A stretch of 64,000 bases of DNA. Source: Nitrospira sp. (lineage in GTDB: Bacteria; Nitrospirota; Nitrospiria; Nitrospirales; Nitrospiraceae). Positions 1 to 64,000 of the stretch are shown here, one piece after another. A program made the position numbers and the translations under genes. The notes under the pieces are model-generated. The model was not told the origin of the DNA. It searched no databases and was given only the letters and a program-made list of their open reading frames with translations. Numbering within the stretch: position 1 is the stretch's first letter; each line of letters opens with the position of its first letter. The stretch is taken from positions 610,013 through 674,012 of the forward strand of contig SWDI01000005.1 of the NCBI GenBank assembly GCA_005116955.1, in the 5' to 3' direction.

Positions 1-11
1 CCTTAAGTCGA

Positions 12-86
12 GCGGGAATAGCTCAGTGGTAGAGCATCGCCTTGCCAAGGCGAGGGTCGAGGGTTCAAATCCCTTTTCCCGCTCCA
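12..86 (+). tRNA. tRNA-Gly (anticodon GCC)
   Basis: Cloverleaf read by eye. The acceptor stem GCGGGAA pairs with TTCCCGC, the D-arm carries GCTCAGTGGTAGAGC, the anticodon arm is CGCCTTGCCAAGGCG with anticodon GCC, and the T-arm has GGTTCAAATCC. Discriminator T and a genomically encoded CCA end the gene. It reads Gly codons GGC and GGT. No neighbouring tRNA is visible. Confidence 0.96.
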
Positions 87-180
87 TCGAGATCATCTTT
101 AATTTCACGCCGATTCACCGTACGTCTATTCTCCTGGACGCTCTCACAATCTATACGAAGGAGAGCCGCTTCCTGATCCA

Positions 181-2373
181 CTAGGGTTTCTCGAGTGTCA
201 TCAGGTCGCGAAGATGGTCTTCAGCGAGTGACAGTTCTTCTCTAGTGGGGGGGATTTGACCGAATCGGGATCGGCAATAGAGCTCGGTAATTGACGCAAC
301 CGCTGAGCCGGCACTGCTCCACCGCTCCTGAGTGAGACGGACGAACTCAAGGGGCGGCGTCGCAGTGAGTTTAGCAATGCCCTTCCGATCGAGATGCCCA
401 ATCATTCGTCCGTAGAGCCGCATAATGACCTGCTCGTCGCGAGTCGTTTTTTTAGAGATCCTCCCCTTGACCCATGGCCACCTAATCCCTAGCCAAAGAA
501 GCAAGGTAAGGCCAATCAGTGTGGGAACAAGCACCTCAGCCAACGACTGTATCGTTCCTTTAGACACATAGTCCGCCATCCCGCCAAACATGGCCATGAA
601 CGGGCTGAAGAGTGTGCTTATAGAATCAAATGCCTTGTTTCTGGCCGATGTACTTCCCGCCTTCAATTCCCGCACAACAGCGAGCTGATCAGCCGCGCTG
701 TACTGCACAAAAAATCGACCCCACTGAAGTCTGACGGTATCCAACATTCGTCCCAACGCATGCCATGCGAGAGACCCGCTGCCGATACTTTCGATCGAAG
801 AAGGAGTTGGGTCCATCGTAATCCACCCGGAATGCGGTAGGTGCACCTCCACCCATGCATGAGCGTCTTGCTGTCTCACCACATAGTAGCTGCCGTATTC
901 GTTCCACTCAGTGGCGAGAAATCCCGTGACGAGACGCGCCGGGATTCCGATCGTCCGAAGCATGATCACCATGGCGGTGGCGTAGTGTTCGCAATACCCG
1001 GTTTTGCGGGTAAAGAGAAACTCTTCCAGTGGCTGGTCCTGCGCTGCCAGAGGCGCATCAAGGCTATAACGAAAGTTGTGCGTCAGGAATGAATGGATGG
1101 CGGTGGCTTTGTCATAGATGGTGCGTTGCGTGTGCGTGATTTCCTTGGCTAGGACGGCAATCCGCTCGGGTTGACTAGGAATCTGCAGGAAATGTCGGAT
1201 AACCGATTCAGGGTAGACACCGGGCTCCGCGCCAAGATCCTCCGGTAGCAACGAGTTGGATCTGGAGAGGACGGAATATTCGATCCGTGACGAACTGGGG
1301 AACGGGAGATACACCGAACCGGTGAGGTCAGACTGGACGCTCGGGAACTTTCCACTGATTCTTTCGATAAACGGAGCAGCAAAGAGGACCGGAGTGTCGA
1401 GCGGCTCCAACAGAATATTCTGTCGGATGGTGTCACCAAGGCGGGGGGTTGTAAGAGATCGGCTACTACGAAGAACAAAGGTCCCGGCCGCGTCTTCGCT
1501 CACCGCCCGCCGGTAGTTCAGCCGATTCGTCCAGGCTTTCCCATCGTATTGATCGAAGGCAACTCCTCGTAAATACAGGCGACCTGCTTGCTGTGGGAGG
1601 CTATCGGAGAGCTCAACCCGCATGACGACGCTAGGATCTCGCTTGATGGGCCCAATCTCTCCTAAGTTCACCGTTTCAGAGAATCCCGATGTGCGAATGT
1701 TCTCCCCAAAGCCCTTTTGGTAGAACCCGGCGCCGACCCGAGGAATCGTGAAAAAGATCACCAACGTTAGCCCAAAGGTTGCCAGTGCAAGCCCGTTGGC
1801 CAGCCAGAAAAATTGTGGCGTGATCTGGCTGACCGATGCCAGAGGGTGTGGTCGCATGGCGACCGACATCGTGAGAATGCGGGGCTCCTCTGGATGTTTC
1901 GTCAGCTGAAACAGCAGCAGCGTCCACACACCGACAAAAAGATAGAGTAAGAAAATCGGGAGATACCATAGATCTGTCGTGAGGGAACCGGAAGCCAGAA
2001 TCGCGACGAGACTGATGGCGTAGAGATGCAGATAGTCACAACGAAGCTTGAGGTTGAACAGCTTGATGATCATGAGGATTATAAGGAAGTGAACTCCTGC
2101 TGGAAGGAGTTCCCCCGAGACCCACAACATATCCACCCAGAATCCAAGAAAGCCGACGATCACCAGAAGATTCCATCCGGTGGTTGACATGAGCGTATAC
2201 GTGGCGAGTCGCCCCATAGATTTGCCCCCTGCGTTCCGTAAGAGAGCAAGGATCAGTGCGGCCCCGGTTAACGCAGCCAGCCATTCCGGCAGACCGGCTC
2301 CGAGCGTCAACCCGATGAAAGACGTAGACGCCAGCCAAATCGATGCGAACCGAAGGGCCTGATCAAACGGCAT
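181..2373 (-). CDS. TgpA-like transglutaminase-domain membrane protein (DUF3488 + transglutaminase core)
   Basis: A 730-aa integral membrane protein. The first ~210 residues form a run of hydrophobic helices (DUF3488-type), followed by a periplasmic papain-like transglutaminase core around residues 400-520. The catalytic Cys lies in TRKTGYCEHYATAM, the His in QQDAHAWVEV and the Asp in WITMDPTP. A further transmembrane helix near residue 620 is followed by a cytosolic tail with a DUF4129-like look. Length and order match the TgpA/YebA family. It is the last gene of a leftward MoxR-DUF58-TgpA set, and its ATG overlaps the DUF58 stop by 11 bp, so translational coupling is likely. The family's substrate is unknown; a periplasmic proteolytic or crosslinking role is inferred. 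Confidence 0.9.
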   Translation of the reverse strand: MPFDQALRFASIWLASTSFIGLTLGAGLPEWLAALTGAALILALLRNAGGKSMGRLATYTLMSTTGWNLLVIVGFLGFWVDMLWVSGELLPAGVHFLIILMIIKLFNLKLRCDYLHLYAISLVAILASGSLTTDLWYLPIFLLYLFVGVWTLLLFQLTKHPEEPRILTMSVAMRPHPLASVSQITPQFFWLANGLALATFGLTLVIFFTIPRVGAGFYQKGFGENIRTSGFSETVNLGEIGPIKRDPSVVMRVELSDSLPQQAGRLYLRGVAFDQYDGKAWTNRLNYRRAVSEDAAGTFVLRSSRSLTTPRLGDTIRQNILLEPLDTPVLFAAPFIERISGKFPSVQSDLTGSVYLPFPSSSRIEYSVLSRSNSLLPEDLGAEPGVYPESVIRHFLQIPSQPERIAVLAKEITHTQRTIYDKATAIHSFLTHNFRYSLDAPLAAQDQPLEEFLFTRKTGYCEHYATAMVIMLRTIGIPARLVTGFLATEWNEYGSYYVVRQQDAHAWVEVHLPHSGWITMDPTPSSIESIGSGSLAWHALGRMLDTVRLQWGRFFVQYSAADQLAVVRELKAGSTSARNKAFDSISTLFSPFMAMFGGMADYVSKGTIQSLAEVLVPTLIGLTLLLWLGIRWPWVKGRISKKTTRDEQVIMRLYGRMIGHLDRKGIAKLTATPPLEFVRLTQERWSSAGSAVASITELYCRSRFGQIPPTREELSLAEDHLRDLMTLEKP

Positions 2374-3481
2374 GTGATACTCCGGCGATGAGGTGTCCGT
2401 TAATCAAAATGGCGGGCTGTTCAGGCTTGATGTCCCCCGGTCCCCGCCATGGCTGCACGACAATCACCGCCCCCCCGTCGACTTCCAAAGGGTCTCCGGA
2501 CAATTCTGTCAGTGCGGCGGCCCCTTCAAGAGGTGAGCACCGTTCGCAAAGAGCGAGCATTCGAAGAAGGTCCAAGAGGTGATGGTCTCCTTGACCGAAT
2601 GATGACCGAGACGACCCCACAAACAACTGGAGCATGTACCCGCGTTGCGCCAAGTGCTGAACGATGGAAGCTGTGATGGACACCGCCTGTTCAAATACGG
2701 CATCGTGACTCGCCGGAGCGACGGTCGGCAGATAGATGGTGGCTCGGCGTTGGTCTTCGGCCTCAGTTTCTCGGACCGTCAATTGGGATGTCCGCGCCGT
2801 CGTCGGCCAGTGAATATTTCGAGAATCATCCCCGGCGTGATACAGGCGCAGATTGTATAAATCATTGCCGGCCCCCCGCTGGGGGATGCTCTGTTCCGCT
2901 CCAACTGTGAGAATCCCCTGGAACAGTCTCTCGTCGATCGGCTTGAGTTCCGGACACACAATGAGCGTTTCATCGATCGGGTAAAACGTGTGCTTCATGA
3001 AGAGCCCGAACGGAAACTCCGTCCCGACACAGACACCGTCCAGTTGCAACCGGCCACGCCGCGTGGCGACGAGAGGATACGACATCAGCTGGCTGGCGCC
3101 TGGAGGGAGTTGGCGAATCTCCAGACCTCGATCCAGCTTCCGGCCGTCACTGACATCGAACAACTTCAATGAAAAGCTGGGGAGCTGTGGCTTCAGGTTC
3201 TTCACGACCAGTGTGGCGGTGGTTGGTTCATTCACGATGAGATGATCGGGAAGGTGACGATGGAATTCCAGCCGTCGCAAGCAGTATTCCGCCGCAACTC
3301 CCGAGATCAACACGAGACTCAGCATCATCGCGAGCAAAAGATAGAAAAGATTGTTGCCGGTATTGATGGCGGCGATACCGATCGCCATAGTAAAGAGCAG
3401 GAATTGAACCCCCTCTGAAGTCACGCTTGTCGAACGGTGGCGAAACATTCGATGAAGAAAGGAAGGAGATTGACGCAGCAT
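2363..3481 (-). CDS. DUF58 domain protein
   Basis: About 372 aa from the ATG chosen here; a GTG 18 bp further upstream is also possible. Two hydrophobic segments near residues 25-65 should anchor it in the membrane. The rest is soluble and contains the DUF58 hallmark GNDLYNLRLYHAGDDSRNIHW around residues 210-230, then a von Willebrand A-like C-terminal part. DUF58 proteins are regularly encoded beside MoxR ATPases and transglutaminase-like proteins, as here: moxR upstream with a gap of ~45 bp, tgpA downstream overlapping. By family context it probably serves as a target or adaptor of the MoxR chaperone. The biochemical role is not established. Confidence 0.9.
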   Translation of the reverse strand: MLRQSPSFLHRMFRHRSTSVTSEGVQFLLFTMAIGIAAINTGNNLFYLLLAMMLSLVLISGVAAEYCLRRLEFHRHLPDHLIVNEPTTATLVVKNLKPQLPSFSLKLFDVSDGRKLDRGLEIRQLPPGASQLMSYPLVATRRGRLQLDGVCVGTEFPFGLFMKHTFYPIDETLIVCPELKPIDERLFQGILTVGAEQSIPQRGAGNDLYNLRLYHAGDDSRNIHWPTTARTSQLTVRETEAEDQRRATIYLPTVAPASHDAVFEQAVSITASIVQHLAQRGYMLQLFVGSSRSSFGQGDHHLLDLLRMLALCERCSPLEGAAALTELSGDPLEVDGGAVIVVQPWRGPGDIKPEQPAILINGHLIAGVSHAV

Positions 3482-3525
3482 GTACCACCAGCCCCCCACG
3501 CCGGGACACAGGTGTAGGGGAAGAC

Positions 3526-4467
3526 CTAGACGGGAACAGGAATCGAGTCGACCAAATCCTGGATGATCCGCTCAGCTCGCTCACAACTTCGCTGACGCAA
3601 CCCCTGCGCGCGGGCCACCATAATGCGGTGAGACAACACGATGGGGGCTAGTTCCTTAATATCGTCCGGCAGACAATAGGTCCGCCCGCGAACGAGCGAC
3701 AAGGCCTTGGCAGCCCGACTCAACGCCAACGCTCCTCTGGTACTGACCCCCAATGACAAGAGGTCAGACTGCCTGGTGCGTTGGACAATGGCCAAGAGAT
3801 AGTCCGTAATGCTTTCCTCCATGAGCACGTGATCGACCTGCTCCTGGAGCAGCAGGACATCATGCGTCGCCAGCAATGGTTGGAGCTCTTCGGCCGGATG
3901 GAGCAATTGCGGTCGGTCAAGAACCTTTTTTTCTTCCTCCGGCGAGGGATAGCCGATGCGAAGCCGCATCAAAAACCGGTCCAGCTGCGACTCCGGAAGA
4001 GGAAACGTGCCATGGTATTCGGCCGGATTCTGCGTTGCTATGACCATGAAGGGCTGATTCAAGGGATAGGTTTTATTATCGAAAGAAATCTGCGCTTCGC
4101 TCATCGCTTCCAACAGACTACTTTGTGTTTTTGGTGTCGTTCGATTGATTTCATCCGCCAATACGATATTGGCGAAAATCGGACCCGGCATAAATTCAAA
4201 GGCTTGTTTCTGGCGATTGAATATTGAGACGCCCACGATATCAGATGGAAGCAGATCGCTTGTGAACTGAATGCGCTTGAAGGAACAGTCGAGCGATCTC
4301 GCAAGACTATGCGCGAGCGTCGTTTTTCCAACCCCTGGGACATCCTCGAGAAGGAGATGCCCGCGAGCCAGAAGCGCGACAATGCTCATTTCGATCACCT
4401 GCGGCTTACCTTTGATCACCCGCGCAATATTGTCCTGGATGGCTTGAATGATTCCCGTTGGATTCAT
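3526..4467 (-). CDS. MoxR-family AAA+ ATPase
   Basis: A 313-aa AAA+ protein of normal family length. Walker A is LLEDVPGVGKTTLAHSLA (residues ~36-53), Walker B is VLADEINRTTPKTQSSLLEA (~106-125), and sensor 1 follows in ATQNPAEYHGTFPLPESQLD. The C-terminal lid contains the ALLALSRAAK-like segment typical of MoxR. It starts at an ATG and is the first gene of a leftward operon with a DUF58 protein and a TgpA-like transglutaminase. MoxR proteins act as chaperones that mature or remodel partner complexes; here the partners are presumably the two downstream membrane proteins (inference from context). Confidence 0.95.
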   Translation of the reverse strand: MNPTGIIQAIQDNIARVIKGKPQVIEMSIVALLARGHLLLEDVPGVGKTTLAHSLARSLDCSFKRIQFTSDLLPSDIVGVSIFNRQKQAFEFMPGPIFANIVLADEINRTTPKTQSSLLEAMSEAQISFDNKTYPLNQPFMVIATQNPAEYHGTFPLPESQLDRFLMRLRIGYPSPEEEKKVLDRPQLLHPAEELQPLLATHDVLLLQEQVDHVLMEESITDYLLAIVQRTRQSDLLSLGVSTRGALALSRAAKALSLVRGRTYCLPDDIKELAPIVLSHRIMVARAQGLRQRSCERAERIIQDLVDSIPVPV

Positions 4468-4615
4468 GATGGTCTAGTGCGTGAACTGGCGTTGGAGGAT
4501 TGGCTGGTGATCGGACACGATCGAAGTCTAACAAAGGGGCTGGAGACGGTCAATTTATTCAAGTTTTTTGAGCCCCTACGATCAGGCACCATGGAACGGG
4601 GCTTAGACCAGTCGC

Positions 4616-6007
4616 TCACGCAGGAACCAGTGTGATGAACCACGGCGGAACTTCTTCGGTCATGAACGAGAACTTCCGAGCGGTGCTGCTCGCAGGAATG
4701 CCCGTGAAGGTGGCACCTCGGCTGATGCGGACATACCGAAAATGACCGGCACCGCCATCCATGGCAGAAGAGGAGCCTGACCCAAGATAGTGACGCCGAA
4801 GGGCTGCCACCCCAGCCAAGTCAATGGACTCGCCGATCGGGAGACCGGCCAGAACATGATAGACCTCGTCAAAAATGGTGGGCAGATTGACGGGGGTAAA
4901 AGGTTGGTCTAGCGGGCGATAGCGTGGCTCCTCCAATAACTGGGCGAGAAGCTCCCAAAATACCTGCGCATCCACTGCTCCCAGGACACACAGGAATCCG
5001 CGACGGGCAAGCAGGCTCAGGAGAGCAAGGGGGCCGACGATCTCAAACTTCCACGGCGGGAAGAGGAGGGCACGGCCAGCATGCTGGACTTCGAGCGCTG
5101 GTTCCTTCCCAAAGCGTGTCTGGTGAAAGACACCTTTGGTGCTCTCCAGTTCCTTCCGAATGAAAGCCTCAGAAAGCCTGGTCGGCTCATATGCGAAGGT
5201 CGGCGTGGCTGGGGCCCAACAGGTAGCAATGGTATATCGTGGGGCCAGCAACCCCTGTTTATCTAAATCACCAAGTGTGAACATGTCTTGATTGCCGAAG
5301 AAAGAGAACGACACCTCAGCTCTCTGCTGCAACTTCTGCAGCCTCTCCCGATTCGCATGGAGCGGACCGCCCAGTTGAGAACGAGGGTCGAGTCGATCCA
5401 GGCAATGGACAATGAACGGGTGGGGTTGTTTCGTGAGATCGGAGCCATACAGATCAACTAACTCCTCGGCGAAGGAGAGATCTCCGGCACCAATCTCCAA
5501 CACAGAGGCCACCTCAGTACGACGAAGGAGGTCAAATGGATTGTCCAACTGTCGCACGGCTTCTTCGACCTCCTCACTCGACAGGTGCGGCACGGGCCAC
5601 CTCACGGTAGCTGGAGGCACCAACTCAAAAAAGACGGCAAGTGCGCGGAGAGCTTTCGCCGGAGGAAGGCCTGTGACGGACTTGAGGCACTCTCCATCGA
5701 TATCCTGGACACGCTTGGGCACAGGCCGTTCAAAGAGACGCAACAAGGGTTCTTTTACTGAAACCGGAAGATCTGTGTCCTGAATAGCTTCAGCGAGTCG
5801 GGTAAAAGTAGAGGGGAAGATAGTACCTTCCATCAACTTCTTTGATGCCTCCCATTGTCCCGGCGACTGACGTGCGCGAATACTCACAACACGGCGGAAG
5901 TCAGCAAGCGGGTCGAGACTCATGAACGTGTCATCGTCGCGTATAGAAGTGGGTGTCGATTGGAATCCAAGGGTAGAAGCATAGTAATCTTCAAACTTCA
6001 GCGTCAA
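4616..6007 (-). CDS. Unrecognised protein with a SAM-methyltransferase-like motif
   Basis: A 463-aa soluble protein that I cannot place in a named family. Around residue 170 it has VASVLEIGAGDLSFAEELVD, which resembles motif I (the E/DxGxG loop) of class I methyltransferases. A plausible motif II acid follows in FIVHCLDRLDP. No later methyltransferase motif is obvious, and the C-terminal half (residues 300-463) shows no known signature. The longest frame starts with TTG at 6007; an ATG at 5923 (MSLDPLADFRR) would give 435 aa, and neither has a clear ribosome site. It is transcribed away from the ChaN-like gene, with which it shares a 42-bp (or ~126-bp) divergent region. Confidence 0.6.
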   Translation of the reverse strand: MTLKFEDYYASTLGFQSTPTSIRDDDTFMSLDPLADFRRVVSIRARQSPGQWEASKKLMEGTIFPSTFTRLAEAIQDTDLPVSVKEPLLRLFERPVPKRVQDIDGECLKSVTGLPPAKALRALAVFFELVPPATVRWPVPHLSSEEVEEAVRQLDNPFDLLRRTEVASVLEIGAGDLSFAEELVDLYGSDLTKQPHPFIVHCLDRLDPRSQLGGPLHANRERLQKLQQRAEVSFSFFGNQDMFTLGDLDKQGLLAPRYTIATCWAPATPTFAYEPTRLSEAFIRKELESTKGVFHQTRFGKEPALEVQHAGRALLFPPWKFEIVGPLALLSLLARRGFLCVLGAVDAQVFWELLAQLLEEPRYRPLDQPFTPVNLPTIFDEVYHVLAGLPIGESIDLAGVAALRRHYLGSGSSSAMDGGAGHFRYVRISRGATFTGIPASSTARKFSFMTEEVPPWFITLVPA

Positions 6008-6049
6008 GTCCGCTTGTTCACGCTCATTCGGTATGATAGGAGTGGTTTC

Positions 6050-7060
6050 ATGTCACTACCATTCTTGTCCACCGATTCACCAGGTTGGCGATTGAGCGTC
6101 CTGCTACTCATGCTCGTCGGTCTGCTGGCATTACCGATAGGCTGTGCAGCTGAGCGAGAGGGCAGCCTCCGTTCCGTTGTCGATGAGGGGTGGCAGCCCT
6201 GGCAGGTGCTGGAGACTCGCACCGGGCGCGTGCTCCCGTTTGCAGAATTGATGACAAAGCTGGAACAGCACGACATCGTCTATCTGGGAGAGGAACACCA
6301 TAATCCCTACCATATTGAAGCCGCGCTGAAAGTGCTGAATCAATTGGTGGCTGATGACATCGAGCCCACCATTGGGATGGAGATGTTCGGCTGGGACGGC
6401 CAACCGGCGCTCAACGGCTATGTCGCGACCGGTCAGCCAATTACGAGCGAGTTCTTGGAACAGGTGCGCTGGAAACAGAATTGGGGTGGCGCGTTTGAAG
6501 ATTACGCGCCATTGGTGACGTTTGCTCGAGAACGACACTTGTCCGTCCGGGCGATGAACCCACCCAAGCCCTTGATTCGTCGTGTTGTAAAATTAGGGCT
6601 TGATCAAGCCAGGCAGGAGCCTGAATGGGCGCCGTGGGGAATCCTACAGGAGGATATCGTCGACGACCCCGCGTACCGCGAGAGGATTGTCGATCAGTTG
6701 GTACGGTGCCACGGAGGAAGCGAGGAGCACTTCCGAACGATGTATGAGGCATCGATGGTCCGTGATGAAGGTATGGCAAGAACGCTGGTCATCACGCAAG
6801 AAGAATTTCGCCGCGAGAACGGCGGCCCCCGTCGCATGATCGTGAGTTACACGGGAGCTGGCCATGTTCAATTTAACCTCCCCGTGCCGAAGCGAGTCTC
6901 CAGGCGCCTGAGAGGTGACATCAAACAGGCTACGATTTACATGACGTCGTTCGAGCCCAGTAAAACTGCCAACGTTCAGGCTCTCATAGAAGAATCCATT
7001 GCCGACTATATTTGGCTGACACCTATGGGCAAGTCCAGTTCGGCCAAACCCTGCCGGTAG
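6050..7060 (+). CDS. ChaN-family haem-binding-type (lipo)protein
   Basis: A 336-aa exported protein. The ATG at 6050 is preferred because the frame extended upstream runs into the divergent neighbour and lacks signal character. From this start there is an N-terminal hydrophobic signal with LLMLVGLLALPIGC, possibly a lipobox although Pro at -3 is unusual. The ChaN core is seen in DIVYLGEEHHNPYHIEAAL and TIGMEMFGWDGQPALNGYV near residues 80-130, with the late motif VSYTGAGHVQFNLPVP. ChaN proteins (DUF399) are periplasmic or outer-membrane proteins linked to haem or iron uptake. Gene placement gives no added clue; the haem role is taken from the family. Confidence 0.85.
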   Translation: MSLPFLSTDSPGWRLSVLLLMLVGLLALPIGCAAEREGSLRSVVDEGWQPWQVLETRTGRVLPFAELMTKLEQHDIVYLGEEHHNPYHIEAALKVLNQLVADDIEPTIGMEMFGWDGQPALNGYVATGQPITSEFLEQVRWKQNWGGAFEDYAPLVTFARERHLSVRAMNPPKPLIRRVVKLGLDQARQEPEWAPWGILQEDIVDDPAYRERIVDQLVRCHGGSEEHFRTMYEASMVRDEGMARTLVITQEEFRRENGGPRRMIVSYTGAGHVQFNLPVPKRVSRRLRGDIKQATIYMTSFEPSKTANVQALIEESIADYIWLTPMGKSSSAKPCR

Positions 7061-7204
7061 GGCCACCTCAGCGCCTTACTCTTCAGGTCGTCAGATAACA
7101 CAGAGCAATACAAAACTACTCATTGCTTGACAGGATTCACGTCGCTCGGCACACTGAGGCCATCATGCATCCCCAGTAGCAGCACAAGAGATCTTCGCAC
7201 GTAC

Positions 7205-8104
7205 ATGCAAAAGAAAATTCCCTGCAGCGCTGAACGACTCGGTTTGCTCGATCCTCAAATGATCCAGGCCGTCTCGGATGCCTCGTCCTTTCAAATTGCC
7301 CATCAGTATTTGACTTCGAATCGCGTCCGTATTGTCGAGGCCGATGATTCGCAGATCACGTCCGCCGTCGTCGGTCATTCTGGTCTCTACGAGCAGACCA
7401 TCCGACTAAAAGACGGCCACCTGGTCTCGAAATGTTCCTGCACGCTTCCCGAAGAGCCGATGTGCCGCCATTGCATCGCGGTGCTACTGGAATATCAGCG
7501 CTGGGCCCAGCCCCAGCCCTCACGCAAACCAAAACCTGCAAAGGGATCGATCACGACACCTCCAGTCGCCTCTTCCGAGAACGGGAAAAGGACCACCCCC
7601 CACTCGGTCACGCCCGACGTGAAGCTGAGTGAGGTCATGGTCTTTTTGGAATGGCTGGAGCCTGCGATAAAAGCTCTTGAGCGGCAGGAGCCGCTTCCTA
7701 GTCCGCCAGCACTCGGTCCCGGAGCGGCCCTGACGTGGATCCAAACGATTCGGAACCTTGAGGAGCGACGCAGGGAAAATGAAGAGGTTATGACGAATCT
7801 TGAATCACAGTTGAAAGACCGTGACGCGGACGTTGGACAGCTGACACAACAACTCCAGACCTCTCTGCGGGAGGGCAATGCCGCGCAGGCCACCACTCAG
7901 GAACTTCAACGGGAAGTGGCCTCCTACAAGGAAGTGTTGGCCACAGTCAGTAAGTTGACGACCGAGATCGTGCGGCACATCGCACAGATGCGTACAGTGA
8001 CGGGTGATATGCAGCAGAAGGGCTCTCAGCTCGAGAAGCTTATCGGCTCATTTAAAGATGTGGCTGAAGCGCTTCAGTCAGCCGTCATACCGCATCCCCA
8101 CTAA
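7205..8104 (+). CDS. SWIM zinc-finger protein with C-terminal coiled coil
   Basis: About 299 aa from the ATG at 7205; an earlier frame start at 7127 adds 26 residues of poor quality. The N-terminal domain (residues ~30-100) ends in a SWIM finger CxCx(n)CxH, visible as SKCSCTLPEEPMCRHCIAVLL. A Pro/Lys/Thr-rich linker follows. The C-terminal half (residues ~185-290) is heptad-rich with many Glu/Gln/Leu, predicting a long coiled coil. SWIM domains bind DNA or protein and often accompany SNF2 helicases or MuDR-type transposases; no such partner gene is near. Cytoplasmic; role unknown. Confidence 0.8.
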   Translation: MQKKIPCSAERLGLLDPQMIQAVSDASSFQIAHQYLTSNRVRIVEADDSQITSAVVGHSGLYEQTIRLKDGHLVSKCSCTLPEEPMCRHCIAVLLEYQRWAQPQPSRKPKPAKGSITTPPVASSENGKRTTPHSVTPDVKLSEVMVFLEWLEPAIKALERQEPLPSPPALGPGAALTWIQTIRNLEERRRENEEVMTNLESQLKDRDADVGQLTQQLQTSLREGNAAQATTQELQREVASYKEVLATVSKLTTEIVRHIAQMRTVTGDMQQKGSQLEKLIGSFKDVAEALQSAVIPHPH

Positions 8105-8152
8105 TTGTAAGTTGACCCGTCCCTACGCCGCTTCTCCTAGACCGGTTTCCTC

Positions 8153-8182
8153 TTGCACCTTACGACCTACATTCAGTATGAT
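8153..8182 (+). promoter_or_regulatory. Predicted sigma-70 promoter for the small membrane protein gene
   Basis: TTGCAC (8153-8158) and TATGAT (8177-8182) are separated by 18 bp, ahead of the gene at 8224, leaving about 35 nt of leader with a GGGGGAA ribosome-binding stretch just before the start. Five of six bases match consensus in the -10 and four of six in the -35. Confidence 0.5.
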
Positions 8183-8223
8183 ACGCCCCACTTTTTTGTA
8201 TTGGGATTTAGAAGGGGGAAGTG

Positions 8224-8412
8224 ATGACACGGCTACTTTCACGAACAGGTCTATTAGCGGGAACCGTACTGATCCAGGCTTTACCAGCGTTAGCGAACGC
8301 TCCAGAAGGAGGAGGGCCTCCGGACTATAGCGGAATCAGCGCCATATACTACGTGCTGATAGGGGGGATCCTCGCGTACGGCGTCTACGATACGTTTTTC
8401 AAGAAGTCGTAA
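8224..8412 (+). CDS. Small secreted or membrane protein, unknown function
   Basis: A 62-aa protein; a GTG three bases earlier is also possible. Residues 1-25 look like a signal peptide ending at ALANA, then a short Gly/Pro-rich stretch (PEGGGPPDY), then one transmembrane helix, ISAIYYVLIGGILAYGVYDT, and a Lys-Lys-Ser tail. A GGGGGAA ribosome site lies close upstream and a promoter-like pair sits at 8153-8182. No family recognised. Its end faces the tesA end across a perfect 16-bp palindrome. Confidence 0.65.
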   Translation: MTRLLSRTGLLAGTVLIQALPALANAPEGGGPPDYSGISAIYYVLIGGILAYGVYDTFFKKS

Positions 8413-8447
8413 GGAATAGCGTTTCATTGACCCGCTTACATCGCCTT

Positions 8448-8463
8448 GTACTAATATTAGTAC
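8448..8463. promoter_or_regulatory. Perfect 16-bp palindrome between convergent genes
   Basis: GTACTAATATTAGTAC is its own reverse complement. It lies in the 72-bp gap between the small membrane protein gene and the convergent tesA. As RNA it could form only a short AT-rich stem, extended by GU pairs on both sides, so it may be a weak bidirectional terminator; as DNA it resembles a dimer-binding operator. Function not determined. Confidence 0.45.
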
Positions 8464-8484
8464 GGGTTCTAATCGAGCTCACCT

Positions 8485-9171
8485 TCAACTCTGCTGATGA
8501 GCGGCCTTGGGTTTGTGTACCTGCCCATCCAATATCGGCTTGAGCACTTTCAGCACTTGCTCCACGATGACCTCGTACCCTTCCTTGGTTGGATGAATAC
8601 CGTCAGCCTGATTCAACGTGGATGAACCACCCACCCCTTCGAGGAAAAAGGGGATGAGGAGAAGCTGGCACTCTTTGGCCAGCATCCGGTACATGGCTTC
8701 GAAGCTGGCCGTGTAGTCCTGTCCGTAATTCGGCGGCAGCTTCATCCCGGCCAAGACCACCGTCGTACCGGATTCCTCTAACTGTCGGATGATCTGACGG
8801 AGATTACTTTGTGTTTGATCCACGGGGAGCCCTCGAAGTCCATCGTTTGCACCCAATTCGAGAATCACCAGCTCAGGCTTATTATTCAGGATCCAGGGTA
8901 CGCGTCGAAGTCCGCCGGCCGTCGTATCGCCGCTCACACCAGCGTTGATCACCCGATAGCGGTAGCCAAGGCTATCAAGTCGGCGTTGAAGTTGAGCCGG
9001 GTAGGATTCAACGGTCTGTACCCCGAGTCCGGCAGTAAGACTGTCACCAAACGCCACGATACGGGGCCTCGTGTCTGATGCTGAGGTGGAGGCTGCATCC
9101 AAGACCAACGGCCAGAATAGAAGCACAAACATCAGCAGCGGAATCAGATGAAGTGGTCGTGATAATGGCAT
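8485..9171 (-). CDS. tesA: Arylesterase / lysophospholipase L1-type GDSL hydrolase
   Basis: 228 aa from the ATG at 9171; a longer frame to 9237 adds a non-signal-like stretch. An N-terminal hydrophobic signal (LHLIPLLMFVLLFWPLVLDA) is followed by the SGNH blocks: block I AFGDSLTAGLGV with the nucleophile Ser, block II Gly in INAGVSGDTTAGGL, block III ELGANDGLRG with Asn, and block V DGIHPTKEGY with Asp and His. Periplasmic thioesterase/esterase/lysophospholipase by family. It is divergent from the ABC ATPase-permease pair at 9258, the same arrangement as tesA next to ybbA-ybbP in many Proteobacteria. Confidence 0.92.
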   Translation of the reverse strand: MPLSRPLHLIPLLMFVLLFWPLVLDAASTSASDTRPRIVAFGDSLTAGLGVQTVESYPAQLQRRLDSLGYRYRVINAGVSGDTTAGGLRRVPWILNNKPELVILELGANDGLRGLPVDQTQSNLRQIIRQLEESGTTVVLAGMKLPPNYGQDYTASFEAMYRMLAKECQLLLIPFFLEGVGGSSTLNQADGIHPTKEGYEVIVEQVLKVLKPILDGQVHKPKAAHQQS

Positions 9172-9257
9172 AACGTGATACAAAACTAGCTCACATCCAT
9201 CCAGACAGTATAATATCGTACAATGTTTCTTTCTCACCGAAGAAGTGAACAGTTTTC

Positions 9258-10034
9258 ATGATCAGCGTCAAACACGTCTCGATGGTTCTACCAGCCGCAG
9301 GTCGTTCCGTCACAATTCTTGACCGCATCACCTTTGACATCCCGGCCAAGCAGACGGTCGCGATTGTGGGGCCCTCAGGAAGCGGCAAATCGACATTGCT
9401 TGGGTTGATGGCCGGCCTCGATCGACCAACCACCGGATCTATTCAGCTCGATGGAACAGATATCACGACGATGGGTGAAAGCCAGATGGCCCGATTTCGA
9501 CGTGAAAAAGTCGGCTATATCTTTCAATCCTTTCATCTTATTCCCACCCTGACGGCCATCGAGAACGTGGCAGTTCCCCTCGAACTCAGTGGCGAGAGGC
9601 GCGCTGGTGAACGGGCCGCAGAATTGCTGGCTGCGGTCGGGTTGTCCAGCCGTATGGAACACTATCCAGTCCAATTATCCGGAGGGGAACAACAACGAGT
9701 CGCCGTGGCCCGGGCCTTTGCCTGCCGTCCACCCATCTTATTGGCCGATGAACCGACCGGCAATCTGGATAGTTCCACCGGTGGCCATGTCATTGCGCTG
9801 CTGCTCTCACTGCATCGCGATCATGGAACCACACTCGTGCTCGTGACGCACGATTCCACTCTAGCTTCATCGATGCAGCGCGTGCTGTCCCTCCGTGACG
9901 GGCGTGTGGAGTCTGATTCCATGCCCTCGTATTCGGGATCAATCAGTGACGTCACAACTGATTCTCCACGCAAGAATCAAGTGGTTCCCGCCGATCAGTC
10001 ACTCTCTGATTCTGCGCCAGAATCCCGCCCATGA
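9258..10034 (+). CDS. ABC transporter ATP-binding protein (YbbA/LolD type)
   Basis: A 258-aa ATPase. Walker A is [16 protein letters not shown] (residues ~38-53), the Q-loop lies in [18 protein letters not shown], the signature is [16 protein letters not shown], Walker B is [12 protein letters not shown] and the H-loop His is in LVLVTHD. This belongs to the LolD/MacB/YbbA class that works with FtsX-like permeases. The ATGA overlap with the next gene indicates coupled translation. A TATAAT at 9209-9214 upstream could be its -10, but the -35 is weak. A C-terminal Ser/Pro-rich tail of about 35 residues goes beyond the usual domain. Substrate unknown; probably a lipid or lipoprotein envelope component. 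Confidence 0.93.
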
Positions 10035-12700
10035 CATCCTTCATCATCAACATGGCGTGGCGAGAAACGCGCGCGGCATGGCGACACTTTCTCTACTTCT
10101 TGGTCTGTATTGCAATCGGCGTAGGCGCATTGACCGGGGTCTCTCTTTTCGGAACACAGGTCGAACAAGCCGTGACCAAGGAAGCGCGAGGCCTACTCGG
10201 AGGCGACCTTGAAGTCCGTCTCTCCCGCCCGATCAGCTCCATAGGCCAGGAAGTGCTGGATGCGTTGACCGATCGTGGAGTCGCCCTCACCCACGTCAGC
10301 GAGCTCGTTGCGATGGCCGCAAGAGCCGGATCATCCGGAAGTGGACAACCGACACAGATCATCGAGCTCAAAGCCATCGGACCTCAGTATCCATTGTATG
10401 GCACGCTCCGACTGGAGCCACAGAGCGACTTCGTGGACCTGCTTCGCCAACAAACGCGCCAGTGCCCGGACCGTACCTGTTTTGGAGTGGTCGTGCAGGA
10501 ATCTCTCCTGATCCGGATGGGGCTCACGGTGGGAGATCAACTCAGGATCGGACAAGGTCTGTTCATCATCACTGGGGTGGTCAGGACGGAACCGGATCGC
10601 ATGGCTAATGCCTTCAGCCTTGGCCCCCGTGTGTTGATGTCACAAGAGGGGCTTCGTACAGCGGAGTTGATCAAGGTCGGCAGCCGGTTGCGTGAACGAT
10701 ATCTCCTGAAAGTCCCAAGCACTATGGCGCCTGAGCCGTTGCTCTACGAGTTGAGGGAACGACTTGCGCTCGACGCTGCCCGCGTGTCCAGTTACCGAGA
10801 CGCACAGCCGCAGCTGAAACAGTCGTTGGAACAACTGACCCGTTATTTGGGCTTGATCGGATTGACGGCGCTATTTGTAGGAGGCTTGGGGGTCGCCACA
10901 TCGGTTCATGCCTTTGTGCGAGACAAGCTCCATACGATCGCCATCTTGAAGACAGTCGGCGCAGATTCTTCCACGATCATCCAGACCTATGGGTTACAAG
11001 CCATGATCCTTGGGCTAGGTGGAAGCTTGGTTGGTCTGATGATCGGTGTGCTGCTCCACCAAGGACTTCCGTGGTTGATCGCAGCGCTGATGGCATCGGA
11101 TCTTCTTGACCAATTGGGATTCACTCAGGGAGGAATAGCGCTTCCCCTGGCTCCCTTGGCCAAAGGATTGGCCTTGGGTGTCCTATCAACGCTTCTGTTT
11201 ACACTGTGGCCATTACTGACGATTCGCGACATCAAACCGGCTCGGATTTTTCGCCGTGATGTCGCCCCGCTTGCCTCCTCCAGCCCCTCAGACCGGACCC
11301 AATGGTGGATATTCTGGAAGGGGCTTGACCCAGCAAAGGCCATCACGTCGATTAGTATCGGCTTGGGATTGGCGCTCTTATCGATCTGGCAAGCTAATTC
11401 TTGGAGAGTGGGTCTGCTCTTTATCTTGGCGTTTGCCGCCGCGGTGCTGCTGTTGGGAACCTCAGCCCATCTGGTACTCGGCGCCCTTAAGAACGGACCA
11501 CGCCCTGAGGCGCTCATCCTTCGCCAGGCGCTGGGGAACGTGGTGCGACCGGGTAACCAGGTCGTGAACATCACGATTGCAATCGGAATCGGCGTGATGG
11601 TGGTGACCACGGTGTCGCTCGTTGAACGATCGCTCCTCGCGCAAGTCAGTGAGAATCGGCCGACCGACTCACCAACATTTTTCTTCATCGATATCCAGCC
11701 CGATCAAGCGGAAGGATTCGTCAGCCTCTTGCACCAACGGTCCAGCGATCAGGCCCCCAAGCTGACCCCGTTGGTGCGATCTCGACTCGCTGGCCTGAAG
11801 GGGGAACCAGTCAAAATCGAAGCGACATCGGAGGAGGAAGAACAGAAAGAGAAAGCTGCCCAGAAGGAAGAACGGCGGAAGAAGTGGTACCTGACGCGCG
11901 AGTACGTCCTAACCTTCCTCCATGATCTTCCCAAAGACAACAAGGTCGTTCGGGGCGAGTGGTGGAAACCGGGACAGCTCTTTACCAAACCGCTGATCTC
12001 GATCGAGGAGGATGCGGCGAAGCAACTTGACCTCACAGTCGGAGACACCCTTGAGCTCGACATACAAGGAACACCCATCACTGGAGAGATCAGCAGCATT
12101 CGACAAGTGGAGTGGGGGAACTTCTCGACCAACTTCTATATGATCTTTTCTCCGGGCGCCCTCGATGGAGCTCCGCATACCTATGTGGCCACCGCTCGTG
12201 TTGTCCCGTCCGAAGAGGTAGCCTTACAGCAAGCAGTCGTCGCATCCTTTCCTAATGTGACAGCCATCAATATGGGCGACGTCCTCGACAGTTTTGCGAA
12301 GGTATTGGATCGACTGTCCCTCGCCATTCGTGCTGTTGCGCTGTTCTGTGTACTGTCCGGCGGCCTGGTGATGGCCGCCGCCCTGGCGGCGACACGCTAT
12401 CGTCGGTTGTACGAGTCAGTCATTCTGAAAGCCCTGGGAGCGACTCGCAGCATGATCGCACGTTCATTTGCAGTCGAATATGCGTTGTTGGGGGCCTTGG
12501 GTGGGTTGCTCGGCTGTGCGCTGGCCAGTGTGCTGTCGTGGGCTGTTCTGGAGACCGTGTTTGATCTCTCCTGGGACCTTCAACCAGCTGTTCTGGCTGT
12601 GGGTGTCGCAGCTACGATCATGCTCACCATGCTGGTAGGCTTCCTCAGCACCTATCGAATTCTCGGCCAACCACCGTTGTCCGTGCTTCGGCAGGAGTAA
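10031..12700 (+). CDS. FtsX-like ABC permease (YbbP type)
   Basis: An 889-aa integral membrane protein with an N-terminal helix (residues ~15-40), a large periplasmic region, then three groups of helices (~265-400, ~430-530 and ~760-885), giving the duplicated FtsX/MacB_PCD arrangement of YbbP-like permeases. The FtsX core motif is seen as TVGADSSTIIQTYGLQAMIL and again as ALGATRSMIARSFAVEYALL. A very charged stretch of Glu/Lys near residues 596-625 interrupts the second periplasmic domain. It is encoded with the ATPase just upstream (4-bp overlap). The pair is expected to move lipids or lipoproteins or to do mechanical work across the envelope, not import a small solute. Confidence 0.92.
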   Translation: MTSFIINMAWRETRAAWRHFLYFLVCIAIGVGALTGVSLFGTQVEQAVTKEARGLLGGDLEVRLSRPISSIGQEVLDALTDRGVALTHVSELVAMAARAGSSGSGQPTQIIELKAIGPQYPLYGTLRLEPQSDFVDLLRQQTRQCPDRTCFGVVVQESLLIRMGLTVGDQLRIGQGLFIITGVVRTEPDRMANAFSLGPRVLMSQEGLRTAELIKVGSRLRERYLLKVPSTMAPEPLLYELRERLALDAARVSSYRDAQPQLKQSLEQLTRYLGLIGLTALFVGGLGVATSVHAFVRDKLHTIAILKTVGADSSTIIQTYGLQAMILGLGGSLVGLMIGVLLHQGLPWLIAALMASDLLDQLGFTQGGIALPLAPLAKGLALGVLSTLLFTLWPLLTIRDIKPARIFRRDVAPLASSSPSDRTQWWIFWKGLDPAKAITSISIGLGLALLSIWQANSWRVGLLFILAFAAAVLLLGTSAHLVLGALKNGPRPEALILRQALGNVVRPGNQVVNITIAIGIGVMVVTTVSLVERSLLAQVSENRPTDSPTFFFIDIQPDQAEGFVSLLHQRSSDQAPKLTPLVRSRLAGLKGEPVKIEATSEEEEQKEKAAQKEERRKKWYLTREYVLTFLHDLPKDNKVVRGEWWKPGQLFTKPLISIEEDAAKQLDLTVGDTLELDIQGTPITGEISSIRQVEWGNFSTNFYMIFSPGALDGAPHTYVATARVVPSEEVALQQAVVASFPNVTAINMGDVLDSFAKVLDRLSLAIRAVALFCVLSGGLVMAAALAATRYRRLYESVILKALGATRSMIARSFAVEYALLGALGGLLGCALASVLSWAVLETVFDLSWDLQPAVLAVGVAATIMLTMLVGFLSTYRILGQPPLSVLRQE

Positions 12701-12805
12701 CAGATGCAATAGCTACAGTTGCCTGCGCATTCCCTTCCGTCGGTTCATGTGATAAGCCCCTCAGCTGGTGTATAACCAAGATCGATTTACCTTGTAGATT
12801 CTTCC

Positions 12806-13852
12806 ATGAGACCTTGGCTGGTTATAATCCTGGTGAGTGGGTGCTTTGGCCTTACAGGTCGCTTCGAGAGGATTGTGGAGCCAGTTGACGTATTCGGTAA
12901 CGTGAAACAAGGAGAGCTCTACAGTTCAGCTTCAAAGATGATTGATGACTGGTACGCAATCGAAGCGATTGACACACAAACCTTTGCTATCAATGAACCG
13001 AAATCTTCCCAGTACAATACATCCTATCTGATTGTCGGTGACGCGCGGGCCATCGTGTTCGATGCAGGAAGCGGCGAACGGCTTCCCGGATCTCGATCCA
13101 TGCGTGAGGTCGCTGAGCAATACACAGACAAACCGATCACACTCATCCTGTCGCACTTTCATTATGACCACATCTACGACGCTGCTACATTCGACGGCAT
13201 CACACTCATCGACCGTCCGGAAATCCGCACCAGTATCAAAGGCGGAGTCTTCACCATCAGCCCATGGGAATCGCTCGACACGAAGCGGCGCTCGCTGAAG
13301 GTGGCGTCCATCATCGCCGATGGCGACGTCATTGATCTGGGAGGTCGCACACTCGACGTACTCAACCTGCCTGGACATACCACGGAGTCAACGGTCCTGT
13401 TCGATAGAGTCCGCAATCAAGTCTTTGCCGGTGATTTCGTCTACCGCCATCTCGGTGGAATCATTGCCTTTGCGCCGGGATCTGATCTCGTGGCGTACAA
13501 GGCAAACAGCACCCGGTTATTGCAACTCACCAACCCCGACACGCTGTTTTTTGGCGCGCACGGCGTTCCAAGATTCGGTCGTGATTGGCTGACGCTGCTG
13601 GACAATGAACTTGAGAAGATCGTTAGAGGTGAAGCGGAATACCGATACGTCGCCCATTATCTGGCCCCTGGCATCCCGTGGAGGGTGCACCAGAATGACG
13701 AGATGACAATCTACACCACACCCCTGGTCGATCCACAGCTATTCTGGTCTAAATGGATGCTGCTCGTGTTGGCCACCGTCTTCATACTGTCACTGTGCTT
13801 GCTCCATCGCATTGCCCGACTACCCTTCGCTCCTGTCCAGAGGGACGAGTAG
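12806..13852 (+). CDS. Membrane-anchored metallo-beta-lactamase-fold hydrolase
   Basis: A 348-aa protein. A short N-terminal hydrophobic segment (LVIILVSGCFGLTG) may be a signal, and a C-terminal transmembrane helix (WMLLVLATVFILSLCLLHRI, about 310-330) is followed by a basic tail. The MBL metal site is clear: HFHYDHIYDA (HxHxDH), LNLPGHTTESTVLFD with the third His, FAGDFVYR with the bridging Asp, and FGAHG with the last His. It belongs to the broad GloB-like MBL group with periplasmic or membrane location. No substrate can be read from sequence or from the unrelated neighbours. Confidence 0.82.
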   Translation: MRPWLVIILVSGCFGLTGRFERIVEPVDVFGNVKQGELYSSASKMIDDWYAIEAIDTQTFAINEPKSSQYNTSYLIVGDARAIVFDAGSGERLPGSRSMREVAEQYTDKPITLILSHFHYDHIYDAATFDGITLIDRPEIRTSIKGGVFTISPWESLDTKRRSLKVASIIADGDVIDLGGRTLDVLNLPGHTTESTVLFDRVRNQVFAGDFVYRHLGGIIAFAPGSDLVAYKANSTRLLQLTNPDTLFFGAHGVPRFGRDWLTLLDNELEKIVRGEAEYRYVAHYLAPGIPWRVHQNDEMTIYTTPLVDPQLFWSKWMLLVLATVFILSLCLLHRIARLPFAPVQRDE

Positions 13853-13962
13853 GCAAGTGTGTGCTGCGAATTACCGCATCGAAGTAAAAGCGAAGAACTG
13901 GCAAGGTGGAACAAAACCAGCTGAGAGGCTATGGCTATAGCGACAGAATAGGCGGGACCGCG

Positions 13963-14466
13963 CTAGACCGAGTGTAGGAGTTCTGGCAACCAGACATCGA
14001 TGAGCTGACGAATGCGCCGCTCATCGCTGCGATGGAGTTTGGTGAAGCGCAGGCCAATCGCACCATCAGCGATGGAGCGCACAACCGCCTCCTCAATCGT
14101 CACCGGGAAAGAATTGTCCGAATACTGGAATTCCAGTTCCAGTCGCGAGCCAATCCTCATAGGAGCAGTGGAACGAATTCGGCATCCACGAATCGACAGA
14201 TTATCTATCACGCCCTCATACCCTAGTCGGGGAGAGGGTGAGGATCGGCGAGATTTAAACCAGACCGGGAAGGACACCTCGACGCGATCGAAGCTGCGAC
14301 GGGGATTGGGCGTGCGGCGCCCAAGGAATGTTCGAAAGCGATCGGCGCAGAGCTGACATCGAAACGGATAGATTGTCAGACCACCCAGCAGAACATCAGA
14401 AAGAGATTTTCTTGCCGCGAGGCGGATTTTGCTCGCCCCGCAAGCTGGACAACTGAGAGTAGACAT
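13963..14466 (-). CDS. PilZ domain protein with N-terminal Cys motif
   Basis: 167 aa from ATG 14466, preceded by GGGAAG as ribosome site. The N-terminus holds a zinc-ribbon-like pair, SCPACGAS and FRCQLCADRF, about 30 residues apart. The PilZ part starts near residue 55: RRSFDRVEVSFPVWF supplies an R-rich c-di-GMP arm, and IDNLSIRGCRIRS corresponds to the second (D/N)xSxxG motif. These are the two c-di-GMP contact motifs of the family, so binding is plausible. No partner flagellar or cellulose genes are close. It is a stand-alone leftward gene. Confidence 0.85.
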   Translation of the reverse strand: MSTLSCPACGASKIRLAARKSLSDVLLGGLTIYPFRCQLCADRFRTFLGRRTPNPRRSFDRVEVSFPVWFKSRRSSPSPRLGYEGVIDNLSIRGCRIRSTAPMRIGSRLELEFQYSDNSFPVTIEEAVVRSIADGAIGLRFTKLHRSDERRIRQLIDVWLPELLHSV

Positions 14467-14686
14467 CGAACTTCCCAACAAAACTTACGTGGTATTGTAA
14501 CGTGCCGCTAGGCAGCCAACAACCTGGGGAAATCACTAGGCCGGATCTCCAATAAAACCTGAGTGACCTGAGACCTCCCCTGATGATGGACTTAATAGAA
14601 ATAGAGGAGCAGTGCCTGTAGGGGAATTCTCATCGCAGCCACTTGATGTAGAACCATTTATTGCAGAGCGTCTGTCTTGTATGCAT

Positions 14687-17416
14687 CTAGCGAGTTAGTC
14701 CAAGGGGCTGAAGTGCACCTCCTTCCCGTTCGCGGAAGGAGACCGCAATACGAAGTTGTTCGAAGTATTGCTCCAGGGTTTTCCCTCCTAGATCGATCTT
14801 GCGGGCAGCGAAGAACGCGCGTACGTCTTGCTCGAGCTCCGGAGTTGCCAGGCCGACGATGCCCCCGCACATACGCCTGAGGCCTTGTTTGGGGAACAGC
14901 CGGTCCATCTGATCCCAGTTCGCCTTCACAAACTCCCAGGCCTGTTCTCGCCCATCCACATTCATCATCAGCGCCCCGACGATAAACGGGGCGTCTTGGG
15001 TGCGGATCTCGCCGTTGATCGTCCTGGTTAGTGTCCGCTTGAGTAATTCCTTTGGCCGAAAGGCGGCCAACGAAAAGAGATACCGACGCTCCTCTTGTGG
15101 GGTGGAAGCAGTGCGATAACGCTCTGAGAATTCTTCGTAACGCGCCTCATCCCCAACATGAGCCAGAATCGCGACGAGAGCAGGAACGACATTCGCGTCG
15201 GCGGTCGACGGGTCTTTTCGGTATTGCTGATACCGTTCTGCCGCTTGCTGCTGTGTTGCCGGGTCGTTACCAAGCTTGCCAAGTGCGCCGATGAGATCTC
15301 CTCGCAGCTGTCTGACAAGATCTGATTCACCCGGCTTCGGATCCCACCCAAGTTCTTTCACCACCAGGCCCACTCGACCACAAACCAGCGCTTCCAATGC
15401 CACTCGATTCTCCGGTGTGGTAATCCTGTTCAAGAAGGAGAAGGAGTCGAGTAACACCGTCCAGACATTTCTGTCTCGCTCATCCTTGAAACGTGCGGTG
15501 AGTTGGAAATAGTCGGGAAGCGGCATCAGTCCCGCCACAGTCGTAGCCCAGGCGTCGCTGATGAGGTTGAATCGTTCCATCGCAGCCAGACGGTCAAGAC
15601 CCTGATCGAGTAGTAGCTGCAGAAGCGCACCATGATGGCGAACCCGATAAAATCCATGGCCACCCTCGTTGACAAAGATGGAGATAACCCCCGCTGGGAG
15701 TCCGATCGTCGTCTCACGCTCTGTGAGCAACAACCGACGATGTTCCACACGGTCGCCGATGTTCAGGCGAATCTGAACCGGGATCTGCCAGAGCTGTTCC
15801 GACACCGACTGTTGCATGAGATAGGTGAAGCGCTGCTGCGAGAGCTGCAATTCTTGACCACATACTTCCGCCGTCACCAAGGGGAAACCTGGCTGAAAGA
15901 TCCAGCCGTCCATCAGCTCGGGAACCGGCTGGCGGGCGACCGTGCCAAGCGCGGTCCACAAATCTTTGGTATCGGCATTGCCGTAGGCGTGGGCGCGAAG
16001 ATACTGTCGGACCCCGTCACGGAACACGACCGGACCGATATGTTGTTCCAACATGCGGAGGACTGACGCGCCTTTTTCATAGGTCAGAATATCGAACATC
16101 GCATCCGCATCTTTGGGGGCATGGACCGGGAATTCAATCGGCCTGGTGCTCATGAGCCCATCGACGGAGAACGCGGCCGCGCGGGCGACGCTGAATGTTT
16201 CCCACCGTTTCCATTCTGGCTTCCAGGCGTCGACGGCCAGCATCTCCATGAAGGTCGCGAAGGCCTCGTTCAACCAGAGTCCGTTCCACCACGACATGGT
16301 AACCAAGTCGCCGAACCACATATGGGCGTTCTCATGAGCCACGACATCGGCAATTCGTTCGAGCTCAGCGTGTGTTCCTGTCCGTTGATCGACAAGCAGT
16401 GCCGTCTCACGGAACGTGATCGCCCCGAGATTTTCCATGGCCCCGGATGCAAAGTCTGGGATCGCTAGAAGATCCAGCTTGTCTCCTGGGTACGCGACGC
16501 CGTAGTAGTCTTCGAAAAACTTCAACGACGCGGCGGCAATCTCCTGCCCGAAGGACGTGAGTGGCTGTTTCCCAGGAATCGTCCAGAGCCGAAGCGGTGT
16601 CTTCCCGACATAGACTGGCGTCGTTGCTTCGATCTGCCCCACGATAAAGGCCACCAGATAGGTCGACATGTTGATGCTATCGGCAAAACGTACGACCTTC
16701 TTGTTGTGCTCAATCGATTCAGAGAGGACCGTCGTATTTGACACCGCGGTGAGGCGTGGATCGATAACCAATGTCGTCGCGAAGATGGCTTTGAAATCCG
16801 GCTCATCCCAGCAGGGAAAGGCGCGCCGTGCATCGGTGGCTTCGAATTGCGTGGCTGCGAGGGTTTGCATGGCTCCCGACGAGTCTTTGTAGGTACTCCG
16901 ATAGAACCCCCGGAGCTGGTCGTTCAGTTTTCCTTCAAATGATAGAACAAGCTTCCATTCGTCTGGATCAATGGCCTCTTGAAATGACAACCTGGCCCGT
17001 TGGGTCTTTGGCTCCAATTCGATAGACGCCTTGAGTGGCTGCCGGTTAGGTCCTTCCACGACCGCAGACTGAAGCGCAAGATCGACGGCGTTCAACAGAA
17101 TCGTCTGCGTCGCCTGTAGCACTGTGACGGTGATCGTGACGTGGCCTGTAAACGTCGCCGTCGAGAGATCCGGTTCAAGCCGCAAGTCATACCGAGTCGG
17201 AATCACATGCCTCGGGAGCCGATACGGATCGTTGCTGCCTGAAATATTATCAACACTCATGTCTTCACCTTGTGGTCTGATTGTTGTTGAAGCGTCTGCG
17301 GATTCGGATGGTACGAGTGTATACGCTATTGGTGCGGTGAGAAGGAAGCGGGCCTGTCGACCAAGTGCCTGTAGGACCTCTCGTCTGCTGAGCGAGTGCT
17401 CATGTCTTGGGGACAT
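14687..17416 (-). CDS. M1-family zinc aminopeptidase with a Tat-like signal
   Basis: 909 aa from the ATG at 17416. The M1 exopeptidase motif GAMEN lies near residue 325, the zinc site HENAH near 361-365 and the distal Glu in NEAFATF. The ERAP1-like C-terminal helical domain fills residues ~530-900. The N-terminus has SRREVLQALGRQARFLL, a fair twin-arginine match followed by a hydrophobic stretch ending near SESADAS, so export is likely. An internal ATG at 17260 has a better ribosome site (AGGTGAAGAC) and would give a cytoplasmic form. The ATG used overlaps rpiA by 17 bp. It is the last gene of the pgi-pgl-glk-rpiA operon; why a peptidase sits there is unclear. Confidence 0.88.
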   Translation of the reverse strand: MSPRHEHSLSRREVLQALGRQARFLLTAPIAYTLVPSESADASTTIRPQGEDMSVDNISGSNDPYRLPRHVIPTRYDLRLEPDLSTATFTGHVTITVTVLQATQTILLNAVDLALQSAVVEGPNRQPLKASIELEPKTQRARLSFQEAIDPDEWKLVLSFEGKLNDQLRGFYRSTYKDSSGAMQTLAATQFEATDARRAFPCWDEPDFKAIFATTLVIDPRLTAVSNTTVLSESIEHNKKVVRFADSINMSTYLVAFIVGQIEATTPVYVGKTPLRLWTIPGKQPLTSFGQEIAAASLKFFEDYYGVAYPGDKLDLLAIPDFASGAMENLGAITFRETALLVDQRTGTHAELERIADVVAHENAHMWFGDLVTMSWWNGLWLNEAFATFMEMLAVDAWKPEWKRWETFSVARAAAFSVDGLMSTRPIEFPVHAPKDADAMFDILTYEKGASVLRMLEQHIGPVVFRDGVRQYLRAHAYGNADTKDLWTALGTVARQPVPELMDGWIFQPGFPLVTAEVCGQELQLSQQRFTYLMQQSVSEQLWQIPVQIRLNIGDRVEHRRLLLTERETTIGLPAGVISIFVNEGGHGFYRVRHHGALLQLLLDQGLDRLAAMERFNLISDAWATTVAGLMPLPDYFQLTARFKDERDRNVWTVLLDSFSFLNRITTPENRVALEALVCGRVGLVVKELGWDPKPGESDLVRQLRGDLIGALGKLGNDPATQQQAAERYQQYRKDPSTADANVVPALVAILAHVGDEARYEEFSERYRTASTPQEERRYLFSLAAFRPKELLKRTLTRTINGEIRTQDAPFIVGALMMNVDGREQAWEFVKANWDQMDRLFPKQGLRRMCGGIVGLATPELEQDVRAFFAARKIDLGGKTLEQYFEQLRIAVSFREREGGALQPLGLTR

Positions 17417-18098
17417 GGAGGGTGTGAACGCCTTGAGGTGTACCGACAATCAAGACGTTGGTTCGACCGACAAAGAGCCCTGTCTCCACCACGCCAGGGA
17501 TGAGGTTCAGTGCTGTTTCCAGTTCACCCGGCTGACTGATGCGGTCGATATGCACGTCAAGGATTAGGTTCCCGGCCTCGGTCCTAAACGGAGTCCCGTT
17601 GCGTTCTCTGAGTACCACGCGGCTTTTGGTGAGCACTTCGATTTCTCGTGCGGTACTGCCCCATCCAAAGTGGATCACTTCGATAGGGAGTGGGAAGGAT
17701 CCTCCGAGCACCGGCACCTGTTTCGTGTGGTCAACCATCACGATGAACTGCTTTGCAGACGCAGCCACGATCTTTTCTTTCAACAACGCGCCCCCACCGC
17801 CTTTGATCAGATTGAAATGGGGGTCAACTTGGTCCGCTCCATCGATGGCGACATCGATCTCCCACCGATTCTCGGCGTCGATCAGTGGAATGCCGGCCTG
17901 CTTGGCAAGCACGGCAGTCTCTTGCGACGTGGGCACGCCTCGCAGCTTCATGCCGGCCTTGACCTGTTCGCCAAGCGCCACCAGAAGATGTTTAGCCGTT
18001 GATCCTGTCCCCAAGCCGACGACCATGCCGTCGCGGACGAATTCACTAGCTTTTAGGGCAGCCGCTTTCTTGAGGTGATCGAGATCAACCAACGTCAT
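17400..18098 (-). CDS. rpiA: Ribose-5-phosphate isomerase A
   Basis: A 232-aa protein of normal RpiA length. Motifs: VGLGTGSTAKHLLVALGE (residues ~27-44), IDGADQVDPHFNLIKGGGGA with the catalytic Asp and Lys, LLKEKIVAASAKQFIVMVD (phosphate and base region), and PLPIEVIHFG. It interconverts ribose-5-P and ribulose-5-P in the cytoplasm. The start overlaps the glk stop by 4 bp (ATGA), so it is translationally coupled inside the sugar-phosphate operon. Confidence 0.96.
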   Translation of the reverse strand: MTLVDLDHLKKAAALKASEFVRDGMVVGLGTGSTAKHLLVALGEQVKAGMKLRGVPTSQETAVLAKQAGIPLIDAENRWEIDVAIDGADQVDPHFNLIKGGGGALLKEKIVAASAKQFIVMVDHTKQVPVLGGSFPLPIEVIHFGWGSTAREIEVLTKSRVVLRERNGTPFRTEAGNLILDVHIDRISQPGELETALNLIPGVVETGLFVGRTNVLIVGTPQGVHTLHVPKT

Positions 18099-19165
18099 GG
18101 CGTAGGTGCGAGCGAGAGGGCTGCCGCCACCGATGCGGCACCGAGCAGAGCCGTCTGCTGATTCATGATGACTTTCACGGGCATGTGAGTCATCAAGCGT
18201 TTATACCGACCTTTATTCGTAAAGGCTTTCATGAACGTCCCGTCTTGGAGCTTCGCAATGAGTTTTGGCGCAATCCCACCTCCAACATAGACGCCATCAA
18301 GCGACAGCGCCTTTAGAGCGAGATTCCCGGCTTCCGCGCCATAGATCGACGCAAAAAGGTCCAACGCTTGTTTGGCGATCTCGGCTTGTCCTTGCAATCC
18401 AGCTTGCGCAATTTCAGCGGCTGGATTGCCAGCTTTTATTTTTTCCGCCAACCACGTCGGTTCATTCTTCTTAGTGTCACGCAAAAACTCATAGACTGCG
18501 TGGAGGCCCGGACCGGACAGAATCCGTTCATAGCTTACGTGGAGGTATTGGCCTCTGAGATAACGAAGCAATTCGATCTCCAGATCGTTGCTTGGTGCAA
18601 AGTCCGTATGCCCTCCTTCCGACGGCATAGGGCGATACGATTTACCGTCCCAGAAGAGGATCCCTTCACCAAGCCCCGTCCCGGCTGCGATCAGTGCAAG
18701 AGCTTGTCGCTTTTTCGGAGGATTGCCTGCGTTCAGCACTTCCAGCTCATCCACTCGCAACCACAAAAGTCCGTACGCAGTGGCTTCTAAATCATTGAGC
18801 AACTGCACACGAGGAATACTGAACTGTTTCGCGATGGTTGGACCATCCACCACCCAGGGAAGGTTCGTCGTTTGACAACGATTGTCGATCACCGGTCCTG
18901 CGATTCCAAAACAGGCGGCTGTGAGCTTCACTGGTTCGGACACCGGCTTACTGGCCTTCTGAATCTTCTCCCCTCCCTCGGACGCCACTGAATCCAGTGG
19001 CACCGGTGGTTCTGGCGGTGTGAGAAATTCCACGAGAATGTCTTCGAGGGAGGTGTAATCGCCACTGTGAAAGCTTTCCACGCGTAGTGGTTCCACTCGC
19101 TCGGTGGTCCAGTCATAGAGCGCCAGGTTAGTTTTCGTTCCTCCGATGTCCCCCGCGAGAATCAT
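18095..19165 (-). CDS. glk: Glucokinase (Glk family)
   Basis: A 356-aa ROK-like/Glk-type sugar kinase. N-terminal phosphate motif LAGDIGGTKTNLALYDW; FGIAGPVIDNRCQTTNLPW holds the sugar-binding Asn/Thr-Asn-Leu-Pro; LLNDLEATAYGL supplies the catalytic Asp; AAGTGLGEG is the adenosine/phosphate loop; SEGGHTDFAP is the Glk signature; GGGIAPKLI closes the fold. Residues ~45-75 contain a Pro/Glu/Ser-rich insertion that Glk of E. coli lacks. It phosphorylates glucose for the oxidative pentose phosphate route. It overlaps pgl upstream and rpiA downstream by 4 bp each. Confidence 0.93.
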   Translation of the reverse strand: MILAGDIGGTKTNLALYDWTTERVEPLRVESFHSGDYTSLEDILVEFLTPPEPPVPLDSVASEGGEKIQKASKPVSEPVKLTAACFGIAGPVIDNRCQTTNLPWVVDGPTIAKQFSIPRVQLLNDLEATAYGLLWLRVDELEVLNAGNPPKKRQALALIAAGTGLGEGILFWDGKSYRPMPSEGGHTDFAPSNDLEIELLRYLRGQYLHVSYERILSGPGLHAVYEFLRDTKKNEPTWLAEKIKAGNPAAEIAQAGLQGQAEIAKQALDLFASIYGAEAGNLALKALSLDGVYVGGGIAPKLIAKLQDGTFMKAFTNKGRYKRLMTHMPVKVIMNQQTALLGAASVAAALSLAPTP

Positions 19166-19938
19166 GTCTCTCCTTGAGGTGATGGCGTCTTCTTCAGCTG
19201 TTGTGCGGCGGAGTGATCAAGCATCCACACGAGTCGGCCTGACGCGGGCGATATCCTTGCCGCCGGCAAAGACCGATCCTCGTCGGACTTGGGCTCAAGA
19301 ATTCCACGGACGATGTTGGCCTTACCGACCCCAGTCACGAGGAACAGTACCACAGCCGCGTGATTCAAGACACCTAGGGTCACTGTGAGGCGAGATCTGA
19401 TGCCTGCGGGAGCGTGACCAACTGTGACGATCCTCGTATCTTCCTGCAAGGCTGCGGTTCCGGGAAAGAGCGAGGCGGTATGCCCATCGTCTCCGATCCC
19501 TAGAAGCACGAGGTCTAGAACCGGAACCTGTGGAGCCGGGCTATTCGTCAGTCGTCGAATTGTTGACTCGTACTCCCGAGCGGCAGCCGTTGCATCGTCG
19601 CTCTCACCGTTCATGCGATACACCTGTTCCGGTCGAATGTTCAGCGGTTGAAAGAGCTCCGTCTGCGCCATTCGAAAATTGCTTTCTGGACGATCCGGTG
19701 GCGTACAGCGTTCGTCACCAAAGAGAAAGACCATACGCGACCAATCGAATCGCGCGTTCCATTCGGGAGTCGCCAGGACGTGATAGAGCATCTTCGGGGT
19801 GGACCCTCCAGAGAGGGCAATGAGGCACCGGCCGTGGGCTTGAATCGCTTGTTGGCTCACTGCAAGGATCAAGGAAGCAGCCGCCTGTCCCCACTCCTGG
19901 GTACCCGGCGCAATGCGGATGTCTGGCGTGGCGGCCAT
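19162..19938 (-). CDS. pgl: 6-phosphogluconolactonase (DevB type)
   Basis: A 258-aa protein of the NagB/RpiA/Pgl superfamily. LIALSGGSTPKMLYHVLA (residues ~38-55) is the phosphate loop, FLFGDERCTPPDRPESNFRM the DevB signature, and LVLLGIGDDGHTASLFPGT (~140-160) the active site with Asp and His. It hydrolyses 6-phosphogluconolactone to 6-phosphogluconate in the cytoplasm. It sits 1 bp after the pgi stop and overlaps glk by 4 bp. zwf and gnd are not in the window. Confidence 0.95.
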   Translation of the reverse strand: MAATPDIRIAPGTQEWGQAAASLILAVSQQAIQAHGRCLIALSGGSTPKMLYHVLATPEWNARFDWSRMVFLFGDERCTPPDRPESNFRMAQTELFQPLNIRPEQVYRMNGESDDATAAAREYESTIRRLTNSPAPQVPVLDLVLLGIGDDGHTASLFPGTAALQEDTRIVTVGHAPAGIRSRLTVTLGVLNHAAVVLFLVTGVGKANIVRGILEPKSDEDRSLPAARISPASGRLVWMLDHSAAQQLKKTPSPQGET

Positions 19939-19939
19939 A

Positions 19940-21631
19940 TCAGCGGGAAGCGCGCTTGGGACGTTTCTTCAATGTTCCACGCCGTCGGCCTGATGAGGCC
20001 GGTACCAGTGCCGCCGTGATCGCGTTCACCGTGGCGACCTGATCACGCCCTAATTGAACCCGAATCGCATGACGATCGTGCGCGCGCAGTGATGCCAGAT
20101 CACCGACCGCCTGAGCCTGGGCCAACGTGCCAAACGAGAATGGTTTACCAGGAATGGTCGTGTCCGGCGACATTCGGTCCACGAGTTCAAGAAAGACCCC
20201 GGTCTTGGGACCACCTTTGTGGAGCTGTCCGGTTGAATGAAGATACCGAGGCCCGTATCCAAATGTGGTCGCAACGTGATGTTTCGTCATCAGGGTTTGG
20301 CGGAGACGACGCACCGCCGTTTCGAACGGACGTGACGGCGTAGTGTAGGCCAGGACGGAAAGATAGGTTCCGGGATGAAGCTGGTTCGCGAGGTCTTGTG
20401 CGACGTCTTTAGGAGAGCTACTCACCTGCTCTGGCAAGCGTCCGGTCGATTGGAACGTGTCCAGAACCCGATTGGTGTTGTCTTTACTCTCTTGTACATT
20501 TGGTTGGTCGAAGGGATGGATCCCCAGCACATGCCCGGCGATCGCCGTCGCAAACTCCCATCGAAAAAACTCGGCCCCGAGATCATAGCGATCGCGCAAG
20601 TCAAACTGCAGGACTGGGTGCTTGGCCTTGGCGAGTGCTTGCACAGCCCGATCGAGCGCCCCGTTCTTTTCTCCTTTGAGTTTGAGATAGACAAAGAGAC
20701 GGTCGGTTCCATAGGCACTCGGCTTTACCACCGGTTCCTGTGCGATGGGGATGAGGCCTGTGCCCTCTTTGCCCGTACTTTCCGCAAGAAGCTGCTCGAC
20801 CCAGAGCCCGAACGCCGCGAGCGCCGGTGACGCAATGACCGTCACCTTATCGCGTCCAGTTTTAGCAAGGCTCCCCATCACTGCACCGAGATAGGCACCA
20901 GGATTCGCCTTGGCGTCTTCTTGCTGGCGGCATCGCTCCGCCATGCCGGCGGCACGGTCCAAAAGCCGCGTGACATCGAGTCCCAGGAGTGCCGCAGGTA
21001 CCAGGCCAAAGAGAGAGAGCACCGAGTAGCGCCCGCCAATATCGGCTGGGTTGCTAAAAATCTGTTCAAATCCATAGTCGCGCGCCATCTTTTCTAAGCC
21101 GGTCCCCGGGTCGGTAATCGCGACAAACTGTCGTCCTCCATGATTCCCCTTGGCCTTCGTCACGAGCTTCCAAAAGTGGGCGAAGAGTGACATGACTTCA
21201 ATCGTTCCACCGGATTTGCTCGCCACGAGAAAGAGCGTGCGAGATGGGGAAATAGCAGCCGTCACCTGCCGCACCCACCCCGGAACAGTTGAGTCCAATA
21301 CCCACAGGCGTGGAGCCCCCTTCTGCGCGCCAAACACGGTACGGAACACCTCAGGCCCAAGACTGCTGCCGCCCATACCCAGGAGCACCACATCCTTGAC
21401 CTTCATCTCCTTGGCCGTGGACGCACAATTTCGTAGTGGTCCGATCTCTTGCGGCATCTGATCCTGCAACGTCAACCACCCCAACCGGTCGACGATCTCC
21501 TTGGGGTCCTGCTTCCAGACTCGATGGTCTTTCGCCCATAGGCGCTCAACAACCTGAGCCTGAGTCAGCGCATCAAGAGCCGGATTGACTGTGGATTGGA
21601 ATAATGCTGGAAGCTTGTCACTCATTCGCAT
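19940..21631 (-). CDS. pgi: Glucose-6-phosphate isomerase (SIS fold, PGI half of TAL-PGI type)
   Basis: A 563-aa protein. Two SIS domains: KDVVLLGMGGSSLGPEVFR near residue 80 with SKSGGTIEVMSLFAHF near 140, and ITDPGTGLEKMA. The C-terminal half contains HPFDQPNVQESKDNTNRVLD and the late GYGPRYLHSTGQLHKGGP, including the catalytic His and Lys region. The segment order resembles the isomerase half of the bifunctional transaldolase/PGI proteins more than E. coli Pgi, but no transaldolase domain is attached here. First gene of the leftward pgi-pgl-glk-rpiA-aminopeptidase operon. An ATG 6 bp downstream is an alternative start. The C-terminus is Lys/Arg-rich. Confidence 0.88.
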   Translation of the reverse strand: MRMSDKLPALFQSTVNPALDALTQAQVVERLWAKDHRVWKQDPKEIVDRLGWLTLQDQMPQEIGPLRNCASTAKEMKVKDVVLLGMGGSSLGPEVFRTVFGAQKGAPRLWVLDSTVPGWVRQVTAAISPSRTLFLVASKSGGTIEVMSLFAHFWKLVTKAKGNHGGRQFVAITDPGTGLEKMARDYGFEQIFSNPADIGGRYSVLSLFGLVPAALLGLDVTRLLDRAAGMAERCRQQEDAKANPGAYLGAVMGSLAKTGRDKVTVIASPALAAFGLWVEQLLAESTGKEGTGLIPIAQEPVVKPSAYGTDRLFVYLKLKGEKNGALDRAVQALAKAKHPVLQFDLRDRYDLGAEFFRWEFATAIAGHVLGIHPFDQPNVQESKDNTNRVLDTFQSTGRLPEQVSSSPKDVAQDLANQLHPGTYLSVLAYTTPSRPFETAVRRLRQTLMTKHHVATTFGYGPRYLHSTGQLHKGGPKTGVFLELVDRMSPDTTIPGKPFSFGTLAQAQAVGDLASLRAHDRHAIRVQLGRDQVATVNAITAALVPASSGRRRGTLKKRPKRASR

Positions 21632-22028
21632 AGATATCGACCTCCCGCCTCAATGAGATTGTGGTAGTGGAGATGGTGAGTGATCCGCCGCATCTTATGG
21701 AGTCGATCTAAAAAAGGCAACGCTTCTTCGTGTCTGTGCATACAGGCCCATGTGCTATTGGTGAAGGGTGGGGCCAACCCATTGGACGAGAGTGAGCACT
21801 CATTATCAAGGTGGGATCTCGAACGTATTGGTGATCGCAGTCGGCGTGGGCACCACAAAAAATCCAGATGAGTGATTCTACCGCCTGCTGTGATCCACGC
21901 AATAAGAATGTCATTTTGATTGGAACAGGCGGGAACACTTCTGATGGAGGCCTTTGGTGCGAGAGGCGATCTTCTGACGCCGCCGCCTAGGCATCCGTGA
22001 TTGTGCCCGTTGCTGATCGGTGCGCTGC
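21632..22028. other. Intergenic region without a supported gene
   Basis: About 400 bp upstream of the leftward pgi operon and downstream of the leftward envelope operon. It should hold the pgi promoter and the upstream operon's terminator. I could not identify a convincing -10/-35 pair or a strong hairpin. Open frames crossing it on either strand have poor amino acid composition (many Arg/Ser/His) and no ribosome sites. Confidence 0.6.
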
Positions 22029-22673
22029 TTATTTGTCGGTTGGCCGGCGAATGACGATCGCCATCCCGTCCACCAGCGACCAGGCCAAGGACTGCGCATG
22101 GTCGGCCGCGATGGTGAGTTGCAGATGAGGTGTCGGTGTTGATGGTACGTCGGTGAAGAGCGAGCTGGCCCAATGTTGCACGTGGTGCCACCATGATTTT
22201 CCCAGAATGGCGGCGCCGCGAAGGAGGGTTTCGCCGGCTGTCGAGGGAACCACGACAATGGTCATCGGAGGCGAACATGACAAGACATAGTCGGCAGGCA
22301 TGTCGGCGAGTGAAATCGGCTCCTGTTCACCCGCAGCACCCGGATCAATTTTTCGTCGGACGACTGATGGTCGCGCAACCAGCTTGTGTATCCCTTTTAA
22401 TTCGTTTCGCGATTCACCAGACCAGCGAATGATCGGAATCTGGTGGAGCCCGATGCCACGCCCTTTAATCTGGATGGTGCTCCCAACCAGATCGATCAGC
22501 ACATAGGTCTGCGGGCGTGCCGCGAGTTTGAGTTCTTCCTCAAGCACACGGGTTGCTTCTTTCAGTCCTTGTACGTCGCTGAGCTTCAGGTCGGGGAAGG
22601 CCTCGGGCTCCTTTCCCCAGCTTGGCATGGTGAAGACGAAGAGGATTAGAATGGCGCAGAGTTTCATCATCAA
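22029..22673 (-). CDS. Exported protein resembling a catalytically dead L,D-transpeptidase relative
   Basis: A 214-aa protein with a signal peptide (MKLCAILILFVFTMPSWG, cleaved near Gly-Lys). Residues ~35-50 are helical, then TYVLIDLVGSTIQIKGRGIG (~56-75) aligns by eye with the strand pair that opens the YkuD domain of its neighbours (YILVDTARNRLYVKRQDEVV). No HxxG or HGC motif follows; the rest instead has LSCSPPMTIVVVPS and a Trp/His-rich WWHHVQHW. It lies 21 bp downstream of an authentic L,D-transpeptidase in the same operon. I infer a non-catalytic paralogue or partner in peptidoglycan modification. This is inference; a short shared strand pattern could be coincidental. Confidence 0.55.
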   Translation of the reverse strand: MMMKLCAILILFVFTMPSWGKEPEAFPDLKLSDVQGLKEATRVLEEELKLAARPQTYVLIDLVGSTIQIKGRGIGLHQIPIIRWSGESRNELKGIHKLVARPSVVRRKIDPGAAGEQEPISLADMPADYVLSCSPPMTIVVVPSTAGETLLRGAAILGKSWWHHVQHWASSLFTDVPSTPTPHLQLTIAADHAQSLAWSLVDGMAIVIRRPTDK

Positions 22674-22694
22674 TATCTGCGCACTGTAGAGGGG

Positions 22695-23333
22695 TCAAAA
22701 GATCATGATTGGTGTCCCCACTCGAGCGAGCTGGTAGACACCTTTAAGATCGCTGTCGTTCAGCCGGATGCATCCATGTGTAACATTCTTGCCCAACAAT
22801 CGGGTATAGAGCGTCCCGTGGATGAAGTAGCCTTTTCCAAAACCCAGCGCATAATCCCCCAGTACACCTTGTTCTGCTCGTTCAGCGGCGTTTTGCGGAA
22901 CCGCGAGCCCTTCTTCGATAAATGCCCAATCTGGCTTGATCCAGGTGGGATTCGCTAATTTTGTCTTTACAAGAAACTCTCCACGGGGCGTATCGAAAAT
23001 CCACTGACTCTTGCTTTCGCCAGGCTTGTCGAGAATTGTTCCGCTCCCGGTCGAAGCAATCGCATTAAGGACCACCTCATCTTGACGCTTCACATACAGT
23101 CGATTCCTGGCCGTATCCACCAGGATATAGGGCTCGCGTGGCATGAGCTGTGATAACTGTTTGGAAAGCGTCTTGTACCGGGCTTGCAATGTACGAAGGC
23201 TGGTGTTGTCCTGAACAGCAGGCTGGTGAACCGCTTGGGAATCTTCAGGCGCTGCAGGATTAATAGACCGGGTACTGACGACCAGGAGGAGGAGCAAGAC
23301 GACCGCTGACGTGGCAAGAAGGAGTCGGCGCAT
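22695..23333 (-). CDS. L,D-transpeptidase (YkuD domain)
   Basis: A 212-aa protein with an N-terminal anchor or signal (LLLATSAVVLLLLLVVST), a short coiled segment (residues ~45-65), then the YkuD domain. The catalytic region is GYFIHGTLYTRLLGKNVTHG then CIRLND near residues 170-195, giving the conserved His, the THGC nucleophile and the Arg. Such enzymes form 3-3 crosslinks or attach proteins to peptidoglycan in the periplasm. It is third of four genes in a leftward operon; gaps are 9 bp on the upstream side and 21 bp on the downstream side. Confidence 0.92.
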   Translation of the reverse strand: MRRLLLATSAVVLLLLLVVSTRSINPAAPEDSQAVHQPAVQDNTSLRTLQARYKTLSKQLSQLMPREPYILVDTARNRLYVKRQDEVVLNAIASTGSGTILDKPGESKSQWIFDTPRGEFLVKTKLANPTWIKPDWAFIEEGLAVPQNAAERAEQGVLGDYALGFGKGYFIHGTLYTRLLGKNVTHGCIRLNDSDLKGVYQLARVGTPIMIF

Positions 23334-23342
23334 AGTCTACAC

Positions 23343-24476
23343 TCAGATTTGAGTTCTTCGCTGCGCAAGTTCCGATAATGCCAGGGCCACCGCGTTCTCC
23401 CTGGTCAAGGCACCAACGATCGTGACCGGTGTCCCGACAGAAACGCCTTCGAAGAGCATCGCCATATTCGGATTATCGAGCATGATACACCCAAGGGTCC
23501 GAGCCAATAGTTCATTGTCGGCTCCATGGATCTCGATTTGGCCACCAATGCCTTTGGCCGGGCTGATCCTTCCCGACTTTTTCGCATAGTTGAATCGCCG
23601 TCGATCTTCGGCATTAGGATAATCCAGCGCCAGGGCTCTGTAGAATTGCGTTTGCCCTGAACCGCGCTTATCCGTCACACGATACCGACCTTCCGGTGTC
23701 GCCCCGTCCCCCTGGACCTGCTTTTCCAGCATGCCATTGAATCCTAACCGGACAGGGTATGATAGCACCCTCCGCCCGCTCTTGTAGAGTATCAATTCTC
23801 GGTCGGCCTTGCTCACCACGATGGCCGTTGATTGGTGAATGCGTGACCACTCGATCGTCTGCCTGGCCATCGTCTGCCAATGGGCGATTCGGTTCTCGTC
23901 GGCATATCGTCCCAATTCTTGACTGAGTAATGCCGTCTGGGCCTTGATCGCATGATCCGCTTTCTCCGCCGCGTGCATGGCTCGTTGGAAGTCTTTTTGT
24001 TCGAAGAAGGAGCGCGCTTGTTTCACCAGAAGATCTGTTTGAACGACTCTTTCTCCCAGGAGGATACGCCCATCGATCGCTTCGATCCTCGAGGTAATCG
24101 CATGAAGCTGTTCTTCAAGGCGAGCCACCGTGGCTTGCGCCGTGCGGTGCTGCGAGGCTTGCCGCTCGTGGAGCTGGGAGACGGTACGTTCGCTCGTGAT
24201 GTACAGCCGGCGGAGTTCATTCTCAAGATCACTCGCTTCCCATGGCCATCTGATCAGATCATCGTCCAATTGGACACGCGCTTTCAGAGAGACCCATTGG
24301 CGAACAAACTGCCTATACTCCTCAGGCGCAGCTTCCGGAGCCCGCAATGCGATCAAGTCTTGGTCGATGGCCTCAAGGGCAACAAGGAGGTCTGGCGGAA
24401 CAGCTTGAACACACCCGGCCAAGCAGAGGACGCAGAGAATTGCGGTAAGCGTCGTATGTGTCTGGTCAAGCGCCAT
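23343..24476 (-). CDS. L,D-transpeptidase lipoprotein with coiled-coil N-terminus
   Basis: A 377-aa protein. The signal ends in a lipobox (LCLAGC, Cys ~22). Residues ~30-210 are helical and rich in Gln/Glu/Arg, predicted coiled coil. The YkuD domain begins at AIVVSKADRELILYKSGRRV (~220) and ends with IEIHGADNELLARTLGCIML near 325-345. The catalytic His and Cys are present, but the Arg that normally follows the Cys (GCIR) is replaced by Met, and the residue before GC is Leu instead of His. Gap to the upstream lipoprotein gene is 8 bp. Probably an envelope enzyme tethered to a lipid anchor; activity with the altered motif is uncertain. Confidence 0.87.
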   Translation of the reverse strand: MALDQTHTTLTAILCVLCLAGCVQAVPPDLLVALEAIDQDLIALRAPEAAPEEYRQFVRQWVSLKARVQLDDDLIRWPWEASDLENELRRLYITSERTVSQLHERQASQHRTAQATVARLEEQLHAITSRIEAIDGRILLGERVVQTDLLVKQARSFFEQKDFQRAMHAAEKADHAIKAQTALLSQELGRYADENRIAHWQTMARQTIEWSRIHQSTAIVVSKADRELILYKSGRRVLSYPVRLGFNGMLEKQVQGDGATPEGRYRVTDKRGSGQTQFYRALALDYPNAEDRRRFNYAKKSGRISPAKGIGGQIEIHGADNELLARTLGCIMLDNPNMAMLFEGVSVGTPVTIVGALTRENAVALALSELAQRRTQI

Positions 24477-24484
24477 GCCGTGCG

Positions 24485-25096
24485 TTATCTTTTCCTCGCA
24501 GGTCTTCCTTTGCCCACCTTCGCGAGCGCGTTCTGTATTTCGGCTGACACGCTTTGGCTCATGTCATGAATGGCCTTCGCCTGGGTTTGCGCAGCCGGAT
24601 AATCTTCTTTGTCGATCGATGCCTGAACCTGTTTCAGTAACGACTTGAGCCCTTCTACGTCGTTCCTGATAGCCTCCACTGCGGCGCGATCTTTTCCAAC
24701 CGGTGCCTTGGCGACCAAATCTTGGGTGGCTTTCACTGCCTCTTCGGCGACTTGTTGAGCTTGTAAAGCGGCTGCCTTCGCCTCTTCCTTCTTTAGGGTC
24801 GCGGCCGTCTTGATCCGTTCACTATCGGCTTTGGCCGAGGCAGACAATTGTTGGGCCTTGCCATAGTCTCGAAAGAGTGAGAATTTTCCATCCTGATCGG
24901 TGACTTCTTTCCGCAATGTGGTAAGGGTACCTTCCAGCTTGGCATACTCTTCAGCGCTATAGGTAGCCGCGCCGCTTTCCTGTGCATCTTTGAGAGCCTT
25001 TTCTGCTTCCTGGATCTGCTGGGTCGGAGGTTCCGCACATCCAGCAATCATAATGAGAGTCAAGGTTAGAGAGACAAGAGATGCTTTTCTCAACAT
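24485..25096 (-). CDS. DUF4398-type lipoprotein, largely helical
   Basis: A 203-aa protein, first gene of the envelope operon. Signal with lipobox LTLIMIAGC (Cys ~20). Residues 30-100 show the pattern IQEAEKALKDAQESGAATYS then YAKLEGTLTTLRKE, typical of the DUF4398 helical domain, and the rest is Ala/Lys/Glu/Gln-rich coiled coil ending in a basic RPARKR. Proteins of this type occur near outer-membrane or peptidoglycan-associated genes. With two L,D-transpeptidases downstream it may act as a periplasmic spacer or scaffold (inference). Confidence 0.8.
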   Translation of the reverse strand: MLRKASLVSLTLTLIMIAGCAEPPTQQIQEAEKALKDAQESGAATYSAEEYAKLEGTLTTLRKEVTDQDGKFSLFRDYGKAQQLSASAKADSERIKTAATLKKEEAKAAALQAQQVAEEAVKATQDLVAKAPVGKDRAAVEAIRNDVEGLKSLLKQVQASIDKEDYPAAQTQAKAIHDMSQSVSAEIQNALAKVGKGRPARKR

Positions 25097-25485
25097 AACG
25101 AAGAATCCTCCTTACAGGTTCTATCCATCGATTTGGGTCAATCCACCCATTCTTGCATCCATCCTAAGCGTAGCAGTGCCTGATCCGCCGCCGGTGCTAC
25201 TCCTCGAATATTATAAAGACTATTTCATGATAGAACGCCAGCTTAACAGACTACGACCTTCTGGCATACTGGCACACTTAAAATATGCAGCAAGCTCGGT
25301 GCCACCGATAATTGTCAGTATCAGGTAACAATTCTATCTATTCCCAATATATATGATGACTTTGATCATCCCGTGACACCTGACCTTGTGGCACTCTGGT
25401 GGCCAAGAGCAAAAGTGCCTCAATACTGTGAACACTTAGGGGTTGAAACCGGGCGCACCGGCCGATGGTTGGAGACAGCCTGAAA
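25097..25485. other. Intergenic region between the envelope operon and rpmH
   Basis: About 390 bp of divergent intergenic DNA, more AT-rich than its surroundings (notably around 25200-25370). It holds the promoter of the leftward operon; ATTATA at 25210-25215 read on the minus strand is a TATAAT, but its -35 is poor. An AATTGT/ACAATT inverted pair lies near 25313-25336. I searched for DnaA boxes (TTATCCACA and its complement) and saw none, so I do not call an origin here. Confidence 0.5.
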
Positions 25486-25514
25486 TTGACAGGCCCACAT
25501 GCCTCCCCTATAAT
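25486..25514 (+). promoter_or_regulatory. Perfect consensus sigma-70 promoter upstream of rpmH
   Basis: TTGACA at 25486-25491 and TATAAT at 25509-25514 with exactly 17 bp between. Transcription would begin near 25521, about 45 nt before the rpmH ATG. A full 12/12 match fits strong, growth-rate-dependent expression of the ribosomal protein and the operon behind it. Confidence 0.85.
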
Positions 25515-25565
25515 CCACCGTTCATTTAACCCGACTATTCAAAGCGAGGGAACGGAAAGGGAACT

Positions 25566-25703
25566 ATGTCTTTTACATCGCAACAACCGTCTAACTTAAA
25601 AAAGAAGCGTGAGCACGGGTTTAGAAAACGTATGAGTACCAAGAACGGACGCAAGGTGCTGGCCCGTCGGAGGGCTAAGGGACGAGCTCGGTTGACTGTC
25701 TAG
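25566..25703 (+). CDS. rpmH: 50S ribosomal protein L34
   Basis: A 45-aa very basic protein reading [19 protein letters not shown], then [20 protein letters not shown] and RARLTV. The central KRxHGFRxRMxTKxGRKVLxxRRxKGRxxL core is the L34 signature. The AACGGAAAGGGA upstream serves as ribosome site. A short N-terminal extension (SFTSQQPSN) replaces the usual MKRTYQPS start. It is the first gene of the rpmH-rnpA-yidD-yidC-mnmE-mnmG cluster. Confidence 0.97.
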
Positions 25704-25807
25704 GTACATCGTGTCGGATCGGCAGGTGTCCTTCGGGTCGCTCTCCAATTCTCTCGCGTTGCTGTTGAGCGTGCGCTCACCTACCAGCTAGAGCCTTCTA
25801 CGGGATC

Positions 25808-26215
25808 GTGAACGGATGGGATGCGGCGGCGAAACACCTCCTTCATTCAATGACACCGAAACCTCGCATAGACCATGGTATCTTCTTGCGCAGCAGCCGA
25901 GATATTCAGACCGTTAAACAACATGGTCGCCGAATCTCAACAGGGCTCTTCAATCTCTTGGCGCACAAGATGGACGATGCCCCGAGTCGGATTGGAATTA
26001 TCGTGGGAAGGCGATTTGGGAATGCCGTCCGGCGCAATCGGGCGAAACGAGTCTTTCGTGAACTAGTAAGGCAATTACATCCGGACTTGGTTCCTGGCCG
26101 AGGACTTCTCGTGTTTCCAAAGCGAGATGCACTCTTGCAATCCCATGAGGGGTTGGTCCAAGCGTGGAGGACGTCGCTTGAGCGCCTGCATCTGCTTCGA
26201 GCAAGGGCCTATTGA
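25808..26215 (+). CDS. rnpA: Ribonuclease P protein component
   Basis: 135 aa from a GTG at 25808; the ATG at 25850 (MTPKPRIDHGIFLRSS) would give 121 aa and is equally compatible with the family, which usually starts close to the KRxxF segment. The conserved RNR motif is present in IIVGRRFGNAVRRNRAKRVF (residues ~63-82), followed by RELVRQLHPDLVPGRGLLVF. It is the protein cofactor of the tRNA 5'-processing ribozyme. The stop lies one base before the yidD ATG. Confidence 0.95.
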   Translation: MNGWDAAAKHLLHSMTPKPRIDHGIFLRSSRDIQTVKQHGRRISTGLFNLLAHKMDDAPSRIGIIVGRRFGNAVRRNRAKRVFRELVRQLHPDLVPGRGLLVFPKRDALLQSHEGLVQAWRTSLERLHLLRARAY

Positions 26216-26216
26216 T

Positions 26217-26426
26217 ATGCGATCACTGTGTCTGTGGCTGATTCAAGGATACCGCATGGTAATTTCCCCTTTGTTCGGTCGCACATGTCGATTTGAACCC
26301 AGTTGTTCGCAATACGCCTCAGATGCGATTATGAAATATGGAGCATTACAGGGACTCGGCTTAACCATCCTCCGGCTTCTGAAATGTCACCCCTTCCACC
26401 CCGGTGGAGAAGACCCGGTCAAATAG
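26217..26426 (+). CDS. yidD: Membrane protein insertion efficiency factor YidD
   Basis: 69 aa from the ATG at 26217, one base after the rnpA stop. The family signature is complete: LIQGYRMVISPLFGRTCRFE, then PSCSQYASDAI, with KCHPFHPGGEDPV at the C-terminus. It is an amphipathic, membrane-associated helper for YidC-dependent insertion. The gene order rnpA-yidD-yidC is the classical one. Confidence 0.96.
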   Translation: MRSLCLWLIQGYRMVISPLFGRTCRFEPSCSQYASDAIMKYGALQGLGLTILRLLKCHPFHPGGEDPVK

Positions 26427-26466
26427 CGACGAGTATATCTTTATCTAAAGAAAGCATAGCCTCTTC

Positions 26467-28161
26467 ATGGAAAAGCGCGTCATCGTGTTCTTGTTTCTCT
26501 CGCTTGGGATTATCTTCGGGTATGAGTACATCATCAAAGAGCTGGGCCTACTCCCTGAACCGACTATTTCGGAAGAGGTGGAACCTTCCATAAGCGATAC
26601 GTCGTCTCCTTCGAGTATAGGCCCTGAGTCTCCAACCCCGGGCGCTCCTGCGACCACGACCATTGCACCGCAAAAACCATCCGCTGGGGATGTTTCTCCC
26701 CGAGATTCACGTCAAGAATCTTCTGCGCCGGAATTCATCGTGGTTGAAACGGAGCTCTACCGAGCTACGTTTACGACCCGTGGGGCCGCACTCACGAGCT
26801 GGGAACTCAAACGCTATCGTAGCAGTTCCGATGGAAAGTCTCTCGTGCAACTCGTACGACAGCGCGGCAAGTTTGCCGAGCCCTTGACGGTCACAGTGGA
26901 TGACACCTCTCATTCAAAAGAATTAAGCGAAGGGATCTACAGGGTCGAAAAGGACTTTACGACATTGGACCAGGGCCACCCCACGGGCCATATCACCTTC
27001 TCGTACAGTAATCCAGCAACCGGCGTACGGCTGGAAAAGCAACTGACTTTTCACACCGAGAGCTATGTCGTCGACATCGCGTTGAAATCCAGCGGGCTCG
27101 CAGAAGCAGTGAAACTTGGATTGGGGACGAATTTTGGGGTTGTGGATTGGGGAGAAGGGTTTATCGGTTCTGTCGGAGCCGCCTCGCTTATTGACGACAA
27201 GATTGAACACGACATGCCGGAAACCGAGACTGAGCACAAGGGTCCTGTGAAATGGGTTGCGCTACAAGATAAGTACTTCATTTCTGCACTTATTCCAAAG
27301 ACTAGTGCGTCCGCTTGGCCTAAGAAGCAAGGAGACAAACTTGTCTCCACGGCGGTACGGCTACCGGTTGATTCCTCCGGAGCATCGCTCGAACTCCAGC
27401 TCTTTGCCGGCCCCAAGGAGTTTGACACCCTCCAGAGTCTGCAAATTCGGCTCGAAGATACCATTGATTTTGGCTGGTTCCTTTTCGGGAGCTGGGACAC
27501 GGTCAGAGCCGTGGCCAAGCCCATCTTCTCCGTGCTGCGTTATATCAATGACTATACGCATAATTATGGGCTGACGATCATCCTCCTCACCATCAGCATC
27601 AAGGTGTTGTTTATCCCCTTGCAATATAAAAGTTACACATCGATGAAGAAGATGCAGGGCATCCAGCCGAAAGTGGCGGCTGTCCAAGAAAAATTCAAGG
27701 ACGATCGTGACCGCTTGAACAAGGAACTGATCAAGCTGTACCGGGATCACAAAGTCAATCCCGTGGGTGGCTGTCTCCCGATGTTATTGCAAATGCCGGT
27801 ATTCGTGTCGCTGTTCAATATTCTGTACATGACGATCGATTTGCGCCAAGCGCCGTTGGGGCTGTGGATCACCGATCTGTCGCTTCAGGATCCCTACTAT
27901 ATTCTGCCGATCATCATGGGAATCAGCATGATGGTGATGCAAAAGATACAACCGACGACGATGGATCCGACTCAGGCAAAAATGATGTTGATGCTGCCAG
28001 TGGCCATGACATTCTTGTTCGTCAATTTTCCTGCCGGTCTCGTATTGTATTGGCTGACCAATAATGTGCTCACCATTGTGCAACAATTCGCGACGGATCA
28101 CTTTTTCTTTCGAACTCCCACCACAGCACTGACGACGGATGAACAAGGTGGCAAGAAATGA
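26467..28161 (+). CDS. yidC: Membrane protein insertase YidC
   Basis: A 564-aa protein. TM1 near residues 5-25 (IVFLFLSLGIIFGYEYIIKE), then a Ser/Pro/Thr-rich linker (~35-90), the periplasmic beta-sandwich P1 domain (~90-340), and the conserved insertase core from ~365: TIILLTISIKVLFIPLQYKS, LYRDHKVNPVGGCLPMLLQM, IMGISMMVMQKIQPTTMDP and NFPAGLVLYWLTNNVLTIVQ. Length fits the Gram-negative form. It inserts respiratory and other membrane proteins, alone or with Sec. The C-terminus is short, without the long basic tail of Gram-positive homologues. Confidence 0.97.
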   Translation: MEKRVIVFLFLSLGIIFGYEYIIKELGLLPEPTISEEVEPSISDTSSPSSIGPESPTPGAPATTTIAPQKPSAGDVSPRDSRQESSAPEFIVVETELYRATFTTRGAALTSWELKRYRSSSDGKSLVQLVRQRGKFAEPLTVTVDDTSHSKELSEGIYRVEKDFTTLDQGHPTGHITFSYSNPATGVRLEKQLTFHTESYVVDIALKSSGLAEAVKLGLGTNFGVVDWGEGFIGSVGAASLIDDKIEHDMPETETEHKGPVKWVALQDKYFISALIPKTSASAWPKKQGDKLVSTAVRLPVDSSGASLELQLFAGPKEFDTLQSLQIRLEDTIDFGWFLFGSWDTVRAVAKPIFSVLRYINDYTHNYGLTIILLTISIKVLFIPLQYKSYTSMKKMQGIQPKVAAVQEKFKDDRDRLNKELIKLYRDHKVNPVGGCLPMLLQMPVFVSLFNILYMTIDLRQAPLGLWITDLSLQDPYYILPIIMGISMMVMQKIQPTTMDPTQAKMMLMLPVAMTFLFVNFPAGLVLYWLTNNVLTIVQQFATDHFFFRTPTTALTTDEQGGKK

Positions 28162-28212
28162 TGCTCGGTCGGTTTCGTTCGATGTGACTGATCCTCATGA
28201 ACGCGTGTAAAC

Positions 28213-29664
28213 ATGCCTGCCGTTGGAATACCCGAGGATACGATTTGTGCCATTGCCACTCCTGCTGGTGAGGGAGGTATTGGTATCGTTCGGATAAGCG
28301 GGCCGCATGCGGTTGACATCACGAGCCACGTGGTTCGGCTGCGCTCCAAGAAATCGCTTCAAACCCTCGCTTCTCACACGCTGTACCTGGCCGATATTCT
28401 CTTTCCGCCTGCTCCTTCAATCAGTAGCCATTCAGGCTCCACGGCAAGTCAGTTGACCGAGCAGATCATCGACGAAGGCCTGGTGGTCTATATGAAGGCG
28501 CCTCGATCGTTTACTGCGGAGGACGTGGTGGAGATCCACTGCCACGGAAATGGGTTCGTCCTGCAACGAGTCTGTCAGGCTTGCATCGTTGCCGGAGCCC
28601 GGCTCGCACAGGCAGGAGAGTTTACCAAACGAGCTTTCTTGAACGGCCGCCTGGATTTGTCTCAGGCTGAGGCTGTGCTGGACACCATCAGGGCCAAATC
28701 AGAGCTGAGCCTCAAATTGGCACAACGCCAGCTCCGCGGCGAACTCGCGCAACAGGTCCATCATTTGCGTACTGAACTCGTCAGGCTGTTGGCTCACCTA
28801 GAAGCAGGGATCGACTTCGCAGAAGAAGATATTACGTTCGTCCGGCGTGAGGAGATGATCGGCTCTCTCCAGGAGACACTGGATGACGTTCGGAGGATGC
28901 TGGAGACTGCCGAGACGGGACGGGTCCTGCGCGAGGGAGTTCGCGTGGTGATCGCCGGGGAGCCCAATGTTGGCAAGTCAAGTTTGCTGAATCGTTTACT
29001 CCGGGAGAATCGAGCGATTGTGACCAATATCCCCGGCACAACTCGCGATATTATCGAAGAGTCGATTATCTGGCTCGGTCTGCAAATCACGTTGATCGAC
29101 ACCGCTGGGCTGCGTGATACCACCGACCTTGTTGAACAGGAAGGCATCCGTCGTTCCATCGAAGCTCAAAGCCAGGCGGATATCGTCTTATATGTCTTGG
29201 ACGCTGCTCAACTGACACAGATGGATCTGAGAAATCTCCCTTCCCCCACCCTTCATGTTGAACATGTCCTTGTCGTTAATAAAATCGATCTTTGTGACGC
29301 AACATCACTAGAGCGGGTGATCCATGCACTGCGCGCTGATATACCGTGCAAGGTTGTCCCCATTTCTTCTCAAACGGGCGAGGGACTTGACGCCTTGAAG
29401 TCCGTTATTCAATCACAATTTGTGAAGCCGTCCTTTGAACCTCGCGATGGTGTCGTTGTTACTCACGTTCGGCATCGTGCGGCGCTCGAACGTGCGGAGG
29501 CCTCACTCAATGACGCACTGGCTTCGGTCCAACAAGGCATTGAGCCAGAATGTGTTGCGGTTGATCTCCGTGGTGCCGCTGATGCACTGGGCGAGATTGT
29601 TGGAAGCATTACATCTGACGAAGTGTTGGATGAGATATTTTCCGAGTTTTGTATTGGCAAGTAG
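28213..29664 (+). CDS. mnmE: tRNA-5-carboxymethylaminomethyl-2-thiouridine GTPase MnmE
   Basis: A 483-aa protein with the MnmE order: N-terminal formyl-THF-binding domain ([20 protein letters not shown]), helical domain, then the G domain with [15 protein letters not shown] (G1), IPGTTRD (G2/G3 region), DTAGLRD and NKID (G4), and the invariant C-terminal FCIGK with the catalytic Cys. It works with MnmG to modify U34 of tRNAs. The stop is 8 bp before the mnmG ATG. The N-domain has a Ser-rich insertion near residue 70 ([14 protein letters not shown]). Confidence 0.97.
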
Positions 29665-29672
29665 AGGGACCG

Positions 29673-31565
29673 ATGGCCATCGCATTTGACGTTATTGTAG
29701 TGGGAGGCGGTCATGCCGGGTGCGAAGCAGCGCTGGCTGCAGCACGAATGGGTGCGAATACTTTGCTGCTGACGATGGAGCTGAGCCGAATTGCTCAGAT
29801 GTCGTGCAATCCTGCCGTCGGTGGGATCGCTAAGGGACACCTCGTGAAAGAAATCGATGCACTCGGTGGTGAGATGGGGCGAAATACGGATCGCGCCGGG
29901 ATTCAATTTCGATTCATCAACACAAGCAAAGGACCCGCGGTGCGGGCATTACGCGCCCAATGCGACAAATCGCTGTATCGTATGGCAATGCAGGAAACGA
30001 TGGCCTCACAAGAGCATCTGACTCTTGCCGAAGGGGTCGTGGACCAACTGCTCGTGGCCGGGGGTACGATCACCGGGATTGTAACGGGCTCTGGCGAGAG
30101 GATCGATGCCAAGGCGGTCATATTGACATCGGGTACTTTCCTTAAGGGTCTTATCCATATCGGTCTTAACCATTTCCCAGCTGGTCGCGCCGGAGAAGCT
30201 TCAGCCGAACACCTTTCAGATTGCATGCGGGATCTTGGATTTGAAGTTGGCCGGCTCAAGACCGGGACCCCTCCACGATTGGACAAGGCGACGATTGATT
30301 TCTCGGTGATGATCCCCCAACCCGGTGATTCCCCTCCCCCTCCTTTCTCCTATCGGACTCAACAGATCACGACCAGACAAGTGCTCTGCCATTTGACCTA
30401 TACCAATCGAGAGACACACGACATTATTCAAAAGAATCTTGATCGCTCACCGCTATATAGCGGTGTCATCGAATCTACTGGCCCTCGGTACTGTCCCTCC
30501 ATCGAGGATAAGATCGTGCGTTTTGCGGAGAAAGAACGTCACCAGATTTTCATTGAACCCGAAGGACTGGACTCGATCGAATTTTATCCGAACGGTATTT
30601 CAACCAGCCTGCCGGTTGATGTCCAGGCCGCTATGCTGAGAACAATCCCTGGATTAGAACAGGCCAAAATACTCAAACCTGGCTATGCGATTGAGTACGA
30701 TTATTTCCCCCCTCGCCAACTCTACCGAACGCTTGAGACAAAGCAGGTTGCTGGTCTCTATCATGCCGGACAAATCAATGGGACTTCCGGGTATGAAGAA
30801 GCAGCAGCGCAGGGATTGGTTGCCGGGATCAATACCGTTCTGAAGCTGAAAGAGAGGCCTCCTCTCATCCTGGACCGGTCACAAGCCTATATTGGCGTAC
30901 TCATTGATGATCTCATTACAAAAGATGCCTACGAACCATATCGAATGTTTACCTCGCGAGCTGAGTATCGATTGCTTCTCCGCCACAGCAATGCTGACCT
31001 TCGACTCATGCCAGTTGGATACGACGTCGGACTGATTCCAGATGACGCATACGAAAGGTTCTTGCGGAAGCGACGTTTGATTGAAATGGAGATCGAGCAT
31101 CTGAATACAGCCAGGCCATCATTCACCGAAGAAATCCGTTTGCAGACCAAAGGCACGTATCTCGAAAATGCATCGGCTGCTATGACCATGGCACAGCTTC
31201 TTCGTCGACAGGAAGCGAGTTATCAAGAACTCCTAGAATCTTTTGGGATGCCGGTTATCCCAGAGATCGAAATCGGCGAAGAAGTCGAGATCCAGATCAA
31301 GTACGAAGGCTATGTACGTCGGCAGGTCCAGCAAGTGGAGAAATTCAAGAAACTTGAGCAGAAATTGATTCCTTACACGTTTGATTACAATTCGATTTCA
31401 GGGTTTTCCAGTGAGGTTCGAGAGAAGTTCAACAGGGTACGACCAGAGACAGTTGGGCAGGCATCGAGAATATCTGGGGTGACTCCAGCTGCTATATCCT
31501 TACTTCTTGTTGCGATAGAAAAAAGCAGGCGTCAATTCCCTCCTATACAGCAAGTACTTTCATGA
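29673..31565 (+). CDS. mnmG: tRNA uridine-5-carboxymethylaminomethyl enzyme MnmG
   Basis: 630 aa from ATG 29673; an in-frame extension to 29649 overlaps mnmE and lacks support. FAD-binding motif [20 protein letters not shown] (residues ~7-26), then [51 protein letters not shown] and [20 protein letters not shown], all GidA signatures. Its C-terminal helical domain (~550-630) contacts MnmE. The stop precedes the first parS site by about 50 bp. Confidence 0.97.
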
Positions 31566-31615
31566 AATTCCATAGAACCAACCTTTCCTATTGACCTCGC
31601 TCAAGCATCAGCGTA

Positions 31616-31635
31616 ATTGTTCCACGTGGAACAAT
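31616..31635. promoter_or_regulatory. parS site 1 (20-bp perfect palindrome)
   Basis: ATTGTTCCACGTGGAACAAT is fully palindromic. Its 16-bp core TGTTCCACGTGGAACA (31618-31633) differs from the B. subtilis-type consensus TGTTTCACGTGAAACA only by the symmetrical T/C and A/G change, as in Pseudomonas parS. It is the expected binding site of the ParB encoded 1.5 kb downstream. It overlaps the only good start region of rsmG. Confidence 0.9.
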
Positions 31636-32276
31636 CGAGTTCGCCTTCATTGCTGCTGCAAGAAAGTTCGGCTGAAATTGGCGTTCCACTCAGTACTGAA
31701 CAGGTACAGCAGTTTATGGTGTACCTTGAGCAGCTTCAGCTCTGGAATCAATCATTCAATCTCACAAGCATCACGCTAAATGATGAGATTATTATCAAAC
31801 ACTTTGTGGACTCTATAGCTGCGCTCCAAGCTGACGATGTCAAGGTCGGGGCAAAATTTCTTGACGTCGGTACAGGAGCTGGATTTCCTGGAATTCCTTT
31901 AAAACTCGCTAGATTAGATATAAATATGACTCTCGTTGAGCCTGTCGCAAAGAAGGTCTCCTTCCTTCGGTTCATCATCGGTCTTCTTCGACTGGAAAAT
32001 ATTGACATATTCGGCGGTACTCTGGAGAGATTCTTGAACGAACGCGTGCCATACGGATCCTTTGATTACTTGGCGACTCGTGCCTTAAAGCATGATTTAA
32101 TTTTGAAAGATGGCCCAAAACTCCTTCGACAAGGAGGGAAGGCCATTCTGTTTTCATCACAACCAATTCCCCTATCAGATCTTTCTTCAAACTGGTCATT
32201 ATCGCGTGAACACAAATTTCAACTGCAGAAGGGATATGGGCAGAGAGTTATTTCCATTGTTATACCTTCAGTCTAA
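31617..32276 (+). CDS. rsmG: 16S rRNA (guanine-527-N7)-methyltransferase
   Basis: Up to 219 aa. The class I methyltransferase motif I is KFLDVGTGAGFPGIPLKLAR (residues ~78-97), and LWNQSFNLTSITLNDEIIIK (~42-61) is the RsmG N-terminal signature. The family needs about 30 residues before that signature, so the start must lie at or near the parS palindrome: TTG 31617, GTG 31626 (inside CACGTG) or TTG 31647; no ATG is available. It methylates G527 of 16S rRNA. Base composition is more AT-rich than in mnmG. It sits between parS 1 and parS 2, directly upstream of parA. Confidence 0.9.
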   Translation: MFHVEQSSSPSLLLQESSAEIGVPLSTEQVQQFMVYLEQLQLWNQSFNLTSITLNDEIIIKHFVDSIAALQADDVKVGAKFLDVGTGAGFPGIPLKLARLDINMTLVEPVAKKVSFLRFIIGLLRLENIDIFGGTLERFLNERVPYGSFDYLATRALKHDLILKDGPKLLRQGGKAILFSSQPIPLSDLSSNWSLSREHKFQLQKGYGQRVISIVIPSV

Positions 32277-32293
32277 ATGAAACACACGATTGG

Positions 32294-32309
32294 TGTTCCA
32301 CGTGGAACA
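32294..32309. promoter_or_regulatory. parS site 2
   Basis: A second exact copy of TGTTCCACGTGGAACA, 676 bp downstream of the first, lying in the 55-bp rsmG-parA gap about 20 bp before the parA ATG. ParB binding here could also repress parA transcription. Confidence 0.9.
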
Positions 32310-32331
32310 ATTCTGTTGTAGGAGCTCATCA

Positions 32332-33108
32332 ATGGGAAAGGTCGTTGCGGTTGCGAATCAAAAAGGCGGAGTTGGTAAGACTACTACGGCGATCAATCTC
32401 TCATCCGCCATTGCCCTAGAAGGAAAATCAGTTCTGCTTATCGATATGGACCCTCAGGGAAATGCCACGAGTGGTCTCGGCATTGACCACGGATCATTAA
32501 GGAACACGACGTATAGTTGTCTTGCTAAAATCAGCACGATTCAAGAATCTTCAATGGCAACATCGGTTCCAGGACTTTCCCTTCTTCCGGCCAACGCGGA
32601 TCTTGCTGGAGCTGAGATTGAGCTTGTCAATATTGAAGGCCGAGAAAGTCATCTCAAGTCCATCATGAGTGAGATTAGAGAGACCTATGACTTTATTTTT
32701 CTAGATTGTCCTCCAGCCCTTGGAATTCTGACCATTAATGCTCTTACCGCCGCGGATTCTGTTCTCATACCGGTTCAATGTGAATATTATGCGATGGAAG
32801 GTTTGAGCAGACTCATCAGGAGCATCGATCTTGTTCGTCAATCATTTAACTCAAGTCTAGACCTAGAGGGCATCGTCCTGACTATGTTTGACTCGCGCAA
32901 TAGCTTAGCCAGACAGGTAGCCGAACAAGTGCGCTCTCACTTCATTGACAAAGTGTATCACGCGGTCATCCCACGCAACGTTTCCCTCGCAGAAGCTCCG
33001 AGTTACGGCCGACCGGGAATTCTGTACAACGTCGCATCAGCCGGCTCGCAGTCTTACGTACATTTAGCTAAGGAGTTTATTTCCCATGGAGAAAAAAGCC
33101 CTCGGTAA
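32332..33108 (+). CDS. parA: Chromosome partitioning ATPase ParA (Soj)
   Basis: 258 aa from ATG 32332, which has the ribosome site AGGAG; a longer frame from 32290 reads through parS 2 and is rejected. Deviant Walker A AVANQKGGVGKTTTAINLSS (residues ~6-25), DMDPQGNATSGLG, IFLDCPPALGILTINALTAA (Walker B) and IPVQCEYYAMEGLSRL are all typical of chromosomal ParA/Soj. It binds DNA non-specifically with ATP and drives origin segregation with ParB. The parA stop overlaps the parB start by 23 bp. Confidence 0.97.
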   Translation: MGKVVAVANQKGGVGKTTTAINLSSAIALEGKSVLLIDMDPQGNATSGLGIDHGSLRNTTYSCLAKISTIQESSMATSVPGLSLLPANADLAGAEIELVNIEGRESHLKSIMSEIRETYDFIFLDCPPALGILTINALTAADSVLIPVQCEYYAMEGLSRLIRSIDLVRQSFNSSLDLEGIVLTMFDSRNSLARQVAEQVRSHFIDKVYHAVIPRNVSLAEAPSYGRPGILYNVASAGSQSYVHLAKEFISHGEKSPR

Positions 33109-33934
33109 AGGCCTTGGCGCCCTCCTCCCGTCCTCCAAGTTGAGTCCCCCTACAGAGCCGACCGATGTCCAGAGGATACGGATCGAGACGATTGTCCCCA
33201 ATCGCTATCAACCACGGCACACCTTCCCGCTAGACGAACTCGCTGAACTTGCCGCGTCCATCAAGGAGAGCGGCGTGCTTCAGCCGATTATGGTCCGGCG
33301 CAAAGGGGACGGCATCTATGAACTGATCTCCGGAGAGCGCCGATGGCGCGCATCAAAAGAAGCTGGTCTAGAGACCATTCCCGTTGTCATTCGAAATTGC
33401 AGTGATCAAGAGTCACTTTTGCTGGCATTGGTTGAAAATCTCCAACGGGAAGACTTGAACCCCATGGAGACGGCACGAGCCTATTCGCGTATGATGAATG
33501 AATTCGGTCTAACCCAAGACGCCATTGCCACGAAGGTCGGTCGTGATCGTTCTTCCGTGGCGAACTTCGTTCGGCTAATCCATCTTCATCCTGAGCTCCA
33601 GGAGCTCGTTCAAGAAGGCACCCTCACAACGGGTCACGCGAAAGCCCTCCTCGGCCTTTCATCCCCCGAAGACCAGTTGAGGATTGGCAAAATGGTGGCG
33701 TCTGGATCTCTATCTGTCAGGGAAACAGAAAAACTTGTGGAATCCTCCCTTACAGGAAAAAAGCGGCAACACAAAACACCTCACAGCTCCCCATGGGCGG
33801 ACCTCGAAGCCAGGTTACAGAAACGGTTGGGCACAAAGGTGACCATTCACCCTCACAACCAAGGAGGGAAGATCGTCATTCATTATTTTTCCACTATCGA
33901 ACTTGATGGTGTTGTGGAGATCCTGCTCAGTTAA
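33086..33934 (+). CDS. parB: Chromosome partitioning protein ParB (Spo0J)
   Basis: A 282-aa protein. The N-terminal KKALGKGLGALLPS is the ParA-stimulating segment. The CTP-binding/clamp domain contains VPNRYQPRHTFPLDELAELA, LQPIMVRRK and SGERRWRASKEAGL with the GERRxRA motif. The HTH lies in LTQDAIATKVGRDRSSVANF (residues ~148-167). The C-terminal dimer domain follows a basic linker (KKRQHKTPH). Its targets are the two parS sites either side of rsmG. Translation is coupled to parA. Confidence 0.97.
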   Translation: MEKKALGKGLGALLPSSKLSPPTEPTDVQRIRIETIVPNRYQPRHTFPLDELAELAASIKESGVLQPIMVRRKGDGIYELISGERRWRASKEAGLETIPVVIRNCSDQESLLLALVENLQREDLNPMETARAYSRMMNEFGLTQDAIATKVGRDRSSVANFVRLIHLHPELQELVQEGTLTTGHAKALLGLSSPEDQLRIGKMVASGSLSVRETEKLVESSLTGKKRQHKTPHSSPWADLEARLQKRLGTKVTIHPHNQGGKIVIHYFSTIELDGVVEILLS

Positions 33935-34105
33935 CGTTCATTGTGCCTTGGTACCCCTGACGCGCCCAAAAAACGGTTCTCATTGCGCTTTCACCCAGAT
34001 GGCCGCTAAATATCTCGGTGGAACCGACCGATATATCTCTTAACGATAAGGATTCCGCCCTTCAGCCGGATTCCCCTAGCCCAAATCGTGAGAGGAGGCG
34101 AGCGT

Positions 34106-34600
34106 ATGTGGAAGGACAAACAAGACAGTAGGCGTTCCGACGAGGTTGATATTGAAGGCACTGGATCAAGCCTTGAACCTATGCGCCACGAACCAGGCCA
34201 AGACGTCAGCGCATTCGTCGGAAAAGGCGTCATGTTTAAGGGGACAATCACCTATAACGGAACCGTCCGGATTGATGGGACTCTTGAGGGGGAAATCCAT
34301 ACCGATGGCATCCTCTTAGTTGGAGAAGAAGCCGTCATCACAGCAAAAGTAACGGCCGGCACGATCGTCTGTAAGGGGAAAATTACAGGAGACATTCATG
34401 CCAGAGATAAGATGAAGCTGCGAGCACCCGCAGTCATCAACGGCGGAGTCACCACACCCATGCTGTCTATGGAAGATGGGGTCCTCTTCAATGGCACCCT
34501 GGAGATGGAAGAAGCCGCCCCCACGTCCCAACGTGACACCCCACATCTCCATGCGGTCACGACATCCAATGAACCAGCTATCCGGAGGGTACCCACCTAG
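34106..34600 (+). CDS. Bactofilin (polymer-forming cytoskeletal protein) 1
   Basis: 164 aa from ATG 34106 with AGGAGG 7 bases upstream. The beta-helical DUF583 core covers residues ~45-135: FVGKGVMFKGTITYNGTVRI, DGTLEGEIHTDGILLVGEEA, VTAGTIVCKGKITGDIHARD. A charged N-terminal tail (~40 residues) and a Pro/Thr-rich C-terminal tail flank the core, as in most bactofilins. These polymerise without nucleotide and scaffold cell-shape or polar proteins. It lies 171 bp after parB and 129 bp before a second bactofilin gene. Confidence 0.92.
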   Translation: MWKDKQDSRRSDEVDIEGTGSSLEPMRHEPGQDVSAFVGKGVMFKGTITYNGTVRIDGTLEGEIHTDGILLVGEEAVITAKVTAGTIVCKGKITGDIHARDKMKLRAPAVINGGVTTPMLSMEDGVLFNGTLEMEEAAPTSQRDTPHLHAVTTSNEPAIRRVPT

Positions 34601-34729
34601 AGCATGTGATACACTAGACGACACACAGAGGGGAGGCTCCTTCTCACCAAATAGGCCCCCCTCTCTCCTGTCCAATCCCACTGAAGGACAGCACCTCCTC
34701 GGATTTGTCACAAGGAGCAAGGACGACTG

Positions 34730-35176
34730 ATGTGGGCTCTAGGCGAAAAAAGCACTCAGGAAACCAGCGACAGCGACAATTTCACCTTCCTCGGAAAGGG
34801 CGTCGATTTCAAGGGTATCCTCAACTTTGATGGAACCATTCGAATCGACGGCCGTGTTGAAGGCGAAGTCCACACGACCGGGACTCTCATTATCGGAGAG
34901 CAGGCGGTGATCAAAGGCATTCTTTCCGCCGGCACCCTCATGACCAGCGGCAAGGTCAACGGCACGGTTACAGCCACGGCTAAAATTCAAATCCTTAAAC
35001 CTGGGGTGCTCATCGGCGACATTCGTACACCGGGCATTTCGATCGAAGATGGCGCACACTTCCATGGCATGTGTGATATGGGAGCTCATAAATGGGTCGA
35101 TGACGGTCAACCGTCACCCAAGAACGTGCACGATTTCGCGTCTAATCGAGGCAAGACTCGCGTGGTAGACCTCTAG
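34730..35176 (+). CDS. Bactofilin (polymer-forming cytoskeletal protein) 2
   Basis: A 148-aa paralogue of the preceding gene. The core is FLGKGVDFKGILNFDGTIRI, DGRVEGEVHTTGTLIIGEQA, SAGTLMTSGKVNGTVTATAK, so the two cores are alike while the tails differ. The N-terminal tail is short (~20 residues) and the C-terminus basic. Paired bactofilins commonly co-polymerise. Its position right after parAB and before mnmA suggests cotranscription with bactofilin 1, although a separate promoter in the 129-bp gap is possible. Confidence 0.92.
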   Translation: MWALGEKSTQETSDSDNFTFLGKGVDFKGILNFDGTIRIDGRVEGEVHTTGTLIIGEQAVIKGILSAGTLMTSGKVNGTVTATAKIQILKPGVLIGDIRTPGISIEDGAHFHGMCDMGAHKWVDDGQPSPKNVHDFASNRGKTRVVDL

Positions 35177-35212
35177 CCCTTTACCGACTCCTCCCGGTAC
35201 AATACTAGTCCA

Positions 35213-36295
35213 ATGACTCGTCCAACCGTCCTTCTCGGTATGAGCGGTGGAGTTGACAGCTCTGTCGCAGCTGCATTGCTCGTTCACCAAGGCTACGAGG
35301 TGCACGGCATTACCCTCCAGGTATGGGAACACGAGGACGAAACCGTCGCAACATCCAAAAAATGGCAAGAACGAAGCTGTTGCAAGGTCGGCATCGCCAA
35401 GCACGTCGCCAAACTGCTCAACATCTCTCACGAAGTCATCGATACCCGCGACACCTTTCAGAAAGGAGTGATTGACGATTTTCTTCACGGCTATACGACT
35501 GGCACCACACCCAATCCCTGTGTTCGCTGTAACGAGAGAGTAAAGCTTCGGGGCCTCATCGATCTCGCCGCCGCACGCAAGATTGATTACGTCGCGACAG
35601 GCCATTACGCTCGTCTCCGAAACCATCAGGGCATTCCGGTCCTGGCGCGGGCAACCGACGGGCGCAAGGATCAAACCTACTTTCTCTACCGCCTCAATCC
35701 TCACTGGCTACCCAAGCTCCTCTTCCCACTTGGCCACCTGGAGAAGTCAGACGTGTGGAGAGAGGCCGAGGCCTTAGGGCTCCCCGCCGACGAGCTGAAG
35801 GAAAGTCAGGAGATCTGTTTTGTCACCCAAGGAGACTACCGTACGTTTATCGAAAAGGAGCTTCCCGAGGCCAAACAACCAGGCCTCTTTATCAATGAGA
35901 CGGGGCAACCCTTGGGCCAACACGACGGAATTGCGTTCTACACCCCTGGCCAACGACGAGGCCTTGGTATTGCCACAGGGCAACGGCTCTATGTGCAGCA
36001 GGTACGGCCAGCGACCAATACGGTCGTGCTCGGCCCAGAGGAATCTCTACGCAGACACGAGTGCACGGTGAGCGATCTCAACCTCTTTGCGTCCCATTTA
36101 TTGGAGAGATCCGCTGAAGTTCAGGTCAAAGTCCGCTACGCGACACCCTCAACACCGGCCACTCTGTTGCCATTGAATTCCTCAAGCCTCCGCATTCACT
36201 TCCAGGTGCCCCAACGGGCACTTAGTCCTGGCCAATCCGCCGTCTTCTATGAAGGTGACCATGTCCTTGGAGGTGGGATTATCCAACCCTTCTAA
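35213..36295 (+). CDS. mnmA: tRNA-specific 2-thiouridylase MnmA
   Basis: A 360-aa protein. PP-loop LLGMSGGVDSSVAAALLVHQ at residues ~6-25, catalytic Cys in TPNPCVRCNERVKL (~102-115), second redox Cys in ESQEICFVTQGDYR (~200-213), tRNA-contact FYTPGQRRGLGIA, and a C-terminal beta-barrel. It thiolates U34 of Lys/Glu/Gln tRNAs, the same base that MnmE and MnmG modify, so both branches of U34 modification lie within 8 kb here. Confidence 0.96.
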   Translation: MTRPTVLLGMSGGVDSSVAAALLVHQGYEVHGITLQVWEHEDETVATSKKWQERSCCKVGIAKHVAKLLNISHEVIDTRDTFQKGVIDDFLHGYTTGTTPNPCVRCNERVKLRGLIDLAAARKIDYVATGHYARLRNHQGIPVLARATDGRKDQTYFLYRLNPHWLPKLLFPLGHLEKSDVWREAEALGLPADELKESQEICFVTQGDYRTFIEKELPEAKQPGLFINETGQPLGQHDGIAFYTPGQRRGLGIATGQRLYVQQVRPATNTVVLGPEESLRRHECTVSDLNLFASHLLERSAEVQVKVRYATPSTPATLLPLNSSSLRIHFQVPQRALSPGQSAVFYEGDHVLGGGIIQPF

Positions 36296-36437
36296 CCCCA
36301 CACGATTGCTCCTTCGTCTTGACTGTCCTGCAATTTTCCTATAGCCTTCGTAGCGAATTGCGCAGAGCAAAAGTCTGTCTATTCCAGTGACATAGCCAGT
36401 TAGGATCCATACTCATCACATTCTTTTGAGGTTCTGG

Positions 36438-36722
36438 ATGTTCGGTTCATTTGGATGGATGGAATTAATGCTGATTTTGATCATTGTCTTGATCATTTTC
36501 GGCGCAGGTAAACTTCCCCAATTGGGAGAAGGCCTCGGAAAAGCCATTAAAGGCTTCAAAAAGTCTGTGCACGAAGCTGATGCAATTGACGTCACACCGG
36601 CCGAACAGTCTCAACAGGGCCAGTCGCAGGCAGCAGCGTCAAATCAGGTTGGTGCCCAATCAGAAGCCTCACCATCGCCTACGCCCCAATCGACACACCC
36701 AAGCCAGGTAAAACAAGGGTAA
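36438..36722 (+). CDS. tatA: Twin-arginine translocase subunit TatA
   Basis: 94 aa from ATG 36438, which has GAGG at 36428-36431 as ribosome site. One N-terminal transmembrane helix ([20 protein letters not shown]), the [20 protein letters not shown] hinge and amphipathic helix, then an Ala/Gln/Ser/Pro-rich tail: the TatA plan. It forms the pore for folded Tat substrates such as NxrA, whose gene lies 8 kb downstream. A second TatA/B-like gene follows after 69 bp. No tatC is in the window. Confidence 0.93.
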
Positions 36723-36791
36723 GCGGCCTGAGTGGCTGGACGGCTCAACAGCAAGAAATCAATGGCATTACCTTTTCTCGTACCGTGACTC

Positions 36792-37091
36792 ATGTTTGGA
36801 TTAGGAGCCAGCGAGATCTTAATTATTCTGGTGATCGCCTTTCTCCTATTTGGTCCCAAACAACTCCCTGAAGTCGGTCGCCAAGTCGGCAAAGCTATTA
36901 AGGGCTTTAAAGATACGGCTGAAGACCTACGCAAATCGGTAGAGCCAGAGCTGAACATGATTCAGCAAGAAGTCAAAATGGTCGAACAAGACCTTCAAGC
37001 TTCCATAAAAGAAGCCGAAGAAGAGATTACAGCTGCAGGGACACCTCCGGAGGAGGCCCCCTCACCCATGAGCAAGTTGGGTCAGATATAA
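36792..37091 (+). CDS. Second TatA/TatB-family protein
   Basis: A 99-aa protein with MFGLGASEILIILVIAFLLF as transmembrane helix, then FGPKQLPEVGRQVGKAIKGF. The Glu at position 8 of the membrane segment is TatB-like, while FGPKxLPxxGR and the length suit either TatA or a short TatB. The tail is Glu-rich and coiled-coil-like (VEPELNMIQQEVKMVEQDLQ), more like TatB. It probably functions with the TatA just upstream. Which of A or B it serves as cannot be decided without alignment. Confidence 0.85.
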   Translation: MFGLGASEILIILVIAFLLFGPKQLPEVGRQVGKAIKGFKDTAEDLRKSVEPELNMIQQEVKMVEQDLQASIKEAEEEITAAGTPPEEAPSPMSKLGQI

Positions 37092-37216
37092 AATAACCAC
37101 ACATCATCAATGCGTGATTTCACGAAGAGGACACGGACTAGAGAGCTTCTCCTCTATTTCCCCCCTCCTGCTGAAGGACCTGCGCAAATCAACTCAATTC
37201 TTTTTCAGAGTATAGT

Positions 37217-38929
37217 ATGAATACCCCAAACACGACTCGTGAACCACGACAGGGACAATGGCAGACAGTTCTCCTCACGGCGACGATAGCAGGGGTTGGG
37301 CTTATTGCTCTTTGCAGTCCAGCCCAAAGCGCCTTTGAATTACCACCAGGCGAAAAGATCACCAATCCAATCGTGATCGGCCGCGGGATCCCACAAAAAG
37401 AAGCCTACGAACCATTTGACCCCAAAACTGGTAGAAACTTTGACCTGCGCAACCTCTGGATGCGCGCCGATCTTCGGGTCCGGCCTGAATACCGCAACAA
37501 CGTCTGTTTTGGTGGCGGAATCGGAGCAGCTGGACAATGTAATGCGCCTGGCATTGCGCCAAACAACCTCCTCGGTAAAGCCAATGATCAATTCGTCCAG
37601 CAGATGACCCGACTGGGTATCGGCTACGACCTGTCCCCTGATGTCAATTTCTACCTTGAACTGATTGATTCTCGTACCTGGGGTGGAAACGGCACACCGG
37701 TCGGCGCCGGAGGCGCGGGGGGCAATGGAGACCCCATTATCCATACATGCGGCTCTACGCCAGGCCAGGGAGGAAGACCCGTCTGCTCACTGGGCGTACG
37801 AGCCGGTTATATGCTGATCCGTAATTTTGCCGGCATCCAAAATTTGGGAGTGAAGGCCGGCCGGCAGTATCTCGTCTTCGGGGATCAAAGCTTGTTCGGC
37901 CACTTCGATTGGGCCAACACAGGCTTCTCGTTTGACGGGGTCATGGTGCAGTATAGCCACAGCATCATGGATACCCATGCTGGCTGGTTTCGGACAGCAG
38001 AAACGGACCTGGTACAAGGCGCAGCCCTCGGGAGCGGAAACCCAAACATCGGGGGGACAGGTCAAGCAAGAAACGCGGCCGGGGATGCGGACCTCTTTAT
38101 CTTGTACAACCAGATCAAGACAGTCCCTGGGTTTTTGATTGAACCATTCTACGCCTATTACAAGAGCAACCTCGGCGGAGGAGACATTTCTTCCCAGGGG
38201 CTAGGCACCCCCAAGCACGGCAATCAAACCCGCCATACTGTCGGAGCGCGAGTGGCCATGAAAAAGGGCTATGTCGATGCATCCAGCGAAGTGGTCTATC
38301 AGTTCGGTCAGATGGGCGACACCGCTGCCAGCGCGAGCGCACTCTGTGGTAACCCTGGAGGAGAGGGGAAGTGTCTCCACATCAATGCGTGGGCCACGAG
38401 AAACTGGATCGGGTATACCGCCTTCAACCTACCAGGCAAACCTCGCATCGCCTTCAACTTCGACTATGCCTCAGGAGATGGCCGAGCGAATTGTACCCTC
38501 AACGCGGCCTATGGCGATTGTAAAACCGCCAACACGTTTGAGAACTTCTTCCCGACGAATCACATTCACATGGGATACATGGATGTCATCGCGTGGAAGA
38601 ATATGATGAGCTTCTCAGGGAACTTCCAAGCACGCCCAACCACGAACGACCATATCGAACTCTGGTACACGAACATCCACCTTGCGAACGCTCGTGATAA
38701 TTGGTACCGGGCAAGCCAAGGAGTGTACGTGTTCTCACAACCCGGCAACACGGAAACTCATATTGGTGACGAAGTCGATGTCGTCTGGACCCATTTCTTC
38801 ATGAATGGAATGGTTGCCTTTCAAGGCGGCTATGGTCATCTGTTCCCTGGTCCGTATATTTCACGGAATTTGGGGGCCCGGGCCGTCGGGCAAGATTGGG
38901 CCTACGCACAGCTCTGGATCAACTTCTAG
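37217..38929 (+). CDS. Outer-membrane beta-barrel protein (alginate-export/porin-like)
   Basis: A 570-aa protein. The signal peptide is long, with basic residues before VLLTATIAGVGLIALCSPAQ and cleavage near QSA. After it the protein is Gly/Asn/aromatic-rich with alternating strands, e.g. NFDLRNLWMRADLRVRPEYR and VKAGRQYLVFGDQSLFGHF, and ends in aromatic WAYAQLWINF, a classical outer-membrane C-terminal strand. The look is that of the alginate-export (AlgE-type) porin family, which Nitrospira carries in several copies. There are several Cys (e.g. CFGGGIGAAGQC) that could form disulfides. Solute unknown; an alginate role should not be assumed. Confidence 0.8.
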   Translation: MNTPNTTREPRQGQWQTVLLTATIAGVGLIALCSPAQSAFELPPGEKITNPIVIGRGIPQKEAYEPFDPKTGRNFDLRNLWMRADLRVRPEYRNNVCFGGGIGAAGQCNAPGIAPNNLLGKANDQFVQQMTRLGIGYDLSPDVNFYLELIDSRTWGGNGTPVGAGGAGGNGDPIIHTCGSTPGQGGRPVCSLGVRAGYMLIRNFAGIQNLGVKAGRQYLVFGDQSLFGHFDWANTGFSFDGVMVQYSHSIMDTHAGWFRTAETDLVQGAALGSGNPNIGGTGQARNAAGDADLFILYNQIKTVPGFLIEPFYAYYKSNLGGGDISSQGLGTPKHGNQTRHTVGARVAMKKGYVDASSEVVYQFGQMGDTAASASALCGNPGGEGKCLHINAWATRNWIGYTAFNLPGKPRIAFNFDYASGDGRANCTLNAAYGDCKTANTFENFFPTNHIHMGYMDVIAWKNMMSFSGNFQARPTTNDHIELWYTNIHLANARDNWYRASQGVYVFSQPGNTETHIGDEVDVVWTHFFMNGMVAFQGGYGHLFPGPYISRNLGARAVGQDWAYAQLWINF

Positions 38930-39002
38930 GCAGCCGCTAGTCGCATCGGCCGACTCCACCGAGAACCTCCATCGAACTCTCTAAATCCCCGTCTATTACC
39001 CG

Positions 39003-39620
39003 CTATTGCAAATGAGCCACTTTCGCAAACCGCTCTTGCAGCTCGCCATAGGTCTGCGTCACGGGAAACTGAGGGAACTCCTTTGGTAGATGCTCGGGAG
39101 GGCAAAAGAAAAATCCGGCGTCGGCTTCCCTGAGCATGGCCGTATCGTTGTACGAATCACCTGCCGCCAGCGTCAAGAAGTTCAGCGATTTCAACGCAGC
39201 CACAGCATGCTTCTTTGGATCATGCATTCTCATGTGGTAGTTCACGATGCGGCCACTATCATCGATCTCTAGCTGATTGCAAAAGAGAGTTGGGAAGCCA
39301 AGCTGTCGCATGAGTGGCTGGGCGAACTGATAGAAGGTGTCCGACAGAATAATGACTTGGCAACGCTCCCGCAGCCATGCGAGGAACTCAGCCGCCCCGT
39401 CTAACGGCCCCATCTTTTCAATCACATCTTGAATGTCACTGATCTTCAACACGTGCCGATCGAGAATGTTCAACCGCTGTCTCATGAGCTTATCGTAATC
39501 GGGCATCTCGCGTGTCGTGATCTTTAAATCGTCAATGCCGGTCTTCAGTGCGACATTAATCCAGATCTCCGGCACGAGCACACCTTCCAAGTCTAAACAC
39601 ACCACGACAGACTTCTTCAT
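39003..39620 (-). CDS. thrH: ThrH-type phosphoserine phosphatase / homoserine phosphotransferase
   Basis: 205 aa from the MKKSVVV start; six residues longer if the GRG-like upstream frame is used. HAD motif I is CLDLEGVLVPEIW (DxDx replaced by DLEG, as in ThrH), motif II ILSDTFYQF, and motif III/IV GDSYNDTAML. The segments DYDKLMRQRLNILDRH and QPLMRQLGFPTLFCNQLEID closely follow P. aeruginosa ThrH as I remember it. It dephosphorylates phosphoserine and can move the phosphate to homoserine, linking serine and threonine synthesis. It stands alone, leftward, 47 bp from the Cys-cluster gene. Confidence 0.92.
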   Translation of the reverse strand: MKKSVVVCLDLEGVLVPEIWINVALKTGIDDLKITTREMPDYDKLMRQRLNILDRHVLKISDIQDVIEKMGPLDGAAEFLAWLRERCQVIILSDTFYQFAQPLMRQLGFPTLFCNQLEIDDSGRIVNYHMRMHDPKKHAVAALKSLNFLTLAAGDSYNDTAMLREADAGFFFCPPEHLPKEFPQFPVTQTYGELQERFAKVAHLQ

Positions 39621-39666
39621 ACAACCTCTCCTCTTCATTCACGCTGCATAACGTTGATCTCGGCCC

Positions 39667-40470
39667 TTATTCAATAGAATCTTGGCCGCTTCGAGACATT
39701 GCTTGGCTTAAGAAACGCCACATCTTGTCCAATGCACGATCGAGTAACTCGACGCCCTTCCACGTGTGGTGATTCTCTTGCGCATGACCCTTCGCCCAAT
39801 CGAGAGCTACCGGGAGTGGGATCAACCTTATCGGGGCCTTCCTCAGCTCTTGCCAGAGCAGCCCCAGTACCGTGCTGACCAGTATGGGCGCTGAAATTGG
39901 GTCCACGTGATTATTGATCAGGTCATCACAACGCTCGGGAGGCGAGCTCACCAACAGCTCACGACAGGCCGCAGGACGTGCCTCATAGATCGAACAGACC
40001 TCTTCTTCAAGGAAGGGGCACGGCAGTCGAAGAGCATAGTACTCGCGATTCACCACTTCCAGTGCCTCGTCGGTCGGCTGTTCCTGAGCACTACAGAGTT
40101 CTGAGAGTCGTTGCCAGAGACCCTGTGAGAGCAGCCGAGATTTTGCTTCCGCGAACCGTGCTCCAATACGCCCCTGTTGCTCAGTCGAACACGAGCGGAC
40201 CCACTCCCCTAATGCGAATGCTTCCGGGGCCGACAGGGGGACCAACTGTCGACAGCACGCCGCACATCCCTTGTGGCACGAAGGCGGTTGACCCGCCTCA
40301 ACAGAACGCGCCACTTCGAGTGCTTGGGCTTCTTCCCCCAAACGCCGTATCAATGGAACGATCGCCGTGACCGGCACAAATCCAGTCGGCACCTCCACAG
40401 CGGTAGTAATCTGACCAGCAGAGGTGTTGAGCGCGATCTCGAAGCGCTCGGTTGTGGGAGGGGTCATCAT
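39667..40470 (-). CDS. YkgJ-family cysteine-cluster protein
   Basis: 267 aa from ATG 40470; a GTG at 40539 would add 23 residues. The cluster is PPSCHKGCAACCRQLVPLSA (residues ~65-84), continued by CPFLEEEVCSIYEARPAACR (~152-171), giving the CxxxCxxCC...C...C(x)...C pattern of YkgJ/UPF0153 proteins that probably bind an Fe-S cluster or zinc. The function of this family is not established. It is upstream of thrH on the same strand and may be cotranscribed with it. Confidence 0.82.
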   Translation of the reverse strand: MMTPPTTERFEIALNTSAGQITTAVEVPTGFVPVTAIVPLIRRLGEEAQALEVARSVEAGQPPSCHKGCAACCRQLVPLSAPEAFALGEWVRSCSTEQQGRIGARFAEAKSRLLSQGLWQRLSELCSAQEQPTDEALEVVNREYYALRLPCPFLEEEVCSIYEARPAACRELLVSSPPERCDDLINNHVDPISAPILVSTVLGLLWQELRKAPIRLIPLPVALDWAKGHAQENHHTWKGVELLDRALDKMWRFLSQAMSRSGQDSIE

Positions 40471-40952
40471 CTCGACGGGCCCGGAATGGCTAATTGGATG
40501 TTCTCTTGAGAGCAGAGAGAAACTAATATGCCGGCGCACGATGAATCAAGAGCCGTCTTTCTAACAAGAGGGCACAGATCCTCATGTCGTCTTTGACCTC
40601 GCGACGGAGCACCCATCGAGCTGTTCATCTTTCCACTCCAAGCTCAGGCAGGTCCTACTGGCTCCTTTACCCTAGCCCAAATGGACTCTCACGTAAGGCC
40701 ATCTTTGGGCCTTGCGTGTTGTAAGAAAAGGCGTAGAGTTTATCGTGCGCGGGTACACCGACCCTGCCGAACGTGAGATAGCCAACGAGATGTCGTCGCT
40801 CATAGCGGGTCAGCGAGGTGTACCCCCGCTCAATCACCACCGGTCACTTTTGGTCCCACACCCAATGATCCACATCAATAACCACCTGGCATTCTCCCAT
40901 CAATAAGCTCGGTCGATCTTGCTCCTTCCTCCAGGAAGCTCGATAATAGCGC
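40471..40952. other. Divergent intergenic region, no supported gene
   Basis: About 480 bp. It holds a hairpin at 40691-40717 (listed separately) and a 64-residue rightward frame, 40712-40906, starting at TTG. Its first half (VRGYTDPAEREIANEMSSLI) looks protein-like, but it has no ribosome site and the second half is His/Pro-rich, so it may be a gene remnant. No clear promoter pair was found for either neighbour. Confidence 0.5.
40691..40717. repeat. Inverted repeat / hairpin
   Basis: ACGTAAGGCC (40691-40700) and GGCCTTGCGT (40708-40717) pair over 10 bp with one G-T wobble around the loop ATCTTTG. Neither strand has a T-run after the stem, so it is not a standard terminator; it may be a structural element or operator. 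Confidence 0.5.
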
Positions 40953-41339
40953 ATGGGACAGCCTATCGCGTTTTCTGGACATGTCATTGGTCTACTCAAA
41001 GAGTACATGCGGGACCTTATCGATCAGGCAATGCAAGAGCAACAATCCCAAGAACAATTTGGCTTTACTCCCTTTCCGTATCGTCCCGATCAAGCCATTT
41101 CTGATCTCCTCGCCCTACTCGATGATCGCATCGAATCGGAAGGCATCCAAGTAGGCTTACCCGAATGCTTTCTCCATGACATGTGGACTGTCTGTAACGA
41201 AGCCGTTGAATCGATCTCGAATCGCATCTGGCTAGAAGGTAACCTCGATGGTCGAAGCATGACCACAGCTCAAATAAGGGAGCTGACCTATCAGGCCCTG
41301 ATCAAGTTTATCGACTCCCGTTCGCGAGAAAGGAGCTGA
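40953..41339 (+). CDS. Conserved-looking hypothetical protein
   Basis: A 128-aa soluble protein, helical, with many Glu/Gln/Ile/Leu and a Gln-rich stretch (QAMQEQQSQEQFGFTPF). No signal, transmembrane segment or known motif is visible. Composition and third-position GC bias look coding. It sits 28 bp upstream of the EVE-domain gene and is probably cotranscribed with it. No function can be assigned. Confidence 0.65.
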   Translation: MGQPIAFSGHVIGLLKEYMRDLIDQAMQEQQSQEQFGFTPFPYRPDQAISDLLALLDDRIESEGIQVGLPECFLHDMWTVCNEAVESISNRIWLEGNLDGRSMTTAQIRELTYQALIKFIDSRSRERS

Positions 41340-41367
41340 TGAATGCTTCATAAAAGGAGAGGAATGA

Positions 41368-41838
41368 ATGGGACCACAAGGGTATTGGTTGATGAAGTCA
41401 GAGCCCACCACATTCTCGATCGATGACTTGATACGCTCTCCCAACCACGCAACCTATTGGGATGGCGTACGCAACTATCAAGCTCGTAATTTTATGCGCA
41501 GCATGGCAGTCGGCGATCACGTGTTGTTCTACCACAGCAACACTGATCCACCGGCGGTCGTCGGTATCGCAGAGGTCGTCAAAACCGCGTATCCTGATTC
41601 AACGCAATTCGACAAGAAAGACAAGCACTACGACCCTGCGAGCAAACCGTCCGAGCCCAGATGGGACATGGTCGATATCAAGTATGTTCGGAAGTTTGCT
41701 CGCGCTTTGACCTTGGACGAATTACGAAAAGAGAACAAGCTGAATGGTATGGTGTTGTTGAAGAAGGGATCTCGCCTCTCAGTTCAGCCGGTCACTCCCC
41801 TGGAATGGAGACATATCATGAAGTTGGCAGAAGACTGA
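41368..41838 (+). CDS. EVE-domain protein (Thy28-like)
   Basis: A 156-aa protein of the usual single-domain length. Motifs: GYWLMKSEPTTFSIDDLIRS at the start, YWDGVRNYQARNFMRSMAVG (residues ~31-50), VLFYHSNTDPPAVVGIAEVV (~53-72) and WDMVDIKYVRKF. EVE domains are PUA-like pockets that bind modified bases in DNA or RNA. This stand-alone form is common in bacteria and lacks a fused nuclease. The ribosome site is AGGAGAGGA just before the start. Confidence 0.93.
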   Translation: MGPQGYWLMKSEPTTFSIDDLIRSPNHATYWDGVRNYQARNFMRSMAVGDHVLFYHSNTDPPAVVGIAEVVKTAYPDSTQFDKKDKHYDPASKPSEPRWDMVDIKYVRKFARALTLDELRKENKLNGMVLLKKGSRLSVQPVTPLEWRHIMKLAED

Positions 41839-41851
41839 TGTGCTCCAGACG

Positions 41852-42130
41852 CTACGTGCTGGCTTTTCCGTCGTCCATATGCCGATGTTGCCAGTCCAGC
41901 CAGGCATGGCCCAGCTCGTGGGCAAGAATGTAGCGGCGGCGGGTTACGGGAAGTCGTTTCCGCACGTAGATCGTCTTCGTGTCATCATCCCAAATCCCAT
42001 CGGCGTTTGCATCGCGCTTGTCCATCTCCGTGTCGGATAACTGCCGAACGGCAATCCGGTAGCCGAACGGAAGGACAACCTGACTTGGTATGCGCAACAT
42101 CTTCTTTCGCTCTCGAAGCATCGTACCCAT
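41852..42130 (-). CDS. Small HELGH metalloprotease-like protein (ImmA/IrrE-type motif)
   Basis: 92 aa from ATG 42130; a longer frame to 42196 is possible. The zinc motif HELGHAWLDW follows RRRYILA near residue 70, with a DDDTKTIYVRKRLPVTRRRY lead-in typical of IrrE/ImmA-like or SprT-like peptidases, and then QHRHMDD, which could supply a further ligand. It is much shorter than full ImmA/IrrE proteins and ends soon after the motif. No antitoxin-like or repressor gene is adjacent; it is convergent with the EVE gene (14-bp gap). Function unassigned. Confidence 0.7.
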   Translation of the reverse strand: MGTMLRERKKMLRIPSQVVLPFGYRIAVRQLSDTEMDKRDANADGIWDDDTKTIYVRKRLPVTRRRYILAHELGHAWLDWQHRHMDDGKAST

Positions 42131-42317
42131 TGTACACTTACCCTTCCTTCTAGCGTGAAATAGCCTACCATAATAGACCAGGCTGAGTGCTTCCATTTTT
42201 ATTTATGTTTTATCAATAACTTACGATTCTCTTCGAGCTATCAACGCTGAAACAACTTTTACCATTTCGTCATCATAACCGTTTCCTTCCTCCACCAAAT
42301 TTGTGTATGATCCCCTC

Positions 42318-43082
42318 ATGGAACCTGCATGTGATGAGGAGCTCCTCCACACCTATCCCACCTCAGTCCGCCTGGTCGGGGTGAAGATCAGGAACCGTGG
42401 AGAGGTCAAGAAGCTAGGCGCCGTCAGCGTGCCATTGCGCAACGGAGATCCTGTTTTACTCGAAGTGGATGGAGAAGCCACGTACGGGATTGTCTACACT
42501 GAACCGTACTCAACTCCCTTTCTTCCTCCTATGCGTGCGATGAAATCCATTTTGCGAAAGCCGGATGCTGAAGAAACGGCGTTGATCCGTCGGCTTGAGC
42601 AGCTCTCACAGGAGGCCGCCTCCTATTGCCGAACAAAAGCCGCCGAACTCAATATCTCTCTCAAACTCGTCGAAGTCTACGGAGCCATGCACCGTCGGCA
42701 GCTGACCTTTGTCTACACAGCAGAGGACCGGATCGATTTCCGAGAACTGGTCCGAGACCTGGCCCGTCGTTTCGGCGGGCGTATCGAAATGCGCCAAGTC
42801 GGGGTACGCGAGGAGGCCAGACGGCTCGGTGGCATCGATACCTGTGGCTTAGTCCTTTGTTGTGCCAGCTTTCTGACCGATATGAAGCCGATCTCGGCCA
42901 AGCAGGCGAAAAAACTCAACCTGGCGATTGACGACCCTCGATTGCTGGGGGTGTGTGGAAGGCTCAAGTGCTGTTTGATGTTTGAAATGATGGACGCCGA
43001 GGGCAAGATCGCCCCTCAGGCTCAGCAGCTTATTACCCCGACCCGGCCCGACACTCCTTCCTCACCAACGCTCCCTTCATAG
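42318..43082 (+). CDS. PSP1-domain protein (YaaT/RicT-like)
   Basis: 254 aa from ATG 42318; a GTG 15 bp earlier is the other option. The PSP1 C-terminal domain is clear from residue ~120: DFRELVRDLARRFGGRIEMR, QVGVREEARRLGGIDTCGLV, LCCASFLTDMKPISAKQAKK and GRLKCCLMFE, including the Cys positions that bind Fe-S in the B. subtilis RicT complex. The N-terminal half has the normal PSP1 beta-barrel pattern. In other bacteria it affects RNA maturation or acts near the replication clamp loader; which applies here is unknown. Confidence 0.9.
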   Translation: MEPACDEELLHTYPTSVRLVGVKIRNRGEVKKLGAVSVPLRNGDPVLLEVDGEATYGIVYTEPYSTPFLPPMRAMKSILRKPDAEETALIRRLEQLSQEAASYCRTKAAELNISLKLVEVYGAMHRRQLTFVYTAEDRIDFRELVRDLARRFGGRIEMRQVGVREEARRLGGIDTCGLVLCCASFLTDMKPISAKQAKKLNLAIDDPRLLGVCGRLKCCLMFEMMDAEGKIAPQAQQLITPTRPDTPSSPTLPS

Positions 43083-43240
43083 TTCATACGCCGCGCACGC
43101 ACGTGCCTTGGTGTGACATTGTCCTGACTAATATCCGAATCCTTTTGGGGTCGACTGCCTCTCATAACCATCTAATGGGGAATTCATTCTCTGCCTGGAT
43201 AGGCTAGGCAAGGACTTCTCAAATCTAGGAGGCGTTTGTG

Positions 43241-43759
43241 ATGAAAAATGGACTGTTAGCCATATTTGCGATGGCTGCCGTAGGATGCAGTGGAGTGGCC
43301 ACCCAAAAGGCCGTGGGCGGAGAACCAACCGGTCCGGCCATGGGATACGACATCCACGTTCAAGCGCCACATATGATGGCGGATGGAACCCCGGGTGGCC
43401 CATTCCATCATTACTGTAAGGGGATTTCCGATAAGATCCTTCAATGTCTGCTCTTCGAATCCACTGATCCAAAAGCTCCATTGGTTGCCATCGAATATTT
43501 CATCGCCAAAGACCTCACGCGCAAGCTCCCAGCCATTCAGTGGCACCGGCATTTCCACGATCATAAGGTCGAGGTCGCGACCGGGCGAGTTCAAGTCCTG
43601 GATATGCCTGCTGACCAAGCGGCCAAAGTCGTGGAAATAGCAGCAGGCACAGACGGCATTGTTTACCAGCTGTGGCAGCATGGACAGGAATTCCCCGATG
43701 GGACGGTGAGTTTCCCGCAATCCCTCGGACATAAGTTTCCAGGCTATTCAGAGAAGTAG
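43241..43759 (+). CDS. DUF1264 (OBAP-like) lipoprotein
   Basis: 172 aa from ATG 43241, with AGGAGG a few bases upstream. Signal with lipobox LAIFAMAAVGC (Cys ~16). The DUF1264 domain shows HYCKGISDKILQCLLFESTD, LVAIEYFIAKDLTRKLP and WHRHFHDHKVEVATGRVQVL, rich in conserved His. Plant oil-body-associated proteins share this fold, and bacterial members are periplasmic of unknown role. It lies directly upstream of the cytochrome c and nxrA genes on the same strand. The His-rich segment might bind haem or metal (inference). Confidence 0.82.
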   Translation: MKNGLLAIFAMAAVGCSGVATQKAVGGEPTGPAMGYDIHVQAPHMMADGTPGGPFHHYCKGISDKILQCLLFESTDPKAPLVAIEYFIAKDLTRKLPAIQWHRHFHDHKVEVATGRVQVLDMPADQAAKVVEIAAGTDGIVYQLWQHGQEFPDGTVSFPQSLGHKFPGYSEK

Positions 43760-43858
43760 CTCTATCGAAGGAGGGGTGGCCTAGCTCCTAAATGGCCGGG
43801 CTGGCCCACATCGCTTGGCCAATAATCATCCAGTACTACACAGGGGGAAAACATCCCA

Positions 43859-44338
43859 ATGGGTCACGTTCTCTTGATCACCGTATTGGTCGCAGCAGCC
43901 TGGGCAACTGGCAGCTCAGCCTTGGGTGCCGATGACGCCATACTTAAACCGCGAGTTCCAGCCGACCAAATTAACCAAGCTCAGACCTGGAAGAATCCCC
44001 TGGCACCGACTCAAGAGACCATTGAGAAAGGGAAGCAGCTTTTTCAGGGGAAAGCATTCTGTGTGACCTGTCACGGGAGAGACGGCAAGGGATTGGGAAG
44101 CGATATCGAGCCGGGCACGCTCAAAGGTCCCTTGCCGCGCAATTTCACCGACCAAGACTGGCAAGCCGCTCGAACGGATGGCGAACTCTTCTGGATCCTG
44201 AAGAATGGGAGCAAAGGCACAGCGATGGCCAAGTTCATTCCGCTAGTCTTGACCGAAGAAGAAGCCTGGCAGGTCTTGCTCTACGTGCGATCGTTTGGCC
44301 AGAACCGAGACAAACCAAACGCAGATGGACAGCCGTAA
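43859..44338 (+). CDS. Monohaem c-type cytochrome (class I-like)
   Basis: A 159-aa protein. Signal peptide MGHVLLITVLVAAAWATGSS with cleavage near ALGAD. One haem site, GKAFCVTCHGRDGKGLGSD (CxxCH at residues ~70-74), with a likely axial Met in GTAMAKFIPLVLTEEE (~121-136), and the class I end helix EEAWQVLLYVRSFGQ. Periplasmic. It lies 327 bp upstream of nxrA, so it could take electrons from nitrite oxidoreductase and pass them to the terminal oxidase. This role is inferred from position and family, not shown. Confidence 0.9.
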   Translation: MGHVLLITVLVAAAWATGSSALGADDAILKPRVPADQINQAQTWKNPLAPTQETIEKGKQLFQGKAFCVTCHGRDGKGLGSDIEPGTLKGPLPRNFTDQDWQAARTDGELFWILKNGSKGTAMAKFIPLVLTEEEAWQVLLYVRSFGQNRDKPNADGQP

Positions 44339-44364
44339 CGGCTAGACGCCTACCTCCGGCACCA

Positions 44365-44685
44365 TCAAGACTCAGCGGACCGGGACGGCTGTTCGTCTTG
44401 TAGGAGCGACTGCACGGTCTCGCCCACCAACGCTCGTTCCACCGCCTTATCTCGACGGCACAACAGGGCGGATACCGGATCGCTGGGGTCGAGGTGGGGC
44501 AGTACCCACGGCGGGGTTCCATTGCGCACCGAATCCAGAACCTCTTTCACGAAGATCAGGTCCGGCGCCTTGATGAGACTCACCCCTTCCGGTTCCTGAA
44601 GGCGACCTACAAACCCGTTGTCGACTAGTGGCCTGTAACGATTGATTCGGGAGTAATTCGTCGCGATGGATCGAAGTACTTCCAC
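44365..44685 (-). CDS. Possible small ORF antisense to the nxrA start
   Basis: A leftward open frame fills the 327-bp gap between the cytochrome c gene and nxrA. Its longest form reaches 44811 inside nxrA. Without any ATG, the usable starts are GTG 44685 (106 aa, overlapping the nxrA start by 20 bp) or GTG 44583 (72 aa, weak AGGAA upstream). The part from NRYRPLVDNGFVGRLQEPEG through LIFVKEVLDSVRNGTPPWVL looks protein-like, with hydrophobic and charged residues well mixed. No family recognised. It may be a genuine small gene, a remnant, or chance. Confidence 0.3.
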   Translation of the reverse strand: MEVLRSIATNYSRINRYRPLVDNGFVGRLQEPEGVSLIKAPDLIFVKEVLDSVRNGTPPWVLPHLDPSDPVSALLCRRDKAVERALVGETVQSLLQDEQPSRSAES

Positions 44686-47600
44686 TTCACGGGTTTGGGC
44701 TTTGTCACGTCGACAATTTTTGAAAGTCTCTGCTGGCACTGTCGCTGCCGCAGCCGTGGCGGACAAAGTCCTGGCATTGACGGCTCTCCAGCCGGTGATC
44801 GAAGTTGGCAACCCGCTGGGAGACTATCCGGACCGATCATGGGAACGGGTCTACCATGATCAATATCGCTACGATTCATCCTTCACATGGGTCTGCTCCC
44901 CCAATGACACGCATGCCTGTCGTGTGCGCGCCTTCGTTCGCAACGGAGTGGTCATGCGTGTGGAGCAGAATTATGACCATCAAACCTATGAAGACTTATA
45001 CGGCAATCGTGGAACGTTCGCTCACAACCCACGGATGTGCCTAAAAGGATTTACGTTCCATCGACGTGTATATGGCCCGTATCGGTTAAAGGGGCCTTTG
45101 ATGCGTAAGGGTTGGAAGCAGTGGATGGATGATGGTTCTCCAGAACTGACTCCAGAAACCAAGCGCAAGTACAAGTTCGACAGCCGGTTCCTCGACGATA
45201 TGCTTCGTGTCTCCTGGGATACGGCGTTTACTTATGCGGCGAAGGCGATGATCATCATTGCCACTCGGTACAGTGGTGAAGCTGGAGCGCGGCGTCTTCG
45301 TGAGCAGGGGTATGCCCCAGAAATGATCGAGATGATGAAGGGCGCTGGTACCAGATGCTTTAAGCATCGTGCTGGAATGCCGGTCCTCGGTATTATCGGT
45401 AAGATGGGCAATACTCGGATGAACGGTGGGATCAATGCCTTACTGGATACCTGGATCCGCAAGGTCAGCCCTGATCAGGCACAAGGCGGTCGCTATTGGT
45501 CAAATTACACCTGGCACGGGGATCAAAATCCTTCCCAGCCTTTCTGGTCCGGTGTGCAAGGTTCGGATATCGATCTTGCCGACATGCGCTTCTCAAAGCT
45601 GAATACGAGTTGGGGGAAGAACTTCGTCGAGAATAAAATGCCGGAGGCGCACTGGAAGTTGGAGTGTATTGAGCGCGGCGCCCGTGTGGTCGTCATCACG
45701 CCAGAATACAATCCCACCGCCTACCGTGCCGATTATTGGATGCCTCTCCGCCCACAGTCGGACGGTGCAATCTTCTTGGGCGCGATGAAAATCATCGTCG
45801 ACGAAAACATGCACGATGTCGACTTCCTGAAACAATTTACCGACGCTCCAATATTGGTGCGTACGGATACGTTGCAGTACCTGGATCCACGTGATGTTGT
45901 AGCGGATTACAAATTCCCTGATTTCTCGAAGAGCTACTCCGGCCGCATCCAATCCTTGAAGCCTGAACAGGTTGAACGGCTCGGTGGAATGATGGTGTGG
46001 GACCATACTAAGAAGCAAGCGGTGCCTCTCCATCGGGAGCAAGTGGGATGGCACTATACGAACAGTGGCATCGATGCCGCGCTTACAGGCACCTTTCGAG
46101 TGAAGCTGCTCAATGGCCGAGAAATTGATGCCATGCCCGTCTGGCAGATGTATATGGTGCATTTCCAAGACTATGACCTTGACACAGTTCATCAGATCTG
46201 CCGCACACCAAAGGATCTACTCGTACGTTGGGCACGCGACTCTGGCACGATTAAGCCAGCTGCGATCCACAATGGTGAAGGAGTCTGTCACTATTTCCAT
46301 ATGACGGCGAACGGGCGCGCAGCTGCCATGGTGCTCATCATCACCGGCAATGTCGGCAAGTTTGGTACCGGTCAACATACCTGGGCTGGTAACTACAAAG
46401 CGGGAGCGTGGACGGCGACGCCATGGTCGGGTGCCGGATTATCCGTGCACACGGGCGAGGATCCCTTCAACATTACGTTAGATCCGAATGCCCATGGAAA
46501 AGAAATTAAGACCAAGTCTTACTATTATGGCGAAGAAGTCGGTTATTGGAACCATGGCGACACCGCGTTGATCGTCAATACGCCAAAGTATGGACGCAAG
46601 GTATTCACCGGCAAGACCCATATGCCGACACCGAGCAAGTTCCGATGGGTGGTTAATGTCAACGTGCTGAACAATGCCAAGCACCATTACGACATGGTGC
46701 GCAACGTTGATCCGAACATCGAATGTCTGATTACGCAAGACATCGAAATGACGTCCGATGTCAATCACAACGATATCGCATTTGCTTGTAACTCCTGGAT
46801 GGAGTTCACCTATCCAGAAATGACGATTACGGTCTCTAATCCATGGGTTCAAATTTGGAAGGGCGGCATCAGGCCGTTGTATGATACTCGTAACGATTTG
46901 GATACCTTTGCGGGCGTAGCCGCCAAGCTGTCAGACATGACCGGCGACAAGCGCATGCGGGACTACTTCGCCATGGTCTACGCGAACCGAGTTGACGTCT
47001 ATGCTCAGCGCATGCTGGATGCATCGAGCACATTCTATGGGTATTCAGCCGACGTTATGCTGAAGTCGGAAAAAGGCTGGATGGTCATGGTCCGCACGTA
47101 TCCGCGGCATCCTTTCTGGGAAGAGACGAACGAGTCAAAGCCGATGTGGACACGTAGCGGACGATACGAGAACTACCGTGTCGAACCCGAGGCAATCGAG
47201 TACGGAGAAAACTTTATCTCCCATCGAGAAGGTCCGGAGGCCACACCGTATCTCCCGAACGCCATCTTCACGACGAATCCGTATGTTCGGCCTGACGACT
47301 ATGGCATTCCAATTACGGCACAACACCACGATGACAAAACAGTCAGGAATATCAAGTTGTCGTGGCATGAAATCATGCGCCATTCGAATCCTCTGTGGGA
47401 GAAGGGGTATCAGTTTTACTGCGTCACCCCAAAAACTCGCCACCGAGTCCACAGTCAGTGGTCAGTGAACGATTGGGTGCAGATCTACGAGTCCAACTTC
47501 GGAGATCCCTATCGTATGGATAAACGGACGCCAGGGGTCGGCGAACACCAGATTCATATCAATCCTCAAGCGGCCAAAGACCGTGGGATCAACGACGGCG

Positions 47601-48133
47601 ACTATGTGTATGTCGATGGGAACCCGGTGGACCGGCCCTACCGCGGATGGAAGCCGAGCGATCCTTACTACAAGGTTGCGCGGTTGATGATTCGGGCCAA
47701 GTACAACCCAGCATATCCGTACCATGTGACGATGGCCAAGCATGCGCCCTATGTATCAACCGCAAAGTCCGTCAAGGGCCATGAAACCAGACCGGATGGT
47801 CGAGCGATCGCGATCGATACCGGATATCAATCTAATTTCCGGTACGGTGCCCAACAGTCGTTTACCAGAAATTGGTTGATGCCCATGCACCAGACCGATT
47901 CGCTGCCTGGCAAACACGCGATTGCCTGGAAATTCAAATGGGGGTATCAAGTTGATCACCATGCGATCAACACGGTGCCGAAGGAATGTCTCATCCGTAT
48001 CACTAAGGCCGAAGACGGTGGCATCGGCGCCCGTGGTCCGTGGGAACCAGTTCGGACCGGGTTCACGCCGGGTCAAGAGAACGAGTTCATGATCAAATGG
48101 CTCAAGGGCGAACATATTAAGATTAAGGTGTAA
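44666..48133 (+). CDS. nxrA: Nitrite oxidoreductase alpha subunit NxrA
   Basis: A 1155-aa molybdopterin oxidoreductase of the DMSO reductase type II family. Tat signal SRRQFLKVSAGTVAAAAVAD (residues 14-33) predicts a periplasmic enzyme. The N-terminal Fe-S motif is C77-x3-D81-x3-C85-x39-C125, with Asp at the second position. Mo/MGD-binding segments include YWSNYTWHGDQNPSQPFWSG (~273-292, catalytic region), GEGVCHYFHMTANGRAAAMV and GNVGKFGTGQHTWAGNYKAG. Length and motifs fit Nitrospira NxrA, which oxidises nitrite to nitrate at the molybdenum site. nxrB follows after 88 bp. The start has GGGAG about 14 bp upstream; no clear promoter was found. Confidence 0.97.
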   Translation: MDRSTSTSRVWALSRRQFLKVSAGTVAAAAVADKVLALTALQPVIEVGNPLGDYPDRSWERVYHDQYRYDSSFTWVCSPNDTHACRVRAFVRNGVVMRVEQNYDHQTYEDLYGNRGTFAHNPRMCLKGFTFHRRVYGPYRLKGPLMRKGWKQWMDDGSPELTPETKRKYKFDSRFLDDMLRVSWDTAFTYAAKAMIIIATRYSGEAGARRLREQGYAPEMIEMMKGAGTRCFKHRAGMPVLGIIGKMGNTRMNGGINALLDTWIRKVSPDQAQGGRYWSNYTWHGDQNPSQPFWSGVQGSDIDLADMRFSKLNTSWGKNFVENKMPEAHWKLECIERGARVVVITPEYNPTAYRADYWMPLRPQSDGAIFLGAMKIIVDENMHDVDFLKQFTDAPILVRTDTLQYLDPRDVVADYKFPDFSKSYSGRIQSLKPEQVERLGGMMVWDHTKKQAVPLHREQVGWHYTNSGIDAALTGTFRVKLLNGREIDAMPVWQMYMVHFQDYDLDTVHQICRTPKDLLVRWARDSGTIKPAAIHNGEGVCHYFHMTANGRAAAMVLIITGNVGKFGTGQHTWAGNYKAGAWTATPWSGAGLSVHTGEDPFNITLDPNAHGKEIKTKSYYYGEEVGYWNHGDTALIVNTPKYGRKVFTGKTHMPTPSKFRWVVNVNVLNNAKHHYDMVRNVDPNIECLITQDIEMTSDVNHNDIAFACNSWMEFTYPEMTITVSNPWVQIWKGGIRPLYDTRNDLDTFAGVAAKLSDMTGDKRMRDYFAMVYANRVDVYAQRMLDASSTFYGYSADVMLKSEKGWMVMVRTYPRHPFWEETNESKPMWTRSGRYENYRVEPEAIEYGENFISHREGPEATPYLPNAIFTTNPYVRPDDYGIPITAQHHDDKTVRNIKLSWHEIMRHSNPLWEKGYQFYCVTPKTRHRVHSQWSVNDWVQIYESNFGDPYRMDKRTPGVGEHQIHINPQAAKDRGINDGDYVYVDGNPVDRPYRGWKPSDPYYKVARLMIRAKYNPAYPYHVTMAKHAPYVSTAKSVKGHETRPDGRAIAIDTGYQSNFRYGAQQSFTRNWLMPMHQTDSLPGKHAIAWKFKWGYQVDHHAINTVPKECLIRITKAEDGGIGARGPWEPVRTGFTPGQENEFMIKWLKGEHIKIKV

Positions 48134-48221
48134 ACCAAGACACACGATAGAGCGTGTGAGGCTCAACCGTGAATGTGCAGGGCCTCATACGGGGAACGTC
48201 GAACATAGAACGGAGGACGTA

Positions 48222-49511
48222 ATGCCTGAAGTCTATAATTGGCAGCTTGGACGTAAGATGTTGTATCCATACGAGGAACGGCATCCGAAGTGGCAGTTTG
48301 CCTTTGTCTTCAACATCAATCGGTGTTTGGCCTGTCAGACCTGCAGCATGGCTGATAAGTCGACCTGGCTCTTCTCAAAAGGCCAGGAATATATGTGGTG
48401 GAACAACGTCGAAACCAAGCCGTATGGCGGGTATCCACAGTTCTATGACGTTAAAATCACGCAGCTGATTGAGCAGGTCAATCCGGGCGGCCAAGTCTGG
48501 AACGTCCGAGTGGGGCGGAAGCATCATGCCCCCTACGGCGTGTTTGAAGGAATGACCATTTTCGATGCGGGAGCCAAAGTGGGCCAGGCCGCCATCGGTT
48601 ATATTCCGACGGATCAGGAATGGCGCTTCGTCAATATCTATGAAGACACCGCCACCTCGATGCGCGCCTTAGTTGAAGGCATCGACAAGACCGGCTTCTC
48701 GCGGGATGAGCCATGGAAAATGACCGGGAGCAGCCTTCCGGAACACGAGACCTTCTTCTTCTACCTTCAGCGTATTTGTAATCACTGCACCTATCCAGGC
48801 TGCTTGGCGGCCTGCCCTCGGAAGGCAATTTACAAGCGGCCGGAGGATGGCATTGTCCTCATCGATCAGAACCGGTGCCGGGGATACAAGAAATGTGTCG
48901 AGCAATGCCCCTATAAGAAGCCTATGTATCGGGGGACGACCCGGGTCAGTGAGAAGTGTATTGCTTGTTATCCGCGTATCGAAGGGAAAGACCCTTTGAC
49001 CGGCGGCGAGCCGATGGAGACGCGCTGTATGGCAGCCTGTGTCGGAAAGATTCGCATGCAGAGCTTGATGCGGATCGGAGAGGATGGGCTGTGGGCGGAA
49101 GATCGGTGGCATCCGCTGTACTATGCGATTCGCGTGGAACAAGTTGCCTTACCGCTGTATCCGCAATGGGGCACGGAACCTAATGGGTTCTACATTCCCC
49201 CCCGGCATTCCCCACGGGGCTATGCCCGGCAGATGTTTGGTCCCGGTGTGGACAATGCGATTGAAAAATACTTGGTTCCCAGCCGAGAACTGTTGGCCGT
49301 GCTCCAGCTTTGGCGAGCCAGTCAGCAGATTGTGTTCCGCTACGATGTCATCCCTGGGCCAAAAGTATTTGAAACCCAGATCCACGGGAAGCGGTTCGAG
49401 ATGTACAACGACACCGTCTTGGGCTTCAATAAGTCGGGAAAAGAAGTGGCCAGGATTCAGGTCGAAGAGCCGATCTACATCCGGCCAGCTGAGCGCGTAA
49501 CCTGGCTATGA
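48222..49511 (+). CDS. nxrB: Nitrite oxidoreductase beta subunit NxrB
   Basis: 429 aa from ATG 48222, which has GGAGG 6-7 bases upstream; the longer frame to 48156 is rejected. Four ferredoxin-like Cys groups: CLACQTC (residues ~40), CNHCTYPGCLAACPRKAIYK (~193-212), CRGYKKCVEQCPYKKP (~226-241) and KCIACYPRIE plus ETRCMAACVGK (~251-290). In the third group Tyr stands where a Cys would be (Trp in NarH), consistent with a 3Fe-4S cluster. No signal peptide; it is expected to be co-exported with NxrA. It passes electrons from NxrA to a haem subunit or cytochrome c. Confidence 0.97.
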   Translation: MPEVYNWQLGRKMLYPYEERHPKWQFAFVFNINRCLACQTCSMADKSTWLFSKGQEYMWWNNVETKPYGGYPQFYDVKITQLIEQVNPGGQVWNVRVGRKHHAPYGVFEGMTIFDAGAKVGQAAIGYIPTDQEWRFVNIYEDTATSMRALVEGIDKTGFSRDEPWKMTGSSLPEHETFFFYLQRICNHCTYPGCLAACPRKAIYKRPEDGIVLIDQNRCRGYKKCVEQCPYKKPMYRGTTRVSEKCIACYPRIEGKDPLTGGEPMETRCMAACVGKIRMQSLMRIGEDGLWAEDRWHPLYYAIRVEQVALPLYPQWGTEPNGFYIPPRHSPRGYARQMFGPGVDNAIEKYLVPSRELLAVLQLWRASQQIVFRYDVIPGPKVFETQIHGKRFEMYNDTVLGFNKSGKEVARIQVEEPIYIRPAERVTWL

Positions 49512-49537
49512 TCTGATACAGTCACTGTGTTCGAATG

Positions 49538-49566
49538 GGGGCGGGGTCATTCTGTGGCTCCGCCCC
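49538..49566 (+). terminator. Predicted intrinsic terminator after nxrB
   Basis: GGGGCGGGG (49538-49546) pairs with CTCCGCCCC (49558-49566) in a 9-bp GC-rich stem with one G-T pair and an 11-nt loop, followed by TGATTGTTTC. It lies 27 bp after the nxrB stop. Confidence 0.8.
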
Positions 49567-49791
49567 TGATTGTTTCAGAGAGATAGCGCTCTAGCATTGA
49601 TCTGGACAATCACTTCTTAGTTATTTTTCAAGGACGTCTGTGTATCGAGATTTTCCAGCCTCCCTTCATCCCACGTCAAAGTCCACGTAAGTGTCGAGGC
49701 CAGTACCAGCATACGGCTCTCAACAAAACTAGAGCCAAACCATCTCCCTCTATCGGTCTTTTGGCTCACGAGCACTGCTTCTTCTGCACGC

Positions 49792-50196
49792 TTGACGAGA
49801 CAGGCCGTGTCCAGTACAGTTTTGAATTATGGTGTGCTTGCTATTGGATTTGGGAGTACTCCCGGCGTGACATCACATCAGCAGCAAGCAGTTCCCTTTG
49901 CTGCCCAGTCCATCCCATTTGATGAGTTTCTCGCTTCCGGTAAACTCCCAGATGGCTATCTGAATAGCGAATATGTCGCTCAGCAGTTCGTTGAGCGCCT
50001 TGTTCATTATATTCTTAGTGTTCCAGCGGGCAGTTATTCCATGTCTCAGCTGAGCCAACTTCTGGAGCAGCTTGATCCACGCGCGCAGGTCTTTTTCTTC
50101 AAACGGCTGAAGGAAACCAGCCCGGACTGCTTAAAGGATTTTGCGTCTCTCTACTATGGCTTCATGAACGAGTTCCATTCGCTCCTATTCACCTAA
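49792..50196 (+). CDS. Hypothetical protein downstream of nxrB
   Basis: Up to 134 aa from a TTG start; a GTG 15 bp further on would remove five residues, and no ATG occurs near the N-terminus. The body reads well as a folded helical protein: FDEFLASGKLPDGYLNSEYV, QQFVERLVHYIL, LSQLLEQLDPRAQVFFFKRL. No known family and no signal. The next gene (50274) has its own promoter, so this may be monocistronic. The start is uncertain because no ribosome site is visible. Confidence 0.55.
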   Translation: MTRQAVSSTVLNYGVLAIGFGSTPGVTSHQQQAVPFAAQSIPFDEFLASGKLPDGYLNSEYVAQQFVERLVHYILSVPAGSYSMSQLSQLLEQLDPRAQVFFFKRLKETSPDCLKDFASLYYGFMNEFHSLLFT

Positions 50197-50216
50197 ACCA
50201 CAACAAAAAATACTCC

Positions 50217-50244
50217 TTGTCGGCACTCCAATCTCATGTATAAT
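50217..50244 (+). promoter_or_regulatory. Predicted sigma-70 promoter
   Basis: TTGTCG (50217-50222) and a perfect TATAAT (50239-50244), spacer 16 bp, about 30 nt before the start at 50274. A strong ribosome site (AAGGAGAAGGAG) lies in the leader. Confidence 0.65.
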
Positions 50245-50273
50245 TACGGCTCATCCAAAGGAGAAGGAGTATT

Positions 50274-50642
50274 ATGCTTCCATCGTTACAAAGGGCCGTC
50301 ACCAGCTTCTACAATTTGATTTACGAAGCCCAGGCGTTTGCCACCGCAATGGCACGAATCGATACCGCGGAGCAGGAGCATTACGCCGGACGTATTGAAG
50401 GCCTCAATTGGGTCCTCGACCGCTGTCAGGAACTAGAAGACATGGACACCAACCTGACGCCAACGTCCCTCCAGCGTATTCTGGGGGAAGTCAAATCAGA
50501 TTTGGAACATGAGCTATCCGTCCAGCGAAGAGAAAAAGGACGGCGCGCAGATGGGCGGGAGGAAGCCCTCAATTTCGTTGCTGATTATCTTTCAAGCCTC
50601 ATCACAGCAACCGAAATCGAGTCTGCCAAAACTACCGTCTAA
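50274..50642 (+). CDS. Hypothetical helical protein
   Basis: A 122-aa soluble, acidic/basic mixed helical protein: LQRAVTSFYNLIYEAQAFAT, HYAGRIEGLNWVLDRCQELE, LGEVKSDLEHELSVQRREKG, and ALNFVADYLSSLITATEIES. Coiled-coil propensity in the middle. No family recognised. It has a convincing promoter, ribosome site and terminator of its own, so it is a free-standing gene that should be well expressed. Confidence 0.75.
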   Translation: MLPSLQRAVTSFYNLIYEAQAFATAMARIDTAEQEHYAGRIEGLNWVLDRCQELEDMDTNLTPTSLQRILGEVKSDLEHELSVQRREKGRRADGREEALNFVADYLSSLITATEIESAKTTV

Positions 50643-50662
50643 CAGGGTCTTCTCAAGCAATA

Positions 50663-50700
50663 GGGGGTGTGCCTCTCCTTACGCGTAGAGGTACGCCCCC
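50663..50700 (+). terminator. Predicted intrinsic terminator
   Basis: GGGGGTGTGCCTCT pairs with AGAGGTACGCCCCC over 14 bp with two wobble pairs; the loop is 10 nt (CCTTACGCGT). It is followed by ATTTCTTC. It starts 21 bp after the stop of the 122-aa gene. Confidence 0.75.
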
Positions 50701-50982
50701 ATTTCTTCATCCAATCTCCCAGCCTCAGAAGAGTTATTCACCATCCACCAGATCACTGTATTCTCCTATGAGACGGGACCGCATTAGCCTACCCGTTTCG
50801 TCTGACCCGGAGCACACTCATTCAGTCTAATATCAACTCGCAGGTTCAAGCGCACGTCCTAAAGCAGTAAATCTTCAAGCTACAGTCCTCGAGTTCTTGG
50901 ATCAACAGCCTCAGCCGAGGGTGGCTGTCATGAGCTAAGCAGGCATATCATCAGTATGATCCAGATCAAAATTGAGTAGCTC

Positions 50983-51012
50983 TTGACCAAGACTTCCCAT
51001 TCTCACTAAGAT
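50983..51012 (+). promoter_or_regulatory. Predicted promoter adjacent to a start codon
   Basis: TTGACC (50983-50988), 18-bp spacer, TAAGAT (51007-51012). The ATG of the zinc-ribbon gene is at 51019, i.e. where transcription would begin, so a leaderless mRNA is predicted if this promoter is real. Confidence 0.45.
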
Positions 51013-51018
51013 AAAACC

Positions 51019-51306
51019 ATGTTTCCACCTTCCCGCAAACCAGGCAATCAGTGGATTCCTAGCCCTCATCGCACCCCCAGAAGCAGGCCACGCCCCTCTG
51101 CAGACACTCCACGAGAGCAATTCGGCTCACTCAATGCTTCTCTATTGTTCTGCCCTCGGTGCCGTGAGGCCACTCCGACAAGAGAACGACTTCTCCTCGT
51201 TCTGCCAACCGGCAATCTGTATGAATATCTCTGCAGCCACTGCGGAACCTCTACGGGGTCGAAGACAGACAACCCTGCCAAGCCCCCTCAGATCATCGCT
51301 CCCTAG
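51019..51306 (+). CDS. Small zinc-ribbon-like protein
   Basis: A 95-aa protein. The N-terminal ~40 residues are Pro/Arg/Ser-rich and probably disordered. The C-terminal half carries two Cys pairs, FCPRCREATPT and YLCSHCGTST, about 25 residues apart, a CxxC...CxxC zinc ribbon. No family assigned. The predicted promoter at 50983-51012 ends only 6 nt before this ATG and no ribosome site is seen, so translation may be leaderless. Confidence 0.6.
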   Translation: MFPPSRKPGNQWIPSPHRTPRSRPRPSADTPREQFGSLNASLLFCPRCREATPTRERLLLVLPTGNLYEYLCSHCGTSTGSKTDNPAKPPQIIAP

Positions 51307-51553
51307 CCCCTTCACACATCAGCGGTTGCAGAATTCTGTCTAGCCTACTCGTATGGGTAACGAAGATCGTGATCTGAAATCCAATACACCTCTCGCTTCT
51401 GATCGCACAAAAGTCTAACCGCCTGTAAGGTGGAGAGCCGAAAAACGGTATGTCAGGGCTCCTACAGAAGAGATGAAGCGGCGGTCAAAGGCAGCAACTA
51501 CCACCCAATATCCCAATGCGACAAGGAGAGAGAGAAATGCCGGAGCGCCTGAG

Positions 51554-51814
51554 TCACTCAATTTGGTCGAGCGGAATGCCTTCCTCAATCAGCATCACTG
51601 GAATGTGGTCGCGGATGGGATAGAGAATCTTTCGATCGGAGCGAATCAAACCACCGTCAAGCTCGCCAGACACGGGGTGCTTCCCTGCATTCTTCAATTC
51701 GCCACGGGCAACTGTAGCATTGAGCTTCTGAATGAGAGACTCTTCAGCCAGACTCACTGCTTGTTTCGTTGCCGGGCAACAGAGGATTGCCAAGAGTTCT
51801 TTATCAATGCTCAT
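51554..51814 (-). CDS. Trm112/UPF0434-family protein
   Basis: 86 aa from ATG 51814, preceded by GGGAGGT at good spacing. It starts SIDKELLAILCCPATKQAVS, the typical [I/L]LxCPxxK N-terminus of YcaR/Trm112-like proteins, and ends GGLIRSDRKILYPIRDHIPV then MLIEEG, also typical. There are two adjacent Cys (CCP) but the second CxxC zinc pair of YcaR is not seen. It is expected to act as a small chaperone-like activator of methyltransferases or envelope enzymes. Divergent from the DUF502 gene, 23 bp apart. Confidence 0.88.
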   Translation of the reverse strand: MSIDKELLAILCCPATKQAVSLAEESLIQKLNATVARGELKNAGKHPVSGELDGGLIRSDRKILYPIRDHIPVMLIEEGIPLDQIE

Positions 51815-51837
51815 GACCGTCAACCTCCCGCTGTGTG

Positions 51838-52557
51838 ATGGCAGGTAGAATAATCGATAGCCACATCAAGCGCAAGCTGCCAGAAGGAACTCCTCATCGT
51901 CTGCTATATCTGCTACACTCAGCGGGCCTTCCTCTAGGATATGTCGTGATAATCAAAGCCTTCTCGAAGACATGCATGGCGGGCCTGATCGTGCTGGTCC
52001 CAGCCTGGGCCACGTTCTTGATTCTCAGGACGCTCTTTACGACACTCGATGGCTTGGTCGGACGATATATATCGGATCCTCTCCCCGGCCTCGGACTGCT
52101 CCTCTTGATCGTGCTTCTCATTGTTGTCGGCCTCATCGCTGATCATGTCGTCGGGCGAGGCTTGCTGGCACGGCTTGAACAACGCATTGAAAAGATCCCT
52201 CTGGTACAGAGCATCTATCTGACATTAAAGGGAATGACCGACATACTGAATTTTCGCTCTCGCTTCGGGAGCAGCAAAGTAGTTGCCTTCCCGTTTCCGC
52301 GAGACGGCTGTTGGGCGTTGGGATTTGTGATGGGGACGGCGCCTCCATCCGTTCAAGTCGAGCCTGCCCACACCCTCTTCATGGTCTTCGTTCCCACCGC
52401 GATTCATCCCTTTACCGGCTTCCTGGCCTTCATCCCGGAACATGCGCTGCGGGCGATCAATCTTCCGGTCGAAGACGCGATGAAAATGGAGTTTTCCGCC
52501 GGGTTCTATAGACCACCAAACGGTTGGCTCGACGCGTCACCATCGCGTCTCACATGA
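51838..52557 (+). CDS. DUF502 membrane protein
   Basis: 239 aa from ATG 51838; a GTG directly before it is the other option. Two hydrophobic segments: KTCMAGLIVLVPAWATFLIL (~43-62) and LGLLLLIVLLIVVGLIADHV (~85-104). The DUF502 body follows: KIPLVQSIYLTLKGMTDILN, VVAFPFPRDGCWALGFVMGT, VFVPTAIHPFTGFLAFIPEH. An inner-membrane protein of unknown function, widespread. Its stop is 3 bp before the GNAT gene, so they form an operon. Confidence 0.9.
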   Translation: MAGRIIDSHIKRKLPEGTPHRLLYLLHSAGLPLGYVVIIKAFSKTCMAGLIVLVPAWATFLILRTLFTTLDGLVGRYISDPLPGLGLLLLIVLLIVVGLIADHVVGRGLLARLEQRIEKIPLVQSIYLTLKGMTDILNFRSRFGSSKVVAFPFPRDGCWALGFVMGTAPPSVQVEPAHTLFMVFVPTAIHPFTGFLAFIPEHALRAINLPVEDAMKMEFSAGFYRPPNGWLDASPSRLT

Positions 52558-52560
52558 TTT

Positions 52561-53061
52561 ATGGCGAGTGAGAGCATCCAGATCAGACCGGCGACCATGG
52601 ACGATGCGGACACCATCGTCGAGTTCAATAGGGCCATGGCACTCGAAACAGAGAATCGCCGGCTCGATCTCTCAACATTGCGCCAGGGTATTCGAGCCTT
52701 CTTAGAAAGCCCTGGGTATGGATCGTATATCATGGCTGAACTTCCAGAAGACAAGAGCCGCAAGCCGGTCGGCCAACTCATGATGACCTACGAATGGAGT
52801 GACTGGCGGAACGGGGTCTTTTGGTGGATTCAGAGCGTCTATGTCGCTCCAGAACGGCGTGGTAGGGGGGTATTTCGAGCTATGTACGAGCATATATTGG
52901 CCGAGGCAAAAACCGATCCAAAAGTCTGCGGGATTAGGTTGTACGTGGAACGAGACAACCGCAGTGCTCAAACCGTGTACCAGCGTGTGGGACTTGCGCC
53001 GTCCGTCTACACGGTATTCGAGCACGATTTCATCCTGGGGCCTGAGGCGATCCAGAAATAG
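52561..53061 (+). CDS. GNAT-family N-acetyltransferase
   Basis: A 166-aa protein. GNAT motif A is VYVAPERRGRGVFRAMYEHI (residues ~97-116), with the RxxGxG/A acetyl-CoA loop, motif B near GIRLYVERDNRSAQTVYQRV and the C-terminal GLAPSVYTVFEHDF. Substrate unknown. It is 3 bp downstream of the DUF502 gene and 13 bp upstream of a lipoprotein gene, so it lies inside an apparent four-gene run. Confidence 0.92.
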   Translation: MASESIQIRPATMDDADTIVEFNRAMALETENRRLDLSTLRQGIRAFLESPGYGSYIMAELPEDKSRKPVGQLMMTYEWSDWRNGVFWWIQSVYVAPERRGRGVFRAMYEHILAEAKTDPKVCGIRLYVERDNRSAQTVYQRVGLAPSVYTVFEHDFILGPEAIQK

Positions 53062-53074
53062 ACAAGGAGCTCAC

Positions 53075-53458
53075 ATGAAAAGCGGTTGCTATTTACTTGG
53101 TTTCATTATGGTCGCGTTGTTGCTCCAAGGATGTGCCTTTATTCGCGGAAACTACGGCGAAGAGCTGGGCCAAGGAGATATCACTACCATTCAGAAGGGC
53201 ATAAGTACAAGGGCAGATGTAGCTGCGGTCTTAGGTGCTCCGGACCGTATTATTGAAGCAAATGGTCGCGAAATATTTCATTACTACCATTACGACATCA
53301 AATCGGGGTCTGTACTCATCTTCTCACGGACTAATATCAAAAGTGACGATACCTTTGTCATCTTCAATGGAGCAGGAATTGTAGAAGAAGTGGTAGCTGG
53401 AAAACGAAAAGGTCCCTTGGAGTTTCAATTCTGGCCTTTCGACTGGCCGTTCCACTAA
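53075..53458 (+). CDS. Small lipoprotein with BamE/SmpA-like pattern 1
   Basis: 127 aa from ATG 53075, with AAGGAG upstream. Signal and lipobox IMVALLLQGC (Cys ~20). The body has ITTIQKGISTRADVAAVLGA then PDRIIEANGREIFHYYHYD, the helix-then-beta pattern of SmpA/BamE-like (OmlA) domains, and closes with aromatic FQFWPFDWPFH. It is followed after 16 bp by a second lipoprotein of the same design. Probably an outer-membrane lipoprotein; a role in OMP assembly is only a family-level guess. Confidence 0.72.
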   Translation: MKSGCYLLGFIMVALLLQGCAFIRGNYGEELGQGDITTIQKGISTRADVAAVLGAPDRIIEANGREIFHYYHYDIKSGSVLIFSRTNIKSDDTFVIFNGAGIVEEVVAGKRKGPLEFQFWPFDWPFH

Positions 53459-53474
53459 TCCCGTCGATCGCTTC

Positions 53475-53918
53475 ATGATGCTGCGAAATCTCTTCATTTT
53501 TTTGATCCTAGCACTAGCGGTAACGTCATTAAAGGGATGCTCACAAGGCCCCATAACCGTGCGACGAGTAGTGTTTAATCAGACGATTTCTCACAACGAT
53601 GTGACCTTTATCGCACCAGGCAAGACTGATCTTTTAGCGGTCGTTGAAAGGCTGGGCACACCAAACGAGATACTCACTTCGAAAGATGGAATCGTGACCC
53701 GGTACTATTTTGCGGATGGGAAATATTTCAAAGCGAATTACGGCTGGGGGCTTCGTTTTCTCATACCATTCTTTACACCTGACCTCGATTTGGGGGGCGG
53801 TGGAATAGGGAGAGATGTCTTCCAAGTCACGTATGATGACCACTGGCTTGTTCGTGATAAGTCGTTTGCGTTTCATTCACATTCGTCAGAATTCGTAGTC
53901 TGGCCATTTAGGGACTGA
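53475..53918 (+). CDS. Small lipoprotein with BamE/SmpA-like pattern 2
   Basis: 147 aa; lipobox LAVTSLKGC (Cys ~22). The body repeats the design of its neighbour: VTFIAPGKTDLLAVVERLGT, PNEILTSKDGIVTRYYF, then strands and a C-terminal SSEFVVWPFRD. The WPF end is shared with the upstream protein, so they are likely diverged tandem duplicates. It has Lys before Gly in the lipobox (-2), which is unusual. Confidence 0.7.
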   Translation: MMLRNLFIFLILALAVTSLKGCSQGPITVRRVVFNQTISHNDVTFIAPGKTDLLAVVERLGTPNEILTSKDGIVTRYYFADGKYFKANYGWGLRFLIPFFTPDLDLGGGGIGRDVFQVTYDDHWLVRDKSFAFHSHSSEFVVWPFRD

Positions 53919-53923
53919 CCACC

Positions 53924-53939
53924 TGCCTAAGATTAGGCA
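53924..53939. repeat. 16-bp inverted repeat
   Basis: TGCCTAAGATTAGGCA, two perfect 7-bp arms around GA. It lies 5 bp after the second lipoprotein stop and 17 bp before the -35 of the next gene. It could be a short terminator stem (5 bp without the inner pairs) or an operator. Confidence 0.4.
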
Positions 53940-53955
53940 CGTTAACTTTGGTGAA

Positions 53956-53985
53956 TTGCCGCTATCCTCGACGGGCAGCTATAAT
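53956..53985 (+). promoter_or_regulatory. Predicted sigma-70 promoter for the LOG/beta-CASP/DmpA operon
   Basis: TTGCCG (53956-53961), 18-bp spacer, perfect TATAAT (53980-53985). The first ATG is at 53991 and another at 53994, right where transcription is expected to start; GGAGG lies between the -10 and the ATG. Confidence 0.55.
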
Positions 53986-53990
53986 GGAGG

Positions 53991-54848
53991 ATGATGGAGT
54001 CACGACCTTCCAACCAAGCGGTGCCGTCACAACCAGATAGCACATCCTCCTCCTATATCCCTGCCGATAAAGATACAGAATTTCTCCAGCGCGACGAGCT
54101 TCGGCCCATTCGAATCGGGCTCGAACTGCTGAAACCAGAACTCATTCAAAAGGAAGAAAATATTCAATCCACCATCGTCGTCTTCGGCAGTGCGAGGCTG
54201 CAGGAACCAACTGCCGCGTGCCAGGCGCTGAAGAAGGTGGAGGAAGAAGCCGCGAAGGCCCCGCACGATTCCAGCTGCCAACGTAACGTCGCGATTGCCA
54301 AACGGCAGCTCGAGCTCGCTAAGTATTATGATGTGGCCCGAGAATTTAGCCGCCTCGTATCGTCGACCTGCCAAATTGATGGCCACTGTGATTACGTGAT
54401 CGTGACAGGCGGGGGTCCTGGCATCATGGAAGCGGCGAATCGCGGCGCAGCAGACGTAAAAGCCAAATTGATCGCGTTGAATATTACCTTGCCTCATGAA
54501 CAGCATCCCAATCCCTACATCACGCCACGGCTCAGTTTTCAGTTTCGCTATTTCGCCATCAGAAAAATGCACTTCCTCATCCGGGCCAAGGCACTCGTCG
54601 CGTTTCCTGGAGGGTTCGGCACACTCGATGAGTTGTTCGAAACGCTCACCTTGCTCCAGACCGGGAAAACCCAGAGCGTCATCGTCGTGTTAGTCGGACG
54701 AGACTTTTGGGAGCGGCTCATCAACTGGCAATTCCTAGTCGATTGCGGATTAATTGCACAGGCAGATCTGAGACTGTTTCATTACGCTGAAACGGCCCAG
54801 GACGCCTGGGACCTCATCGCACGCCACAATGGAGTACCCACGACATGA
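53991..54848 (+). CDS. LOG-family protein (TIGR00730-like nucleotide phosphoribohydrolase)
   Basis: A 285-aa protein with a ~45-residue N-terminal tail. VVFGSARLQEP (~58-68) is the nucleotide-binding start, VTGGGPGIMEAANRGA (~140-155) the second loop, and the active-site signature is ALVAFPGGFGTLDELFETLT with the PGGxGTxxE motif (~200-219). Between the first two motifs lies a helical insertion (~70-110) absent from plain LOG enzymes. LOG proteins hydrolyse nucleoside 5'-monophosphates to base and ribose 5-phosphate. First gene of a three-gene operon; its TGA overlaps the next ATG (ATGA). Confidence 0.9.
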   Translation: MMESRPSNQAVPSQPDSTSSSYIPADKDTEFLQRDELRPIRIGLELLKPELIQKEENIQSTIVVFGSARLQEPTAACQALKKVEEEAAKAPHDSSCQRNVAIAKRQLELAKYYDVAREFSRLVSSTCQIDGHCDYVIVTGGGPGIMEAANRGAADVKAKLIALNITLPHEQHPNPYITPRLSFQFRYFAIRKMHFLIRAKALVAFPGGFGTLDELFETLTLLQTGKTQSVIVVLVGRDFWERLINWQFLVDCGLIAQADLRLFHYAETAQDAWDLIARHNGVPTT

Positions 54849-56242
54849 AGCTTTCATTCTATGGTGCCGCCCGTTCAGTCACTGGGAGCAGACATCTGGT
54901 GGAAGTGCCGGGCTTTCGTATGTTGTTGGATTGCGGAATGTTTCAGGGGCGACGAGACGAGGCGGTACGGAAAAACCGAGAACTGGGCTTCGACCCAAAA
55001 TCACTCAGCGCCGTCCTGCTGTCACATGCGCATATCGACCATTCGGGCGCGCTGCCCGTGTTGCCGCGACAGGGCTTTTCCGGGAAAGTCTACCTTACCA
55101 GAGCATCAGCAGATCTCGCGGGCATCATGCTCGAAGATTCCGCCCGCGTGCAGGAAAATGACTGCCGCTACGTGAATAAACAAGAGAAGCGGCGCGGGAG
55201 AACATGCATCCAGCCGCTGTACAACGGCGACGACGTCAGGAAAATAGTCAAAAAGTTTGAAGGCGCACGATACGGGGACCAGCTAAAAATCGCCCCTCGC
55301 GTGGTAACCTCGTTTCACGATGCCGGCCATATCTTGGGATCAGCTGCGGTCCGCGTGAAGTATACGGCGCGCGGGAACAGCACCACCGTGTTGTTTAGCG
55401 GCGATCTCGGTCGGTCTCACATGCCGATCCTTCGTGATCCGGAGCCGCCGCCAGCCTGCGATATCCTCATTCTGGAATCCACCTACGGCGACCGCTTGCA
55501 CGAACAGGCCGGCGAAGAAATGAAGAAGAAAGCCCAGGATCTGATCGCCCACGCGCGGCTACACAAAAGCAAGATCATCGTGCCAGCCTTCGCGGTCGGC
55601 CGCACCCAAGAGCTGGTGATGCGGATTAAGGAGCTGGTGGGTGAGGGGCGAGTTGAGCCCATTCCCATTTATATTGATTCACCACTGGCCGACAAGGCGA
55701 CGGGTGTGTTCCGACGCCACCCGGAATGTTATGACGAGGAGACCATGAAGACCTTCTCATCCGGTGGAGACGTCTTCGCCTCGCGCTACATCCACTTCGT
55801 GTCATCATCCGAGGACAGCAAGCGGCTCAATGCTATGCGGGGGCCCTGTGTCATCATCTCTTCGTCGGGGATGTGCGAGGGCGGCCGGGTCATTCACCAT
55901 CTGAAACATGCCATTCAGGATGAAGCGAACGTGATCGTGTTCGTCGGCTTTCAAGCCGAACATACACTTGGGCGTAAACTCGTCGAGGGCTGGGATGTCG
56001 TGCCAATCTTTGGGGTGCCGACGAAGCGACGCGCTCAGATCGTCAAGTTCAATGGTCTGTCGGCCCATGCCGACCGCAATGATCTGTTGGCCTATGTGCG
56101 AGCGATCACCCCACGGCCCAGCACCGTCTTCATTGTGCATGGTGAGGAGAAACAGGCCCTCTCGCTCGGCGCCGCAATCCAAGCGGAACACCCAAGGATC
56201 GATGTGCGGATTCCGCATCAGGGCAGCACGCATGATGTCTAG
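54845..56242 (+). CDS. MBL-fold beta-CASP ribonuclease-like exonuclease (YSH1/CPSF type)
   Basis: A 465-aa protein. Metal motifs: LLSHAHIDHSGALPVL (HxHxDH), SFHDAGHILGSAAV (third His), LFSGDLGRSH (Asp), and beta-CASP motifs A-C with ESTYGDRLH, SSSGMCEGGRVIHHL and FNGLSAHADRNDLL plus VHGEEKQA. It lacks a KH domain, so it is closer to CPSF73/YSH1-like bacterial proteins than to RNase J. RNA 3'-end or decay activity is expected. It overlaps the LOG gene by 4 bp and the DmpA gene by 11 bp. Confidence 0.92.
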   Translation: MKLSFYGAARSVTGSRHLVEVPGFRMLLDCGMFQGRRDEAVRKNRELGFDPKSLSAVLLSHAHIDHSGALPVLPRQGFSGKVYLTRASADLAGIMLEDSARVQENDCRYVNKQEKRRGRTCIQPLYNGDDVRKIVKKFEGARYGDQLKIAPRVVTSFHDAGHILGSAAVRVKYTARGNSTTVLFSGDLGRSHMPILRDPEPPPACDILILESTYGDRLHEQAGEEMKKKAQDLIAHARLHKSKIIVPAFAVGRTQELVMRIKELVGEGRVEPIPIYIDSPLADKATGVFRRHPECYDEETMKTFSSGGDVFASRYIHFVSSSEDSKRLNAMRGPCVIISSSGMCEGGRVIHHLKHAIQDEANVIVFVGFQAEHTLGRKLVEGWDVVPIFGVPTKRRAQIVKFNGLSAHADRNDLLAYVRAITPRPSTVFIVHGEEKQALSLGAAIQAEHPRIDVRIPHQGSTHDV

Positions 56243-57470
56243 TGCCAGGCGTTCCATCCTGGCTACAGGACAAGGGATTGCTCGGCTGGTAACCTTGTCA
56301 TGCCTCGCCACCATAATCGCAGGGTGCGTCTCGCCAGCAATAGCTGAATCAACACAAGAACGTCAACGCCTACGAGATCTCGGTATCGTGATCGGACAGT
56401 ATCAGCCCGGCCCCCTGAATGCCATTACCGACGTAGCTGGCGTGAAAGTCGGTCATACGACCCTCATCCAAGGTGAGGGGCAGCTCAAGCCCGGCCAGGG
56501 CCCAGTCCGTACCGGCGTGACGGTCGTCATTCCGCGCGACGATGTGTGGCACAAGAAGGTGGCTGCCGGTTCCTTCGTCCTGAACGGCACGGGTGAAATG
56601 ACCGGCCTCGCCTGGGTCACCGAATCAGGCTTCCTCGAGTATCCGATCGCCCTCACGAATACGCTCAATATCCCGCGCGTGGCCAACGGTGTGATGAGTT
56701 GGATGATCAAACAATATCCGGCGATCGGTATCGAAGACGACACGCTCACGCCGGTGGTCGCCGAATGTGACGATGGACGATTGAACGATATCCAGGGCCG
56801 TCACGTGTCTGAGCAGGATGTGATGGCCGCGCTGGACGGGGCCAGCGGCGGTCCCATCAATGAGGGCACGGTCGGCGCTGGCACCGGCATGATCTCCTAT
56901 GGATTCAAAGGCGGCATCGGCACCGCGTCGAGAAAGCTATCCGAGAAAGAAGGCGGCTACACCATCGGCGTTCTCGTCAATGCGAATCACGGCCGTAGGC
57001 CTGAACTGGTCGTCGCTGGGGTTCCGGTGGGGAAACTCTACGAGCCGCCACAACAACCTCAACAACAGTCTCAGGCGCTCTCACCCGGCCAGAGCGAAGG
57101 CTCCATCATCGTCATCATCGCCACCGATGCGCCGCTCGACAGTCGACAACTCACACGACTCGCGAAGCGCGCCGCGCTGGGCCTTGCCCGCACCGGCTCC
57201 ACCGCCCGACACAGCAGCGGCGACTTCATGCTCGCCTTTTCAACGGCGAACATCATTCCTCACTATCCAAAAGATTCCACCTACCAGCTGACCCATCTCG
57301 CCGACACCCATCTGAATCCGCTTATCTCAGCGACAGTGGAGGCCACGGAAGAGGCCATCCTCAACGCCCTCACCATGGCGACGACGGTTACAGGCCGCGA
57401 TAGGCATCGGATTGAGGCCATCGACCTAGGCCGCCTCCAAACACTCCTGTCCGGTTCGCGAAGCAACTGA
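56232..57470 (+). CDS. P1-family (DmpA) aminopeptidase, exported
   Basis: 412 aa from the double ATG at 56232/56235, which overlap the previous stop; longer upstream frames are shadows. Signal with lipobox-like LATIIAGC (Cys ~32) or cleavage after AIA. DmpA motifs: LGIVIGQYQPGPLNAITDVA, VLNGTGEMTGLAWV, NEGTVGAGTGMISYGFKGGI and, at the self-cleavage site, Gly290-Ser291 in SEGSIIVIIATDAP, where Ser becomes the N-terminal nucleophile of the small chain. Shortly before it is a Gln/Pro-rich stretch (EPPQQPQQQSQ), probably a flexible linker. It releases N-terminal (D- or beta-) amino acids by family. Confidence 0.9.
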   Translation: MMSSARRSILATGQGIARLVTLSCLATIIAGCVSPAIAESTQERQRLRDLGIVIGQYQPGPLNAITDVAGVKVGHTTLIQGEGQLKPGQGPVRTGVTVVIPRDDVWHKKVAAGSFVLNGTGEMTGLAWVTESGFLEYPIALTNTLNIPRVANGVMSWMIKQYPAIGIEDDTLTPVVAECDDGRLNDIQGRHVSEQDVMAALDGASGGPINEGTVGAGTGMISYGFKGGIGTASRKLSEKEGGYTIGVLVNANHGRRPELVVAGVPVGKLYEPPQQPQQQSQALSPGQSEGSIIVIIATDAPLDSRQLTRLAKRAALGLARTGSTARHSSGDFMLAFSTANIIPHYPKDSTYQLTHLADTHLNPLISATVEATEEAILNALTMATTVTGRDRHRIEAIDLGRLQTLLSGSRSN

Positions 57471-57566
57471 TCAACTGAATGTCTGAGCGCTTCTTGTCAG
57501 GTGAACTAAGCTTGCAAATATGGCGACTCCCTCGCTATCCTGCGACAGTTAACAAGGAGGAATGGT

Positions 57567-57794
57567 ATGGGCGACTACCAGATCGGCGGCGGATTCCAAC
57601 TGCTGACGGCGGTGCAAAAGACAGAAGCCTTTGCCGAGTTCCTCAAGGCGAGGATGATGCATGCGTTGGAAACCGAGGACCCGACCGAACTGCACTACCT
57701 CCTGGCACAAGTCGACGACTACCACTCGTATCTCTGGCGGTATTATAAGAAGCTCGCACAGACCCGACCCCAGCGGATGGATCCGGGAGTCTGA
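57567..57794 (+). CDS. Small conserved-looking hypothetical protein
   Basis: A 75-aa helical protein preceded by a strong AAGGAGG. Sequence such as GGGFQLLTAVQKTEAFAEFL and LHYLLAQVDDYHSYLWRYYK shows amphipathic helices with many Tyr/Leu. No signal or Cys. It lies 97 bp after the DmpA gene and 28 bp before the FIST gene. Function unknown. Confidence 0.7.
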   Translation: MGDYQIGGGFQLLTAVQKTEAFAEFLKARMMHALETEDPTELHYLLAQVDDYHSYLWRYYKKLAQTRPQRMDPGV

Positions 57795-57821
57795 TCGCTA
57801 GCCGTTTACTCACGCCTACGC

Positions 57822-59039
57822 ATGCCTGGTTTATCGTCATCTGCCCCAGCTGCTCCGCAGAACACGGCCTTCCGGTTTGCCAACGCCCTGGCACAAACGG
57901 GGGATACGGAAGCCGCTGCCCGGGATCTTGCCGATGCGATTCAGACTGAGCTTGGTGGTACGCCGATTGATCTCGCCTGTGTATTCTTTTCTGCCCATCA
58001 TGCGGCGCGAGCCGAGGTGTTGGCGAGTATGCTGACCGAGCGGCTTTGTCCTCGATTGCTCATCGGGTGCAGTGGAGAGGGTGTGATTGCTGGAGCAGAG
58101 GAAGTGGAAACCGCTCCGGCGGTGACCGTCTGGGCTGCGGTGCTTCCAGGCGTTGGGCTGGACGCCTTTCAGTCAGCATTTTCACCCACGCAGGACCAGT
58201 TCCAACTCTCCGGATGGCCTCCGCCAGGTGCGGGGGATACGCCCATTCTCTTATTCGCCGATCCCTTCACGACTCCCGTTCAAGAAATCCTTGGCCTCAT
58301 CGATGAGCGATATCCTGGAGCCAAAGTCATTGGAGGATTAGCTGGGGGTGGACACGAGGCCGGCATGAATCGGTTGATTCTCCACGAGCAGGTTCTCGAC
58401 GGTGGGTTGGTCGGTGTCCGCCTATCCGGACCGATTGACGTTCGCCCTATCATCTCCCAGGGATGTCGTCTCGTCGGCGAGCGGTTTGTGGTCACGAAGT
58501 CGGAAGGCAATCTCATCCATGAGCTTGGAGGGGCACCAGCGCTCGAACGATTACAAACTGTGTTCGAAACGTTGGAGGAGGAAGACCGAAGCCGGGCTCA
58601 TCGAGCCCTCCATCTCGGTATCGTGATTGATGAGCACCAGAATCGATTCGAGCGTGGCGATTTTCTCATTCGAAACCTCCTGGGGGCCGATCAAACGAGT
58701 GGGGCAATTGCAGTTGGAGAGGTCGTGCAAGAAGGGCAAACGGTGCAGTTTCATCTGCGCGATGCGGAATCAGCCACGGAAGACTTGAACCTCTTGTTGG
58801 CGACCGACCGAGCCGGCCATCGGCATCCTGCTCTCGGCGCGCTCATGTTCAGCTGTTGTGGCCGAGGTCGAGGGCTGTTCGGCAGACCCCACCACGATGC
58901 CGCAGCCGCGACCGACCGATTGGGACCGATTCCGATCGCGGGGTTTTTCGCACAAGGCGAGATCGGCCCTATCGGCCATCGTAATTTCTTGCACGGGTAT
59001 ACCGCCAGCCTGGCTCTCTTTGCCGAGCGAGATTCGTAG
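57822..59039 (+). CDS. FIST-domain sensory protein
   Basis: A 405-aa protein with both FIST_N (residues ~20-220) and FIST_C (~230-385). Markers: LACVFFSAHHAARAEVLASM, LLIGCSGEGVIAGAEEVETA, VIGGLAGGGHEAG, and in FIST_C QGCRLVGERFVVTKSEGNLI, ALMFSCCGRGRGLFG and IAGFFAQGEIGPIG, followed by LHGYTASLALF. FIST domains are thought to sense small ligands, possibly amino acids. No histidine kinase or cyclase is fused or adjacent, so the output partner is unknown. Confidence 0.92.
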   Translation: MPGLSSSAPAAPQNTAFRFANALAQTGDTEAAARDLADAIQTELGGTPIDLACVFFSAHHAARAEVLASMLTERLCPRLLIGCSGEGVIAGAEEVETAPAVTVWAAVLPGVGLDAFQSAFSPTQDQFQLSGWPPPGAGDTPILLFADPFTTPVQEILGLIDERYPGAKVIGGLAGGGHEAGMNRLILHEQVLDGGLVGVRLSGPIDVRPIISQGCRLVGERFVVTKSEGNLIHELGGAPALERLQTVFETLEEEDRSRAHRALHLGIVIDEHQNRFERGDFLIRNLLGADQTSGAIAVGEVVQEGQTVQFHLRDAESATEDLNLLLATDRAGHRHPALGALMFSCCGRGRGLFGRPHHDAAAATDRLGPIPIAGFFAQGEIGPIGHRNFLHGYTASLALFAERDS

Positions 59040-59102
59040 TCAAACTCCAGTTGACCGAACAATCTTTCTCATGCCATACAGGTGAGACGAAGGAGACGCG
59101 CT

Positions 59103-59546
59103 ATGAAATTTCTATCCATCTCATCAATGGTCACGTTGTTAATTCTGACATCGATATTAGGAGGAGAACGCATTATGGCAGCGAGCGAAAAGGGGTCAAA
59201 CGCGCAGGACATCACGACGTCGTCCGGGCTCAACTACGTGGATCAGGTGGTCGGAACCGGAGACATGGCCGTGTCCGGCAAGACGGTGAGTGTCCACTAT
59301 ACCGGTTGGCTGGAGAACGGCAAAAAGTTCGATAGCTCGGTCGATCGTGGACAGCCATTTTCATTTCCTCTCGGCGCCGGGCGTGTTATTAAAGGCTGGG
59401 ACGAAGGGGTGCAGGGGATGAAGGTGGGAGGCAAGCGCAAACTTACCATCCCATCCAATTTGGGCTATGGGCCACAAGGTGCCGGTGGTGTCATCCCACC
59501 GAATGCCACGCTGATTTTCGACGTTGAATTGCTCGGGGTGCGATAG
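59103..59546 (+). CDS. FKBP-type peptidyl-prolyl isomerase, exported
   Basis: 147 aa from ATG 59103 (GGAG 9 bp upstream). Signal peptide [19 protein letters not shown], then an FKBP domain: [80 protein letters not shown]. The active-site residues Tyr, Phe, Asp, Trp and Tyr are in place. Periplasmic folding helper. 7 bp before the preferred gcvT start. Confidence 0.94.
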
Positions 59547-59553
59547 CACGACC

Positions 59554-60657
59554 GTGCAGCAGACACCGCTCATTGCACAACATCGCGCCGCCGGCGCCAA
59601 GCTGGTCGACTTTGCCGGCTGGGAAATGCCCATCCAGTACAGCGGGGTGGTGGATGAGTATCACACGGTTCGGAGCAAGGCCGGTCTCTTCGATGTCAGC
59701 CACATGGGGCGCCTTGTCGTCACCGGCTCTGGCGCGGAGTCGTTCCTTCAGCGCATGACGACCAATGATCTCGCAGCGCTGCGGCCGATGCAGGCGCAGT
59801 ACTCGATGGTCTGTAACGAGCAGGGCGGCATCAAGGACGATATCTTTGTCTATCGGTTAGCGAGGGCCGGGGAATTTCTGGTTTGTGTGAATGCGTCCAA
59901 TCGAGAGAAGATTGTCTCGTGGTTGACGGATCACAGCCGGGTGGTTCCTGACTGTCAGGTCTCCGACCGTTCCCCAGAGATCGCGCAGATCGCCCTGCAG
60001 GGACAGGCGGCGCGAGCAATCGTCGCGGCGGTCGGCTTGCCACAGTTGGAGCAGCTCAAGCTGAGAGAATCCACAATGGTGCGAGTCTCGAATGTAGAGT
60101 GCCTGGTTGCACGAACGGGCTATACCGGAGAATTCGGCTACGAGTTCTATGTCTACGGACCAGCCGGTCCAGTCTGGGACAAGCTGTTGGATACAGGCAA
60201 GTCGTTCGGGTTGAAACCGGCGGGACTCGGGGCACGGGATCTCCTTCGGCTGGAGATGGGCTATCTGCTCTACGGCAACGATATCGATGAACGCACGACA
60301 CCGATTGAGGCCGGCGCGGAATGGGCTGTGCGGTTCGAGAAGGGAGACTTTATCGGCAAGCCTGCATTGCTGACGCAGAAGCAAGTGGGTGTGTCTCGCC
60401 GATTTGTGGGCTTTGAATTACTGGAAAAAGCTGTTCCGCGCCATGGGTTCACCATCCTCTCTTCTTCGTCACCGCAGTCGCCCATTGGAGAAGTCACCAG
60501 TGGCAATCTTTCCCCGCTTCTCCAGAAGGGAATCGGCTTAGGATATGTCTCTCCCAAGTATGCCGACCCAGGGATGGATTTCTTCATCGACATTCGAGGG
60601 AAAGCGGTTCCGGCCAAGGTGGTGAAGGCGGCATTCTATAAACGTCCTGCCAAGTAA
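59554..60657 (+). CDS. gcvT: Aminomethyltransferase (glycine cleavage T protein)
   Basis: 367 aa from GTG 59554, whose product (M)QQTPLIAQHRAAGAKLVDFA lines up with the usual GcvT start; a TTG 30 bp earlier overlaps the FKBP gene. Motifs: GWEMPIQYSGVVDEYHTVRS, GLFDVSHMGRLVVTG, YTGEFGYEFYV, RDLLRLEMGYLLYGNDIDE, and the C-terminal barrel with GEVTSGNLSPLLQKGIGLGY. It transfers the methylene of glycine to THF. gcvH and gcvP are not adjacent. Confidence 0.94.
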   Translation: MQQTPLIAQHRAAGAKLVDFAGWEMPIQYSGVVDEYHTVRSKAGLFDVSHMGRLVVTGSGAESFLQRMTTNDLAALRPMQAQYSMVCNEQGGIKDDIFVYRLARAGEFLVCVNASNREKIVSWLTDHSRVVPDCQVSDRSPEIAQIALQGQAARAIVAAVGLPQLEQLKLRESTMVRVSNVECLVARTGYTGEFGYEFYVYGPAGPVWDKLLDTGKSFGLKPAGLGARDLLRLEMGYLLYGNDIDERTTPIEAGAEWAVRFEKGDFIGKPALLTQKQVGVSRRFVGFELLEKAVPRHGFTILSSSSPQSPIGEVTSGNLSPLLQKGIGLGYVSPKYADPGMDFFIDIRGKAVPAKVVKAAFYKRPAK

Positions 60658-60727
60658 TGGGCGCCCGCATCATCGGCTTTCTGCAACCAGTGGAATGCTG
60701 AGCACGATCAACTAAGGAGCATCTCGC

Positions 60728-61246
60728 ATGGTTCGGAATATTTATACTGGGAAGGTTGTCACGCTGAATGTCGACACCGTGAAATTACCGAATGGCGTGA
60801 CGATTGATCTCGAGACTATCCGCCATCCAGGGGCCGCTGCAGTTGTGCCCATGAAAGACGATGGCACGGTGGTGTTGATTCGGCAGTTCCGGCATGCCGC
60901 CGGGGGGTTCATTTACGAAATTCCCGCGGGCAAACTTTCTCCCGGTGAAGACCCATTGCATTGCGCGGCACGCGAGCTGGAGGAAGAGGTCGGCTATCGC
61001 GCGGCTTCGTTTGAGTTACTCTCCAGCATCTTTACCGCACCGGGATTCGCGGATGAAGTGATCCACGTCTACAAGGCCACCGGATTGATAAAAGGCAGGC
61101 AGCAACTGGATCACGACGAAGTCTTGGAGATCGTCGAGATCCCGTTGACCGCTGCGATGGAAAAAATCGTAGATGGGACGATTCGAGATGGCAAAACGAT
61201 TGTTGGGTTACAGGCGGTGTATATCAGAGGGCTAAAAACAGCCTGA
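60728..61246 (+). CDS. Nudix hydrolase (ADP-ribose pyrophosphatase type)
   Basis: 172 aa. The Nudix box GKLSPGEDPLHCAARELEEE then VGY (residues ~79-101) fits GX5EX7REUXEEXGU, except that counting shows Gly and first Glu spaced as in NudF-type enzymes. FRHAAGGFIYEIPAG precedes it, as in ADP-ribose pyrophosphatases, and SSIFTAPGFADEVIHVYKAT follows. It likely cleaves ADP-ribose or a related nucleotide-sugar. It has AAGGAG before ATG. Confidence 0.93.
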   Translation: MVRNIYTGKVVTLNVDTVKLPNGVTIDLETIRHPGAAAVVPMKDDGTVVLIRQFRHAAGGFIYEIPAGKLSPGEDPLHCAARELEEEVGYRAASFELLSSIFTAPGFADEVIHVYKATGLIKGRQQLDHDEVLEIVEIPLTAAMEKIVDGTIRDGKTIVGLQAVYIRGLKTA

Positions 61247-61277
61247 GGGCACTCCACACAAAGAAGTGGAGGTGCCC
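61247..61277 (-). terminator. Predicted terminator for the leftward Lys-rich gene (possibly bidirectional)
   Basis: GGGCACTCCAC (61247-61257) and GTGGAGGTGCCC (61266-61277) form an 11-bp stem with one bulged base and an 8-nt loop. On the minus strand it is followed within 7 nt by TGTTTTTA, so it serves the leftward gene best. It begins directly after the Nudix stop. Confidence 0.65.
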
Positions 61278-61304
61278 CCAAGTCAAACCTCACCAGACGG
61301 AGTC

Positions 61305-61508
61305 TTACTTTCCGCCCTTATCCTTCTTCTCTTCGCCGAAGGTGTCGGCATGGCCGCCCTTCTTCTCTTCCTTCTTCTTCTCGTCTCCGTAGATCGCCTC
61401 AACTACCTGTCCGGGCTTCTTGTCCTTGCCGCCTTCCTTCGGGCCTTCCGCAAACGCCGGGGCGCTGAATGTGATCGCCACTGCCACTGCCATCAACATG
61501 CTTTTCAT
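61305..61508 (-). CDS. Small secreted Lys/Glu-rich protein
   Basis: 67 aa from ATG 61508, with AAGGAGG at good spacing. Signal peptide MKSMLMAVAVAITFSAPAFA, then a mature part of about 47 residues dominated by Lys, Glu, Gly and Asp (KKKEEKKGGHADTFGEEKKD). No Cys, one His, one Tyr. No family recognised. Predicted periplasmic or secreted and disordered. It has a hairpin terminator downstream and a perfect inverted repeat near its promoter, so it may be a regulated gene. Confidence 0.75.
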   Translation of the reverse strand: MKSMLMAVAVAITFSAPAFAEGPKEGGKDKKPGQVVEAIYGDEKKKEEKKGGHADTFGEEKKDKGGK

Positions 61509-61538
61509 CACGTATTCCCTCCTTGAGATTATCAATAT

Positions 61539-61556
61539 GTACCGACTATTCGGTAC
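61539..61556. promoter_or_regulatory. Operator-like inverted repeat upstream of the Lys-rich gene
   Basis: GTACCGACTATTCGGTAC: two perfect 7-bp arms around CTAT. It lies 31 bp before the ATG of the leftward gene, just upstream of a GATAAT (minus strand, 61533-61528) that could be the -10, so a bound protein would cover the -35 region. Confidence 0.5.
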
Positions 61557-61912
61557 CTATGCAGGCAGGGGAGCAAGCTCAGTGCCAGTCTGTATTCACC
61601 AGAGCGCTGCGCCAGTTGCGCTATGAAATCAGTAGGTTCAAAACTCGCCGCACGGAAAAGAGATTCTCCCTTGGGCTCCATACTGTAGCAGGATGCCACG
61701 GATCTCTACGACATTGCCACAGAACCAGGCCCACAGCCTATGCCACGATTTGTCTCTCGACCTGATTCACAGTCCTCTCAAATCATGGTATCTTCCCTCC
61801 TCGTTGTCGCGTGCTAGTCGGGACTTGTGCACTTAGTCGAGACAGCCACCAACTAGACAATGCATCGTGCTGAACAAAGCCCCTCAATCCCTAATGAAGG
61901 AGAATCTGACCA
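61557..61912. other. Intergenic region before fabI
   Basis: About 355 bp without a supported gene. Frames here are short and have odd composition. The last 20 bp contain the fabI ribosome site (AAGGAG). No clear promoter was picked out with both boxes matching. Confidence 0.5.
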
Positions 61913-62704
61913 ATGTTGCTGAAGGGGAAAAAAGGACTCATCATCGGTGTCGCCAATAAACACAGCATTGCCTGGGCCATCGCCCAATCAGTGGCCAGCC
62001 AGGGCGCTCAGCTCCTCTTCAATTATCAAAACGAACGGTTGAAACAAAACGTGGAGGAGTTGGCTGCCACCTTACCCGGGGCCAAAGCCTTTCCGTGCGA
62101 CGTTAGCCAGGACAGCGAAATTACGTCGCTGGTGCAACAGGTGCAGAAAGAAGCCGGGCAAATCGATTTCCTTGTCCACTCCTTAGCATTCGCTCCGCGC
62201 GAAGAACTCGCGGGTCAATTTGTGAATACGAGTCGACAGGGGTTTGCGATGGCGCTCGATATCAGTGCCTATTCGCTCATTGCGGTCACTCGGGCGGTGT
62301 TACCCCTGATGACAGCTGGGGGATCGGTGGTGACCCTCACCTATTTGGGTAGCGAACGCGTCGTGCCCCACTATAATGTGATGGGGGTCGCAAAAGCTGC
62401 ACTGGAAGCCACGGTTCGGTATCTCGCATACGATCTTGGCCCGCGCAATATTCGGGTGAATGCCATTTCCGCAGGGCCGATTAAGACTCTTGCCGCACGT
62501 GGGGTCTCGGGCATTTCAAAGATGGTCGATCTGCATAGGGAATTTGCGCCGCTCCGTCGTCCAACCGAACAGGGTGAGGTCGGCGATACGGCCTTGTTCC
62601 TGGTCAGCTCATTAGGACGGGGGATTACCGGTGAAGTGATCTACGTGGATGGCGGATTCAATATTCTGGGCATGATGGCTCCCAGTGAACAAGGGAGCGC
62701 CTGA
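61913..62704 (+). CDS. fabI: Enoyl-[acyl-carrier-protein] reductase FabI
   Basis: A 263-aa SDR-family enzyme of FabI length. NAD-binding segment GLIIGVANKHSIAWAIAQSV (residues ~8-27, the FabI GxxxxxSxxxGxA type), the FDVS-like CDVSQD, FLVHSLAFAPREEL, catalytic YNVMGVAK (Tyr-x6-Lys, ~157-164), and RNIRVNAISAGPIKTLAARG. It reduces enoyl-ACP at the end of each fatty acid elongation cycle in the cytoplasm. It has AAGGAG upstream. Confidence 0.96.
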   Translation: MLLKGKKGLIIGVANKHSIAWAIAQSVASQGAQLLFNYQNERLKQNVEELAATLPGAKAFPCDVSQDSEITSLVQQVQKEAGQIDFLVHSLAFAPREELAGQFVNTSRQGFAMALDISAYSLIAVTRAVLPLMTAGGSVVTLTYLGSERVVPHYNVMGVAKAALEATVRYLAYDLGPRNIRVNAISAGPIKTLAARGVSGISKMVDLHREFAPLRRPTEQGEVGDTALFLVSSLGRGITGEVIYVDGGFNILGMMAPSEQGSA

Positions 62705-62905
62705 CCTAATCAGCGGACAAAGACCTCTGTTCACAAGTGGGTCGAACGTGTCCATCGGTCGTCACTGTTCATCGGATGAACTGAGTACGCTGACAATGAA
62801 ATCGGTTTATCAACCAGTCGTACATGCGTCCGCACAGGTACCCTATTTGCGGTCACCTCAGCCGGTTACTTACATGGTGCTGTTTTCCAGTTGGATGTCT
62901 GATTG

Positions 62906-63565
62906 ATGAGGATGAACACTCTCGTCCTGTTGGGGATTGTGGCAAGTGGCTTGTTCTGCCTGCCGATACCATCTTCCGCGCTGGAGTCAGGCGAGCATCC
63001 TACCAAACAAGCTCTCGACGAATGTCATCGTGGGAGACTAGCCGTGGATCGTGCGACGCGCCTCGCCCATTTTCAACAGGGGCAGATCATGGGGGAGCGC
63101 GCGGTGGCCGAGGATGAGCGAAGCGCCGATGCCCACTTTGCGTTATTCTGCAATCTGGGAGAGCTGCTACGTGTCGACGGAGAATCCCTCACCTCGCTCT
63201 TTGGGCTCCGCCGCATGATGAATGAACTTGACCGGGCCCTCGAACTTAGTCCAGCCCACATTGATGCACTCTCGGCAAAAGGAACATTACTCGTGAAGCT
63301 GCCGAGCTTATTGGGGGGCGATGCTGAAAAAGGAGAGGCGCTTTTGGAGCAGGTGGTGAGCCGAGCGCCGAAAGCCGTCAATGCTCGCTTATCTCTTGCC
63401 AAAGTTCGATGCGAGCATGGCCGACATCAGGAAGCTGTGACGCTGGCTTCCGATGCCTTAACCCTCGCTCAACAACACAACCAGGCCGACTTTATCCCCG
63501 AAGCAAGAGCGGTGCTCGAGCAGCTCCAGGCCAACGCCAAAGCAAGCTACAAAGCTCACTTCTAA
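62906..63565 (+). CDS. Exported TPR-like repeat protein
   Basis: 219 aa from ATG 62906; an ATG at 62912 is equally usable. Signal peptide LVLLGIVASGLFCLPIPSSA. The body has TPR-like helical pairs: AHFQQGQIMGERAVAEDERS then ADAHFALFCNLGELL, LDRALELSPAHIDALSAKGT, LEQVVSRAPKAVNARLSLAK and RHQEAVTLASDALTLAQQHN. About three to four repeats. Periplasmic; probably a protein-protein adaptor, partner unknown. Confidence 0.78.
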   Translation: MRMNTLVLLGIVASGLFCLPIPSSALESGEHPTKQALDECHRGRLAVDRATRLAHFQQGQIMGERAVAEDERSADAHFALFCNLGELLRVDGESLTSLFGLRRMMNELDRALELSPAHIDALSAKGTLLVKLPSLLGGDAEKGEALLEQVVSRAPKAVNARLSLAKVRCEHGRHQEAVTLASDALTLAQQHNQADFIPEARAVLEQLQANAKASYKAHF

Positions 63566-63601
63566 CCTTCTGCTGCCATGTCGGTCTTGATCGGATCATA
63601 A

Positions 63602-64000
63602 TCAAGACTCATCGAGTGTTCTCCGCAACGCCTTCACGCGCCCCTGCCGTTTCTTTCCCTCAATCCGCCGATTCTGTGAACCCTTCGTCGGCTTGGTCGG
63701 CCGTCGCTTCTTGCGCGGGATGGCGACGCTCTGAATTAAAAGGCGGAGCCGCTCCAGCGCGTCCTCACGGTTTCGCTCCTGTGTCCGATGTTGCTGTGCC
63801 TTGATCGTGATGACGCCGTCGGCTGATACGCGGTGATCTCGCAGCTTCAACAATTCTTCTTTGTAGAACGGTGGCAGGGAAGAGGCACGAATATCGAATT
63901 GTAGATGGATGGCCGTCGAGACCTTGTTGACGTTTTGTCCACCAGCACCTTGCGAGCGGATGGCATGAATCTCGATCTCCTGATCGGGGATAGAAACCGA
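63602..64000 (-). CDS. arfB: Peptidyl-tRNA hydrolase ArfB (YaeJ), 5' end outside window
   Basis: The C-terminal 132 residues are in the window; the start lies beyond the right edge. The frame is open from the edge: [20 protein letters not shown] then [17 protein letters not shown], with the GGQ release-factor motif. Then [20 protein letters not shown] and a basic C-terminal tail rich in Lys/Arg ([20 protein letters not shown]) that enters the empty mRNA channel in ArfB. It rescues stalled ribosomes in the cytoplasm. Only the first few residues are missing, judging by family length. Confidence 0.95.

Follow-up and report, generated by a model that had tools for sequence, protein, structure and literature searches.

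The operon described here raises the question of why a gene for an exported protein without the catalytic motif of L,D-transpeptidases (LDTs) follows directly a gene for such an enzyme, and whether its product, termed X, is a degenerate relative that acts together with it. LDTs set beta-lactam tolerance and outer-membrane anchoring. To our knowledge, their control is largely unknown. The operon is part of a 64,000-nucleotide stretch of a Nitrospira sp. genome, which is referred to as the window.

According to the ORF list and the sequence, the four ORFs lipoprotein-LdtA-LdtB-X occupy the minus strand from 25096 to 22029 (Table 1), and this order is kept throughout the phylum Nitrospirota. A previous sequence-only reading had described a four-gene envelope operon with gaps of 8, 9, and 21 bp. 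Its coordinates and spacing were confirmed for the listed start of X, a TTG at 22673. The next possible start codons are ATGs at 22670 and 22667, which would widen the gap between LdtB and X to 24–27 bp; most relatives of X align to a start at 22667, from which the protein comprises 212 amino acids. The number of predicted promoter and terminator sites did not exceed that in shuffled sequences, and a transcript boundary is therefore not claimed. The same reading counted one lipoprotein and two L,D-transpeptidases. Gene 1 does encode a lipoprotein, but the lipobox of gene 2 makes it a second one. The YkuD domains of genes 2 and 3 were both recovered (Pfam PF03734; E 1.3e-18 for LdtA and 1.2e-20 for LdtB), but LdtA carries features of DpaA-type hydrolases, which disfavors its assignment as a transpeptidase.

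Table 1. Features of the lipoprotein-LdtA-LdtB-X operon (positions in the window)
Feature	Position	Strand	Description and basis
Gene 1	24485..25096	-	Outer-membrane-type lipoprotein, 203 aa; IAGC lipobox, coiled coil, basic C-terminal tail (ORF)
Gene 2, LdtA	23343..24476	-	LAGC lipobox, coiled-coil region, YkuD domain at the C-terminus that falls into the hydrolase branch with DpaA, Csd6, and Pgp2
Catalytic residues of LdtA	H317, 23528-23526; C330, 23489-23487	-	Motif conservation; Cys+2 is Met, not Arg
Gene 3, LdtB	22695..23333	-	Signal anchor, short helix, YkuD L,D-transpeptidase domain
THGC catalytic motif of LdtB	22770..22781	-	Sequence; missing from X
Gene 4, X	22029..22670	-	Exported, very probable pseudo-L,D-transpeptidase, 213 aa (ORF, profiles, AlphaFold, Foldseek)
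YkuD-like domain of X	22047..22508	-	Residues 55-208 (AlphaFold2 model, Foldseek)
Trp-rich helix insertion of X	22158..22226	-	Residues 149-171 (AlphaFold2, low confidence, pLDDT 55-66)

X itself matched no family in Pfam or NCBIfam, 21 diverse relatives likewise had no match in Pfam, PF03734 included, and an HMM search of X sequences against the PDB gave a single chance match. In the AlphaFold2 model, the domain contains strands at residues 55-60, 65-70, 73-79, 94-97, 128-133, 136-143, 182-188, and 204-208 and a helix at 189-198, with a pLDDT above 90 in most strands. The low-confidence Trp-rich insertion takes the place of the loop that connects the HGT and HGC motifs in LDTs. The absence of the His...HGC motif, noticed before in the single sequence, proved to be a property of the family: alignments of 107 and 125 sequences contained no conserved His or Cys at the catalytic-equivalent positions. 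The old active-site positions are hydrophobic or variable, and the polar residues that never vary occur dispersed across the first pair of strands and the DMP turn. The residues conserved family-wide (E46, A50, Y56, K69, G72, D123-M124-P125, and W197) form a surface that stands apart from the lost active site. With a dN/dS of 0.15–0.25, X is under purifying selection and is a functional gene; together with the long-range conservation, this value led to the rejection of a decaying pseudogene.

The resemblance between X and its neighbor had been seen by eye in a strand pair (TYVLIDLVGSTIQIK and YILVDTARNRLYVK), which turned out to lie at the center of a profile alignment that is significant. Using class-wide profiles, hhalign related X to LdtB with 86.5% (E 4.6e-6), and phylum-wide profiles raised this to 91.6% (E 8.1e-7) over 153 columns; no other family without a link to transpeptidases emerged. 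The X-LdtB score of 48.4 was attained by none of 100 column-shuffled controls (maximum 21.5). No homology signal was obtained in the profile comparison of X with LdtA. The postulated paralogy with a neighboring transpeptidase is thus supported, and the paralog is LdtB rather than LdtA. Further support comes from a second dead family, Y, whose gene lies downstream of that of an LDT in a different family of Nitrospirota. Y matches X with 96% (E 2.4e-9, 106 columns) and LdtB with 89% (E 2.4e-6), and by these profile comparisons it is a bridge between the two. In structure searches with two AlphaFold models of X, all of the top 50 PDB matches were YkuD-family proteins (Foldseek probability 0.97–1.00, best E about 3e-4, about 160 columns aligned to YkuD domains) and no unrelated fold appeared, at TM-scores of 0.31–0.47 with large rmsd, which is under the usual same-fold mark.

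Most of the X-LdtB profile signal falls within residues 36-80. The C-terminal half of X alone was not significant against LdtB in class-wide alignments and marginal in phylum-wide ones (reached by 1 of 100 controls). These results and the TM-scores below 0.5 would fit a local resemblance, with only an N-terminal helix and a strand pair common to X and LdtB and the remainder of X unrelated (an exported beta protein). The extent of the phylum-wide alignment and of the Foldseek matches, in all of the top 50, makes this improbable, as does family Y, which matches X over 106 columns and whose C-terminal half independently matches LdtB (E 1.2e-4, 0/100 controls). With both hhalign and the bridge family Y, profile homology places the descent of X in the YkuD superfamily, and we consider X very probably a dead YkuD-related paralog.

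LdtB retains the complete motif HGT...THGCIR (H172, H186, C188, and R190, the last being the transpeptidase Arg), which is present in 123 of 125 relatives. It thus has the YkuD domain and the motif that define L,D-transpeptidases in sequence, and transpeptidation is its predicted activity. The solved chain closest to LdtA is 8ikr (E 1.2e-5), with Csd6 and Pgp2 ranking behind it; 8ikr is DpaA of Escherichia coli (PMC10653827). The absence of the LDT Arg after the catalytic Cys distinguishes DpaA-type hydrolases from LDTs (PMC8263019). All 112 operon copies of LdtA contain the catalytic Cys, followed at Cys+2 by Met, Ala, Gly, Ser, or Gln and never by the LDT Arg. The NCBIfam model for DpaA/YafK, NF040599, scored LdtA at 29.3 bits, far below its cutoff of 365. 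LdtA resembles the DpaA-type hydrolases more closely than the transpeptidases, and it is predicted to hydrolyze the lipoprotein–peptidoglycan bond. It is nearest to the hydrolases DpaA (YafK/LdtF), Csd6, and Pgp2, but differs from them in that it is a lipoprotein, has a long coiled-coil region, and is encoded in the same operon as an LDT, another lipoprotein, and X. The gene 1 lipoprotein ends in ...GKGRPARKR. The tail is basic across the family, often with a terminal Lys and frequently ending in KKK, while the last residue is Arg in the window and a different one elsewhere. An assignment of gene 1 to the Lpp/OprI family was rejected because its match to NF040598 is weak (16.9 bits, cutoff 43).

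The distribution of X is phylum-wide in Nitrospirota, and a restriction to the genus Nitrospira was rejected. Both within the genus and across the phylum, the X gene always follows an L,D-transpeptidase gene. X was present in 103 of the 104 sampled genomes with an operon-type LdtB, the remaining locus ending at a contig edge. X and LdtB are both missing in genera g24, g19, g20, and g14 and in part of g27. The four former genera keep LdtA without X, and g19, g14, and g20 also retain the lipoprotein. The catalytic Cys of LdtA is lost in g24, g19, and g14, and in LdtA copies without LdtB and X it is replaced by Ser or Gly in 30 of 34 cases. Genus g9 retains the lipoprotein and LdtB and lacks X and LdtA, which indicates that X is not a general requirement of LdtB-type enzymes. 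A single deletion can remove neighboring genes of an operon at once, and their joint loss does not imply an interaction.

Since the LdtB and X genes are kept and lost together, X is probably an obligate non-enzymatic partner, and a functional partnership of X with LdtB is rather likely. We favor, with a probability of about 0.6, the reading in which X, as a pseudoenzyme, partners LdtB within a lipoprotein–peptidoglycan attach/detach module, where it would bind and regulate the enzyme. X appears to have kept the YkuD-type order of strands and helices; it has lost the active-site His and Cys and carries the predicted Trp-rich helical insertion at that site. It most likely would bind LdtB, or present the substrate of LdtB, and so control its activity, acting as an obligate non-catalytic partner by analogy to the degenerate LytM proteins of amidases. 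The operon could then sustain a cycle at the interface of outer membrane and peptidoglycan: LdtB would join meso-diaminopimelate to the lipoprotein or to some other amine, the DpaA-like LdtA would hydrolyze this bond, and X would tune the forward (attachment) reaction.

As a less likely alternative, X may be a YkuD-derived binder of the substrate, either the stem peptides or the basic lipoprotein tail, and serve as a substrate adaptor or tether. Stem peptides of peptidoglycan are ligands of the YkuD scaffold, the conserved surface of X lies off the lost active site, and the basic C-terminal tail of the lipoprotein is conserved. However, this leaves unexplained that X is tied to LdtB and not to the lipoprotein, which persists without X together with LdtB in g9 and together with LdtA in g19, g14, and g20. 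It is improbable that X regulates or partners LdtA, i.e., detachment, instead of LdtB: although g9, with LdtB and without LdtA, lacks X, and X occurs only where both enzymes are found, four genera keep LdtA without X, three of them with the LdtA Cys lost, and X is homologous to LdtB and not detectably to LdtA. A new enzymatic activity of X on the old scaffold is similarly doubtful, because, despite active-site swaps in the superfamily (in the Legionella YafK-family protein Lpg1514, a serine serves to hydrolyze beta-lactams; PMC13400389) and the invariance of K69 and D123, X has no conserved Ser/Cys/His nucleophile set and its invariant polar residues are scattered away from the former active site.

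Degenerate partners of peptidoglycan enzymes are known from EnvC, NlpD, and ActS, the degenerate LytM activators of peptidoglycan amidases (PMC8360153). Like these, X is secreted, is judged by sequence to be a catalytically dead member of a peptidoglycan-enzyme fold, and would partner a live enzyme; unlike them, it belongs to another fold and enzyme class and derives from the family of the adjacent enzyme. With the YkuD-family LDTs (PF03734; LdtE/ErfK group, B. subtilis YkuD, LdtMt2), X shares predicted topology, profile homology, and secretion, and its gene is paired with that of a true LDT of this family, whereas the HG..HGC residues and the Arg after the Cys are absent, a helical insertion stands there, and the protein remains below Pfam detection. 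LdtJ of Acinetobacter baumannii is an LDT with a reported role independent of the catalytic cysteine (PMC12548408), but it is an active enzyme, whereas X is dead throughout a phylum. A full-text literature search returned no paper joining "transpeptidase" with "pseudoenzyme," and a term search of one recent LDT review found no mention of non-catalytic family members. A non-enzymatic partner of this kind has probably not yet been described for LDTs. The chance is about even that X represents a new kind of envelope regulator, an obligate pseudo-L,D-transpeptidase partner of an active LDT that occurs phylum-wide and has a Y form paired elsewhere. If so, the pairing of dead and live LDTs would be a general control of lipoprotein–peptidoglycan attachment. 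A dead LDT whose gene has stayed with that of a live one over the history of a phylum makes LDT control testable, and the loss series, in which LdtB and X disappear jointly and the DpaA-like LdtA then loses its Cys, predicts which proteins work together.

The four genes are also a compact candidate attach/detach system for outer-membrane tethering outside the Proteobacteria. Lpp (Braun lipoprotein), LdtA/B/C, and DpaA of E. coli provide in principle the same set of parts: a lipoprotein, an attaching LDT, and a detaching amidase. In E. coli, these parts are scattered and lack X, whereas in Nitrospirota they form a single operon, and the gene 1 lipoprotein, with its match to the Lpp family far under the cutoff, is longer than Lpp.

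The operon consists of four closely spaced genes in the order lipoprotein, LdtA, LdtB and X, where LdtA and LdtB carry the YkuD domain of L,D-transpeptidases (LDTs) and X is a further exported protein. The sequence-only reading had described this arrangement with a single lipoprotein. The four close genes and the gaps of 8 and 9 bp were borne out, and the third gap is 21-27 bp. The single lipoprotein was not borne out: LdtA also carries a lipobox (LAGC) and so, like the product of gene 1, resembles a lipoprotein. X is unlikely to start at the TTG at 22673; the ATG at 22667 is the alignment start for most relatives. X had no match in Pfam or NCBIfam.

Location of the operon genes, their flanks and related loci (L, locus; G, genome; g, genus)
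Feature	Location	Strand	Remarks
Lipoprotein (gene 1), 203 aa	25096-24485	minus	
C-terminus of the lipoprotein	24485-24512		strongly basic, GKGRPARKR; relatives GKGKPSAAKKK
LdtA, 377 aa	24476-23343	minus	YkuD domain PF03734, 1.3e-18
LdtB, 212 aa	23333-22695	minus	YkuD domain PF03734, 1.2e-20
X, 213 aa	22670-22029	minus	
pgi	21631-19940		one flank of operon
rnpA, yidD, yidC-like block	from about 25.8 kb	opposite to operon	other flank; identified from translations
Y	L251 4525-5052; L253 4843-5340; L255 5069-5590; L256 4077-3496; L257 3976-3443		
Cys-replaced LdtA	L181-L185, L187, L191-L214		g24, g19, g14; motif HG...QPYGSI
Lipoprotein + LdtB-like pair, no LdtA or X	L258 4469-6001 (G055, second locus); L176, L177, L254 (g9)		THGCIQ (Gln for transpeptidase Arg)

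The paralogy of X with a transpeptidase neighbour, previously inferred, was supported for LdtB by profile comparison (hhalign). Genus-level profiles gave a short match covering a helix and the first strand pair (P 2.9e-4). Class-wide profiles (107/108 sequences) scored 44 (86.5%, E 4.6e-6), a value reached by none of 60 shuffled-column controls (maximum 26.9), and phylum-wide profiles (125/125 sequences) scored 48.4 (91.6%, E 8.1e-7) over 153 columns, reached by 0 of 100 controls (maximum 21.5). By comparison, LdtA against LdtB, a pair whose homology is accepted, gives 51. The alignment pairs DYVLSCSPPMTI with DYALGFGKGYFI and LQLTIAADHAQSLAWSLVDGMAIVI with the segment of HGCIRL, helix and final strand, which makes sense structurally. 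The C-terminal half of X alone matched LdtB marginally (score 18.6, matched by 1 of 100 controls). No similarity between X and LdtA was detected.

X and LdtB are bridged by Y, a second dead LDT-like family. Of six loci read in another Nitrospirota family, five have a gene for an exported protein of 165-175 aa, Y, placed immediately after a different LDT whose motif is THGC[VI]S. The best single Y protein was found by the X profile at E 4e-6 and by the LdtB profile at E 4e-5, the latter in an N- and a C-terminal stretch. A profile of five Y sequences matched X (96.2%, E 2.4e-9) as well as LdtB (88.9%, E 2.4e-6, 124 columns), and its C-terminal half alone matched LdtB at E 1.2e-4 (0 of 100 controls). 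Y has no His/Cys motif and no convincing match in Pfam.

AlphaFold2 models were made of X from the window (pLDDT 79.8, pTM 0.72; 57 sequences) and of a relative with 34% identity, for which the domain was modelled (pLDDT 79.3, pTM 0.73). Both show the YkuD order of strands and helix, with a predicted helical insertion between the strands that bear HGT and HGC in an LDT. All 50 PDB hits shown by Foldseek for each model were YkuD-family proteins (best E about 3e-4, probability 0.97-1.00). The TM-scores by query length were low (0.31-0.38 and 0.39-0.47) and the rmsd mostly 7-13, which means a poor global superposition; the predicted fold is YkuD-related on the combined evidence rather than on the TM-score. 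As first read from the sequence, X lacks the His...HGC motif: in the alignment, variable or hydrophobic residues stand where an LDT has its catalytic His and Cys, and a conserved Cys is absent from the whole of X, which is predicted to be dead as a YkuD enzyme. The invariant or nearly invariant residues E46, A50, Y56, K69, G72, D123-M124-P125 and W197 all lie outside the old active site, and a natural guess is that they form a binding surface.

Counting the genome of the window, 32 of 35 genomes in the genus have X, as do 134 of 270 in the class and, with a diverse profile, 105 of 396 sampled in the phylum. Its position behind an LDT recurs elsewhere: the four-gene order is kept class-wide wherever the contig permits and the operon is intact, and in 19 of 20 distant phylum loci, in one of which X enters masked bases; at the twentieth, the neighbours were not found within the fetched stretch. 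Over 139 loci, the median LdtB-to-X gap is 27 bp. Operon-type LdtB (E below 1e-80; co-occurrence tallied by hand from tables) is present in 104 of the 396 genomes, 103 of them with X; in the remaining one, LdtB stops at a contig edge. X without operon-type LdtB was seen in G139, where a deletion took the lipoprotein, LdtA and the front of LdtB, as a fragment with a stop in G241, and as a remnant (E 6e-6) in G398. Simple Nei-Gojobori counts against close relatives give X a dN/dS of 0.15-0.25, and X is therefore under purifying selection.

Four genera (g24, g19, g20 and g14) have LdtA and neither LdtB nor X; in g24, pgi directly follows LdtA. Genus g9 has the lipoprotein and LdtB, and neither LdtA nor X; its LdtB has Gln in place of Arg in two aligned copies, and a third locus repeats both the gene pair and the Gln. 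Given these losses, X occurs only alongside both enzymes. The catalytic Cys of LdtA is kept in 112 of 112 operon copies and replaced in all 30 copies read from g24, g19 and g14 (28 Ser, 2 Gly), counts that ignore kinship: a single ancestral loss is common to many g24 genomes, and the number of independent events behind the 30 copies is therefore small (from the residue pattern, at least g24/g19 and g14). The replaced form is a putative second YkuD protein of this operon that has become a pseudoenzyme or been retooled; a serine-dependent beta-lactam hydrolase of the YafK family is known from Legionella. The restriction of X to genomes with both enzymes, and the degeneration of LdtA (which would undo the work of LdtB) where LdtB and X are lost, support LdtA acting on the product of LdtB, and X belonging to LdtB. 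LdtA with its Cys and without LdtB occurs in g20 and in three g27 genomes, one near a contig end; fragmentary lipoproteins and, in one case, an LdtB remnant make the loss look recent. Five g27 loci (L188, L189, L215, L216, L217) display stages of decay: joint absence of LdtB and X, an LdtB remnant, lipoprotein fragments and LdtA with stops.

The motif HGT...THGCIR of LdtB, with His, His, Cys and Arg kept in 123 of 125 sequences, is the signature of a predicted transpeptidase. Among solved structures, LdtA is closest to 8ikr, which is E. coli DpaA, an amidase that releases Braun lipoprotein from peptidoglycan (PMC10653827); the L,D-carboxypeptidases Csd6 and Pgp2 come next. LdtA shares with these three the lack of an Arg two residues after the Cys, a feature separating DpaA-like proteins from LDTs (PMC8263019). 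Its score does not come near the NCBIfam cutoff for DpaA itself, so LdtA is labelled no further than putative DpaA-like hydrolase. The lipoprotein only weakly resembles Lpp-type lipoproteins, and the basic, often Lys-ended tail of its family is at most suggestive of the Lys-ended tail attaching Lpp to peptidoglycan.

The comparisons show the homology of X to LdtB, its deadness, and the linkage and co-loss of the two genes. In the favoured and probable model, in which any contact between the components is inferred, as is the direction in which control runs, LdtB would link an amine, perhaps of the lipoprotein tail, to diaminopimelate, LdtA would cut this link, and X would bind LdtB or present its substrate and thereby control it. 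The degenerate LytM proteins EnvC, NlpD and ActS are a precedent for such a partner role (PMC8360153), and LdtJ of Acinetobacter baumannii illustrates that an LDT can matter apart from its chemistry (PMC12548408). A rival explanation, changed chemistry of X on the YkuD scaffold, is retained; such a change is known from Lpg1514, the YafK-family protein of Legionella (PMC13400389). As a putative partner of LdtB, X is filed as a pseudoenzyme partner of a peptidoglycan enzyme, a kind already known, and would be new in the LDT fold. A full-text literature search, from which subscription papers are mostly missing and which is no proof, found no paper combining "pseudoenzyme" and "transpeptidase", and one 2025 LDT review, searched by term, gave no mention of non-catalytic family members. 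We know of no earlier pseudoenzyme partner in this fold.

Further observations concern the history of the operon. The window ldtB has a dS of 0.5-0.66 to its nearest relatives (L036, L038, L040, L042), about the same as to other clades, whereas X and the lipoprotein have 0.14-0.22, a sign of what may be homologous recombination within the operon. Two incomplete operon copies on the 58-kb MAG contig JABMDK010000023.1 (L043 and L102), one without the front of LdtA and the other without the end of X, reflect either an assembly chimera or a rearrangement. In two g11 genomes (L138, L139), a second lipoprotein-LdtA pair directly upstream of the four-gene operon is a tandem duplication of its first two genes.
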